Positions 1 to 46,020 of a stretch of DNA of 46,020 nucleotides are shown piece after piece. This DNA is from Acidobacteriota bacterium. GTDB lineage: Bacteria > Acidobacteriota > G020349885. Location of the stretch: contig CP070701.1 of the NCBI GenBank assembly GCA_020349885.1, forward strand, positions 1,779,469-1,825,488. The letters are read 5' to 3'. Below the pieces are notes generated by a model, which worked only from the letters and a program-made list of their open reading frames with translations, did no database searches and had not been told where the DNA came from. Each line of letters begins with the position of its first letter. Within the stretch, counting starts at the first letter, position 1. Position numbers and translations under genes: made by a program.

Positions 1-1331
1 AGAGCGGGTGGCTCCTCCTGGGCGTGACCGGCATGGGGTACCTTATCGGCGCCAAGGCGTTCTGGATCGCGTTCGGCGAGCTGATGGGCGAGTTCATCGC
101 GTGGACGGTGCTCGTCCGCCCCTTCAAGGCCGCCACGGACCACTACGGCTCTGTGACCGTGCCCGACTACCTCGAGTCCCGCTTCCGCGACACCCGCCAC
201 GTCCTCAGGTGGATATCGGCGGTGGTCATCGTGACCATGGTGGTGGCCTACCTGTCGGCGCAGCTGACCGCGACGGGGAAGGCGTTTCATTCCTTCCTGG
301 CGTGGGACAAAGCCACGGGGGCGGTCGTGGGGCTGGTCATCGTGGTCATCTACACCGTCGCCGGCGGGTTCCGCGCGGTTGCGTGGTCCGACCTCCTGCA
401 GGGCCTGATGATGGTGTTCGGCCTGGTGATAGTGCCCATCATCGCCATCTTCAAGCTCGGCGGGTGGGGAGTGATGGTGGAGCGCCTCCATGCGATCGAC
501 CCGGCGCTTCTGACGGCGTGGGGCGCCGAAGACTCCGTGCTCATCGGGCTCGGGGCCATCGTGGGCCTCATGGGGCCCGGGCTGGGCTTCCTCGGTTCCC
601 CGCAGCTCTTCGTGCGGTTCATCGCCGTCAAGTCGCGCAGGAAACTGCGGGCCGGGGCCGTCATCGCCGTCATATTCACCATACTGACCGACTGCGGCGC
701 CGTGCTGAGCGGCATGTCGGGCCGGGCCCTCATCGGGCCCCTCGGGGACCACGAGGCCGTGTACCCCACGCTGGTCAACACCCTGTTCGGCCCGGTGCTC
801 ACCGGCCTCCTCGTGGCCGTGGTGCTCGCGGCCATCATGTCCACCGCCGACTCGCTTCTCATCCTCTCCACCTCGGCGGTCGTGCGCGACGTGTACCAGA
901 AAATCTTCCGCCCCGAGGCCCCCCAGCGGGTCGTGGTGCGCCTGAGCCAGGCGCTTATCATCTCGATAGGGATCCTGAGCCTGGTCTTCGCGATCATCGC
1001 GCTGTACGTAGAGGGGCTGGTCTACTGGTTCGTGCTGTTCGCGTGGAGCGGCATCGCGGCGGCCTTCTGCCCGGTGATCATCCTCTCGCTCTTTTACCGG
1101 AAGATGAACCTCAAGGGGGCCGTAGCGGCCATGCTGGTCGGCATCCTGACCACCATCGTCTGGAACCTCACGCTGGGCTGGTTCCTGTACGAGATGGTCC
1201 CCGCGTTCGCCTTCTCGCTCGTCGCCGGCTACGTAGTGAGCATGCTGACCTCGTCGCCTGACGACGCGAAGTTGATGGATGGCAGCCAGCCGTCAGGGAT
1301 CAGCGGCCGGGGGATAGGGGATAGGGTTTAG
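1..1331 (+). CDS. Sodium:solute symporter (PutP-like), 5'-truncated by window edge
   Basis: This is an integral membrane Na+-coupled solute importer of the SSS family, closest in feel to the sodium/proline symporters. The reading frame is open from base 3 with no start needed, so the N-terminus lies outside the window. Visible family features are the SGWLLLGV and GMGYLIGAKAFW segments, the conserved TVPDYLESRF loop, and many hydrophobic helices up to about residue 400 including VIYTVAGGFRAVAWSDLLQG. The substrate cannot be fixed from sequence; proline is the best guess. The last 20 or so codons (DGSQPSGISGRGIGDRV) are not membrane-like and are encoded by an intergenic repeat also found at 14309, so the original C-terminus may have been replaced. 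The gene stands alone, followed by about 510 bases without a gene. Confidence 0.9.
   Translation, partial: SGWLLLGVTGMGYLIGAKAFWIAFGELMGEFIAWTVLVRPFKAATDHYGSVTVPDYLESRFRDTRHVLRWISAVVIVTMVVAYLSAQLTATGKAFHSFLAWDKATGAVVGLVIVVIYTVAGGFRAVAWSDLLQGLMMVFGLVIVPIIAIFKLGGWGVMVERLHAIDPALLTAWGAEDSVLIGLGAIVGLMGPGLGFLGSPQLFVRFIAVKSRRKLRAGAVIAVIFTILTDCGAVLSGMSGRALIGPLGDHEAVYPTLVNTLFGPVLTGLLVAVVLAAIMSTADSLLILSTSAVVRDVYQKIFRPEAPQRVVVRLSQALIISIGILSLVFAIIALYVEGLVYWFVLFAWSGIAAAFCPVIILSLFYRKMNLKGAVAAMLVGILTTIVWNLTLGWFLYEMVPAFAFSLVAGYVVSMLTSSPDDAKLMDGSQPSGISGRGIGDRV
1285..1301 (+). repeat. Intergenic repeat copy 1 (17-mer shared with 14309-14325)
   Basis: GCCAGCCGTCAGGGATC occurs identically here and at 14309-14325, each time just at the end of a gene and followed by TAGGGG-rich text. 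This copy is read as the last codons of the symporter. It belongs to the low-complexity TAGGGG/CAGTCAGGG class of dispersed repeats. Confidence 0.6.
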
Positions 1332-1390
1332 GGATTAGCAGTTAGGGGGTAGGGGCAAGCGAGTTCGGAGTTCAGGGGGGAGCCGTTAGC

Positions 1391-1420
1391 CTGTCATTCC
1401 GAGCCAAGTCGAGGAATCGA
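1391..1420. repeat. Dispersed GTCATTCCGAG-type repeat
   Basis: CTGTCATTCCGAGCCAAGTC followed by GAGGAATCGA resembles the GTCATTCCGAGCGAAGCGAGGAATC element seen between genes in many environmental bacterial genomes. The identification is by recall of the family; only one copy is visible here. Confidence 0.5.
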
Positions 1421-1651
1421 TTTCAGGGGTGCTTGGTGGGTCTTGCTCCGCTCGGAGCCCGTGGCTCCGTCCATGAGCAGCCTCTCTCCCGCCTTGAGTC
1501 TCTCCACAATGTCCCGTGACGGCATTGGTTGTTTCCTTACTTTTTGCTCCATACACTATACACTACTCGCCTTCGCGTAGCCGCTTCGGCGGAGCGAGGT
1601 ACTCCTGATTTCTGCTTCGGTTGGTGCGGGAAGGGGTTGGCGAGCGGAATT

Positions 1652-1676
1652 TTTCTTATCATATTCGTATAAGAAA
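1652..1676. promoter_or_regulatory. Perfect 8-bp inverted repeat (hairpin or operator)
   Basis: TTTCTTAT (1652-1659) and ATAAGAAA (1669-1676) are perfect inverted copies around a 9-base centre, directly upstream of the promoter at 1679-1706. It could be a hairpin or a regulator binding site. Confidence 0.45.
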
Positions 1677-1774
1677 GCTTGATTTTCCCGAATCCTTGTG
1701 TATACTGGTAATGCTTTTGCAATTAAAACAAATTGGGCCCATCAACTTGGGATGACGCCGAGCAGTATACGAAT
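1663..1774 (+). promoter_or_regulatory. Island promoter with operator-like GTATA repeats
   Basis: A sigma70-type promoter is visible: TTGATT (1679-1684), 16-base spacer, TATACT (1701-1706). Around it sit related palindromic words: ATTCGTATA (1663-1671) is the exact inverse of TATACGAAT (1766-1774), and GTATACTG (1700-1707), which overlaps the -10, is the exact inverse of CAGTATAC (1763-1770). Sites upstream, on and downstream of the -10 suggest repression by looping or cooperative binding of a dimeric regulator. This is inference. The transcript would have a leader of about 130 bases before the membrane-protein gene. Confidence 0.5.
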
Positions 1775-1842
1775 TATCTTGGAATCGCAAAGGATTTCAG
1801 TTAAACTTTTACCCCAGACAGATAGACAGAGGTAGGATCAAG

Positions 1843-2520
1843 ATGACTGATACTCGCGCTGAAACTCAGGCAGGAACACCAGGGCAGTCCGAAAATACTG
1901 CTCAAAATGATGCCCAGTTTCGGAAAAAGTTTCTGTTAATAATGTATCAGGAACTATGGAACAATATTAATCGTCACATCCTCGTGGTATGGCAGTCAGT
2001 TGGCGTCGTTGTTGGTGCCATAGCAATCTTCTCGCTTGTCGAGCGGCATGTCCTTACAGAAGAAATTGCGTCCATCTTGCTGATTCTTCTCTGTGCCTGG
2101 CTATTCGGTCATGCAATCGATGCGAATCTCTGGTTCAACAGGAACATCGCGATCGTCATCAACATAGAGAGAGAGTTCTTAAAAAGGGAAGATCTCAAGG
2201 ATATTCTTCCGTTTTTTAAAAAACATCCCAAAAAACGTGCTAGCTTAATGCACTTCAGGCTACAGGGATTTCTTGCTGCTGGGATTGCGGGTATAGCGCT
2301 TATCTATCATTTCGTGACTTGTGAGGCACCCGCGATTGAGGGAAGAATGATGCTGGAATTGTTCCTGTGGTGCTTACCTCTCATTATATTTTTTCTCTGT
2401 GTAGGTGGGTTGTGCGCCTTGTATTACACACGTGTCAAGAAATTTGAAGAACAACTCAACGAATCCCCGGGACTTGATATCGAAGCACTCAACAATAAGG
2501 CGAAGGAGGCACAACGATGA
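1843..2520 (+). CDS. Hypothetical four-helix membrane protein, first gene of the 7-deazaguanine/helicase-nuclease island
   Basis: I do not recognise a family. The 225-residue protein has a polar N-terminus of about 45 residues, then hydrophobic segments at roughly 46-67 (HILVVWQSVGVVVGAIAIF), 73-92, 142-160 and 173-193, giving a predicted four-helix inner-membrane protein. A charged cytoplasmic-type loop (INIEREFLKREDLKDILPFF) lies between helices 2 and 3, and the C-terminus is polar. The 2+2 helix pattern resembles small membrane partners found in defence islands (SLATT/RipA-like), but I cannot show homology. The start follows an AGGTAGGATC stretch. The stop overlaps the next gene in an ATGA, so it is translationally coupled to queD and probably works in the same system. 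Confidence 0.75.
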   Translation: MTDTRAETQAGTPGQSENTAQNDAQFRKKFLLIMYQELWNNINRHILVVWQSVGVVVGAIAIFSLVERHVLTEEIASILLILLCAWLFGHAIDANLWFNRNIAIVINIEREFLKREDLKDILPFFKKHPKKRASLMHFRLQGFLAAGIAGIALIYHFVTCEAPAIEGRMMLELFLWCLPLIIFFLCVGGLCALYYTRVKKFEEQLNESPGLDIEALNNKAKEAQR

Positions 2521-2903
2521 GCGGTAATCCTCGGTACGAAATCTATGTGCAAACACACTTTTCAGCAGCACACCATCTGCGAGGATACCCCGGCGAGTGT
2601 GAAAAGCCCCATGGCCACAATTGGATTGTAGATGTCTATGTTCTTTGTGAAGAACTTAATGAAGTAGGCATTGGGATTGATTTCAAAGACATAAAGGCTT
2701 CTGTAAAAGAAGTTCTGAAAAATCTTGACCATACTGATCTCAACGAACTTCCAGAGTTCCAAAATGAAAATCCTAGTTCAGAAAACATAGCAGCATACCT
2801 TTATCGTGAGCTTTCCCGGAAATTAAACAGTGGCCAAGTCCACATTTCCAAGGTCCGAGTCTGCGAGACGCCAGGCAGCGGCGCTTTTTATTGGGAGGAG
2901 TAA
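2517..2903 (+). CDS. queD: 6-carboxy-5,6,7,8-tetrahydropterin synthase (QueD/PTPS family)
   Basis: QueD converts 7,8-dihydroneopterin triphosphate to 6-carboxytetrahydropterin, the second step towards preQ0, the precursor of queuosine in tRNA and of 7-deazaguanines in DNA. The 128-residue protein has the usual family length. Zinc ligands H20 (in FSAAHH), H32 and H34 (PHGHNW), the catalytic C28 four residues before H32, D71-H72 (LDHTDLN), PSSENIA and the pterin-binding E117 (CETPG) are all present, so it should be active. It starts inside the stop codon of the membrane-protein gene (ATGA), and the dpdA-like gene starts 3 bases after its stop. No queC, queE or folE is in the window, so the rest of the pathway must be encoded elsewhere or the enzyme feeds on host intermediates. 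Confidence 0.92.
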   Translation: MSGNPRYEIYVQTHFSAAHHLRGYPGECEKPHGHNWIVDVYVLCEELNEVGIGIDFKDIKASVKEVLKNLDHTDLNELPEFQNENPSSENIAAYLYRELSRKLNSGQVHISKVRVCETPGSGAFYWEE

Positions 2904-2906
2904 GCA

Positions 2907-4658
2907 GTGAAAGCTTCGACTAACCTTCTTATACTTGCTTGCTCTCAGACTAAGAATCAGAACAGATCACCCGCCCCGGCTATTCATCTCTATGACGGCG
3001 TCAACTTTCGCGTCTTGAGAAAAATTCTCTTAAAACGCGGATGGCCGCCCGGACTGCAAATCAAGATTCTCTCGGCCAAGTACGGCTTGATCGACGCGAC
3101 CACGTTGATCGAACCCTACGAAATGCGACTTGACAAAGACGCGGCAAGAAAACTCAACAAGCGCACTCTGGCTGAACTTCGAAGAATCCCCGCACCTGCT
3201 ACGGTGTTCGTCAATCTTGGAAAGGATTACCTTCCTGCAGTGGATGGCTTGAAGAAGGTATTCAGACGCTCCAAAATCACCTTCGCTCCCGGCCCCATCG
3301 GTATGAAGATGAAGGCTATGAAGCAGTGGCTGGAGGGACTTCGATGCCGGACGGCAAGTGTGAAAGGCTGCTCGAAGAAAGCCCAGTCTTATCTGTACTT
3401 TTTTCCTGACTGGGATGATTTCATCTATGAACCCTTCAATTCCGACGAGGCCGAAGCCATCAAGGGAACGAAAACCTATGCGCATGAAGCCTGTGGTAAT
3501 CGCAGTCCGTTCAACGGCATCCTCTTGAGCTTATCCCACATCCACGTCGGGAAGGGAGCCCTTCACCGGTTGACTGATGGCCTTGACGGCCGCGTCCGGC
3601 TACGAAGACGCCTACGCATCCCCAGTGACATTCTCCTCCTAGGGGATTGCGGGGCATTCTCCTTTGTGGGTGAGGCCAAGCCGCCCTTCACGCCGGAGAG
3701 AGCCGCTGAGCTATATCACAAGTTCGGTTTCGACATGGGTGTCTCGGTCGATCACATCCCGTTACCTGAAATCTCAATTCGCCACGACGACGGTACCGTA
3801 CATAAGAAGACACTCTCAAAGAGTGCCCGATATGCTCGAATGCGTCTCACGCGAGACAATGCTGAGAAGTTCCTTCGAGTCTGCAAAAGGCGTCACTATG
3901 GCTTCACACCTATCGGTGTGATTCAAGGCATTGGCACGCGTTCGTATGTTGAGCGCGTACATGATTACCTCGACATGGGCTACGAGCATATAGCTCTCGG
4001 CGGGCTCGTTCCTCGGACGGACGATGACATTTTAGAAATCCTCTGTGCAGTTAGGAAAGCTTTGCAAACAAGGACCCGGACACGCCGGGAGAACGTGTGG
4101 CTGCATCTTTTTGGAATCCTGCGACCGAAGCTGCAGCCGATTTTCAGAGAGTTGGGGGTGTCGAGCTTTGACAGTGCTTCCTACTTCCGCAAGGCTTGGC
4201 TTCGTTCAGATCAGAACTACTTGGCTCCTGATGGTGGTCGCTGGTACGGAACCATTAGGGTTCCGATAAGCACCTCGAAGCGAATGCGCCTAGTAGCAGA
4301 TACAGATGGCCTTTCGGAAGAAGCCTTGGCAACAATGGAACGGCGCTGTCTAGATGCTATCAAAGCCTGCGATAAAAAACCGTCGGCCAAAACACTAGTG
4401 ACAAAAAGCATAAACCAGTATGGCCCACTGTTAGATCGTAAATATGAAGATAACCACTTTGCGGACAAGCACACGCAACTTCTCAAGGACCGACCTTGGC
4501 AAAAGTGCTCTTGCCCGTTCTGCAGAACCGCGGGCATTCATGTTGTTGTGTTTCGAGGCGCGAACCGCAACAAGCGTCGCTGGCTTCATAATACTTGGGT
4601 GTTTTACCATAGAGTGCTTCACGGTAAAAGCGTCTCGCATTCGGGCAACCTGGATTAA
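2907..4658 (+). CDS. dpdA: DpdA-like transglycosylase (TGT superfamily) with N-terminal DUF6884-like domain
   Basis: Proteins of this group exchange guanine for a 7-deazaguanine base; DpdA does so in DNA, classic TGT in tRNA. Residues about 1-140 resemble DUF6884 (ACSQTK at 11-16, ILSAKYGLI near 54-62, YEMRL at 71). Residues about 200-570 resemble TGT: D247 in LLGDCGAFSF matches the general acid/base aspartate, the QGIGTRSYVERVHDYLDMGY and ALGGLV segments match the substrate-binding strand, and D422 in SSFDSASYF matches the nucleophile. A zinc site is visible as C534-x-C536-x2-C539 followed by H561 or H568. It starts at GTG 2907, six bases after GGGAGGAG. Its neighbours (QueD before, helicase and nuclease after) favour action on DNA in a modification or defence system rather than tRNA queuosine. 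Assignment to DpdA rather than another TGT paralogue is likely but unproven. Confidence 0.8.
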   Translation: MKASTNLLILACSQTKNQNRSPAPAIHLYDGVNFRVLRKILLKRGWPPGLQIKILSAKYGLIDATTLIEPYEMRLDKDAARKLNKRTLAELRRIPAPATVFVNLGKDYLPAVDGLKKVFRRSKITFAPGPIGMKMKAMKQWLEGLRCRTASVKGCSKKAQSYLYFFPDWDDFIYEPFNSDEAEAIKGTKTYAHEACGNRSPFNGILLSLSHIHVGKGALHRLTDGLDGRVRLRRRLRIPSDILLLGDCGAFSFVGEAKPPFTPERAAELYHKFGFDMGVSVDHIPLPEISIRHDDGTVHKKTLSKSARYARMRLTRDNAEKFLRVCKRRHYGFTPIGVIQGIGTRSYVERVHDYLDMGYEHIALGGLVPRTDDDILEILCAVRKALQTRTRTRRENVWLHLFGILRPKLQPIFRELGVSSFDSASYFRKAWLRSDQNYLAPDGGRWYGTIRVPISTSKRMRLVADTDGLSEEALATMERRCLDAIKACDKKPSAKTLVTKSINQYGPLLDRKYEDNHFADKHTQLLKDRPWQKCSCPFCRTAGIHVVVFRGANRNKRRWLHNTWVFYHRVLHGKSVSHSGNLD

Positions 4659-4732
4659 GCAGGAAAATCTGCACGAAAACTCAGTAACTGTGCGGCGAGC
4701 AAACGCTGACAGAAGTTAACAGGAAATAACCC

Positions 4733-7168
4733 ATGGGTCCAAGCAGTAATAGGACAACCCAAGTTGGGGCTCGCTTTTTCGATATCCTCAATAACGTTCT
4801 CTCTCAGGCAGGGCGACGACCATTACCGTCAACTTGCCCTGAACGTTCAATCATAGAGGTTCTTGATACTGACCGCGTATTGCAGATACTGGCCGGTCCG
4901 GGGTCAGGCAAAACTGAAATGCTTACATGGCGAGTGTTATATGAACTTTTCGTTCTTGGAACACCGGCAACCCAACTTCTGGTAACGACATTTACTCGTC
5001 GTGCGGCAACAGAATTACAAGTTCGCCTTGTAGAACGCTGTGATGCTTTCATAGACCAAGCTCGTCGGCTAACGATTGTTATAGATGATCCGCATGTGCA
5101 TGACGTCCGCATCGGCACAATTCATAGTTTGTGCGACTCTTTACTTGCAGAGTTTAGCGATAGTTATGTGGCGGACGGTATTCAATTAATTGATGATGTA
5201 GAGTCTTCTGTCAGACTAGTCCGAAATTACCGCTTCGTTATTGGCTATTTAGCTGGCCGTCAACGATTACTTAATCGTTTACTGAACTACGAAGAGCTTG
5301 TGGCTCTTTTTCGGCCACCCTGGGATCAAGATTCTGCCTGGCCTGCAAACAATATGGAGCGAGTTGAATTTATCAAAACTTTGATCGCTCAACATATAGA
5401 AACATGGGAATCGCGATGTGCCGGGCCACCTAGATGCGACAATGGCGTGGAACAAGTTCATGGGATAACTGGCCTGACTGATGAGTTGGTTGAGCTCGAA
5501 CGGCGATGGAGAGAGGATCATCTCATTAGGAATAACTTGACTGATTTTACTACAATCCAGAAACTATTTCTCTTTCACCAAAATGACCTCCTTGCCCATT
5601 TTCGACATGTGTTTGTTGATGAATTTCAAGACACCAACCCAATCCAATTTATGATTCATACAGGATGGTTAAGAAATCCTTTAATGCGCCTTACTGTGGT
5701 TGGGGACGATGATCAGGCAATATACAGGTTTCGTGGTTCGGATCTAGCCTGCTTTCAAGGTATCGAACCTTTCTGCAAGCGGCACAGTATTTCGCACAGG
5801 CTTGAGCGTCTTGAAGTTAATCACCGAAGTACGAAAACCATAGTGGCCTTCACTCAGGCATTTCGCAACAGAACCATATTACCTTCACTGTCAATGCCGA
5901 AAAATATTCAGGCAGAGTCTAACGCACCGTCAGGAGCAGCAGTTCGACTGCTGGAAGGTTCCTGGCTGGAACTTTCGGAGGCAGTTGCAAGCGAACTTAA
6001 GCACTTGGGTGTTGGTCGAGTACCGATTACTGGACAGCAGATACCACCTTCAGTGGCCATTCTTCTTTTTAGTGCAAGCGAGCGTTCTTCACGTCGATAT
6101 GATTGGTCAGCACCAGCGCTCACGCTCCGACAAGCGGTGGAGAATAAAGATATTCGAGTGTATAACCCGCGGAATAAGACTGCCGCACAACCGGAAAGCC
6201 CGGTCGGTATGTTACTTGGTCTAATTTCATATCTTATCGATCCCATTACAGAAGAACCAGTGGGCAGAAACGGCAGACGTGTGATGGTATGGGCATCATC
6301 TGATGACCCAGACAAAAGCCGTGCAGCGTTGTCCCAACCACCAACCCATCTCATTAATCAAAAACACATAGATTTCCAGAAAAAATTCCGCAACGATGGA
6401 GGGCGTGGCATAGGACCAACACCTACAGACCGCCAACCACTGCTCCGACTTATTGATGATATCCGGGCTAATCTTGCCGCCCCCAATAGAAGAAGGCAAC
6501 CTAGATTAACGCTCGCAGGGTTGGTCTATCGTTTGCTGTCTCGACCTTTTTTTCGCAACTCGGGCTTCACGATGGAGATGTTTCGCCAAGCGCTTTTTAC
6601 CCAGTTGATGGAAGCAAACATCGCTCCGACGAGGCTGACAAGGGATTCTATAGATCAACCTCTTGAAGTAAGCATGCAAGGCAATAAATATGTATGGCCT
6701 GACCGTTTTTGGGATTTCCTCGGGTACTTCGGGGCGCTCGTGGGTAGTGCCGGAATGGATGATTTGGAGGTCGAATCGTTTGAGGATAATGCTGTTCTCC
6801 TTATTACGTTTCATCAGGCAAAAGGACTTGAATTCGATCATGTGTATGTTGCAGGCATGGGCCGTACCCCAGATATTACACCGGTTTTAAGAACTAAATT
6901 GTTCAGCGGTGAAAATACACGTTATCGTATAGTGAACGGAATCGCTACTACAAGAATTAAGATAGTAAAACAGTTATCAGAAGCAGATAGGGAGCGCGAG
7001 GTGTATGTTGCAATGACGCGTGCTCGCCAATCATTGACCTTGCTTAACGACCCCGCTGGATTTGCATACATGAACGAGAATCAGGCAATAAACCAACTGT
7101 TTCAGCAACGATCTGGGTCACCACATCCAGATGTCTCAACTGTAATAGTGAAGGAGTGGACCTTATGA
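4733..7168 (+). CDS. UvrD/PcrA-type SF1A DNA helicase of the island
   Basis: An ATP-driven 3'-5' DNA translocase or helicase is predicted. Motifs in order: Walker A GPGSGKT (55-61), TFTRRAATEL (motif Ia, 86-95), GTIHSLCD (128-135), Walker B VDEFQDT (295-301), GDDDQAIYRFRG (motif III, 324-335), NHRST (motif IV, 363-367), TFHQAKGLEFDHVYV (motif V, about 688-702) and VYVAMTRARQSL (motif VI, about 755-766). The 811 residues are in the range of UvrD/Rep proteins, but the 2B-like region (about 400-680) is divergent from housekeeping UvrD. The start follows AGGAAA. The stop overlaps the nuclease start as ATGA, a coupling that resembles AddA-AddB type helicase-nuclease pairs. Base composition is AT-richer than the chromosomal genes around the island, a sign of transfer. 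Confidence 0.9.
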   Translation: MGPSSNRTTQVGARFFDILNNVLSQAGRRPLPSTCPERSIIEVLDTDRVLQILAGPGSGKTEMLTWRVLYELFVLGTPATQLLVTTFTRRAATELQVRLVERCDAFIDQARRLTIVIDDPHVHDVRIGTIHSLCDSLLAEFSDSYVADGIQLIDDVESSVRLVRNYRFVIGYLAGRQRLLNRLLNYEELVALFRPPWDQDSAWPANNMERVEFIKTLIAQHIETWESRCAGPPRCDNGVEQVHGITGLTDELVELERRWREDHLIRNNLTDFTTIQKLFLFHQNDLLAHFRHVFVDEFQDTNPIQFMIHTGWLRNPLMRLTVVGDDDQAIYRFRGSDLACFQGIEPFCKRHSISHRLERLEVNHRSTKTIVAFTQAFRNRTILPSLSMPKNIQAESNAPSGAAVRLLEGSWLELSEAVASELKHLGVGRVPITGQQIPPSVAILLFSASERSSRRYDWSAPALTLRQAVENKDIRVYNPRNKTAAQPESPVGMLLGLISYLIDPITEEPVGRNGRRVMVWASSDDPDKSRAALSQPPTHLINQKHIDFQKKFRNDGGRGIGPTPTDRQPLLRLIDDIRANLAAPNRRRQPRLTLAGLVYRLLSRPFFRNSGFTMEMFRQALFTQLMEANIAPTRLTRDSIDQPLEVSMQGNKYVWPDRFWDFLGYFGALVGSAGMDDLEVESFEDNAVLLITFHQAKGLEFDHVYVAGMGRTPDITPVLRTKLFSGENTRYRIVNGIATTRIKIVKQLSEADREREVYVAMTRARQSLTLLNDPAGFAYMNENQAINQLFQQRSGSPHPDVSTVIVKEWTL

Positions 7169-8178
7169 ATGACGTGCTACAGGTTTCATATACTGGCGAC
7201 TTGTTGGCGCATCGCCGCTGCCCCCGGGCGTGGGCGTATGAGAAACACGCGCAATTCCATCCGTATGAACAAGTACAAGCGATGGAAGGAAGACTGATCC
7301 ACCACGCGATGGAATGGCTTACACGATGTTATCGGCAAAACCAAATTCATGCTAAACGTGCAGAATTAGAGATCCAGTTAAATAAGTTTTTCAGAGTGCT
7401 TTGGGCACATGGAATCCGCACCACCTTTCAATCCAAAGCTGAAACTATCGAGCGTGTTCTAAAGAATCTTTTCCCGCGTCGCCGTATGCATCCGGCTGTC
7501 AAGGCAGCTGTCGAAGGCGCAACACACACAGAGTATGAACTGCGCACTGTGCGGAAACTGATTGCGGCCGACTTTGGTGGCAAATCGAAGCTAATGTTGA
7601 TGGGCATCCTTGACCTCGTTGTTCAGAGCAATCAGCCGTTAAGATATTCTCGCACATGGGAATGGACGGATGAGGATCAACTTCGGGGGCGAGTGGCTAG
7701 AAGGATAACTCAAGCCCAAGTTAGTGAAACGGAGATATGGGAATACAAGGGGACGCAAGCAAACTCACCATACCTCTCGGATTTCATTCTGCAACTACTT
7801 ACCTACGCCAGCCTTTTTAGGGAAAGGACTGGGCATCTACCTGTGCGTTGCGTATTATTCTTCGTTAACGAAAGAACACAACAAGAACAATTGGTTGCAG
7901 TACCGATTACCAAGAAAATCGTCCGCCTTGCAGAGAGATGGACGTTTGAACAGGTGAGGGAATTGCGACGCACTGCTTTACAATTTGAGCATAACCCTAA
8001 TCAGGTGGACGGAGGTGATCTTGCAAGGCGACATAGACCTCTTAACCAACGTGTTGATGATGAGTTGAAGAAGCAGTGTACCGCATGCGGGCAGAGATTT
8101 GATTGTCAAGCTTATATTGCCCGCTTAGGAGGGAAAAACCATAGGGATGTTTCTGTTGTAAATGTCGATAAGAACTAA
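7165..8178 (+). CDS. PD-(D/E)XK nuclease of the RecB/Cas4/AddB type with iron-sulfur cysteines
   Basis: A RecB-family exonuclease is predicted. With the ATG start the protein has 337 residues. Visible are GRLIHHAME with H46, D150 in MGILDLV, E193-x-K195 in WEYKGT and the downstream Q210..Y214 (LQLLTY), which together form the nuclease site. C19 (RRCPRAW) together with C305-x2-C308-x5-C314 fits the four-cysteine 4Fe-4S clasp of AddB and Cas4 nucleases. ATG 7165 is chosen because it forms an ATGA overlap with the helicase stop and has GAAGGAG eight bases upstream; a GTG at 7156 is in frame but lies inside that ribosome binding site. It probably degrades DNA opened by the helicase, as the effector half of the island. 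No cas1/cas2 or repeat array is nearby, so it is not a CRISPR Cas4. Confidence 0.88.
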   Translation: MNDVLQVSYTGDLLAHRRCPRAWAYEKHAQFHPYEQVQAMEGRLIHHAMEWLTRCYRQNQIHAKRAELEIQLNKFFRVLWAHGIRTTFQSKAETIERVLKNLFPRRRMHPAVKAAVEGATHTEYELRTVRKLIAADFGGKSKLMLMGILDLVVQSNQPLRYSRTWEWTDEDQLRGRVARRITQAQVSETEIWEYKGTQANSPYLSDFILQLLTYASLFRERTGHLPVRCVLFFVNERTQQEQLVAVPITKKIVRLAERWTFEQVRELRRTALQFEHNPNQVDGGDLARRHRPLNQRVDDELKKQCTACGQRFDCQAYIARLGGKNHRDVSVVNVDKN

Positions 8179-8203
8179 CGACTAACCCCTAGCCCCTTTC
8201 TGA

Positions 8204-8233
8204 AAAAGCGGCAAATTAGGCAAAAGCGGCAAA
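8204..8233. repeat. Direct repeat AAAAGCGGCAAA, two copies
   Basis: Copies at 8204-8215 and 8222-8233 start 18 bases apart, right after the nuclease gene. Confidence 0.6.
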
Positions 8234-8340
8234 ATGCTTGACAAATCGCGGAAACGGCATACATGGATAAGTATGAAGTGTCGCGTATGGAGCTTGTCCT
8301 CGACCGGAGGTCGGGATATCGCGTATAGTATGCAAGGATT

Positions 8341-8368
8341 CGGTCATTGGTCATCGGTCATTGGTCAT
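8341..8368. repeat. Tandem 14-bp repeat CGGTCATTGGTCAT x2
   Basis: Two perfect head-to-tail copies lie at 8341-8354 and 8355-8368. The GGTCATTGGTCAT word is a common dispersed intergenic repeat in environmental bacterial genomes. Confidence 0.75.
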
Positions 8369-8404
8369 GGGGAGGATGCACCCCCTCCCCCCTATCAATT
8401 TACA

Positions 8405-8465
8405 AAACGAACCCAAGTAAGTGGTGTAAACAAAGGATTTCTTCGGGTTCGTTTCCAAAAACGAA
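8405..8465. repeat. Nested inverted repeats around AAACGAACCC
   Basis: AAACGAACCC (8405-8414) is the exact inverse of GGGTTCGTTT (8445-8454), and TTCGTTT (8448-8454) can instead pair with AAACGAA (8459-8465) across a 4-base loop. Two mutually exclusive hairpins are possible. It is probably a dispersed repeat unit. Confidence 0.55.
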
Positions 8466-8547
8466 GCCGGGAACCCGAGGCGGCGGATGAAGCGGAAAAA
8501 CGACAGGGCAGGGCAGGGGCTTGTTAGGACGATAGGACGGTAGGCGG

Positions 8548-9465
8548 CTAGCGCCCCGCCTTCCGCAGCCCGGCCTCGAGGGCGCGGCCGAGGCGCTCGG
8601 GGAAGCGGGCGTCGCCGGCGAGCGCCGCCCGGGCGAGCGAGCCGTCGGCGGCCTCGAGGAAGGCGCGCATGGTGATGCGCCGGCCGCGGATTCTAGCGAG
8701 CCCCCCGAGGGGGAGGCGGCAGTCGCCGCCGATCCGCTCGAGGAAGGCGCGCTCCGCGCGGGCCTCCGTCCATGACGCGGGATGGGTGACCGCCCGGAGC
8801 ATCCGGCGCACCGCGCGGTCCCGGTTGCGGCACTCCATCACGACGAGGCCCTGCCCCGGGGCCGGGACGAACGAGCGCACAGGGAATCTTTCCGCGATGC
8901 GGTCGCCGAAACCCAGCCGCTCGATGCCGGCGCAGGCGAGGACGGCGGCGTCGAGCGCCCCCGGCTTTGCGGGACCGGAAAGCCTGGCGATGCGCGTCGG
9001 GACGTTGCCCCGCAGGGGCAGGATGACGGCGTCGGGGCGCAGGCTTTTCAAAAGCGCCGCCCGCCGCGGGCTCCCCGTGCCGATGCGCGGCGAGGCGGGC
9101 AGGCGGCGCAGCGGCTTTCCGCAGCGGGAGACCAGGGCGTCGCGGGGGTCGGCGCGCCGGAGCGCCCCGGCGATCGCCAGCCCGCGCGGAAGCTCCGCCG
9201 GCATGTCCTTGAGGGAGTGGACGGCCACGTCGATGCGCCCCCGGAGAAGCGCCGCCTCGATCTCCTTGACGAAGAGCCCCTTGCCGCCCTCCTCCGTCAG
9301 GGGGCCGCGGATCCGGTCCCCCGAGGTGCGGATGATGACGGTTTCCACGGCGAGGGCAGAGAATTTCCGCTCGAGCGCGGCGCGCACCAGTGTCGCCTGA
9401 TGAAGCGCAAGCGCGCTTCCCCGGGTCCCGACGCGAAGGCGCGTTCCCCGGAAAACACGGCTCAA
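8548..9465 (-). CDS. hemC: Hydroxymethylbilane synthase (porphobilinogen deaminase)
   Basis: HemC polymerises four porphobilinogen units into hydroxymethylbilane in tetrapyrrole (heme) synthesis, in the cytoplasm. Family signatures are LRVGTRGSALALHQA at the N-terminus, the KEIEAALLRGRIDVAVHSLKDMP region, RRAALL and NVPTRIARL, and the dipyrromethane-cofactor cysteine in GGDCRLPLGG near residue 248. I chose TTG 9465 because GGGGAG lies seven bases upstream and the resulting 306 residues match the family length. An upstream in-frame ATG at 9513 would add 16 atypical residues and overlap the divergent TonB-receptor start. A possible minus-strand promoter (TTGGCT-18-TAGAAT) overlaps the divergent one. 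No other heme gene is adjacent. Confidence 0.93.
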   Translation of the reverse strand: MSRVFRGTRLRVGTRGSALALHQATLVRAALERKFSALAVETVIIRTSGDRIRGPLTEEGGKGLFVKEIEAALLRGRIDVAVHSLKDMPAELPRGLAIAGALRRADPRDALVSRCGKPLRRLPASPRIGTGSPRRAALLKSLRPDAVILPLRGNVPTRIARLSGPAKPGALDAAVLACAGIERLGFGDRIAERFPVRSFVPAPGQGLVVMECRNRDRAVRRMLRAVTHPASWTEARAERAFLERIGGDCRLPLGGLARIRGRRITMRAFLEAADGSLARAALAGDARFPERLGRALEAGLRKAGR

Positions 9466-9468
9466 GGA

Positions 9469-9498
9469 TTGACTCCCCACGGCCTCATATTCTATAAT
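9469..9498 (+). promoter_or_regulatory. Sigma70-type promoter of the TonB-receptor gene
   Basis: TTGACT (9469-9474), 18-base spacer, TATAAT (9493-9498). The ATG at 9506 is seven bases beyond the -10, about where transcription should begin. Confidence 0.75.
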
Positions 9499-9505
9499 TA
9501 CATGT

Positions 9506-12500
9506 ATGGCCAAGCCAAGGTCTTGGATGCGGACAGCGGCGCTTGCCTTTTTGCTCTCTACCGTGCTTGCAGGGGGGGCCGCGTTCGCTCAGGGAACACT
9601 GCAGGGGGTCGTGACCACGCCCGAGGGAACGCCCCTGCCCGGCGTGTGCTGCCTCTGGCTCAACCAGAAGGGCCTCAAAGAACGCATCGGCCCCCAGACT
9701 ACGCGCGGGGGCGGCTACTACAGCTTCTCCAATGTCAACCCGGGGATGTACGACCTCGAGGTGGATATTCCGGGGTTTGCCCCGTTGAGGATCCCGCTTC
9801 GCATCTACACGGGCGATCCCACGAAGCGCGACATCGAACTCCAGCTGAAGATCAAGGAAGAGGTCATCGTTATTGGAAGGCGCAAGCCCATCGAGGAGAG
9901 CCCCAAGGCGATTACAAGGATCTCGCCCGAAATGGTCGAGAACCTGCCCGTCGTGGGAGACCAGTTTCAGGATTTGGTGGAGCAGGCGCCGGGGGTCGCC
10001 ATCACCGACAGGGGCGAGATCGTCATCCGGGGCGCCCGCTACTACGAGACCCAGGTTATGGTCGGCGGTACGTCGATGACGGACCCCTTCGGCCTTTTCG
10101 GCGCCAACCAGATTGACATCAGCACCGAGGCCATCGAGGAAATGCAGATTACAACGGGCGGCTTTGACGCCACGATGTTCGGCTTCCAGGGCGGCCAGGT
10201 GAAACTCATTACCAAGGAGGGCAAGAACGAGTGGGAATCGAGCGTAGGCATCAGCATCCTCTCCGGCGTTCTCGACCGAAACGGCGCCATGGGTTGGCTT
10301 CGGCCTTCCACCTTCACGCATAATCGGCTAGAGCCGAAAATGACGCTCGGGGGCCCGATCCTTCGGGACAAGTGGTGGTTTTTTATGAACTTGATCTATT
10401 ACAAGTGGGATTACAGCGATTATGGATTAAGCCTGATTTCCGGAGTCAAGACGTTCGACGGGCAGGATGGCGGGTGGCGCACGATCTTGCTGAACACCTC
10501 CTATCAACTCAACGATAAAAACAAGTTCAAGCTCGAATATCTCGGGCAGCGCCTTAAATACATCACATATGGGAATTACGATTCGAGAATGTACGGTGTC
10601 TTCATCCCTACCGAGTCGGACTTCATCGAGAAGGATCAACGGCACAGGCTCGAGCTTCGGGCTCAGTCGGTCTTAGGCCAGGATCTCCGCCTCGAGAGCA
10701 CGGTTGCCTCCACGATACATCACCTCGGCGATGCGCCCTATAAATCGGTGCATGAAAGCAAAATTATTCCATGCAGCGCGCTGAAAGTCGTTGCCGAGCC
10801 GACGCAGAGCATCACATGCGTGGACGATTTCGTCATGGGTCCGTGGCCGAATCAGTTCACGTTCACAAACAAGTCTCTTCAATGGGAAGAGCGGTTCACG
10901 CAGTTTTCGGACAAGAGGTGGGGCGGCGACCACAAGTTCACCTACGGCTTTCGCGTGGAACATCACGACAACCGTTTCGACGAACGCTGGGAGCCGATCT
11001 TTTTTTACGCACAGCGAGCGCCGCAGGCAGAAGCGCCGGGACAAGCGACCCAGGACGTCGAAGTGGCCGTCCCGTACATCCAGCCGCGCAGGGACACGAT
11101 GCGCCTGCTTGGCCTGTATGCCCAGGACGAGATGCGGGTGTCGCCACGGTGGAGCTTCAACTTCGGCGGAAACTATATGGACCAACGTCTCACCACGTTC
11201 GGCTACCGAGGAGACCCAGATGGGTACGTCGACTTCTGGGGGACCTTTGGTGGCGCCCGTCCGTTGCGGCCAACGTCTGGGTTCGATACATCAGAGCTCG
11301 GGAACAATACGGGTTGCCTCGACCGGGAATTCCTGCTTTCGAGCGACAGCGATGAATTTTGGAATCCGGGGGATCCTTTCAACAGGGCGACCCATATGCG
11401 CTGCATGCCGATAAAGAAGACCCCGAGTGAAAATCACTTCGAGACTATCGGCGTCAGCGACGTCACCAAGTACATTCCCGGCGTTATGAATTACGTCGCC
11501 GACGGCGAAGCCCTCCGATTCGGAGACGGCAACTTCACGGCGTTCTTCTCCGCCATCTGGCGCCCCTACGGTGATGAGAACACGGTGGTGCGATTCAACC
11601 TCTCCCGGCAGTACGGGCAACTGGCACGCTACATGGGCTGGGAAACCACGACCCAAGAGGTCGCGGGTTACCTCAGTCAAAATTACAATCCGCAAGACGT
11701 ATGTAATTATTTCACCCCGCTCGGGGAGCCCGACTGGAACAGTACGGCTCACCTTTACGACTGCTACCAACTGCCCGAGTACTACCTGTTCGACCGCGAG
11801 CTGGATACGCCCTATACCGACGAGTGGACGGTCAGCGTGGCGCGCAACATTACGGACACTTTCGGTGTCGACATCCGCTACACGAACCGCCGGGCCTACA
11901 AGCAACCCTTCTTGGAGGATATCAACCAAACGTTTGACATAGAGGGCAATATTAGACCGATCGATCCGACCGATCTCACCGTGACCGGAGGCAAGAACAA
12001 AAACTTCCGCGCCATCTGGGACCTGTCGAACCGGGAGACGCGGACGTTCGAATCGGTGGAAGTGATACTGACCAAGTATATGAGCCGAAACTGGGAATTG
12101 AACGCTAACTATAGCTACATCATTTCTACGGGCGTTGCCGAAGACATCAATGAGTTCGAGGAAGGGTTGGAGTATGCTCCTTGGGGCCTTACGTTTGTAC
12201 CGGAGGCGGGCTTTCTCGAAGACGACCAGCGCCACGAGGTGAACATCAACTTGCTGAACTACCTGCCCGGCGATTTTCGAGTGGGCACCATCGTCAACTG
12301 GGCCTCCGGTCTTCCCTACTCCCAGATCTACGTGTACAGCGATAAAACCGTTTGTCCTTATCCTCTGTGCGGAGGATATTTGGGAGAAGGACGCAACGCC
12401 TTCCGCAATCCGGCGCACTGGCGCGTGGATCTGAGCCTCATCAAGGATTTCGAATGGGGCGAGAGCTGGGGCACGCTGGGCCTCGAGGTCAGCAATCTCT

Positions 12501-12655
12501 TTAACGAAGCGTTCATGATGGATCAAAGTGCGGTACTACAACAGTTTCGGAGGCAGAACGAGGGCAGAATGGGGCCGCTTAATCGCAAGGCCATTTTCTT
12601 CGGGGAGCTAGATTTTGGCCGGGAGTGGGAGTTTTCGTTTACCTATCATTTCTAA
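9506..12655 (+). CDS. TonB-dependent receptor with N-terminal carboxypeptidase-regulatory-like domain
   Basis: This is an outer-membrane beta-barrel receptor of the Oar-like type found in Acidobacteriota; its ligand is unknown. A signal peptide is visible (WMRTAALAFLLSTVLAGG, cleavage near AFAQ). Residues about 30-115 form a CarboxypepD_reg-like fold (GTLQGVVTTPEGTPLPGV), followed by a TonB-box-like EEVIVIGRR near 120, a plug domain (about 135-245, with EIVIRGARYYETQVMVGG) and a long barrel. The chain ends in ...FSFTYHF, the terminal aromatic signal for barrel insertion. At 1049 residues it has the usual length. ATG 9506 would be leaderless; ATG 9527 with AAGG upstream gives a cleaner signal peptide and a short leader, so either may be used. 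The GWxTD gene follows after 9 bases in the same operon. Confidence 0.9.
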   Translation: MAKPRSWMRTAALAFLLSTVLAGGAAFAQGTLQGVVTTPEGTPLPGVCCLWLNQKGLKERIGPQTTRGGGYYSFSNVNPGMYDLEVDIPGFAPLRIPLRIYTGDPTKRDIELQLKIKEEVIVIGRRKPIEESPKAITRISPEMVENLPVVGDQFQDLVEQAPGVAITDRGEIVIRGARYYETQVMVGGTSMTDPFGLFGANQIDISTEAIEEMQITTGGFDATMFGFQGGQVKLITKEGKNEWESSVGISILSGVLDRNGAMGWLRPSTFTHNRLEPKMTLGGPILRDKWWFFMNLIYYKWDYSDYGLSLISGVKTFDGQDGGWRTILLNTSYQLNDKNKFKLEYLGQRLKYITYGNYDSRMYGVFIPTESDFIEKDQRHRLELRAQSVLGQDLRLESTVASTIHHLGDAPYKSVHESKIIPCSALKVVAEPTQSITCVDDFVMGPWPNQFTFTNKSLQWEERFTQFSDKRWGGDHKFTYGFRVEHHDNRFDERWEPIFFYAQRAPQAEAPGQATQDVEVAVPYIQPRRDTMRLLGLYAQDEMRVSPRWSFNFGGNYMDQRLTTFGYRGDPDGYVDFWGTFGGARPLRPTSGFDTSELGNNTGCLDREFLLSSDSDEFWNPGDPFNRATHMRCMPIKKTPSENHFETIGVSDVTKYIPGVMNYVADGEALRFGDGNFTAFFSAIWRPYGDENTVVRFNLSRQYGQLARYMGWETTTQEVAGYLSQNYNPQDVCNYFTPLGEPDWNSTAHLYDCYQLPEYYLFDRELDTPYTDEWTVSVARNITDTFGVDIRYTNRRAYKQPFLEDINQTFDIEGNIRPIDPTDLTVTGGKNKNFRAIWDLSNRETRTFESVEVILTKYMSRNWELNANYSYIISTGVAEDINEFEEGLEYAPWGLTFVPEAGFLEDDQRHEVNINLLNYLPGDFRVGTIVNWASGLPYSQIYVYSDKTVCPYPLCGGYLGEGRNAFRNPAHWRVDLSLIKDFEWGESWGTLGLEVSNLFNEAFMMDQSAVLQQFRRQNEGRMGPLNRKAIFFGELDFGREWEFSFTYHF

Positions 12656-12664
12656 GCGTTTCGT

Positions 12665-14302
12665 ATGATTTCTGCACCATCCCCCTTCGGAACCTCGCCC
12701 CGACGCGTCGGAAGGAAAGGAAGCGGCAAGGTAACGGCAAGCATTTTCTTGGCGGGATGTTTCCTGGCGGGTATGCCTTACGCTTCCTCGAAAGAACCCC
12801 AAATGCTCCTGGACTGCCTTAGGAACCTACCTGCGTATCAGGAAGACCAGGAGCTGCGGCGGCAGGTGCGCCATGTGAAAACCGATGAGAAGCGGCAACA
12901 AATCCTGGATGCGTTCTGGGCTGACCGTGACCCCACGCCCGCGACGCCTCAGAACGAGGCGCGCATCATGTACGAGCAGCGCTGCCAGGAGGCGCAGCGC
13001 GAGTTCGGCCGCACCGACGCGGGAGTCCTTTCCGACCGGGGCCGGGTATGGGTGCTGCTCGGGGAACCCGACGACCGCTTCACACCCTTCGAGCGCAGCC
13101 ACATGTCGCCGGGAGGCTTCGACGTTGCCGTGAGCCGCGAGCGATGGGTGTACTACAACCTGCCCGACACCACCCTTGGCCCGCACTTCGAGGTGGAGTT
13201 CGTGAGCCGTGCGCACTCGCCGAGCTACCGGCTCGCCTCCCGCGTGTCCATCCTGGACGGCCCGGCGTCTTCCATCGCGACGGGGGCACTCCGCGAGATA
13301 ATGGACCTGAGCCAAGCCGAGCAGGCGGCCACGGAAACCCCTGAGTCTGAAGTGACGCTCGACGGTCTCCTGCTACAAGAAAAGCCCCGGGAAGGGTTCC
13401 CCTTCAGCGAGCACGTGATGTTTCTGAAATCGCTCAAACCGGAAGATGCGGGCATCACGACGCTTCTTCTGACGGTGCGTGTCCGTCCGAAGGACCTCGC
13501 CTCGAAGGTGCCTCTCGAAAAGCTCGCGCTCACGGCGGCGACGCGCATACGCCTTGAAAAACCTCCCGAGCCGCCAGCACCCGCCGAAGACGACCCCTTC
13601 GCCCTCGCGGAGCCGGCACCTTCCGCCGAGGACGAAAAAGCCACCGGCTATGAATACGCCGAGCTCTTGCCCTATGCCAAAAACTCGCGGCTCAAAACGG
13701 CGCGGTACTTCCAGATCGCCCTTCCGTTCAAGCCCGGAAGCTACAGGGCTTTCGTCGGCGTCATGGAAGAATCGGAAAAGAAAAAAGCGAGCGTCAAAAA
13801 GCTTTCCCTCGAAGTTCCGTCCCTCGATCCGCCCTATCCCCAGATTTCCACGCCTGTTTTGGTGCGCGGAGGCGTCAAGACTCTCGGAGACGAAGAAGTC
13901 AAGGCCCTGAAGGCCAAGGGCAGCTTTACGCCGCTTATCATCGGAGGCAAGCATGTGGTGGTGCCCCGCTTCGACAACGTTTTATCCAAGAAGGCCGAGG
14001 ACGCTCTCACCGTCTACTGCCAGGTCTACAACCCCAGGAGCGAAGAGTCAAGGGTAAACGCCCCGTACGATGTCGAGCTCCGGCGCGAGATTAAGATGAA
14101 GGACCAGCTGGTGTTTCAAAAACTTAAGCCCCAGAAAATCAACAAAGAGCCCCTTGTGGGAAATGTGTACCGCTTCAATATGCCCGCGGATCTTCTCGCT
14201 CAATATCCCGAGGGCTCCTACCGCTTCGAAATCGTCATTAAAGATACTTCCGACCCTTCCGAAACGGCCTCTGCGACGATCGAGTTCGAGCTAACCGAGT
14301 AA
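12665..14302 (+). CDS. GWxTD domain-containing secreted protein
   Basis: Proteins of the GWxTD family are exported proteins of unknown function, abundant in Acidobacteriota and relatives. Residues about 45-180 carry the recognisable part: an RRQVRHVKTDEKRQQILDAFW helix, DPTPATPQNEARIMYEQRCQEA, then DRGRVWVLLGEPDD and a WVYYNLP strand. A hydrophobic segment at about 24-40 follows a basic stretch; it contains LAGC, so it could be a lipoprotein signal, or the cleavage could lie later at PYASS. The remaining 350 residues are beta-rich with acidic/proline insertions (about 297-322). It follows the TonB receptor by 9 bases, so co-transcription and an envelope role are likely. The next gene is convergent. 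Confidence 0.82.
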   Translation: MISAPSPFGTSPRRVGRKGSGKVTASIFLAGCFLAGMPYASSKEPQMLLDCLRNLPAYQEDQELRRQVRHVKTDEKRQQILDAFWADRDPTPATPQNEARIMYEQRCQEAQREFGRTDAGVLSDRGRVWVLLGEPDDRFTPFERSHMSPGGFDVAVSRERWVYYNLPDTTLGPHFEVEFVSRAHSPSYRLASRVSILDGPASSIATGALREIMDLSQAEQAATETPESEVTLDGLLLQEKPREGFPFSEHVMFLKSLKPEDAGITTLLLTVRVRPKDLASKVPLEKLALTAATRIRLEKPPEPPAPAEDDPFALAEPAPSAEDEKATGYEYAELLPYAKNSRLKTARYFQIALPFKPGSYRAFVGVMEESEKKKASVKKLSLEVPSLDPPYPQISTPVLVRGGVKTLGDEEVKALKAKGSFTPLIIGGKHVVVPRFDNVLSKKAEDALTVYCQVYNPRSEESRVNAPYDVELRREIKMKDQLVFQKLKPQKINKEPLVGNVYRFNMPADLLAQYPEGSYRFEIVIKDTSDPSETASATIEFELTE

Positions 14303-14308
14303 CCAGCC

Positions 14309-14325
14309 GCCAGCCGTCAGGGATC
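14309..14325 (+). repeat. Intergenic repeat copy 2 (17-mer shared with 1285-1301)
   Basis: An exact second copy of GCCAGCCGTCAGGGATC sits seven bases after the stop of the GWxTD gene, followed by ACTAGGGG text as at the first site. Confidence 0.6.
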
Positions 14326-14336
14326 GGCAACTAGGG

Positions 14337-14401
14337 GCCAGGAGTCAGCAGAAGGAAAAATTCTCGACCTGAGCTCCGATCCTTGGTCGCTGACCCCTGG
14401 C
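14337..14401. repeat. Imperfect inverted repeat between convergent genes
   Basis: GCCAGGAGTCAGC (14337-14349) and GCTGACCCCTGGC (14389-14401) are inverted copies with one mismatch. They belong to the same CAGGGGTCAG repeat class as the neighbouring 17-mer. A hairpin here could end transcription from both sides, but no T-run follows. Confidence 0.55.
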
Positions 14402-14417
14402 TCCTGACAACTGACCC

Positions 14418-17024
14418 CTACTGCACCACGGCCTCAACGGCGACCGGAATGCCGGCGAAGAGGCGGCTTCGCACACGGTTAATCTCGCGCCGAATTTCTT
14501 CTTCCCGTTTGGCTTCCTCCTTCGTTTTTTCTTCTTTTTCTTCCCCTTCCTCTTCTTCCTCTTCCTCGTCTTTTTCCTGAAGAGCATGAAAAAAGCGAAG
14601 CGTCTCGCTTGCGTGAGGCGCCTGGAGGGAAAGTGCCTTTGCGAAAAACGGAGCCTCGCCTGAAAGAACCGCCCTTCGCTGCTCTTTCCACGAAAACTCC
14701 AAGAGGCGGTGGGCGCTATCGGAGCAGATTTTCTGAGGCTCCGTGCCTTCGACGAAGGTTTCAAGAAAGATGTTCGCGCAGCGGCTTTCGAGCGTCGCCC
14801 GAAGGCCCGTTTTGGGATCCACGGGCACGCGCACCACACGGGGAGGGCGCTTGAGCTGAGACGGCTCGTCGCTACGGGCAAGCACTTTTTTCATAAACTC
14901 CATCCAGATGGGAAGCGCCACGCGCGCTCCCACCATCCCGCGTCCCACCGAACGCTTCGTGTCGTAGCCCACCCACACGCCCGCAGCCAAATCGGGCGTA
15001 AAGCCCACGAACCATGCATCGGTGTAGTCGTTCGTCGTGCCGGTCTTTCCCGCCACCTCTCCCCGAAGCCCCGAGGCGCGGTAGGCGGTGCCGCGCAACA
15101 CCACGCCGCGCAGAACCTGGGCCATCACATAGGCCACCTCCGGCGAGATGACACGGCTGAATCGGGGAAAAAATTCCTCTATCTCCCCGGAAATGGGCGA
15201 TTCAATCCGTGTGATCCAGTGCGGCGCCGCCCGGGCGCCACCGTTGGCAAACGAGGCGAAAGCGGAGACCATTTCCTCGAGCGTGGCCTCGCTTGCGCCC
15301 AAGGCGAGCGAAGGGTAGGGATGAAAGGGGCCGCGAAAGCCGAAGCGCTTTGCCGCGTCTATGAGCCGGCGGATGCCGACGCGGTTGAGGAGACGCACCG
15401 TGACGACGTTTCGAGAAAGCTCGAGCGCACGCCGAAGCGTGGTGATTCCCTTAAAGTCGCGTTCGTGGTTCTCGGGAAAATACGGAACGCCCGAGCCACG
15501 GTCGAAAAACACCGTGGGTTCGTCGAAGAGCACGTCAGAGGGGGTGTAGCCCTGTTCGAAGGCGGAGGCGTAGATGATGGGCTTGAATGCAGAGCCTGTC
15601 TGGCGGCGCGCCTGACGCGCCCGATTGAATTGGCTCTCCTCGAAGCGATAGCCGCCCACCATGGCGCGCACCGCGCCCGTGGCCGGGTCGATGGCGAGAA
15701 AGGCCCCCTGCACTTTGGGATCCTGCTCCAGAGCCGCTTGGAACGCTCCGTCCTTTGAAATGGACTCCACGCGGACAAGGATGATGTCGCCCCGCTTGAG
15801 AATTTTTCGGAAGTCGCGAGTCTTGGCCCAGGCCGCGCCGAAGCGGTCGAGCGTCCCCTCGCGCTCCCCAACGCGCAGGGTGACGCGGCCGCGCGCCGCA
15901 TCAAGCACGAGCGCCCTGACGATGTCCCCTTCTTTTAGTTCCAATCCCCCGCCCCCCTTCAGCGGGGAAAGCGCTTTCCAAGAAGGATCTTCGTATGCGT
16001 CAAGCTCCATGGGCTCGGCCGAAACGTTTTCCTCTGGGCCGCGGTAGACGCCGAATTTCTTGTCGAGGGAGCGCAGACCGTCTTGAAGGACCTCCTCCGC
16101 CCAGCGCTGGAGTTCGGGATCCAGCGTCGTGCTGATGCGCAGGCCGCCACCAAAGATTTCCTCCGCGGAAAAACGCCGCGCCAAAGTTTTGCGCACTTCC
16201 TCGACGAAATAGTCCCCCGCCGTGACCTGCGGCGCACGCTTGCGCAGGGGGAGAGATTCTTCCGCAATGCGCTCGGCTTCTTCGAGAGATAGATAGTCCT
16301 CGCTCACCATGCGCAGCAGCACAATGCGTCTTCGGGCCAAGGCGCGTTCGGGATGCTTGAAGGGACTGTAACGCCCCGGATTCCGGATAAGGCCTGCAAG
16401 CATCGCCGTCTCGCCGATGGTGAGCTCCCTGGTCTCTTTGTCGAAATAGTAACCCGCTGCCGCCTCGAGTCCGTAGACGCCGCTTCCCATATAGACCTGG
16501 TTCGCGTAGAGCTCCAGGATGCGTTCCTTCGAATAGCGGCGCTCAATCTGGAACGCCAGCACGATATCCTGCACCTTGCGCCGCAGCGTCCGCTCCCGGG
16601 TGAGAAAGAGGACTTTGGCAAGCTGCTGCGTGATGGTCGAGCCGCCCTCCACGATGCTGCGGGCGCGCAGGTTGCGAATTAAGGCGCGCCCGATGCCCGC
16701 GAAATCCACGCCCCAGTGCTTGAAGAAGCGGGAATCCTCCGTCGCAATGACGGCCTCGATGAAGGGGCCCGGTATCTCGTCGTAGGGGATGAAGATGCGG
16801 CGCTCGGCCGCAAACTCATGAAGGAGCGAGCCGTCGGCGGCATAGACGTAGCTCGACTCCATGGGGCGGAAATTTTCCAAATCGCGCACATGGGGCATGT
16901 CCTGCAGGTACGTGAGGACAAAGCCCGTGGCGACCCCGGCTCCGAGCGCGAACAAAAGCAGCGCGGCAAAAAGCCATTTCCGCCGCGGAAGAAGAAGTCG
17001 CAAAGACCGGGCAAACGCAGACAT
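14418..17024 (-). CDS. mrcA: Bifunctional penicillin-binding protein 1A (class A PBP)
   Basis: This enzyme polymerises and cross-links peptidoglycan in the periplasm. A basic start and one membrane anchor (about 15-40) are followed by the GT51 glycosyltransferase domain: catalytic E in ATEDSRFFKHWGVD near 96, GGSTITQQLAKVLF, and RKVQDIVLAFQIERRYSKERILELYAN. The transpeptidase domain has the nucleophile motif GSAFKP near 478, the SRN triad motif in ELSRNVVTV, and KTGTTND near 660. Length 868 is normal. The C-terminus is odd: about 30 mostly Glu/Lys residues (about 808-840) precede a short end of INRVRSRLFAGIPVAVEAVVQ. It is convergent with the GWxTD gene, with the cohesin-protein gene upstream on the same strand. 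Confidence 0.95.
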   Translation of the reverse strand: MSAFARSLRLLLPRRKWLFAALLLFALGAGVATGFVLTYLQDMPHVRDLENFRPMESSYVYAADGSLLHEFAAERRIFIPYDEIPGPFIEAVIATEDSRFFKHWGVDFAGIGRALIRNLRARSIVEGGSTITQQLAKVLFLTRERTLRRKVQDIVLAFQIERRYSKERILELYANQVYMGSGVYGLEAAAGYYFDKETRELTIGETAMLAGLIRNPGRYSPFKHPERALARRRIVLLRMVSEDYLSLEEAERIAEESLPLRKRAPQVTAGDYFVEEVRKTLARRFSAEEIFGGGLRISTTLDPELQRWAEEVLQDGLRSLDKKFGVYRGPEENVSAEPMELDAYEDPSWKALSPLKGGGGLELKEGDIVRALVLDAARGRVTLRVGEREGTLDRFGAAWAKTRDFRKILKRGDIILVRVESISKDGAFQAALEQDPKVQGAFLAIDPATGAVRAMVGGYRFEESQFNRARQARRQTGSAFKPIIYASAFEQGYTPSDVLFDEPTVFFDRGSGVPYFPENHERDFKGITTLRRALELSRNVVTVRLLNRVGIRRLIDAAKRFGFRGPFHPYPSLALGASEATLEEMVSAFASFANGGARAAPHWITRIESPISGEIEEFFPRFSRVISPEVAYVMAQVLRGVVLRGTAYRASGLRGEVAGKTGTTNDYTDAWFVGFTPDLAAGVWVGYDTKRSVGRGMVGARVALPIWMEFMKKVLARSDEPSQLKRPPRVVRVPVDPKTGLRATLESRCANIFLETFVEGTEPQKICSDSAHRLLEFSWKEQRRAVLSGEAPFFAKALSLQAPHASETLRFFHALQEKDEEEEEEEGEEKEEKTKEEAKREEEIRREINRVRSRLFAGIPVAVEAVVQ

Positions 17025-17184
17025 TTACGTTGGAGCATAGCATGAAACCCCAGAAAATGCCCCCTTATGTGCCATTCCCGATAAGGCTTGCCCCCGAAGG
17101 TGCCTCTCCCGACCGGAGTTTGCTTGTCAACGGGCCCAGGGAGGGCGGCGGCAGGATTTGCCCCGGCGCGTCGGTCGGGTTGAA

Positions 17185-18087
17185 CTATTCAATCGAGACG
17201 GAAGCAGGCACCACCAAGGTGACCGGCAGACTGGCGCGCGCGGCGGTCTTGGCGCTCACGTTCGTGAACGATAGGGTCGCGTCGCCCGGCGCAAGCGCGC
17301 GGAATTCTATGCGCATCACCGTGCCCGACCCGTTTACGCCCACGGTTTTCGAGAAGCGGGAGACACCCACAATCACAAGCCCCTTGTCCTGCCGGACTTT
17401 CGCTTGGAACGACGCTTGCTCGCCGTCCGAGGACATAAAGCCTCCGTCCTGCACCGTTACACCTTCGAGAAGGGCCGTAGGATAGTTCACGTAGAAACCG
17501 ACGTACCCCAAATCCCGCACGCCCAAGGCAACCACCTCCACTATAAAGCTCTGTCCGGCCGAGACGGTTTCGGGTGCGCCCAGACTGAGTATAAACCCGG
17601 TCCTTGGTTGTTCTTCTTTCTCTTCATCCGAGAGAGGGAGTTTGCTTTTGGACGAGGAAGGCTCGGCCTCGCCCGGTTCTTTTTGGCCCGCGCCCCCCAC
17701 CCCGCCGATGGCGCCTTGCCGGAGACCTCCGGCCGTGGTCTCGGTTCGGGAATCGCGCGTGGAATCGGCCGGAGAACCGTGTGCCGCGTGGCCCGTCCCG
17801 CGCGCCGCGGCGGCTCCCGTCCTTTCGAGCATCTCCATGGGGCCGACGACGAAAACCTCACCGTCGGCGACACCGACCTTCTGGATGCGCGCCTTCTCGA
17901 CGCCGATCTCCCCGCCGACCGCAAGCTCAAAAATCATCCACTCACCCTCTTCGCGCACGTCGGAAATCAAGAGCTCGTGCCCGCTCTCAAAGCGCACGTA
18001 CTGCTTCGCCGCTTTCGCTTCCTCGGCCCATGCGCCGAGCGCCGTCGCCGCAAAAACGAGCAATGCCAAGCCTACCGGTTTTCTCAT
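17185..18087 (-). CDS. Secreted cohesin-domain protein
   Basis: A signal peptide (MRKPVGLALLVFAATALGAW, cleavage near AWA-EE) leads into a small beta-rich N-terminal region (about 25-80), a low-complexity linker rich in Gly/Ala/Ser/Thr/Glu (about 85-155), and a C-terminal cohesin fold (about 162-290) with the pattern SAGQSFIVEVVALGV, VGFYVNYPTALLEGV, GSGTVMRIEFRALAPGDATLSF. Cohesins classically bind dockerins; single cohesin-like domains outside cellulosomes are widespread and their ligands unknown. No dockerin is visible in the window. I start at ATG 18087, with AAAGG just upstream and a clean signal peptide, rather than at the in-frame ATG ten codons earlier. About 160 bases separate it from PBP1A downstream on the same strand. 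Confidence 0.8.
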   Translation of the reverse strand: MRKPVGLALLVFAATALGAWAEEAKAAKQYVRFESGHELLISDVREEGEWMIFELAVGGEIGVEKARIQKVGVADGEVFVVGPMEMLERTGAAAARGTGHAAHGSPADSTRDSRTETTAGGLRQGAIGGVGGAGQKEPGEAEPSSSKSKLPLSDEEKEEQPRTGFILSLGAPETVSAGQSFIVEVVALGVRDLGYVGFYVNYPTALLEGVTVQDGGFMSSDGEQASFQAKVRQDKGLVIVGVSRFSKTVGVNGSGTVMRIEFRALAPGDATLSFTNVSAKTAARASLPVTLVVPASVSIE

Positions 18088-18373
18088 GCCTTTAGGATAC
18101 CGCAAACCGTCCCACATGCCAAGCGGCCTCGCCTTCGTCGCCGCCCCGGAATCCCCCCACCGCCGCCGCCAACACGCGTCGAGAAGCTTTTCTCATAAGA
18201 TTATTACTCCATGTTAGCTTGAATTCACGGATTGCTATCGCATTATATACCTCTGTAAGCAAAAGGCGTGCTTATTTTATTCCGATTTTCCCCTTTCTTT
18301 TTTTCAACGTCTTGTGGTATAGTGTTGGTTCTCTAAAATACGAACCGTTCATCTCAATAAACAGGAGTCTGTC

Positions 18374-18802
18374 ATGCCCGACGTCATCAAGGACGAGGTG
18401 AGAAGAATCGCCAGGCGGGAAATCAACGCAGCCGTCAAGCAACTTAAAAAAGATAACGCGCGACTGAAGAGAAGCAGCGCCGATCTCAAAAGGAGGGTGG
18501 CGCAACTTGAAAAAATTTCCGCCCGCTACAAGGCCACCCTGGCCCGCGTGGGGAAACAATCCCTTCAGGCGGACGAGAAGGCGCTCAGGAAGTTCCGGTT
18601 CCGGAAGGACACGGTCGCAACCCTGAGAAAGCGTCTCGGCGTCACCCAGGCGGAGCTTGCCGTGCTCGTGGGCGTCCACAAGCAGGCCGTGTACAACTGG
18701 GAGCATGGCACCACTCCCAAGGGGACACAGAAAGCCAAGCTTTTGGGGTTGCGCAGGCTTGGGGCGCGGCAGGTCCGGGAAATCCTGGAGGGAATGAAGT
18801 AG
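18374..18802 (+). CDS. XRE-family HTH protein with N-terminal coiled coil
   Basis: A likely DNA-binding regulator of 142 residues. Residues 1-60 are highly charged and heptad-like (EVRRIARREINAAVKQLKKD, LKRRVAQLEKI), predicted to form a coiled coil for dimerisation. Residues about 80-112 are an XRE/Cro-type helix-turn-helix (LRKRLGVTQAELAVLVGVHK, QAVYNWEHG). AGGAG lies six bases before the ATG. The upstream 250 bases are AT-rich with possible -10 words (TATAGT 18318, TAAAAT 18334) but no convincing -35. Downstream, GAGCGG-CCA-CCGCTC can form a small hairpin without a T-run. The target is unknown; a stand-alone regulator is likely. Confidence 0.82.
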   Translation: MPDVIKDEVRRIARREINAAVKQLKKDNARLKRSSADLKRRVAQLEKISARYKATLARVGKQSLQADEKALRKFRFRKDTVATLRKRLGVTQAELAVLVGVHKQAVYNWEHGTTPKGTQKAKLLGLRRLGARQVREILEGMK

Positions 18803-18942
18803 GGGAGGGTTTTCGGAGCGGCCACCGCTCAAGGGCCTGAAAACGAGGGCCCAGGCGAAACGACGCGGGAGACGGGGGAAAAGAGAGAAACTCCGAGTAC
18901 TCAAAAGAGCGCTTTTTGCCGGGGCGGGAGACGTTCCCGCCG

Positions 18943-18971
18943 TTGACACGCGCAGATTTCCTTGCTACGAT
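18943..18971 (+). promoter_or_regulatory. Sigma70-type promoter of the first FG-GAP/ASPIC gene
   Basis: TTGACA (18943-18948), 17-base spacer, TACGAT (18966-18971). It rules out the TTG at 18962 as a start, since that codon lies within the promoter, and supports ATG 19010 after a leader of about 32 bases. Confidence 0.8.
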
Positions 18972-19009
18972 ACAAGCGACTTTTACGGGTGAAAATTGGA
19001 AAAACAACG

Positions 19010-22000
19010 ATGAACAAATCATCCTGCCTCGGGATCGCCGTTGCGCTTTTCTTCTTGCTCATACCCCAAGGCCTGAGCGGGCAAGCGAGTTCGGCGAAAA
19101 CGGTGGACACCGCGGTCCCGGATGACACGCTGCAGGCCGATTTGTTCGAGATGGCGGACTTCGTGATCGAGCAGATCGGCCATCTCGAAACCGAGGAGGA
19201 CGTTGTGTGCTGGTCCAGCTTCTGTAAGCTGGACAACTTCATCGCCCGCAAACCGCACTCCCCGAAAGCGGTGCTCGCCAAAATCCATTATATACAGATC
19301 CTTGCAGACCGGATCTGGGAAAAAGCCTCGCTGGCGGCCGAAGGACGCCACGTCACCCCCGAAGATCTCGCCTTCACCGCCGAGTTCGATTTCGAGGACA
19401 GCCCCGTGTCCATGGGCCCGGGGGCGGCGGAGACGTCTCGGGAAATCGGCTCCAAGGATTTTTCCGACTACCGCACGACGAGCGAGCGCTGGCGGATTCT
19501 CCTTTCGGTGATTCAAGACGCGGCGTGCGGTCTCGGCCTCTACAGGGACCGGCCCGTCCTTTTGAAGCCCCTCACCCGCGAAGCCGCCTTGGAGCTCTCG
19601 GCCGTCGTCTCGTCCCTATCGCTTGAGATGTTGAAGGAGGCCGCTCGAATCGCCTTCGAGGAAAAAATCCTCCTCGTGGACGGCTGGTGCGTCCACGAGG
19701 CCACCAAGAGCATCGAGAAACGGTATGGGCTGGAGGCCCCGCCGACCCCGGAGGGTGTGCCGACAACCGAAAAGAATTGGGTTTATCCCAGCAAGCTGGA
19801 GGACTGGCGCTCGCCGAGTCTCGAGAGTGCGCCGACGGAAAGCGCTCCCTCCGAGGCGCCCTTGGGAGAGAGGGAAAAGGAATTCCTTCACGAGTTGACG
19901 ACGAAGATGATTCACCAGAAAATCCAGTCACTCAAAAAACACAACAAGGGCGCGGTCGAGGAAGACCTGGAGCAATTCATCAACAGCCTCTCGAGCATTC
20001 CCGTAACCTCGGAGGCCATTCGGTACCTGCTCCGAGAGCTTGAAGATTTTTTCATCTCCCTTAATTCCGCCTCGGCCAGCACCATGCTTCACGAGATCGA
20101 AGCCTACGAAAAGCTCAACCGGGCGCTGCCCCATAGTCTGCTCCTGAACGGCGACGTTGTTCTCACGTTCGGCCCGAAGCGCGGCACGCATCGAGAGTTT
20201 TTGGAAGCTCGGCGCGAAGAGGGAAGAGGCAAGAGCAAAAAAGTGACTCCAAGTGACATCACCACCGTGACCCTGATCGAGCGCGATATGGACTCGATGC
20301 GGGACAACGCGATCCACTGGAAAATCATGCAGGACGTATGGCTTGCGGGAAAAGGGAAGCCCCTGACGCCGTTTGCGGCCGAGTTCATCTCCGAGGCCGT
20401 GTCCGTTCTCGCGACGTACTATCTCGTGGAGGCTGAGAAACTGGCCGAGGCCGAGAACAAGACGGCCATCACCGACAAAGAGTTTTCGCGGCTTTCGGAC
20501 TGGAAAGACCGCATCCTGCCGCCGGAAGTTCGTGGAACCTTATGGGACGAGAGACGGGCGTTGGAAAAGGCGGCCTTGCTCAAGGCCCATCGCGGTCCCT
20601 TGTTCAAGGACGTGACGCAGGCTTCCGGAATTGATTTCCTTCACGAATTGAACGCCAAAACCCTGGACATGAGCTTATCGAGGGTAGGCATGCCCAAGTT
20701 TAAAGTCGGCGGCACCGCCGTAGGCGACGTGGACGGCGACGGGCGGCTTGACGTTTATCTGGTCAGCGGAAATGATAACAAGCTCTACAAGAACCTCGGG
20801 GACGGCACGTTCCGGGACGTTACGGAAGAAGCCGGCGCGGGGGACTCGTCCCAAGGCATATACGCCTTGTTCGCCGACGTCGACGGCGACGCCGACCTGG
20901 ACCTTTTTATCGCCAACGCCTTCGGGGTGTCCCGGTTGCTCGAAAACGACGGTGCGGGGCATTTCACCGACATCACGGCGAGGTCGGCCATTACGGCACC
21001 GCCGGTGCCCGGGATGGCCTTCTTCTTCGACTTCGACAAGGACGGCGATCTGGACATGTTCGTGAGCGGTTACGGCCCATGGGACAAAGCCATCAGCCCG
21101 ACCCTCAGCGGTCGAAACGGCTACCCGAACAAGCTTTTCGAGAATCTGGGAGGCGCCCGCTTCGCGGACATCACGGAGAAAGCCGGCCTCGGAGACACGG
21201 GCTGGGGCCAGGCTGCGGCGGCGTTCGATTTTGACCAGGACGGAGACGAGGACATCTACGTGGCCAACGATTTCGGGGCGAATGAGCTCTTCGAGAATCT
21301 CGGGGATGGAACGTTTCGCGACATTTCCAAGAGGACGCTCTCCTACGACCGGGGCCATGGGATGAACGTAAGCTTCGTCGACGTGAACGGGGACGGCTTT
21401 TGGGACGTGTACGTCACGAACATCAGCATGTTTTCGAGAGACATCCGATACCGGTTTCCGCGCGACCAGACGAGCGGGAGCATCACGGACGCCATTCTTT
21501 ACGGGATCCGGTACCTGGAAAGCAACCGCCTGTACGTGAACAAGAAGGGGAAGCTCTTCGTGGAAGAAGCCGATCTATGGTTCGAGCCCGGAACCCGCGG
21601 CTGGTCCTGGCAGGCAGGGTTTTTCGACTACGAGAACGACGGGGATGACGACATGTACCTGGCGAACGGCTGGAAGAGGGGAATGGGGGGCCCGGAAAGG
21701 AACCAGTTCTTTCTAAACCATAATGGATACTATTATCACATGGACACGGGCTCGCCCGAGTCCTTTCCCGGAGATAGCCGAAGCTTCGTGTACTTCGACA
21801 TGGACGACGACGGGGACCTCGACTTGATCGTAAACAATTTTGAAGACAAGGCCAAGGTGTTTCGAAACGAGCAGAAGAGCCGGAACCGCTGGCTGAAGCT
21901 TCGCCTCCGGGGCGGGGCGGACAACCGAAACGGCGTCGGCGCCAAGATTACGGTTCGGGCGGGCGAGCTGGTCATGCGGAAACATGTGACGTGCGGCCTC

Positions 22001-22222
22001 GGCTACCTGTCCCAGGAGCCGGAAATTCTCCACTTCGGCCTCGGGCAAAACGACAGCGTCGACGAGATTCTGGTGGAGTGGCCGAACGGGACGCGCCGGG
22101 CGGTAAGTGACGTCGCGACCAATACGCTCCTGACCATTGAGCAGGAAGGCGGCGAGCCGGCAGCGGCCGCGCCTGCCCCTACGCCGACTAAGCTTGCCGC
22201 AGCCCGTCCTCCAGAACGTTAA
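19010..22222 (+). CDS. Secreted FG-GAP/ASPIC-UnbV (CRTAC1-type) protein, paralogue A
   Basis: A large exported protein of 1070 residues. A signal peptide (MNKSSCLGIAVALFFLLI, ending near LSGQ) is followed by about 550 mostly helical residues of a domain I do not recognise, beginning ADLFEMADFVIEQIGHLETE and VVCWSSFCKLDNF. From about residue 530 there are seven FG-GAP/VCBS blades with calcium-type DxDGDxD loops (GDVDGDGRLDVYLVSG, DFDKDGDLDMFVSG, DFDQDGDEDIYVANDF and others), then an ASPIC/UnbV domain (RWLKLRLRGGADNRNGVGA, LHFGLGQND, VEWPNGTRR) with a Pro/Ala-rich tail. A seven-blade beta-propeller at the cell surface or in the periplasm is expected; function is unknown. It has a full-length paralogue at 31108-34140. 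Its end overlaps the convergent aminotransferase gene by 35 bases. Confidence 0.85.
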   Translation: MNKSSCLGIAVALFFLLIPQGLSGQASSAKTVDTAVPDDTLQADLFEMADFVIEQIGHLETEEDVVCWSSFCKLDNFIARKPHSPKAVLAKIHYIQILADRIWEKASLAAEGRHVTPEDLAFTAEFDFEDSPVSMGPGAAETSREIGSKDFSDYRTTSERWRILLSVIQDAACGLGLYRDRPVLLKPLTREAALELSAVVSSLSLEMLKEAARIAFEEKILLVDGWCVHEATKSIEKRYGLEAPPTPEGVPTTEKNWVYPSKLEDWRSPSLESAPTESAPSEAPLGEREKEFLHELTTKMIHQKIQSLKKHNKGAVEEDLEQFINSLSSIPVTSEAIRYLLRELEDFFISLNSASASTMLHEIEAYEKLNRALPHSLLLNGDVVLTFGPKRGTHREFLEARREEGRGKSKKVTPSDITTVTLIERDMDSMRDNAIHWKIMQDVWLAGKGKPLTPFAAEFISEAVSVLATYYLVEAEKLAEAENKTAITDKEFSRLSDWKDRILPPEVRGTLWDERRALEKAALLKAHRGPLFKDVTQASGIDFLHELNAKTLDMSLSRVGMPKFKVGGTAVGDVDGDGRLDVYLVSGNDNKLYKNLGDGTFRDVTEEAGAGDSSQGIYALFADVDGDADLDLFIANAFGVSRLLENDGAGHFTDITARSAITAPPVPGMAFFFDFDKDGDLDMFVSGYGPWDKAISPTLSGRNGYPNKLFENLGGARFADITEKAGLGDTGWGQAAAAFDFDQDGDEDIYVANDFGANELFENLGDGTFRDISKRTLSYDRGHGMNVSFVDVNGDGFWDVYVTNISMFSRDIRYRFPRDQTSGSITDAILYGIRYLESNRLYVNKKGKLFVEEADLWFEPGTRGWSWQAGFFDYENDGDDDMYLANGWKRGMGGPERNQFFLNHNGYYYHMDTGSPESFPGDSRSFVYFDMDDDGDLDLIVNNFEDKAKVFRNEQKSRNRWLKLRLRGGADNRNGVGAKITVRAGELVMRKHVTCGLGYLSQEPEILHFGLGQNDSVDEILVEWPNGTRRAVSDVATNTLLTIEQEGGEPAAAAPAPTPTKLAAARPPER

Positions 22223-23528
22223 GCCCCTCCTCGAGCTGCTCGGGCTCCATCACGAGCGGAATCAAAAAGCGAATAACGTTTCCGTACGTTCCCGCCGGAA
22301 GAACCACCACGCCGTGCTCGTAGCCGTGGCGGACGAGTCGGCCGGCCGCTTCGCGGTCCGGCTCCTTGCCCGCGCGGCTCTTCACGAACTCCACCGCCTG
22401 CATCGGGCCCATGCCCCGCACGTCCCCGATTCCAGGAAAGCTTTTCTTCCAGGCGCGGAGCCGCTTCTGCAGGATTTTTCCCAGCTCCTTCGAGCGCTTG
22501 AGCAGGGAGCCGTCCTCGAACATGTTCAGAACCTCGAGGGCCGAAGCGCACGCCAGGGGATTGCCGCCGTACGTGCCGCCGAGGGCGGCCGGCTCCACCG
22601 TGTCCATGAGCTCCGTCCGTCCGGTCACCGCGGATAGAGGCATCCCGCCGCCGAGCCCCTTGGCCGAAGTTATGATATCCGGCTCCACGCCCAGCTGCTC
22701 GCACGCGAAGAAGGTTCCCGTCCGCCCGAACCCGGTCTGGATCTCGTCTACGATAAAGACGATGCCGTGCTCGCGGCAGAAAGCCTGAAGTTTCTGGAGA
22801 AATTTCGCGGGAGCGGGGATGAACCCGCCCTCGCCCGCCACCGGCTCGATGATGACGCCCGCCACTTGGTCCGGGGAGATATCGTTGTTCACCATGTCCT
22901 CGAACTGGCGGAAGCATTCCTCCGCCACGAGGTCCGGGTCTCCTCCGTCCTCACCCGTTTGCGGCCAGCGGTAGACGTAAGGGTAGGGCGCGCGGTAGAC
23001 TTCAGGGCAGAACGGGGCGAAGCCATGCTTGTATGGCTTGACCTTGGCCGTCAGGGTCATGGCCATGTAGGTGCGCCCGTGGAAGGCATGCTCGAAGCAG
23101 ATGATCGCGGGGCGGCCCGTCGCGGTTCGGGCAACTTTCACGGCGTTTTCGACGGCCTCCGCACCCGAGTTCGCGAGCATCGTCTGCTTGGGGAAGGAGC
23201 CCGGTGTCAGGGCGCCCAACCGCTCGGCAACTCTTACGTATCCTTCGTAGGGCGTGACCATGAAGCACGGGTGCAGGAACCGGGCCGCCTGCTCCTGGAC
23301 GGCGCGGACGACCCGCTCGGGGGTGTGGCCCACGTTGAGGACGGCGATGCCGGAGGCGAAGTCCAGGAGCTGGTTTCCGTCCACGTCCTCGATCATCACC
23401 CCGTGGGCTTTCGCCATAAAGATGGGCGTGAAATGAAACACGCCGCGCGCAACTTGCTTATTGTTCTCCTCCATCAGGGCCCGGCTTCGGGGCCCCGGCA
23501 ATTCCGTTTTAAGCTTAATCACGCCCAT
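22188..23528 (-). CDS. gabT: Class III aminotransferase, 4-aminobutyrate type (copy 1)
   Basis: A PLP enzyme that moves the omega-amino group of GABA or a similar amine to 2-oxoglutarate, giving succinate semialdehyde and glutamate. Signatures: NSGAEAVENAVKVAR, CFEHAFHGRTYMAMTLT, IVDEIQTGFGRTGTFFACE with the PLP-contacting Asp, and the PLP lysine in TSAKGLGGGMPLSAV near 288. At 446 residues it has the normal length. GGAG lies nine bases before the ATG. It is the last gene of a minus-strand run and follows its own paralogue by 18 bases, which points to a tandem duplication. Substrate could also be 5-aminovalerate or another diamine product. Confidence 0.88.
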   Translation of the reverse strand: MGVIKLKTELPGPRSRALMEENNKQVARGVFHFTPIFMAKAHGVMIEDVDGNQLLDFASGIAVLNVGHTPERVVRAVQEQAARFLHPCFMVTPYEGYVRVAERLGALTPGSFPKQTMLANSGAEAVENAVKVARTATGRPAIICFEHAFHGRTYMAMTLTAKVKPYKHGFAPFCPEVYRAPYPYVYRWPQTGEDGGDPDLVAEECFRQFEDMVNNDISPDQVAGVIIEPVAGEGGFIPAPAKFLQKLQAFCREHGIVFIVDEIQTGFGRTGTFFACEQLGVEPDIITSAKGLGGGMPLSAVTGRTELMDTVEPAALGGTYGGNPLACASALEVLNMFEDGSLLKRSKELGKILQKRLRAWKKSFPGIGDVRGMGPMQAVEFVKSRAGKEPDREAAGRLVRHGYEHGVVVLPAGTYGNVIRFLIPLVMEPEQLEEGLNVLEDGLRQA

Positions 23529-23546
23529 GGGTAAGTGCTCCGCTCG

Positions 23547-24887
23547 CTACGTTTTCAGGGCTTGCAGTGCGGTTTCCAAGACATCGAGGCCCTCCTCTAC
23601 CTGCTCCGGCTCTATCGTCAAGGGCATGAGCATGCGCACGATGCTGTCATACGTCCCCGCTGACAGGATCACCAGGCCGCGTTTATAACAATGGGTGAGG
23701 ATTTTCCAGGCCGCTTCCCAGTCGGGCTCCTTGGTCGCGCGGCTTTTCACGATCTCCATCGCCTGCATGGTGCCGATGCCCTGCACGTTGCCGATGAACT
23801 CGTATTTGTCTTTAAAGGACAGAAGCCGTTTTCGCAGGGGCTCTTCCATTGCCCGCGCACACTTGAGCAGGGAGCCGTCCTCGAACATGTCCAGAACCTC
23901 AAGGGCCGACGCGCACGACAGGGGGTTGCCGGCGTACGTGCCGCCGATGCCTCCCACCCCGACCGCATCCATGATGTCGGCGCGCCCCGTCACCGCAGAG
24001 ATCGGCATCCCGGCGCCGAGTCCCTTGCCCATGGTCACGATGTCCGGCTCGGCGCCCAGCCGCTCGCAGGCGAGAAGGGTTCCCGTCCGCCCGAAGCCCG
24101 TCTGCACCTCGTCGGCGATGAAGACGATGCCGTTCTCGCGGCAGAAGGCCTGAAGTTTCTTCAGAAATTTCACGGGGGCGGGAAGGAACCCGCCTTCGCC
24201 CTGCACCGGCTCGATGATGACGGCCGCCACCTGGCTCGCGTCGATATCGATGGCCACCATGTCCTCGAATTGACGGAAGCATTCCTCCGCCACGAAGTCC
24301 TCCTCCCCACCTTTCTCGCCCGTCCCCGGCCAGCGATAGAGGTAGGGGAAAGGCGCGCGGTAGACGTCCGGGCAGTACGGGCCGAAGCCGACCTTGTAAG
24401 GCAAGGCATGGGACGTAAGGGTCATGGCCATGTGGGGACGCCCGTGATAGGCGTGCTCGAAGCAGACGACGGCGGTCCTGCCGGTGGCGGCGCGGGCGAT
24501 TTTGATCGCGTTCTCGACGGCCTCCGCGCCCGAGTTCACGAGCAGTGTCTTCTTGGGGAAGGGGTCCGGCGTCACGCGGTTCAGGCGCTCGGAGAGACGC
24601 ACGTATCCCTCGTAGGGCGTGACGTTGATGCTCGCGTGCAGGAAGCGGGACGCCTGCTCCTGGACGGCGCGGACGATCCGCTCGGGGGCGTGCCCCACGT
24701 TAGTGACGGCGATGCCCGCGGCGAAGTCTAGGAGCCGGTTTCCGTCCACGTCCTCGAGCTCCGCTCCGTGGGCCTTCACCACGTAAATGTGCGTGTAACT
24801 GGCCACGCCGCGGGGGACGTACTTCTTACGCTCCGCATCAAGCGCCTTGCTGCGGGGACCCGGCAGCTCCGTTTTGAGCTTGATCAT
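23547..24887 (-). CDS. gabT: Class III aminotransferase, 4-aminobutyrate type (copy 2)
   Basis: This is a paralogue of the gene immediately downstream, identical in length (446) and sharing the KLKTELPGPRS opening. It has NSGAEAVENAIKIARAATGR, CFEHAYHGRPHMAMTLT, IADEVQTGFGRTG and the PLP lysine in VTMGKGLGAGMPISAV near 290. Differences around the substrate pocket (HACSINV-like region, PFCP versus PYCP) suggest distinct amine preference, but this is inference. GGAGG precedes the ATG by nine bases. An extended hairpin lies between it and the aldehyde dehydrogenase gene upstream, which may separate or attenuate transcription. Confidence 0.87.
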   Translation of the reverse strand: MIKLKTELPGPRSKALDAERKKYVPRGVASYTHIYVVKAHGAELEDVDGNRLLDFAAGIAVTNVGHAPERIVRAVQEQASRFLHASINVTPYEGYVRLSERLNRVTPDPFPKKTLLVNSGAEAVENAIKIARAATGRTAVVCFEHAYHGRPHMAMTLTSHALPYKVGFGPYCPDVYRAPFPYLYRWPGTGEKGGEEDFVAEECFRQFEDMVAIDIDASQVAAVIIEPVQGEGGFLPAPVKFLKKLQAFCRENGIVFIADEVQTGFGRTGTLLACERLGAEPDIVTMGKGLGAGMPISAVTGRADIMDAVGVGGIGGTYAGNPLSCASALEVLDMFEDGSLLKCARAMEEPLRKRLLSFKDKYEFIGNVQGIGTMQAMEIVKSRATKEPDWEAAWKILTHCYKRGLVILSAGTYDSIVRMLMPLTIEPEQVEEGLDVLETALQALKT

Positions 24888-24934
24888 ACGGGGACGCCTC
24901 CGAAGGAGTTAATAAACCGTGCCCTCGAAGAACA

Positions 24935-24999
24935 CCGCGCCCTTCGTGACGCGTGCTTCCCCCGTTCCCCGGGGATGCTGTGCGTCTCGAAGGGCGCGG
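24935..24999. repeat. Long 18-bp inverted repeat (17/18 match) between ALDH and gabT copy 2
   Basis: CCGCGCCCTTCGTGACGC (24935-24952) pairs with GCGTCTCGAAGGGCGCGG (24982-24999) with one mismatch. The 29-base loop contains its own CCCCGGGG palindrome. No T-run follows on either strand, so it may be an RNA processing or stabilising hairpin, an attenuator, or a dispersed palindromic repeat rather than a plain terminator. Confidence 0.65.
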
Positions 25000-25124
25000 A
25001 TGCTGATCGTCTCATATAGCTAACGGTCTAACAGCCCGTTCTTCTACCTCCTATATGCTCTGGGCGGTCCTAGCTTGGTCCGCTGCAGGCGGGATTCGAC
25101 CATCGGCTTTCACCCGGTTTCGGC

Positions 25125-26597
25125 TTAGTAGTACCAGCCTATGCGGTTTTCGTCGAGGTTGAGGTTGACCTGCTTGACCTGCAGGTACTCGTCGATGCCG
25201 TACAGCCCGAGCTCGCGGCCGATGCCGCTCTGCTTGTAGCCGCCCCACGGCATCTCGTTGAACGTCGGGCCGAAGTGGTTGATCCAGATGATGCCCACCC
25301 GCAACTCGCGCATCATTTTTATAGCCCGGGGGAAGTTCTTCGACCAAATGCCAGCCGCAAGCCCGTACTCCGTGTCGTTGGCCATCGCGATGGCTTCCTC
25401 GTCGGTGCTGAACGGGGTGACACCCACGACCGGCCCGAACATTTCCTCCCGGTTGATGCGCATGTTGGCCGTGACGTTGTCGAAAATGGTCGGCTCGAAG
25501 AAGTTCCCTTTCTCGAACTCCTTGCCCGCCGGCCTCTTGCCGCCGCACACGAGCGTCGCGCCTTCCTTTTTGCCGATTTCGACGTAATCTTCGATAATCT
25601 TGAGCTGTTCGGGGGATACGAGGGGGCCCATTTTGACGCCGGGCTTCAAGCCGTGGCCGACCTTGATGGTGCCGATTTTGTCCTTCATGGCCTGGACCAG
25701 TTTCTTGTGGATGGATTTATGGACCAGCAGCTTGGAACCCGCCGAGCAGACCTCACCCTGGTTGAAGAAGGCGCCGAACAACGCACCTTCCACGGCCGCG
25801 TCGAAGTCCGCGTCTTCCAGGATGATGTTGGGGTTCTTTCCGCCGAGCTCCAGCGTGCACTTCTTCGTCGTTTCGGCCGCCGCGGCCATGACCTTGCGCC
25901 CGGTATCCGTTCCCCCCGTGATGGCGACTTTGTCTACGTCGGGATGGCCGGCGAGTAAGTTGCCTATTTTCCCTCCGGGGCCTGTCACGACGTTGATCAC
26001 GCCGGGTGGAAAATCGATCTCCGACATGATTTTGGCAAGTTCGAGAACCGTAATCGGCGTGAACGACGACGGTTTCATAATGAGGGTATTGCCCGCGGCG
26101 AGGGAAGGAGCCAGTTTCCACGTCGCCATCAGCATCGGATAGTTCCACGGGACAATCTGTCCGCACACCCCGTAGGGCTCGCGCACCACCATGCTCCAGT
26201 GCATCGGGTCGGGCACGTCCATGGTCTCGCCGTGAATTTTCGTGGTAAACCCCGCGTAGAACTCGAAACAGTCGGCGGCGTCGCTTATGTCCGCCTCCGC
26301 TTCCGGATAGGGCTTGCCGTTGTTGCAAACCTCAAGCTCTGACAGCCTCTTGAGGTTCTTGCGTATGGCCTCGGCGACTTGGAGCAAGAGCTTGGTGCGC
26401 TGCATAGCGCCTGTTTTCCGCCAGGGTCCTTTGTCGAAGGCCTTGCGGGCGGCCTTGATGGCTTCCTCCATGTCCTCGACGCCGGCCTCAGGGACATGAC
26501 CAAGGGATTCCCCGTTGCCCGTGTCGAGGATTTCTTTGGTCTTGCCGCTCTTGGCTTGCACAAGCTTGCCGTTGATCAGCATGTCATATTTCTTCAT
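25125..26597 (-). CDS. NAD(P)-dependent aldehyde dehydrogenase (betaine-/amino-aldehyde type)
   Basis: This cytoplasmic enzyme oxidises an aldehyde to the acid. It has the ALDH superfamily layout over 490 residues: PWNYPMLMATWKLAPSLAAG, KPSSFTPITVLELAKI, the Rossmann-type ITGGTDTGRKV, the general-base Glu in LELGGKNPNII, and the nucleophile Cys in NQGEVCSAGSKL near 284. The ETWE-like and cysteine regions resemble betaine aldehyde and gamma-aminobutyraldehyde dehydrogenases. Beside two GABA-type aminotransferases, a role on 4-aminobutyraldehyde or succinate semialdehyde is plausible. AAGGAG lies nine bases before the ATG, and a strong promoter sits at 26693-26721. Confidence 0.88.
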   Translation of the reverse strand: MKKYDMLINGKLVQAKSGKTKEILDTGNGESLGHVPEAGVEDMEEAIKAARKAFDKGPWRKTGAMQRTKLLLQVAEAIRKNLKRLSELEVCNNGKPYPEAEADISDAADCFEFYAGFTTKIHGETMDVPDPMHWSMVVREPYGVCGQIVPWNYPMLMATWKLAPSLAAGNTLIMKPSSFTPITVLELAKIMSEIDFPPGVINVVTGPGGKIGNLLAGHPDVDKVAITGGTDTGRKVMAAAAETTKKCTLELGGKNPNIILEDADFDAAVEGALFGAFFNQGEVCSAGSKLLVHKSIHKKLVQAMKDKIGTIKVGHGLKPGVKMGPLVSPEQLKIIEDYVEIGKKEGATLVCGGKRPAGKEFEKGNFFEPTIFDNVTANMRINREEMFGPVVGVTPFSTDEEAIAMANDTEYGLAAGIWSKNFPRAIKMMRELRVGIIWINHFGPTFNEMPWGGYKQSGIGRELGLYGIDEYLQVKQVNLNLDENRIGWYY

Positions 26598-26692
26598 GCT
26601 TACTGTCTCCTTTTTCTGTTTTTGTTGCTATACAGAAGCTTTGCAGGCCGTACCCGCTCCGGGGGTCGGCCTCCCACGTGCTAAAGACCAAT

Positions 26693-26721
26693 ACTCTAGC
26701 AGAAGTGCCTTCTCATGTCAA
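26693..26721 (-). promoter_or_regulatory. Sigma70-type promoter for the aldehyde dehydrogenase-gabT run
   Basis: Read on the minus strand: TTGACA (26721-26716), 17-base spacer, TAGAGT (26698-26693). The leader to the ATG is about 90 bases and contains a GGCCG...CGGCC stem. Confidence 0.75.
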
Positions 26722-26800
26722 GTCAAGTTTTGGGTAAAAAAATCCGAAAAAAAGGGGTAGGGGAGGGGGGGGGAATGGCCCGCAGGCTGCCGCTTCGCCG

Positions 26801-27742
26801 CTACGGGGCGATAAGCATGCCTATGAAAATCAGCACGATGCAGAACCACTGCAAGCCCGTCGGCCTCTCCCTCAGGGCCGGGTGCAGGTAGGCGAACAGG
26901 AGCGTCACAGCCGGGTAGGCGCCCGACAAGGTCGTCACGAGCGTGGCCGTGCCCATGCCGTAGGCCACTATGGCCGCCAGGTCCCCGATAACGAACATCG
27001 CCGCGGGCGGCGTGGCGTGCTTCACCTCCCCGGCCGGGCAGCCCTTCTGCTCGTCCCGAATCCAGCCGTACCCGCCCAATACGAGCACGCTGCTGAGCAT
27101 CATATACAACATGAGATTGCTTTCGGTCGTGACCTCGTCCGCGCGGGGCAGCATGTAAAAGTAATCCTGCAGCGTCGCCCCGCTCCCCCAGCAGAAATCG
27201 GCCAAAACGGCCTGGATGAACCACAGGGGCATCCCCAAAATCCGGCGCCTGGCCTTCTCGGAGGAGGCGGATTTTTCCCGGTTCCGCCCGGAGGGCTCGT
27301 ACGCGATGCCGATGCACCCGCCGATCACCAACATGACCCCCAGGTATTGAATGGGAGAGAGGTATTCGTCCAAAAAAATGCGGGCCTCCAGGGCGGTCAC
27401 GACCGCGTAGGCCGCGGAAACCGTGCCGACGATGCTGACGGGGCCTCCGAGGAGGGACTCGAAGTAAAGAACCCAGCCCGCGGCATCCAGTGTGCCGGCC
27501 AGCAGCCCGCAAAACAAGAACTGGTGTACTTCGGGAGCGAAGGGCGAAGGCTTGCCTTCGGCGCTCGTGTAAAAAGCCCACAGAAAATACGCCAGTGTGA
27601 GGACGGCCTTTACCCCGATGAAGTACAGGCAGAAGCGGGGAGGCTTCATATCCGCGATGTACATCTTCGCGTACCCCTGGCCAAACCCGTAGAGAAAAAA
27701 CGCGGATAGCGTAGGCAGCAGCCAAAAATGCGCTTCAGACAA
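26801..27742 (-). CDS. EamA/DMT-family transporter
   Basis: A polytopic inner-membrane protein of the drug/metabolite transporter superfamily. About ten hydrophobic helices are visible in two repeated halves, each ending in an EamA-type helix pair (VGTVSAAYAVVTALEARIFL with YLGVMLVIGGCIGIAY, and LSGAYPAVTLLFAYLHPALR with FCIVLIFIGMLIAP). A charged loop (about 150-170) separates the halves. It starts at TTG 27742 with AGAGG nine bases upstream; the next ATG would remove the first helix. Substrate is unknown; export or uptake of an amino acid or amine would fit the neighbouring catabolic genes. The mmsA gene is divergent. Confidence 0.85.
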   Translation of the reverse strand: MSEAHFWLLPTLSAFFLYGFGQGYAKMYIADMKPPRFCLYFIGVKAVLTLAYFLWAFYTSAEGKPSPFAPEVHQFLFCGLLAGTLDAAGWVLYFESLLGGPVSIVGTVSAAYAVVTALEARIFLDEYLSPIQYLGVMLVIGGCIGIAYEPSGRNREKSASSEKARRRILGMPLWFIQAVLADFCWGSGATLQDYFYMLPRADEVTTESNLMLYMMLSSVLVLGGYGWIRDEQKGCPAGEVKHATPPAAMFVIGDLAAIVAYGMGTATLVTTLSGAYPAVTLLFAYLHPALRERPTGLQWFCIVLIFIGMLIAP

Positions 27743-27819
27743 TTTCTTACGCCTCTTCTTCCCTAAAGACGGGCGCGCGCAGACGAGATTCGGCCCTCAT
27801 ATTCCGCTTTGACCCATGG

Positions 27820-27849
27820 TTGACACTTGTTGGCTTTTTTAGATAAAAT
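27820..27849 (+). promoter_or_regulatory. Sigma70-type promoter, distal, upstream of mmsA
   Basis: TTGACA (27820-27825), 18-base spacer, TAAAAT (27844-27849), with an ATG six bases further on. Confidence 0.65.
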
Positions 27850-27855
27850 GCCATT

Positions 27856-27924
27856 ATGCATGTGAGCCCGGAAAAAAACAAGGGCGCAATATTTACCGTG
27901 GGAAGAGCCCTGTTCCGGCCATAA
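27856..27924 (+). CDS. Possible 22-residue leaderless small ORF
   Basis: ATG 27856 to TAA 27924 encodes MHVSPEKNKGAIFTVGRALF plus RP. It has no ribosome binding site but its ATG lies six bases after the -10 of a strong promoter, the same geometry as several full genes in this window. It could be a leader peptide or chance. No family is recognised. Confidence 0.25.
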   Translation: MHVSPEKNKGAIFTVGRALFRP

Positions 27925-27969
27925 GGTCTGCAGAAATCGCAGGCATATCCTTCAGCACTATAGACTTGC

Positions 27970-27998
27970 TTGACTGACCAGTGTTATTACGCTATTGT
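27970..27998 (+). promoter_or_regulatory. Sigma70-type promoter, proximal to mmsA
   Basis: TTGACT (27970-27975), 17-base spacer, TATTGT (27993-27998). The leader to the ATG at 28047 is about 42 bases and holds AAAGGAG. Confidence 0.7.
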
Positions 27999-28046
27999 GG
28001 ATGGTAACAAGTGTGGTGATGACCCCAAAATAAAGGAGCTACAGAA

Positions 28047-29612
28047 ATGAGCCCAAAAAAGAGCAAAGGGGCGGCGGGGGAGAAGTCTAAAAATAATCCG
28101 AAAAAACTCAAGTTCTTCGTGAACGGCGAGTGGCGCGAGACGAAGAGCGGGAAGTACATGCCCATCACCAACTCGAGCACCGGTGAGGTCATGGCCGAGA
28201 CGCCGAAGTGCACCGCCGATGAGGTCCGCGAGGCCGTGGAGGCCGCGGAGGCGGCCTTTCCGGAATGGAGCGACACCCCGCTGGCCCTACGCACCCAGGT
28301 TATGTTCAAATTCAAGAGCATAGTCGACGATCACATCCACGAGCTGGCCACGCTTCTGGCGACGGAGATGAGCAAGAACTACGCCGAAGCCCGCGGTGAC
28401 GTGATCAAGGCCGTCGAGGTCGTCGAGCTGGCCTGCGCGCTTCCGGTCACGATGCAGGGCGACAGCCTGATGAACGTCTCCAGGGGGTTCGACACGGTCA
28501 GCTACCGCGAGCCGCTCGGGGTGTTCGTAGGCATCGCCCCCTTTAACTTTCCGGCGATGATCCCCATGGGCTGGATGACGCCGCTGGCCCTCACCACGGG
28601 CAACACCTACGTGCTCAAGGCCCCAAGCCTGGTGCCCCAGACGTCCATGCGCATGACGGAAATGCTCGCGGATGCCGGGCTCCCACCCGGTGTTTTCAAC
28701 CTCGTGACCTGCTCACGCAACGAGGCCGAGCTGCTGCTGGAGCACCCGGCGGTCAAGGGCATCACCTTAGTGGGCTCGAAAAAGATCGGCCTGCACGTAT
28801 ACCAGAAGGCCGCGGAAACAGGCAAACGCGTCCAGGCGCTGGTCGAGGCGAAGAACCACGCCCTTATCCTCAAGGACGCCCCCATCATGGCCACCGCCCA
28901 GCGGATCATCAACTCGGCCTTCGGCTGCGCGGGCCAGCGCTGCATGGCCCTGCCGGTGATCGCCGTGGAGGAGGCCATTGCCGACGAGATTGTGGCCGCC
29001 ATCGTCAGTCTGGCCAAGAAACTAAAAATCGGTCCCGCGTGGGAGAAGGATACACAACTGGGGCCGCTGGTCACGCAGGAGCACCTGGATTTCGTCACCG
29101 GCTGGATCGAAAAGAGCGTCGAAGAGGGCGCCAAGCTGGTGCTCGACGGCCGGAACCCGAAGGTGCCGCCGGGCTGCGAGGGCGGATACTTCTTGGGCCC
29201 GACCGTCTTCGACCATGTCACCCCCAAGATGACGTGCGGCGACGAAGAGGTATTCGGGCCGGTGCTGTACGTGAAGCGCATCAAGGATTTCGAGCATGGC
29301 CTGCAGGTGGCCAACGCCAGCGAGTTCGCCAACGGCGGTGCCATCTTCACGCAGAGCGGACACTACGCCCGCGAGTTCGCAAAACGGACCCACTCCGGCA
29401 TGGTGGGCATAAACGTTGGGATCCCCGTGCCCATCTCGGTCTTCCCCTTCTGCGGGCACAAAAACAGCTTCTTCGGCGACCTGCACGTCATGGGCCGAGA
29501 CGGAGTCGCCTTCTACACAGAAACCAAGGCCGTAACGAGCTACTGGTTCACGGAAAAAGACCTGAAGGGCGAAAAGGTTGGAACCTGGGAAGGGACGATC
29601 TCCCGAACCTAG
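28047..29612 (+). CDS. mmsA: CoA-acylating methylmalonate-semialdehyde dehydrogenase
   Basis: MmsA converts methylmalonate or malonate semialdehyde with CoA and NAD+ into propionyl- or acetyl-CoA plus CO2, the exit step of valine, beta-alanine and inositol catabolism. The 521-residue protein has FFVNGEWRETKSG, APFNFPAMIPMGWM (MmsA-specific proline/phenylalanine loop), LVGSKKIGLHVYQKA, EAKNHALILKDA where most ALDHs have LGGK, and the nucleophile Cys in GCAGQRCMALPV near 299. The missing general-base Glu in the ELGGK position is normal for CoA-acylating MmsA. The first 25 residues are a Lys-rich extension beyond the usual start. A class III aminotransferase follows after 39 bases, so beta-alanine or 3-aminoisobutyrate is the likely substrate. 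Confidence 0.93.
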   Translation: MSPKKSKGAAGEKSKNNPKKLKFFVNGEWRETKSGKYMPITNSSTGEVMAETPKCTADEVREAVEAAEAAFPEWSDTPLALRTQVMFKFKSIVDDHIHELATLLATEMSKNYAEARGDVIKAVEVVELACALPVTMQGDSLMNVSRGFDTVSYREPLGVFVGIAPFNFPAMIPMGWMTPLALTTGNTYVLKAPSLVPQTSMRMTEMLADAGLPPGVFNLVTCSRNEAELLLEHPAVKGITLVGSKKIGLHVYQKAAETGKRVQALVEAKNHALILKDAPIMATAQRIINSAFGCAGQRCMALPVIAVEEAIADEIVAAIVSLAKKLKIGPAWEKDTQLGPLVTQEHLDFVTGWIEKSVEEGAKLVLDGRNPKVPPGCEGGYFLGPTVFDHVTPKMTCGDEEVFGPVLYVKRIKDFEHGLQVANASEFANGGAIFTQSGHYAREFAKRTHSGMVGINVGIPVPISVFPFCGHKNSFFGDLHVMGRDGVAFYTETKAVTSYWFTEKDLKGEKVGTWEGTISRT

Positions 29613-29651
29613 CTCGAAGCGAAAGACGTTACACGGCTGGAGACAACAACG

Positions 29652-30938
29652 ATGAAAACAAAAGAACTGTACGACTCGTACATGATCACCAGCATGGTCG
29701 CGGGATTCGAACCCGTCGTGGTGGCCCGCGCGAAGGGATGCACCTTCACCGGCGACGACGGCCGCGAGTACCTGGACTGCTTCAGCGGCATCGCGGTCGT
29801 GAACGCAGGGCACGGCCACCCCAAGGTCCTGGAGGCGGCGCGCAAGCAGCTCGATGAGCTCGTCCACTGCTGCACCTACGTCTACTACAACCCGCGGGCG
29901 GCCGAGCTGTGCGAGAAGCTGGCCGCTGCGACGCCGGGCGCGCTCAAGAAGAGTTTCCTCGGAAACAGCGGCGCCGAGGCCATCGAGGGCGCCATGCGCC
30001 TGGCGAAGCAGCACACCAAGCGCAAAGAGATCGTGGCCCTCACCCACAGCTTCCACGGCCGCACCGTCGGCACGCTTTCCGTGACGGGAAACCGCGGACG
30101 CAAGAAAGGCTCGGGGCCCTATCTCTCGGGAGTCGCCTTCGCCCCGGCGCCCCACTGCTACCGCTGCCCGTTCAAGCTTGAGTATCCGGGCTGCGACGTG
30201 GCATGCGCCCATGCCGTGAAGGACATTATCCAAACCCACACCGCGGGTGACGTGGCCGCGTTCCTCGCCGAGCCGGTGATGGGCGAGGGCGGCATCATCG
30301 TGCCGCCGAAGGAATACTTCCAGATCGCGGCGGGCATCATCCGCGACGACGGGGGCCTGTTCATCGCCGACGAGGTGCAGAGCGGGTTCGGCCGCACCGG
30401 AAAGCTTTTCGCCATCGAGCACTACGGCGTCGAGCCGGACATCATGTGCATGGCGAAGGGCATCGCGGACGGCTTCCCGCTGGGCGCGTTCATCGCGCGC
30501 GAGGACATCGCCGACGCCTTCACGCCAGGCGACCACCTCTCGACCTTCGGCGGAAATCCCATCAGCTGCGCGGCGGCCATGGCCAACCTCGGAGTCATGA
30601 AGGACGAAAAGCTTCCGGAGAACGCCGCGGCGCGCGGCGCGCAGCTCATGGAGCGCCTGAAAGCCTTCAAGCAGAAGTGCAAGCTCGTGGGCGACGTCCG
30701 CGGCAAGGGGCTGATGATCGGCATCGAGCTCATCAAGGACGCGAAAAAAACCCCGGCGCCAAAGGAAGCCAAGGCGACCCAGAAGCTGTGCCGCGAGGCC
30801 GGCGTCCTGGTCGGCGTGGGCGGCACGACCGGAAACGTCGTGCGCCTTCAGCCGCCGCTCGTCATCACCGAGGCGCAGGCCGCTCAGGCGGCGGACGCCT
30901 TGGAGAAGGCCTTACTCGAAGTCGCCAAGACGGCGTAG
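29652..30938 (+). CDS. Class III aminotransferase (beta-alanine/AGXT2-like)
   Basis: A third PLP aminotransferase, clearly different from the two gabT copies. It has FSGIAVVNAGHGHPKV, NSGAEAIEGAMRLAKQHT, HSFHGRTVGTLSVTG, a cysteine-bearing CYRCPFKLEYPGCDVACA insert, IADEVQSGFGRTGKLF, and the PLP lysine in CMAKGIADGFPLGAF near 268. The insert resembles alanine-glyoxylate aminotransferase 2 and beta-alanine:pyruvate aminotransferases. Behind mmsA in one operon, it would supply the semialdehyde that MmsA oxidises. GGAG lies nine bases upstream of the ATG, and a strong terminator follows. Confidence 0.88.
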   Translation: MKTKELYDSYMITSMVAGFEPVVVARAKGCTFTGDDGREYLDCFSGIAVVNAGHGHPKVLEAARKQLDELVHCCTYVYYNPRAAELCEKLAAATPGALKKSFLGNSGAEAIEGAMRLAKQHTKRKEIVALTHSFHGRTVGTLSVTGNRGRKKGSGPYLSGVAFAPAPHCYRCPFKLEYPGCDVACAHAVKDIIQTHTAGDVAAFLAEPVMGEGGIIVPPKEYFQIAAGIIRDDGGLFIADEVQSGFGRTGKLFAIEHYGVEPDIMCMAKGIADGFPLGAFIAREDIADAFTPGDHLSTFGGNPISCAAAMANLGVMKDEKLPENAAARGAQLMERLKAFKQKCKLVGDVRGKGLMIGIELIKDAKKTPAPKEAKATQKLCREAGVLVGVGGTTGNVVRLQPPLVITEAQAAQAADALEKALLEVAKTA

Positions 30939-30966
30939 GCGCAGAGGCTGGGCCTCGTACTGGATT

Positions 30967-31003
30967 GTAGGGCGCACCCCACGCGGGTTGCGCCCTACTT
31001 TAT
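30967..31003 (+). terminator. Intrinsic terminator after the mmsA operon
   Basis: GTAGGGCGCA (30967-30976) and TGCGCCCTAC (30989-30998) form a perfect 10-bp stem with a 12-base loop, followed by TTTATTG. It can also serve the convergent FG-GAP gene. The GTAGGGCGCA palindrome also occurs as a dispersed repeat in some genomes. Confidence 0.75.
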
Positions 31004-31107
31004 TGTTGCCGATATCCCTTGTTCCAGGGAGCGCAGTTCTGCGCGCCCTGACTCACGTCTGGCGACAGCTGGTTTGGGAGGGTAGGGCAGGAACCGGGCT
31101 GCTTTCG

Positions 31108-34100
31108 CTACGTTTCCTGGGCGATGGTCACAAGGGTGTTGGATGCCGCGTTCTTTACCACCTGGCTCGTGCCGTTGGGCCACGTCACCCGGATCTCGTC
31201 GGCTCCGTCGTTTTGCCCGAGGCCGAAGTGCAGAATTTCCGGCTCCTGCGACAAAAACCCCAACCCGCACGTGACGTGCTTACGCATCACCAAATCCCCG
31301 GCCTTCACGACTACCTCCGCCCCCACGCCGTTCCGGTTGTCCGTCTCGCCCCGGAGCCGGAGCTTCAGCCAGCGGTTGCCGCCCTTCTGCTCGTTCCTCA
31401 GGACCACCGCCTTGTCGTGGAAGTTGTTAACGACCAGGTCGAGGTCGCCGTCGTGGTCCATGTCAAAGCGCGCGAAGGTACGGCTCGATCCCAGGAAGAG
31501 TCCGGGTGAATCGACGTCCACGAGATAGAAGTACCCGTTGTGGTTCAGAAAAAGTCTGTTGTTGTCGATATGCAGGTCGCTCAGCCAGCCGTTCGCCAGA
31601 TACATATCGGGGTCGCCGTCGTTCTCGTAATCGAAGAACGCGGCATGCCAGGACCAGCCGTACTCTCCGGGCTCGAACCACTGGTCGAGCTTGTCTTCGA
31701 GGAGCTTTCCTCCCTTGTTCACGTACAAGGCACAGTCTTCCATGAATCGAAACCCGTAAAGAACGGTGTCCGAGATGTCGTTCACGGTTTCGTCCCTCGG
31801 AAACCTGTGCCGGATTCTTCTGGAATACATATCGATGTTCGAGACGAAAACGTCCCAGAACCCGTCCGCGTTCACGTCCACGAAACTCACGTTCATGCTG
31901 TGGCCGCGTATGCGGGGGAGGGCCTCCGAAGTGACGTCTCGAAACGTCCCGTCCCCCAAGTTCTCGAACATGCTGTTCGCAGCGAAATCGTTCGAGATGT
32001 AAATATCCTCGTCGCCGTCCCGATCGAAATCGAACGCCGCCGCCGCCTGAACCCAGCCCGGGTCCCCCAGTCCGGCCCTCTCCGTGACGTCGGCGAACTT
32101 CAGGCCCCCCTTGTTCTCGAAAAGCTTGTTCGGGTATCCGTTCCTGCCCCCGAGCGTAGGACTGATGCCCTTGTCCCACGGCCCGTAACCGGACACGAAC
32201 AGGTCCAGGTCGCCGTCCTTGTCGTAATCGAAAAAGAACGACATCCCCGGTACCGGGGGAGCCGCCTCGACCCCAGCCGCCGCCGTGACGTCGGTGAAAT
32301 GCCCCTCCCCGTCGTTCTCCCAGAGCCGCGACACCCCGAAGGCGTTCGCCAGAAAAAGGTCCAAATCCCCGTCGTTGTCCACGTCGGCAAACAGGGCCGA
32401 ACGGCCCTCGGACAAGTCGGCGACACCTGCCTCCTCGGTAACGTCTCGGAATTTCCCGTTCCCGAGGCCTTTGTAGAGCTTGTTGTCCCGGCCGCTTATG
32501 AGGTAAACGTCCATCCAGCCGTCGCCGTCCACGTCGCCCACGGCGAGGCCGCCGCCGGCGTACTTGGGCTTGCCCTCGCCGCTCAATTTCTGGCTCACAG
32601 TTTTTTCGTTGGATTCATGAAGAAAATCAATTCCCGAATCCTGCGTGACGTCCGCGAAGAAAGGAAGCGGATACGTCTTGAGCAAGGCTTCTTTTTCCCG
32701 CTTATGCGTTTCGCTCCAGGCCGAGTCGGGGACTTCCGGAGGCAGAACAAACTTTGCCATGTTGGAAAGCTCGGCGAAATCCTGGGCCGTGATGACGGTT
32801 TTTCCTGCGGCCTTGGCCAGTTCCTCCGCTCCCACCAGGTAATACGTGGCCAGGATGGACACGGCCTCGGAGATGAACTCGGCCGCGAACGGCGTCAGGG
32901 GTTTTCCCTTTCCCGCAAGCCAGACGTCTTCCATAATCTGCCAATGAAGGGCGTTGTCGCGCAGGGCGTCCATGTCGCGCTCGATGAGAGTAACGGTGAC
33001 GATGTCGCTTTCCGCCGCGCCTTCGCCCGAGCGGTGGGGACGGCCGAACCTCAAAACCACGTCGCCGTTGAACAGCAGGCGGTAGGGAAGCACCCCCTGA
33101 ATCCGCTCGCGATCCTCGGCTTCGTCGATCACCACCCCGGGACAGTCCGAAGCCAGGGCCATGTAGAATTCCCTGAGCTGTTCAATCAGGTATTGAACGC
33201 CCTCCTTGTCCACAGGAATGCCGGAGAGCTCGTTGATGAACTGCTCGACGTTCTCCTCTACCGCGCCGGCGTTGTATCGTTTGAGGGATTCTATCTTTCG
33301 GCGAATCAGCTTCCGCGTCAACGTGTTAAGAAATTCGCGCTCCCGCTCTCCGAGTTGTTTCTTCGCCGCTTCGGAGGAAGCGCTTTCCCCCCGCCCGCTC
33401 ACGGGGGAGGGGAGGGCGTCCAAGGCATGCATTTCCGCGATTCTCTCAAACGCTTCCCGGACGTGCGGGGCATGCGAGTGCACGCGCCTGTCCTCGTTGG
33501 AAACATTGGTGGTCTCCCTCAACAGCTCGAGCGAGAGAGAAGAGACGATGCGCGAGAGCTCGATGGTGGCTTCCGGAGTCAGGGGCTTGAGGAGCACGGG
33601 TCGCTCCTCGTAGAGGCCTATACCGCACACCGCGTCCTGAATGACGGAGAGGAGGATTCGCCAGTGCTCCGATGTCGTTCGGTAGTCTGTAAAATCGTTG
33701 AAGCCCAGTTCTTTGAAAATTTCCTTGCCCCCGCGAACCTGGTAAATCGGCACCTTACCGCGGCCCTGCCGGCTGACGCGGGCGAGGTCTTCCGACGTGA
33801 TGTGCGTTCCCTTGGCCGCCACGGAAGTTTTTTCCCAGAGCCGGTCGGTGAGCTCCTGCATGGAGCGGATTTTCTCAAGCACCGCCATCGGGGTATGCGG
33901 CTTCTGGGCGATGAAGTTGTCGAGCTTGCAGAAGCTGGACCAGCACACCACGTCCTCCTTCGTTTCGAGTAGGGCGATTTGCTCAAAGACGAAGTCCGCC
34001 ATCTCGAACAAATCGGCTGGAGCGGCCGATGTGACCGACCCCGCTTCCGCATGCCCGAAGCGGTTCCAGCCGTACCATCCCGCTGCCAAGATAAGCAGCA

Positions 34101-34140
34101 CAACGGCCAGCGCTGCGGCCAGGTAACGTGGTTGTAGCAT
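31108..34140 (-). CDS. FG-GAP/ASPIC-UnbV (CRTAC1-type) protein, paralogue B
   Basis: This 1010-residue protein is a full-length paralogue of the one at 19010-22222. The N-terminus is a membrane anchor or signal (YLAAALAVVLLILAAGWYGW), then the same unrecognised helical domain (ADLFEMADFVFEQIALLETK, VVCWSSFCKLDNFIAQKPH), seven DxDGDxD propeller blades (GDVDGDGWMDVYLISG to DMDHDGDLDLVVNNF) and the ASPIC/UnbV end (RWLKLRLRGETDNRNGVGAE, HFGLGQNDGADEIRV). It lacks the Pro/Ala tail of paralogue A. No ribosome binding site is seen; the promoter at 34147-34176 puts transcription start at the ATG itself. The gene is convergent with the mmsA operon. Confidence 0.85.
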   Translation of the reverse strand: MLQPRYLAAALAVVLLILAAGWYGWNRFGHAEAGSVTSAAPADLFEMADFVFEQIALLETKEDVVCWSSFCKLDNFIAQKPHTPMAVLEKIRSMQELTDRLWEKTSVAAKGTHITSEDLARVSRQGRGKVPIYQVRGGKEIFKELGFNDFTDYRTTSEHWRILLSVIQDAVCGIGLYEERPVLLKPLTPEATIELSRIVSSLSLELLRETTNVSNEDRRVHSHAPHVREAFERIAEMHALDALPSPVSGRGESASSEAAKKQLGEREREFLNTLTRKLIRRKIESLKRYNAGAVEENVEQFINELSGIPVDKEGVQYLIEQLREFYMALASDCPGVVIDEAEDRERIQGVLPYRLLFNGDVVLRFGRPHRSGEGAAESDIVTVTLIERDMDALRDNALHWQIMEDVWLAGKGKPLTPFAAEFISEAVSILATYYLVGAEELAKAAGKTVITAQDFAELSNMAKFVLPPEVPDSAWSETHKREKEALLKTYPLPFFADVTQDSGIDFLHESNEKTVSQKLSGEGKPKYAGGGLAVGDVDGDGWMDVYLISGRDNKLYKGLGNGKFRDVTEEAGVADLSEGRSALFADVDNDGDLDLFLANAFGVSRLWENDGEGHFTDVTAAAGVEAAPPVPGMSFFFDYDKDGDLDLFVSGYGPWDKGISPTLGGRNGYPNKLFENKGGLKFADVTERAGLGDPGWVQAAAAFDFDRDGDEDIYISNDFAANSMFENLGDGTFRDVTSEALPRIRGHSMNVSFVDVNADGFWDVFVSNIDMYSRRIRHRFPRDETVNDISDTVLYGFRFMEDCALYVNKGGKLLEDKLDQWFEPGEYGWSWHAAFFDYENDGDPDMYLANGWLSDLHIDNNRLFLNHNGYFYLVDVDSPGLFLGSSRTFARFDMDHDGDLDLVVNNFHDKAVVLRNEQKGGNRWLKLRLRGETDNRNGVGAEVVVKAGDLVMRKHVTCGLGFLSQEPEILHFGLGQNDGADEIRVTWPNGTSQVVKNAASNTLVTIAQET

Positions 34141-34146
34141 TAGACT

Positions 34147-34176
34147 ATGCTACCGTCTAGAAGGGAGGAGGGTCAA
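34147..34176 (-). promoter_or_regulatory. Promoter of paralogue B, predicted leaderless
   Basis: On the minus strand: TTGACC (34176-34171), 18-base spacer, TAGCAT (34152-34147), then six bases to ATG 34140. The -35 overlaps the stop codon of the lon-family gene. Confidence 0.65.
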
Positions 34177-36683
34177 ATGCGCCTGCGCTCCTTGCGCTTC
34201 TTCCGCGGCTTCGACGAGGCTTTCTTGTCCGCGGGCTTCTTGCGGTGGTCGCCGAAGCGGCGGAGCGTGAGCGCCATCTCGCGCAGGCGCTTGTCCACCA
34301 GGGCGTAGAGCGTGCCTTTCGGGAACACGCCGTTTCGGCCGCGCTGCCCCGCGGGCTTCCCCATCAGAAGAGGCACGGCCTCGTCCACCCTCGAGATGGC
34401 GTAGATGTGAAATTTCTCCTTCCGCACCGCCTCGACGACCTCCTTCTTGAGCATAAGGCTCTGCTCGTTCGCCTTCGGGATAACGACCCCCTGCCGTCCC
34501 GTAAGGCCCTTGATCCTGCATACCTCGAAAAAACCTTCGATCTTCTCGTTGACGCCGCCCACGGCCTGCACCTCGCCCTTTTGGTTCACGGAGCCCGTGA
34601 CGGCGATGCCCTGCCGAATGGGCACGCGGGCGATGCTCGAGAGGATGACGCAGAACTCGGCGACGGAGGCGCTGTCGCCGTCGATTTCCGAGTAACTCTG
34701 CTCGAAGCAGAGGCTGGTTGCCAGCGAAAGGGGCTTGTCGTGCGCGAAGCGCTCGCCCAAGAGGCCCGAGATGATAAGGACGCCCTTGTCGTAGGCGGAG
34801 TGGGAGAGCTTGACGCGGCGCTCGATGTCCACGATGCCTTCTTCGCCGAGGCGCGTGGCCGCCGTAATCCGCGCCGGTCGGCCGAAGGCGAAGTGGCCGA
34901 AGTCGTAAACGGTGAGGCCGTTCACCTGCCCCACGACGCCGCCGCGCGTGTCCACGAGGAGCGTGCCCTCGGCGATGAGCTCGCGAATTTTTTCGCTGAT
35001 GAGGCTCGAGCGGTAGAGGCGCTCCTCGAGCGCCTGCTCGACGTGGGCGCGGGTTACGGTTTTGCTTCCCTCCTCATGGCACCAGTGTGCCGCCTCGCGC
35101 GCCAGGTCGGCGATGTCAATGAGGCGGAGAGAGAGTTTCTTCTGGTTTTCGGCCACCCGTGCACCGAACTCGACTACCGCGGCGACGCTGCTTGCGTCGA
35201 AGTGCGGCAAATTCTCCTCGTGCGCGATGCGCGCGATGAAGCGGGCGTAATCGTTTGAGGTGCGCACGGAGAGGGGAACGTCGGTCTCGAAATCGGCGCG
35301 CACCTTGAAAATTTTTCGAAAATCCTCGTCGTAGCGATGGAGAAGCTGGTAAATATAGGTGTTGCCGAAGAGAAGGACCTTGACATGCAGCGGAATCGGC
35401 TCGGGACGGAGGCCGGTCGTGGGAACGCCGCCGTGCGCCTCGCCGATGTCCTCGATCGAGACCTCACGGGTAATAAGCGCCCGCTTGAGCGCGCTCCAGG
35501 CGAAGGGACGCCTCAGAATGTCCGCCGCGTTGAGAAACAGGTAGCCGCCGTTTGCGCGAAGGAGAGAGCCCGCTTTGATGCGCGTGAAATCCGTGTAGAC
35601 CATGCCCATCTGAACGGCTTTTTCGACGCGCCCGACGAGGTTGTAGTACGAAGGATTGAGCTCCTCGACGACGGGCGCGCCCTGGCTTTCGGAGCTGTCC
35701 ACCAGCAGATTGACGCGGTAGCGCTGAAACATCTCGGACGCCTCGAACGCGGAGGCGAACTCGGCCAGCTCCTTCCCCGCTTGGGCCGGAGCAATCTCCC
35801 CGCCGCTCTTCTCGGCCTCCAGGAAATCCTGATGGTTGGCCATGATGTCCTCCTCAAGCGCGCGCAGATAGTCGGCCACGTGGGAGGAATATTTCGCGAA
35901 ACACTCGTTGAGCTCATGGAAGAGGGGCTCCACGATGAAGCGCAGGGCATAGCGGTCGAGCTCCTTCCACTGCGCCTGGAGGCGCTGGTCGAGCTCGCGC
36001 AGGGCGCGGAAGTGGTCGCGCAACTCCTCGTGGAGTGTCGCTTGCCGGCGCTCGATGTCCTTGCGCGCCTCGGGATCCAAGGCCGCAAACTGCGCCGGCG
36101 TAATCGGCTTCCCCTTCACGAGGGGCAGTGTCACGAAGCCTCCATCCGTCCGCTGGATTTGGAATTGAAGCTCCTTGGCGCGTTTCTCCATCTGGCCGAG
36201 AATTTCCGCCTTCTTTTCTTGAAACGCCTCCGTGACGTTCTGCTTCTGCATCTCGTGCTCCTTGCCGCGGAACGTCTTGGGAATGTCCTCGGCCAGCTTC
36301 GCCACGGCTCCCTGGATCGCCACGGCGAATTCCCGCTCGACGCCCGCCGGAAACGACAGCGCCATGGGGCGGTCGGGGTCTTGGAAGTTGTACACGTAGC
36401 ACCAGTTGTTGGGCTGCGGGCGCTTGAGCGCCAGGGCTTCCGTCAGGCGCCGCGTCACCCGGTGCTTGCCCATTCCCACCGGGCCGGCCACGTAGAGATG
36501 GTAGCCCTTACTTTCCATGTCCAGCCCGAATTCGATGGACGCGACGGCGCGCTTCTGGCTGATGATGTGGCGGCTGTCAAGCTTCAAATCCGCCGTGCTT
36601 CGAAAGCGGAATCGGCTCTTCGGCACCGACCGCCGCAGGCGGCTTGCGGGAAGGGGACGGGGGGCTCGGGTGGTTTTCGGCAT
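34173..36683 (-). CDS. Lon-family ATP-dependent protease (LonB/AAA_32 type)
   Basis: A AAA+ serine-lysine protease with an atypical Lon layout (no LAN domain). Residues about 30-80 include a P-loop GPVGMGKHR (67-75) in which the usual Thr/Ser after Lys is His. A long coiled-coil insertion follows (about 130-290). An AAA region contains NGGYLFLNAADILRRPFAW and a dense R-finger area. The C-terminal S16 protease domain has the nucleophile Ser in IDGDSASVAEF near 672 and the Lys in GGVNEKIEGF near 714, the correct Lon spacing. A basic tail ends the chain. It is the last gene of a minus-strand run and starts four bases after the ABC permease stop. It probably degrades misfolded or specific regulatory proteins; substrate unknown. 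Confidence 0.9.
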   Translation of the reverse strand: MPKTTRAPRPLPASRLRRSVPKSRFRFRSTADLKLDSRHIISQKRAVASIEFGLDMESKGYHLYVAGPVGMGKHRVTRRLTEALALKRPQPNNWCYVYNFQDPDRPMALSFPAGVEREFAVAIQGAVAKLAEDIPKTFRGKEHEMQKQNVTEAFQEKKAEILGQMEKRAKELQFQIQRTDGGFVTLPLVKGKPITPAQFAALDPEARKDIERRQATLHEELRDHFRALRELDQRLQAQWKELDRYALRFIVEPLFHELNECFAKYSSHVADYLRALEEDIMANHQDFLEAEKSGGEIAPAQAGKELAEFASAFEASEMFQRYRVNLLVDSSESQGAPVVEELNPSYYNLVGRVEKAVQMGMVYTDFTRIKAGSLLRANGGYLFLNAADILRRPFAWSALKRALITREVSIEDIGEAHGGVPTTGLRPEPIPLHVKVLLFGNTYIYQLLHRYDEDFRKIFKVRADFETDVPLSVRTSNDYARFIARIAHEENLPHFDASSVAAVVEFGARVAENQKKLSLRLIDIADLAREAAHWCHEEGSKTVTRAHVEQALEERLYRSSLISEKIRELIAEGTLLVDTRGGVVGQVNGLTVYDFGHFAFGRPARITAATRLGEEGIVDIERRVKLSHSAYDKGVLIISGLLGERFAHDKPLSLATSLCFEQSYSEIDGDSASVAEFCVILSSIARVPIRQGIAVTGSVNQKGEVQAVGGVNEKIEGFFEVCRIKGLTGRQGVVIPKANEQSLMLKKEVVEAVRKEKFHIYAISRVDEAVPLLMGKPAGQRGRNGVFPKGTLYALVDKRLREMALTLRRFGDHRKKPADKKASSKPRKKRKERRRI

Positions 36684-36687
36684 GGCT

Positions 36688-37347
36688 TCAGAAACTCAGC
36701 ACATTGCTTTCCGAAAGGGGCTGCTGTTCAAAGCGCTCAAACCTCCACCGCAGCGCTTTAAGGACCTCGTTCAGCCCAAGCGCCCCGAGGCAGAGCACCG
36801 TGCCGCCCGCAAGGCAGTGAGCGGGCCGGTTCTGCACGATGCCCGTGAAAATGAGGTTCCCGAGACCCCCGACGCCGACGAATCCGCCAAGCGCCACGAG
36901 CGCCAGCGCCGCGAGCAGCGCAAGGCGCAGTCCTTCCAGGAAAAACGGCATGCTTTGAGGCAGCTTGAGAAGGAAGAAAAGGCGCACTTCGCTCAACCCC
37001 ATGCTGCGGCATGCCTTGAGCGTGGTCTGATCGACGCGGCGCATGCCGCGCGACGTGCAGCAAACGACGGGCACAAGCGCGTAGACCCCCACAAGAATGT
37101 TCACCGCGGCCGCGCCCTTTCCATGGGCACCTATCGCGAGCCCCAAAAGGCCCACGAAAGGGAAGGCGTAAAGCACGTGGAGTATGGTGTCGCCCAGGCG
37201 GTCGCAGAGCCTCGTGTGCGAAAGAAGCCAGGCAATCGGGATTCCCACCACTACCGCGGCCCCCACCGAGCTGAGGCTTAGGGTCGCGTGTTCCAAAGCG
37301 GCCTCCAGCACGAGGCGCGTCTGATCCGATGTGAGCAGAGACAGCAT
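36688..37347 (-). CDS. ABC transporter permease, glycine betaine/choline type (OpuBB-like)
   Basis: An inner-membrane permease of 219 residues with about five to six helices. The EAA-type coupling loop is visible (ACRSMGLSEVRLFFLLKLPQS), as are LLSHTRLCDRLGDTILHVLY and FVGVGGLGNLIFTGI typical of osmoprotectant permeases (OpuB/OpuC/YehW). There is no fused substrate-binding domain and no binding-protein gene in the window. It lies 17 bases after the ATPase gene and four bases before the lon-family gene, so these three are one transcript. Transport of betaine, choline or carnitine is the family expectation only. Confidence 0.87.
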   Translation of the reverse strand: MLSLLTSDQTRLVLEAALEHATLSLSSVGAAVVVGIPIAWLLSHTRLCDRLGDTILHVLYAFPFVGLLGLAIGAHGKGAAAVNILVGVYALVPVVCCTSRGMRRVDQTTLKACRSMGLSEVRLFFLLKLPQSMPFFLEGLRLALLAALALVALGGFVGVGGLGNLIFTGIVQNRPAHCLAGGTVLCLGALGLNEVLKALRWRFERFEQQPLSESNVLSF

Positions 37348-37364
37348 AGATGATTCTCCTTGCG

Positions 37365-38480
37365 TTACAAAAGCTTTTCAAGTTGTTTGGAAATACCCTT
37401 CCGCGTGATGAGTCCTTGGAGGCAATTCGATTCATCTGTAACGGGAAGGAACTCCTCCTCGCTTTCCACGAAAAATCCCAGGGCGTCCGAAAAGCTGTCC
37501 GTCGTATTCAATGCAAAGACGTTGGTTTTGACGGCGTCGCCGATGCGCCGCTCTGGGTTCCCGTCTTGAACATCCTCAAGGCTGATAAGGCCCTGCAGCA
37601 CGCGGTTTTCGTCCGCGACGAGGAGGCTTCCGATGCGGTGCTTGCGCATCAAAAACACCGCCCGCGACACGGGAAGATTCGCCTGGGAAAGTGTAATGAA
37701 GATGGGATCGCGAATCATCAACTCGGCTAGGCTCACGGCTTCAAGCTCGATTTGAAACTTGTGCCGCCGCACGAGCGCCTCGCCGTACTTGGTGCGGGGA
37801 CTCCGGATGAACGTCTTCGTGTCCGCCGCTTCGAGAACGCGGCCCTCCTTCATCAGCACCACCACGGTCGCAAGCTTTACGGTTTCGACGACGTCGCGTG
37901 TCGCGATTACGAACGTGGTTTTGGGGCAAAGGGAGCGGACGCGCAGGAACTCGCGCCGCATGAGGTCGCGCTCCGTGCGGCCGAGTCCGAAGAACGGCTC
38001 GTCCAAAAGCACGAGCGGCGGACTCGCCACGAGCGCGCGTGCAAACGCCGCTTGCAGGCGCTCAATGGAGCTTGCAAAAGCCGGATATTTTCCAGCGGCG
38101 GCATCATCAAGCCCGACCACCCCTAGGATGCGGGTGATTTCCTCGCCGCGGCGGGCTCTCGGAAAAGACGCCAAGCGCGGCGCGAGGGCGACGTTTTGGC
38201 GAAGGGTTCGATGTGGAACGAGGCCGCCTCCGGGCACGACAAAGCCCATCGTGGCCCGGTGTTCGAGCACATTCACCCGGTTTACGTCCACGCCGCCCAC
38301 CTGAATCTGCCCGGAAGTGGGGCCCTCGAGCCGGTTGATGAGCCGGAGCAGTGTGGATTTGCCCGACCTCTCCTCCCCCAGAAGAGCCGTCGTGCTGTTT
38401 TCCTCGACGAGGAGCTCAATGTCCTTGAGCGCGGTAACGTCAGGACGGTAGTATTTGCTAACGCCTTTCAGATAAACCAT
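37365..38480 (-). CDS. ABC transporter ATP-binding protein, ProV/OpuBA type with CBS pair and degenerate catalytic motifs
   Basis: The 371-residue protein has the ProV/OpuCA layout: nucleotide-binding domain (about 1-240) and two CBS domains (about 255-370). Walker A (GEERSGKST, 35-43) and Walker B (LVLLDEP, 156-162) are present. The Q-loop glutamine is replaced by P83 (GFVVPGGGLVPH), the LSGGQ signature reads FASSIERL near 135-142, the D-loop is FGLG, and the H-switch histidine is R195 (IATRDVVET). ATP binding may persist but normal hydrolysis looks unlikely, so it may be a regulatory or asymmetric subunit, or a decaying gene. The reading frame is intact, which argues for a retained function. 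GAGGTGG precedes the ATG. It is the partner of the permease 17 bases downstream. Confidence 0.87.
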   Translation of the reverse strand: MVYLKGVSKYYRPDVTALKDIELLVEENSTTALLGEERSGKSTLLRLINRLEGPTSGQIQVGGVDVNRVNVLEHRATMGFVVPGGGLVPHRTLRQNVALAPRLASFPRARRGEEITRILGVVGLDDAAAGKYPAFASSIERLQAAFARALVASPPLVLLDEPFFGLGRTERDLMRREFLRVRSLCPKTTFVIATRDVVETVKLATVVVLMKEGRVLEAADTKTFIRSPRTKYGEALVRRHKFQIELEAVSLAELMIRDPIFITLSQANLPVSRAVFLMRKHRIGSLLVADENRVLQGLISLEDVQDGNPERRIGDAVKTNVFALNTTDSFSDALGFFVESEEEFLPVTDESNCLQGLITRKGISKQLEKLL

Positions 38481-38539
38481 ACGGCCACCTCATTTCGCAT
38501 GCGGTATGGAGAACGCTCCCGAGCTTCGGCGCGCGACGT

Positions 38540-39910
38540 TCAGTTCGTGTAGCCAAGGCTCCGGAGTTTTTCTTCATCTTCGCGCGAGAGAGTGGCCGCG
38601 GGGGATACAACCGCCGTCGACTTAATCCTCTGCACCAGCCGGTGGCCGGTGTCTTGGTAGCGGGGAAACTCTTGGAAAAGATTCTCCTGCTCCCATGGGT
38701 CGCTTGCGAGATCGTACACTTCATGCTGCTTGGTTGCAGGCGTGTAGATGATCTTGTGGGGAGCTGAGAACATGCCCACCTTGCGGGGCAGCGTGGAAGG
38801 CTCGCGCCGAAAGAGCCACCGCAGTATGCGCGGCACGTGCCCTATCGCGCCGGAGTACGTCTGGAAATATAACGTACGCCCGGCGTCGGAAGGCGCTTCA
38901 CCTTCAATCCAAGGTTTCAAACTCATTCCCTGAAATTGTCGAGGCGAGGAAAGGCCCAACAGTTCCAGCACCGTCGGGGCCACGTCCAGCAAGGCCACCG
39001 TCCCTGGAACCACCTTCCCTCGCGGAAGATGCGAGTCATAGCGCACCAGCAGGGGTACGGCAAGATTGGTCTCGTACACCTTGCGTCCGTGCCCCAGATA
39101 GCCGTGCTCCCCCAGGCTTTCGCCGTGGTCGGAGGTCAGCACGATCAGGGTGCGCTCGGTTAGTTTCATCGATTCCAGTTCATCCAAAAACAGTCCAACG
39201 TATGAATCGGTGTAGGAAATTTCCTGGTTGTAGTGCTCGACCTTGCGGCGCTCGGGGATTTCCAAGCCCCAGCGGCCGTGGGAGGCGGGATTGGGCTCGG
39301 GATCGGCGAATTCGGGATGGGCGCGGTATGGAGCATGGGGGTCAAAAAAGTGCAGGAACAAAAAGAACGGTTTTCCCTCGGCGGCCTTCTCCTTGAGCCA
39401 CGCCGTGGCATGGGGAAGCGTTTCCTCGGCCGAGCGCTTCGTATTGACGACCCGGTAGCGGTCGGTCATCGCGTCGTCGTAGACGTCGAAGCCGCGGTCG
39501 AGGCCCGTCATGCGCCGCCGGAGCGTCCAGCCGCTCAAGAAAGCCCCCGTCGCGTAGCCTTGCTCCTTGAGGATCTCCGCCAGTGTAACGACCGAATCGA
39601 CGACGGGCACGCCGTTTCGGATGGAGCCGTGCTCGTGCGGATAGAGCGACGTGAGCATCGTGGCGTGCCCGGGTCCCGTGAGAGGCACCTGCGAGAAACA
39701 GTGTGTGAATCGGACACCCCTTCTTGCCAGCTTTTGGTCGATTTGAGGCGAAGTTACGGCGGGATAGCCGTAGCATGAGAGGTGGTCGGCCCGCAGCGTG
39801 TCGATGGAGATGAGGACGACGTTGGGGCGGTCAGCCGCCCCGGCCGTGTCTCCGTGGGCCGCCCCCACTAGGCTTGAGCAGATCAGGATGATGGAACAGG
39901 TAAGCCGCAT
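38540..39910 (-). CDS. Sulfatase-superfamily hydrolase lacking the formylglycine motif
   Basis: An exported alkaline-phosphatase-superfamily hydrolase of 456 residues with signal peptide MRLTCSIILICSSLVGAAHG. Metal-site segments are present: NVVLISIDTLRADHLSCYGY near 30-48 and LTSDHGESLGEHGYLGHGRK near 255, with a C-terminal WEQENLF typical of sulfatases. The sulfatase signature C/S-x-P-x-R, which matures to formylglycine, is here T78-G-P-G-H (PLTGPGHATMLTSLYPHEHG). The nucleophile is thus probably Thr, as in phosphodiesterase members. Sulfate or phosphate ester substrates are both possible. GGGAG precedes the ATG, and a promoter lies at 39955-39984. The gene may be co-transcribed with the ABC genes 59 bases downstream. 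Confidence 0.88.
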   Translation of the reverse strand: MRLTCSIILICSSLVGAAHGDTAGAADRPNVVLISIDTLRADHLSCYGYPAVTSPQIDQKLARRGVRFTHCFSQVPLTGPGHATMLTSLYPHEHGSIRNGVPVVDSVVTLAEILKEQGYATGAFLSGWTLRRRMTGLDRGFDVYDDAMTDRYRVVNTKRSAEETLPHATAWLKEKAAEGKPFFLFLHFFDPHAPYRAHPEFADPEPNPASHGRWGLEIPERRKVEHYNQEISYTDSYVGLFLDELESMKLTERTLIVLTSDHGESLGEHGYLGHGRKVYETNLAVPLLVRYDSHLPRGKVVPGTVALLDVAPTVLELLGLSSPRQFQGMSLKPWIEGEAPSDAGRTLYFQTYSGAIGHVPRILRWLFRREPSTLPRKVGMFSAPHKIIYTPATKQHEVYDLASDPWEQENLFQEFPRYQDTGHRLVQRIKSTAVVSPAATLSREDEEKLRSLGYTN

Positions 39911-39954
39911 AATCAGTATTTGACGTCTCCCGCTTTGGTAGTGCTCAAGGTGCC

Positions 39955-39984
39955 ACTATAACACAAGGGTAAAATGGAATGCAA
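39955..39984 (-). promoter_or_regulatory. Sigma70-type promoter of the sulfatase-like gene
   Basis: On the minus strand: TTGCAT (39984-39979), 18-base spacer, TATAGT (39960-39955). The leader is about 38 bases and includes GGGAG. Confidence 0.65.
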
Positions 39985-40051
39985 AAAAAGGGTAGGGTAC
40001 CGTCCTCCATCCGAGCGGAGGCGGAAGCCTCCAACGGCGCGGCCGCACCGG

Positions 40052-42259
<2,208 letters not shown>

Positions 42260-42287
42260 CCGTTTCTCCCGCCCCGAATACGCCGAG

Positions 42288-42313
42288 AAGCTCCCCGTCC
42301 GGGGAGTTTTTTT
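42288..42313 (+). terminator. Intrinsic terminator after the TPR gene
   Basis: CTCCCC (42291-42296), a GTCC loop and GGGGAG (42301-42306) are followed by seven T. The flanking AAG and TTT extend the stem with one wobble pair. Confidence 0.85.
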
Positions 42314-42351
42314 GCCTTGCAGGACCGGGGATCCGAAGGGCGGAACGCTCC

Positions 42352-42380
42352 TTGGCTCGGCCGCATGACTTGGGTATAAT
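42352..42380 (+). promoter_or_regulatory. Promoter of the ThiF/MoeB-like gene, predicted leaderless
   Basis: TTGGCT (42352-42357), 17-base spacer, TATAAT (42375-42380), then six bases to ATG 42387. No ribosome binding site lies between. Confidence 0.7.
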
Positions 42381-42386
42381 TGACCG

Positions 42387-43397
42387 ATGGAAGAGCACCG
42401 CTACGCGCGCCAGACTCTGTTCAAACCGCTCGGAACGAAGGGGCAGGAGCGGCTCGCGGTCTCCACGGCCGTGGTCGTCGGATGCGGCGCCCTGGGGAGC
42501 CGGGCGGCGGAGCTTCTCGCGCGCGCGGGCGTCGGGCGCATCCGCGTCGTGGACCGCGACGTCGTCGAATGGAGCAACCTCCAGCGTCAGGCGCTCTTTG
42601 GCGAGGACGACGTCAAGGCGGTCATGCCCAAGGCCGCGGCGGCGGAGCGCAGGCTTCGCGCCCTGAACTCCGGCATAGCCGTCGAGGGCGTCGTGGCCGA
42701 CGTCACCCCGTGGAACGTTTTGGAAATCATCGGCGGCGCGGACGTCGTCGTGGATGGTCTCGACAATTTCGAGGCGCGCTACCTGCTGAACGACGCCTGC
42801 GTCAAGCAGAATCTCTCCTGGATCTACGGAGGCGCCGTTGCGTCTTACGGCGTGACGATGAACGTTCTGCCGGGCAGGGGGCCATGCCTTCGCTGCGTTT
42901 TTTCGCAGATGCCGCCCCCCGGCGGCCCGACGTGCGACACGGCGGGCATCCTGGCCCCGGCGGCGGCGTGGGTGGCGGCGCACCAGGCGATGGAGGCCGT
43001 CAAGATTCTTTCGGGAAACGAGGGGGCGGTGCGGCGGACGCTTCTTTCGGCGGACCTGTGGAAAAACCGGGTCGAGGAAATCTCCCTCCCCGAGGAACCC
43101 CATGCGGACTGCCCCGCCTGCGCGAAGCGCGTGTTCGAATTTCTTGAAAATACCGCAAGCGCCCACGTCTCGCTCTGCGGGCGGAACGCCGTGCAGGTGC
43201 GGCCCGCCCGGCCCGCAACGTTGGACCTCGAAGCGCTCGCCTCGCGCGTGGGCGGCGCGCACCGGAACAAGTACTTGGTGCAATTCTCCGCGAACGGCTG
43301 CGAAATGACGGTCTTCGCGGACGGGCGCGCGATGATCTCGGGCACGGACGACGTTACGACGGCGCGGAGTCTTTACGCGAAGTGGGTGGGTGCGTAG
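42387..43397 (+). CDS. ThiF/MoeB/HesA-family adenylyltransferase (E1-like)
   Basis: These enzymes adenylate the C-terminal glycine of a sulfur-carrier protein (ThiS, MoaD and the like) to ready it for thiocarboxylation. The 336-residue protein has RYARQTLF, the nucleotide loop VVGCGALGSRAAELLARAGV, the VDRDVVEWSNLQRQALF segment, DGLDNFEARYLLNDAC, zinc cysteines in CLRC (near 168-171) and CPAC (near 242-245), and the conserved Cys in GPTCDTAGI. The C-terminal part (LCGRNAVQV to the end) is an additional domain of the MoeB kind. The cysteine desulfurase gene starts two bases after its stop, so the pair should pass sulfur to a carrier. No thiS or moaD is in the window, so thiamine, molybdopterin or another pathway cannot be chosen. 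Confidence 0.9.
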   Translation: MEEHRYARQTLFKPLGTKGQERLAVSTAVVVGCGALGSRAAELLARAGVGRIRVVDRDVVEWSNLQRQALFGEDDVKAVMPKAAAAERRLRALNSGIAVEGVVADVTPWNVLEIIGGADVVVDGLDNFEARYLLNDACVKQNLSWIYGGAVASYGVTMNVLPGRGPCLRCVFSQMPPPGGPTCDTAGILAPAAAWVAAHQAMEAVKILSGNEGAVRRTLLSADLWKNRVEEISLPEEPHADCPACAKRVFEFLENTASAHVSLCGRNAVQVRPARPATLDLEALASRVGGAHRNKYLVQFSANGCEMTVFADGRAMISGTDDVTTARSLYAKWVGA

Positions 43398-43399
43398 CC

Positions 43400-44584
43400 A
43401 TGAGCAGCCCTATTATCTACCTCGACAACGCCGCGACCTCGTATCCCAAGCCGGAGCGCGTCTACGAGAAAATCGTTGCGTTCGGCAAATCGCTCGGCGC
43501 CAACCCCGGGCGCGCGCTCTACAAGATGGCCGTGGACGCGGGCGAGGAGTACGAGCGGGCGCGGCAGGCGGTCGCCCGGTTCTTCGGCGTCGGGGATCCC
43601 TCCCGCATCGTTTTTACTATGAACGCCACCGACGGCATCAACATGGCGCTCAAGGGCATTCTGCGCGCGGGCGACCACGTGGTGTCGAGCACCTTCGAGC
43701 ACACGTGCGTCCTGCGCCCGCTCAACCGCCTGGCCAAGGAGGGGTGCATCGAGCTGGCGCGCGTTCCGCCCGAGGCCGACGGGCGCCTGAGCCCGGAGCG
43801 CATCGCGCGCGCGATGCAGAAGAACACGAGGCTCGTCGTCGTAACCCACGTCTCGAACGTTATCGGAATCCTGCAGCCCGTTCAGGAAATCGCCGAGGCG
43901 GCGCACGGGCGCGGCGCCCTGGTGATGATCGACTCGGCGCAGGCGACGGGGGTCGTGCCCATGGACGTGGAGGAGCTGGGGCTGGACGTGATGGCGACGA
44001 CGGGCCACAAGTCGCTCTTCGGCCCCCCCGGAACCGGCGTCCTCTACGTCCGCGAGGGCGTGGACATCTCGCCCTGGCGCGAGGGCGGCACGGGCGACTC
44101 GGAGGAATTCCAGCCCGAGAAATTCCCCGTGCGCCTCGAGGGGGGCACGCTCAACACATGGGGCGTCGTGGCGCTCGCCGAGGGCATCCGCTTCCTCGAA
44201 GAGGTGGGGGTCGAAAAGGTGCACGAGAAGGAGAGCCGCCTCGCCGGGATGGTCTTTGCGGCCCTCGGGGAGGACGAGCGGATCTTTTTATACGGCCCAT
44301 CTGATGCGCCGCGCACGGGGATCCTCACCTTCAACCTGTGCGGCGTGGCGCCCCCGATCGTCGGAAACATTCTCGATGAGCGCTTCGGGATCTGCGTCCG
44401 CACGGGCCTCCATTGCGCCCCCGGCGCCCATGCGCTCTACGACCAGCCGGAGGGCGGCGTCCGCGTGAGCCCCGGCTGGTTCACGACGGAGGAGAACATC
44501 AAGACGCTCATCGACGCGGTTCGAGAAATCGCGGACGAGCTGGCAAAAGAACCGGCCGTGCGGCGCGGGGCCGCAGGCACCTAA
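43400..44584 (+). CDS. Cysteine desulfurase family protein (NifS/SufS/Csd-like)
   Basis: A PLP enzyme that removes sulfur from cysteine as a protein persulfide. It has YLDNAATSYPKPERVYE, NATDGINMALKG, the STFEHTCVLRPLN histidine segment, THVSNVIGILQPVQEI, the PLP lysine in TTGHKSLFGPPGTG near 203, and the persulfide Cys in RTGLHCAPGAH near 338. The SAxATG-like DSAQATGVVPMDVEELGLD segment is intact. The 394 residues and signatures place it in the stand-alone cysteine desulfurase group related to SufS. I start at ATG 43400, just after the preceding stop, not at the earlier in-frame GTG that overlaps it. Working with the E1-like enzyme is the likely role. Confidence 0.92.
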   Translation: MSSPIIYLDNAATSYPKPERVYEKIVAFGKSLGANPGRALYKMAVDAGEEYERARQAVARFFGVGDPSRIVFTMNATDGINMALKGILRAGDHVVSSTFEHTCVLRPLNRLAKEGCIELARVPPEADGRLSPERIARAMQKNTRLVVVTHVSNVIGILQPVQEIAEAAHGRGALVMIDSAQATGVVPMDVEELGLDVMATTGHKSLFGPPGTGVLYVREGVDISPWREGGTGDSEEFQPEKFPVRLEGGTLNTWGVVALAEGIRFLEEVGVEKVHEKESRLAGMVFAALGEDERIFLYGPSDAPRTGILTFNLCGVAPPIVGNILDERFGICVRTGLHCAPGAHALYDQPEGGVRVSPGWFTTEENIKTLIDAVREIADELAKEPAVRRGAAGT

Positions 44585-44622
44585 TAGGCCATGCTTCCAT
44601 AAGAAAAGAAAGGAGAAACATC

Positions 44623-45093
44623 ATGACGCGAAAAACACTCTGGCTTTTTATGGCCGTCTTGCTTGTCTTTCCCGTGGCGGGCTCCCACGCGGCCAAAAAG
44701 AAGAAGTCGCTATTGCTCGAAGGTCAGGAGGAGCTTGGGAGCTACGTCTGGCAAAAGCACGAGTGCCTCGTCTACAAGCACGAGAAAGGCATCGGCATCG
44801 TCATCGCCCCGAAGCGCGAGGAGGAGATTGCGCGCGTCGACGCGCAATTCTTCGACGGCGTGTTCTACTTGGCCCTCCGCGACAAGCGCGTCCACAAGAT
44901 GATCGCCGTGGAGAAAGGGCGCATCTCCAGGGTGACGGACGTTATCAAGACGCAGTGCCTCCAGGCCGGAAAATTTATCTCGGAAGAAGTCCAGAAAGAG
45001 CTGGAAAAAGCTTATCGAACCAAGCACCGCAATTACTTCAAGGAGTTCGTCCTTCCGAACAAGGACGAGTTCCGGGTTTTCGTCTTCGTGTAA
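44623..45093 (+). CDS. Hypothetical secreted protein
   Basis: I do not recognise a family. The 156-residue protein starts after AAAGGAG with a signal peptide (MTRKTLWLFMAVLLVFPVAG, cleavage near SHA-A) and a Lys-rich mature start. The rest is a compact alpha/beta-looking sequence with two cysteines (HECLVYKH, KTQCLQAG) and an aromatic C-terminus (EFRVFVFV). It is 38 bases after the cysteine desulfurase and overlaps the next gene by one base (TAATG), so the three may be one transcript. Confidence 0.8.
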   Translation: MTRKTLWLFMAVLLVFPVAGSHAAKKKKSLLLEGQEELGSYVWQKHECLVYKHEKGIGIVIAPKREEEIARVDAQFFDGVFYLALRDKRVHKMIAVEKGRISRVTDVIKTQCLQAGKFISEEVQKELEKAYRTKHRNYFKEFVLPNKDEFRVFVFV

Positions 45094-45371
45094 TGCCTTT
45101 CTGCCACGCCTGCGGAAGTGAGATTAAGGAGGAAAAGCCCCAGCGCTCGACGCAGTGCGAGCAATGCGGCGCCGACGTTCACGTCTGCCTCAACTGCCGC
45201 TACCACGACCGCTCCGCCCCGAACGAGTGCCGCGAGCCGCAAGCCGAGTGGGTGCGCGACAAGGACAAGGCGAACTTCTGCGACTGGCTTGAGCTTTCGG
45301 AACGCGGCCCGCGCGACCGTGGGAAGGAGCAAGCGGCCAAGAGTACGTTTGAGGATCTTTTCAAGAAATAG
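45093..45371 (+). CDS. Small zinc-ribbon protein
   Basis: A 92-residue cytoplasmic protein with CHAC (5-8), CEQC (24-27) and CLNC (34-37) pairs followed by single Cys residues in NECREP and NFCDW, consistent with one or two structural zinc sites. The C-terminal half is charged (ELSERGPRDRGKEQAAKSTF). It starts one base inside the previous stop (TAATG), implying coupled translation with the secreted protein. Function is unknown; such proteins can be rubredoxin-like or nucleic-acid-binding accessory factors. Confidence 0.78.
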   Translation: MPFCHACGSEIKEEKPQRSTQCEQCGADVHVCLNCRYHDRSAPNECREPQAEWVRDKDKANFCDWLELSERGPRDRGKEQAAKSTFEDLFKK

Positions 45372-46020
45372 CAAAAGGCAAGTTTTTTATCTACAATAAC
45401 CTTATGAGCGGGAGTAGCTCAGTGGCAGAGCATCGGCCTTCCAAGCCGATTTAGGCCAATTTCGGAACCCTTTTACCGACACCGACTTACAACCTAACTC
45501 CCTATCAGACAAGGATTTTCCTTTTGGTGCGACTCGGTGGGGGGGTGGTGTGCTTTTGTGGGGTCAGTGGTTGAAAAATGGTTGAATCTGAATGGGGCAT
45601 TTGAAGAGGGGGGCCAAGCCCCTCCGCTATCGACCATATACCAAGTAGTCTAAGTCTCAAATCGAACCTCAAAATAGCATTAGTTCCATGTAACTTTTGA
45701 TGTAATGGGGGCAATTGATGAGAAACTACTTTAGGTATTGGCGTTCTGATGCACGGTTTTGGCGTGATGTAAACCCGTTGGGGTGTCTCTCTACACTCTC
45801 CGAGGAAATTTCTGCTCTCAAGGCGGATCGAAAATAGAGAAGGGGGGAGGGGAGGAGCCGGAAGGAAGAAGGTTAACCATTCAATATATTGCCCTATAAA
45901 AACGCGCTCAGAAATTGAAAAAGTTTCGTTTTCGTTCTCTACAGTAGCCCAACCCTTTCAGTGTCCTTGGGGTAAAAATCACCCTTTATGCCCACCCTAT
46001 ACCATACCTAGTAATTATAT
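45372..46020. other. Gene-free end of window after a broken tRNA
   Basis: After the tRNA-Gly fragment the sequence becomes AT-rich and has no convincing gene. It contains a GAGGGG...CCCCTC hairpin (45606-45624), a TGGTTGAA direct repeat about one helical turn apart (near 45568 and 45579), and no rRNA or integrase. The 69-codon minus-strand frame (45505-45714) lacks gene-like features. Confidence 0.55.
45408..45450 (+). tRNA. Truncated tRNA-Gly(TCC), 5' half only
   Basis: The acceptor strand GCGGGAG, D-arm GCTC-AGTGGCA-GAGC and a perfect anticodon arm TCGGC-CTTCCAA-GCCGA (anticodon TCC) match bacterial tRNA-Gly. From base 45451 the T-arm and the matching CTCCCGC acceptor strand are missing. 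A -10-like TACAAT (45392-45397) lies before it. The gene is broken or joined to foreign sequence right after the anticodon stem. Confidence 0.75.

Follow-up and report, generated by a model that had tools for sequence, protein, structure and literature searches.

A degenerate OpuCA/ProV-type ABC ATPase with a CBS pair in an Acidobacteriota genome, and what it may still do

What becomes of an ABC importer when its ATPase loses the motifs of its ATP site, while its reading frame and its CBS domains stay intact? This question is raised by a locus lying in 46,020 nucleotides of an Acidobacteriota genome (the whole stretch of DNA that was analysed, hereafter the window), where an ATPase of the OpuCA/ProV type, P0001, is followed by a diverged permease, P0002. 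An earlier note on this DNA had described the ATPase as devoid of Q-loop Gln, LSGGQ signature, D-loop and switch His, and had proposed that it may have become a sensor or may need a second ATPase.

ATP-site motifs of P0001

P0001 is open from ATG to stop over 371 codons. Pfam recognises an ABC_tran domain (PF00005; 70.7 bits against a cut-off of 25), with the Walker A consensus and Walker B in place, and two CBS stretches C-terminal to it; the CBS domains appear intact, as had been noted. The TIGR01186 proV model aligns with residues 16-364 at 176.7 bits, under its cut-off of 326.6, which the canonical OpuCA of the same genome, a protein without CBS domains, does not reach either (306.7, genome search). 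The features of P0001, with motif calls made against 57 aligned family members, are as follows.

37365..38480, minus strand: P0001, degenerate OpuCA/ProV-type ABC ATPase with a C-terminal CBS pair, 371 aa
38352..38378, minus strand: Walker A GEERSGKST, residues 35-43 (alignment to homologues)
38232..38234, minus strand: Pro83 in place of the Q-loop Gln (Q83P; 57-homologue alignment)
38061..38075, minus strand: ASSIE in place of the signature LSGGQ, residues 136-140 (homologue alignment)
37998..38015, minus strand: Walker B LVLLDE, residues 156-161, with the catalytic Glu161 present
37980..37991, minus strand: FGLG in place of the D-loop GALD, residues 164-167 (homologue alignment)
37896..37898, minus strand: Arg195 in place of the switch His (H195R; homologue alignment)
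37377..37727, minus strand: tandem CBS, residues about 252-368, second boundary approximate

The alignment bears out the replacement of all four elements named earlier. Signature changes are L136A, G138S and G139I, with Ser137 retained and a Glu at the last position that is a frequent variant, and those in the D-loop are A165G and D167G; like Q83P and H195R, they affect positions at which the family shows little or no variation. That Walker A and B remain, as the earlier note put it, holds for Walker B (L158, D160 and E161 unchanged) and for the consensus G35xxxxG40K41S42, but the invariant S37-G38 of Walker A has become E-R; the earlier observation is right, and slightly understated in leaving this last loss unmentioned. 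Overall, of the 56 columns with a conservation of 90% or higher, P0001 retains 36, against 56/56 in the canonical OpuCA of the genome. This pattern of motif loss is far beyond chance. In an AlphaFold model built from four sequences, residues 80-240 of the ABC core reach a pLDDT of mostly 78-90, the CBS part being modelled poorly. The CBS pair is homologous to that of OpuCA, its best match among solved structures being the CBS of Listeria OpuCA (5ks7).

An ATP site is formed by Walker A and B and the A-, Q- and H-loops of one chain together with the signature of the other (PMC7756269), and because each site takes motifs from both chains, a P0001 homodimer is broken at both sites. Considering established ABC biochemistry, the lost motifs probably leave P0001 without useful ATP hydrolysis, and they justify the earlier expectation that its hydrolysis would not be normal. 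Could the complex nevertheless still import at the expense of ATP, through an unusual ATP site and with the binding protein of the genome acting in trans? The Walker A core and the Walker B Glu are kept, the permease is intact, and loss of the H-loop is tolerated by some ABC proteins, for example in an H-loop mutant of Pdr5 (PMC6222333). Here, however, the Q, the signature glycines, the D-loop Asp and the H are lost together on a homodimer, and H192R in MalK or H211R in HisP leaves under 2% of ATPase activity (PMC6222333), which makes a working importer highly improbable.

Relatives, neighbouring genes and the canonical system

The combined losses of P0001 are found in none of the 57 aligned homologues. 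Searches of 99 relatives and of 396 phylum genomes gave no match closer than 43% identity. Canonical motifs are present in the relatives that were read for them, and sharing of the losses was judged on these, out of a larger set with many weaker matches. A scan of genome contigs for relatives sharing the losses returned distant ABC proteins only, every match in a plasmid scan was under 60% identical, and no sharing was seen among the motifs read in the class of G058, while the class of G092 gave nothing at 1e-40 and carries no weight in this respect. The losses are known from one sequence, whose genome is the single representative of its class in the compared set.

The nearest relatives in the phylum (L005, L006, L007, L042-L044; 38-43% identical) form a clade with P0001 in the ABC-domain tree (support 99/94). 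Unlike P0001, they have canonical motifs; no CBS is seen in their ATPase open frame, whereas P0001 has a CBS pair, and their partner is a fused binding protein-permease, in contrast to the separate permease of P0001. The position of P0001 is nonetheless unsure, because its branch is so long (2.94 against a median of 0.29, with the frame still open), and long branches also make the permease tree unusable. A recent duplication of the genome's own OpuCA was considered and finds no support in the tree, which places P0001 in the other clade and not beside that protein. Another sequence that seemed low in retained columns (L093) turned out to be an ordinary ProV-like member.

The neighbouring genes lie on the same strand as P0001.

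36688..37347, minus strand: P0002, OpuCB/ProW-type permease, 219 aa, 17 bp downstream of P0001
34173..36683, minus strand: LonB/LonC-like AAA+ protease, 4 bp past the permease stop
38540..39910, minus strand: sulfatase-family gene, 59 bp upstream of P0001

P0002 is strongly diverged and membrane-competent by hydropathy. The protease is possibly co-transcribed with P0001/P0002, and the sulfatase-family gene possibly shares the transcript of P0001. Of the two partners that define an OpuCA/ProV operon, the permease is adjacent and the OpuAC protein is absent, no OpuAC binding-protein gene being present near the locus, where Rfam likewise finds no riboswitch. Elsewhere in the window, a 1010-aa FG-GAP/UnbV_ASPIC repeat protein is encoded at 31108-34140, which shares its strand with the LonB-like gene and lies downstream of it, and Rfam gives a weak tRNA match at 45408-45477 (30.8 bits, threshold 29) that ARAGORN did not find.

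A canonical ATPase was sought in the genome and found, in a single complete operon (L034:6765-9105) that encodes an OpuCA of 253 aa without CBS (L034:6765-7526), a permease of 212 aa and an OpuAC protein of 311 aa. The genome also encodes a c-di-AMP synthase domain, and the combined motif loss is seen in none of its other full-length ABC ATPases, ordinary subfamily variants aside. At another locus (L035:5070-8222; G000:C1, about 839069-842221), a 1050-aa ORF carries an OpuAC-type binding domain in which the order of the two halves is exchanged, fused to a coiled coil and to MscS mechanosensitive-channel domains; it is possibly a solute-binding osmotic channel. Beside this fusion lies a protein of 837 aa that contains two binding domains of the NMT1/TAXI type (L035:1420-3933), followed by an ORF that is putatively glutaminase-like by sequence reading (L035:4100-5149).

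Does P0001 serve the canonical system, mixing with its ATPase, permease and binding protein and damping or gating the importer on a CBS ligand? The CBS domains sit in the degenerate ATPase and not in the canonical one, the genome has just one OpuAC binding protein standing alone, and in asymmetric exporters the degenerate ATP sites have an effect on the canonical one (PMC7756269). In a mixed dimer, however, one site would be without Q and H and the other without signature and D-loop: P0001 is broken in both site halves, and therefore no intact site exists in a heterodimer with canonical OpuCA. Rescue by a canonical partner is ruled out on site composition, which weakens the idea that P0001 may need a second ATPase, although a canonical OpuCA exists. 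The two loci are moreover about 364 kb apart, P0001 has its own permease, and it is not sister to the OpuCA of its genome in the tree, so that a role as regulatory subunit appears quite improbable.

Decay or maintenance

Is the locus then a redundant importer copy that has lost its binding protein and slowly drifts towards a pseudogene, its frames open by luck or recency? A complete canonical system elsewhere and the missing binding-protein gene would fit such a decay, as would the number of conserved positions gone in ATPase (20/56) and permease (23/44). The earlier note had taken homologues with normal motifs, together with scattered mutations typical of decay, as grounds against its proposal. 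The homologues' motifs are normal, but the losses of P0001 are unlike scattered decay: they cluster in ATP-site columns (12/21, against 8/35 elsewhere; one-sided Fisher p = 0.011, the grouping of columns following their known role but having been made with the losses already in view). Replacements are radical in motif columns (mean BLOSUM62 -1.08) and mild in the other columns (+0.25); the 20 taken together show no excess of conservative changes over random expectation (p 0.18).

In the permease, the changes at conserved sites are conservative (BLOSUM62 +0.22, against -0.67 expected under random mutation, p about 0.0007), and transmembrane hydropathy is preserved (1.72, against 1.84 +/- 0.13 in the family). 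Random mutation to an equal loss of conserved columns (36% in P0001, 52% in P0002) would be expected to create 3.3 and 2.9 stops, respectively, with a probability of 0.037 and 0.08 of no stop, indels not being counted, yet both frames are open. Codon usage resembles that of neighbouring genes, if slightly less biased, and is close to that of the sulfatase gene, while GC3 and relative codon adaptation are slightly below most neighbours, as decay would have it. The faster evolution of both genes is also expected from relaxed constraint.

Taken together, these tests favour a maintained product, not decisively, and decay is a serious rival. Ordinary decay of P0001/P0002 is disfavoured, because the frames are open despite extreme divergence, the permease changes are conservative and the ATPase losses cluster in ATP-site motifs; we regard it as somewhat unlikely.

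A possible CBS-gated complex and known systems

The preferred reading, to which we assign a probability of roughly 0.4, is that P0001/P0002 would be an old, fast-evolving OpuC/ProU-type paralogue, kept by selection, that has abandoned ATP-driven import and may act as a CBS-gated sensor or valve. A complex that is CBS-gated and does not pump is favoured because the ATP sites are broken, the CBS pair is closest to that of OpuCA, and a c-di-AMP synthase domain is encoded in the genome. The P0001 chain would still fold and dimerise under the P0002 permease, and might bind nucleotide via GKS/DE, but would be unable to close the ATP sandwich or to hydrolyse at a useful rate, in which case nucleotide would not drive import. 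The CBS pair would respond to a signal that might be c-di-AMP, ionic strength or some adenine nucleotide, and would then set the conformation of P0002, making the complex a membrane sensor or a passive valve. The CBS pair of OpuA and OpuC binds c-di-AMP, which blocks transport in OpuA (PMC10243994), and by analogy c-di-AMP binding by the pair of P0001 is possible, as is the sensor function through CBS that had been suggested for it; CBS gating, and any flux through P0001/P0002, are inferred.

That this type I importer ATPase and its permease should together have become a hydrolysis-free membrane sensor or valve, gated by binding of a CBS ligand, is itself rather unlikely. If true, it would mean that the scaffold of a type I importer can be kept for a purpose other than ATP-driven uptake, and that CBS gating in the OpuA/OpuC family could be studied apart from hydrolysis. 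In the literature searched, of which coverage was incomplete, no pseudo-ATPase importer of this kind was found. ABC proteins that have turned into a channel or a regulator offer a counterpart in principle to P0001/P0002, which is prokaryotic and of importer type.

The closest known systems are the osmolyte importers whose ATPases, OpuCA and BusAA of OpuA (TIGR01186; PDB 7ahc, 5ks7), combine, like P0001, an ABC domain with tandem CBS, and whose genes likewise adjoin a ProW/OpuCB-type permease. P0001 differs from them in lacking the Q-loop, signature, D-loop, switch His and Walker A SG, in having no adjacent binding protein, and in scoring far under the family cut-off. Exporters with degenerate ATP sites are a familiar case, but in them a complete composite site remains. 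Like P0001, Pdr5 and the other transporters of this kind have lost several motifs including the signature and the switch His; they nevertheless keep one complete composite site, whereas P0001 supplies no complete half to either, and they are exporters, whereas P0001 is of importer type.
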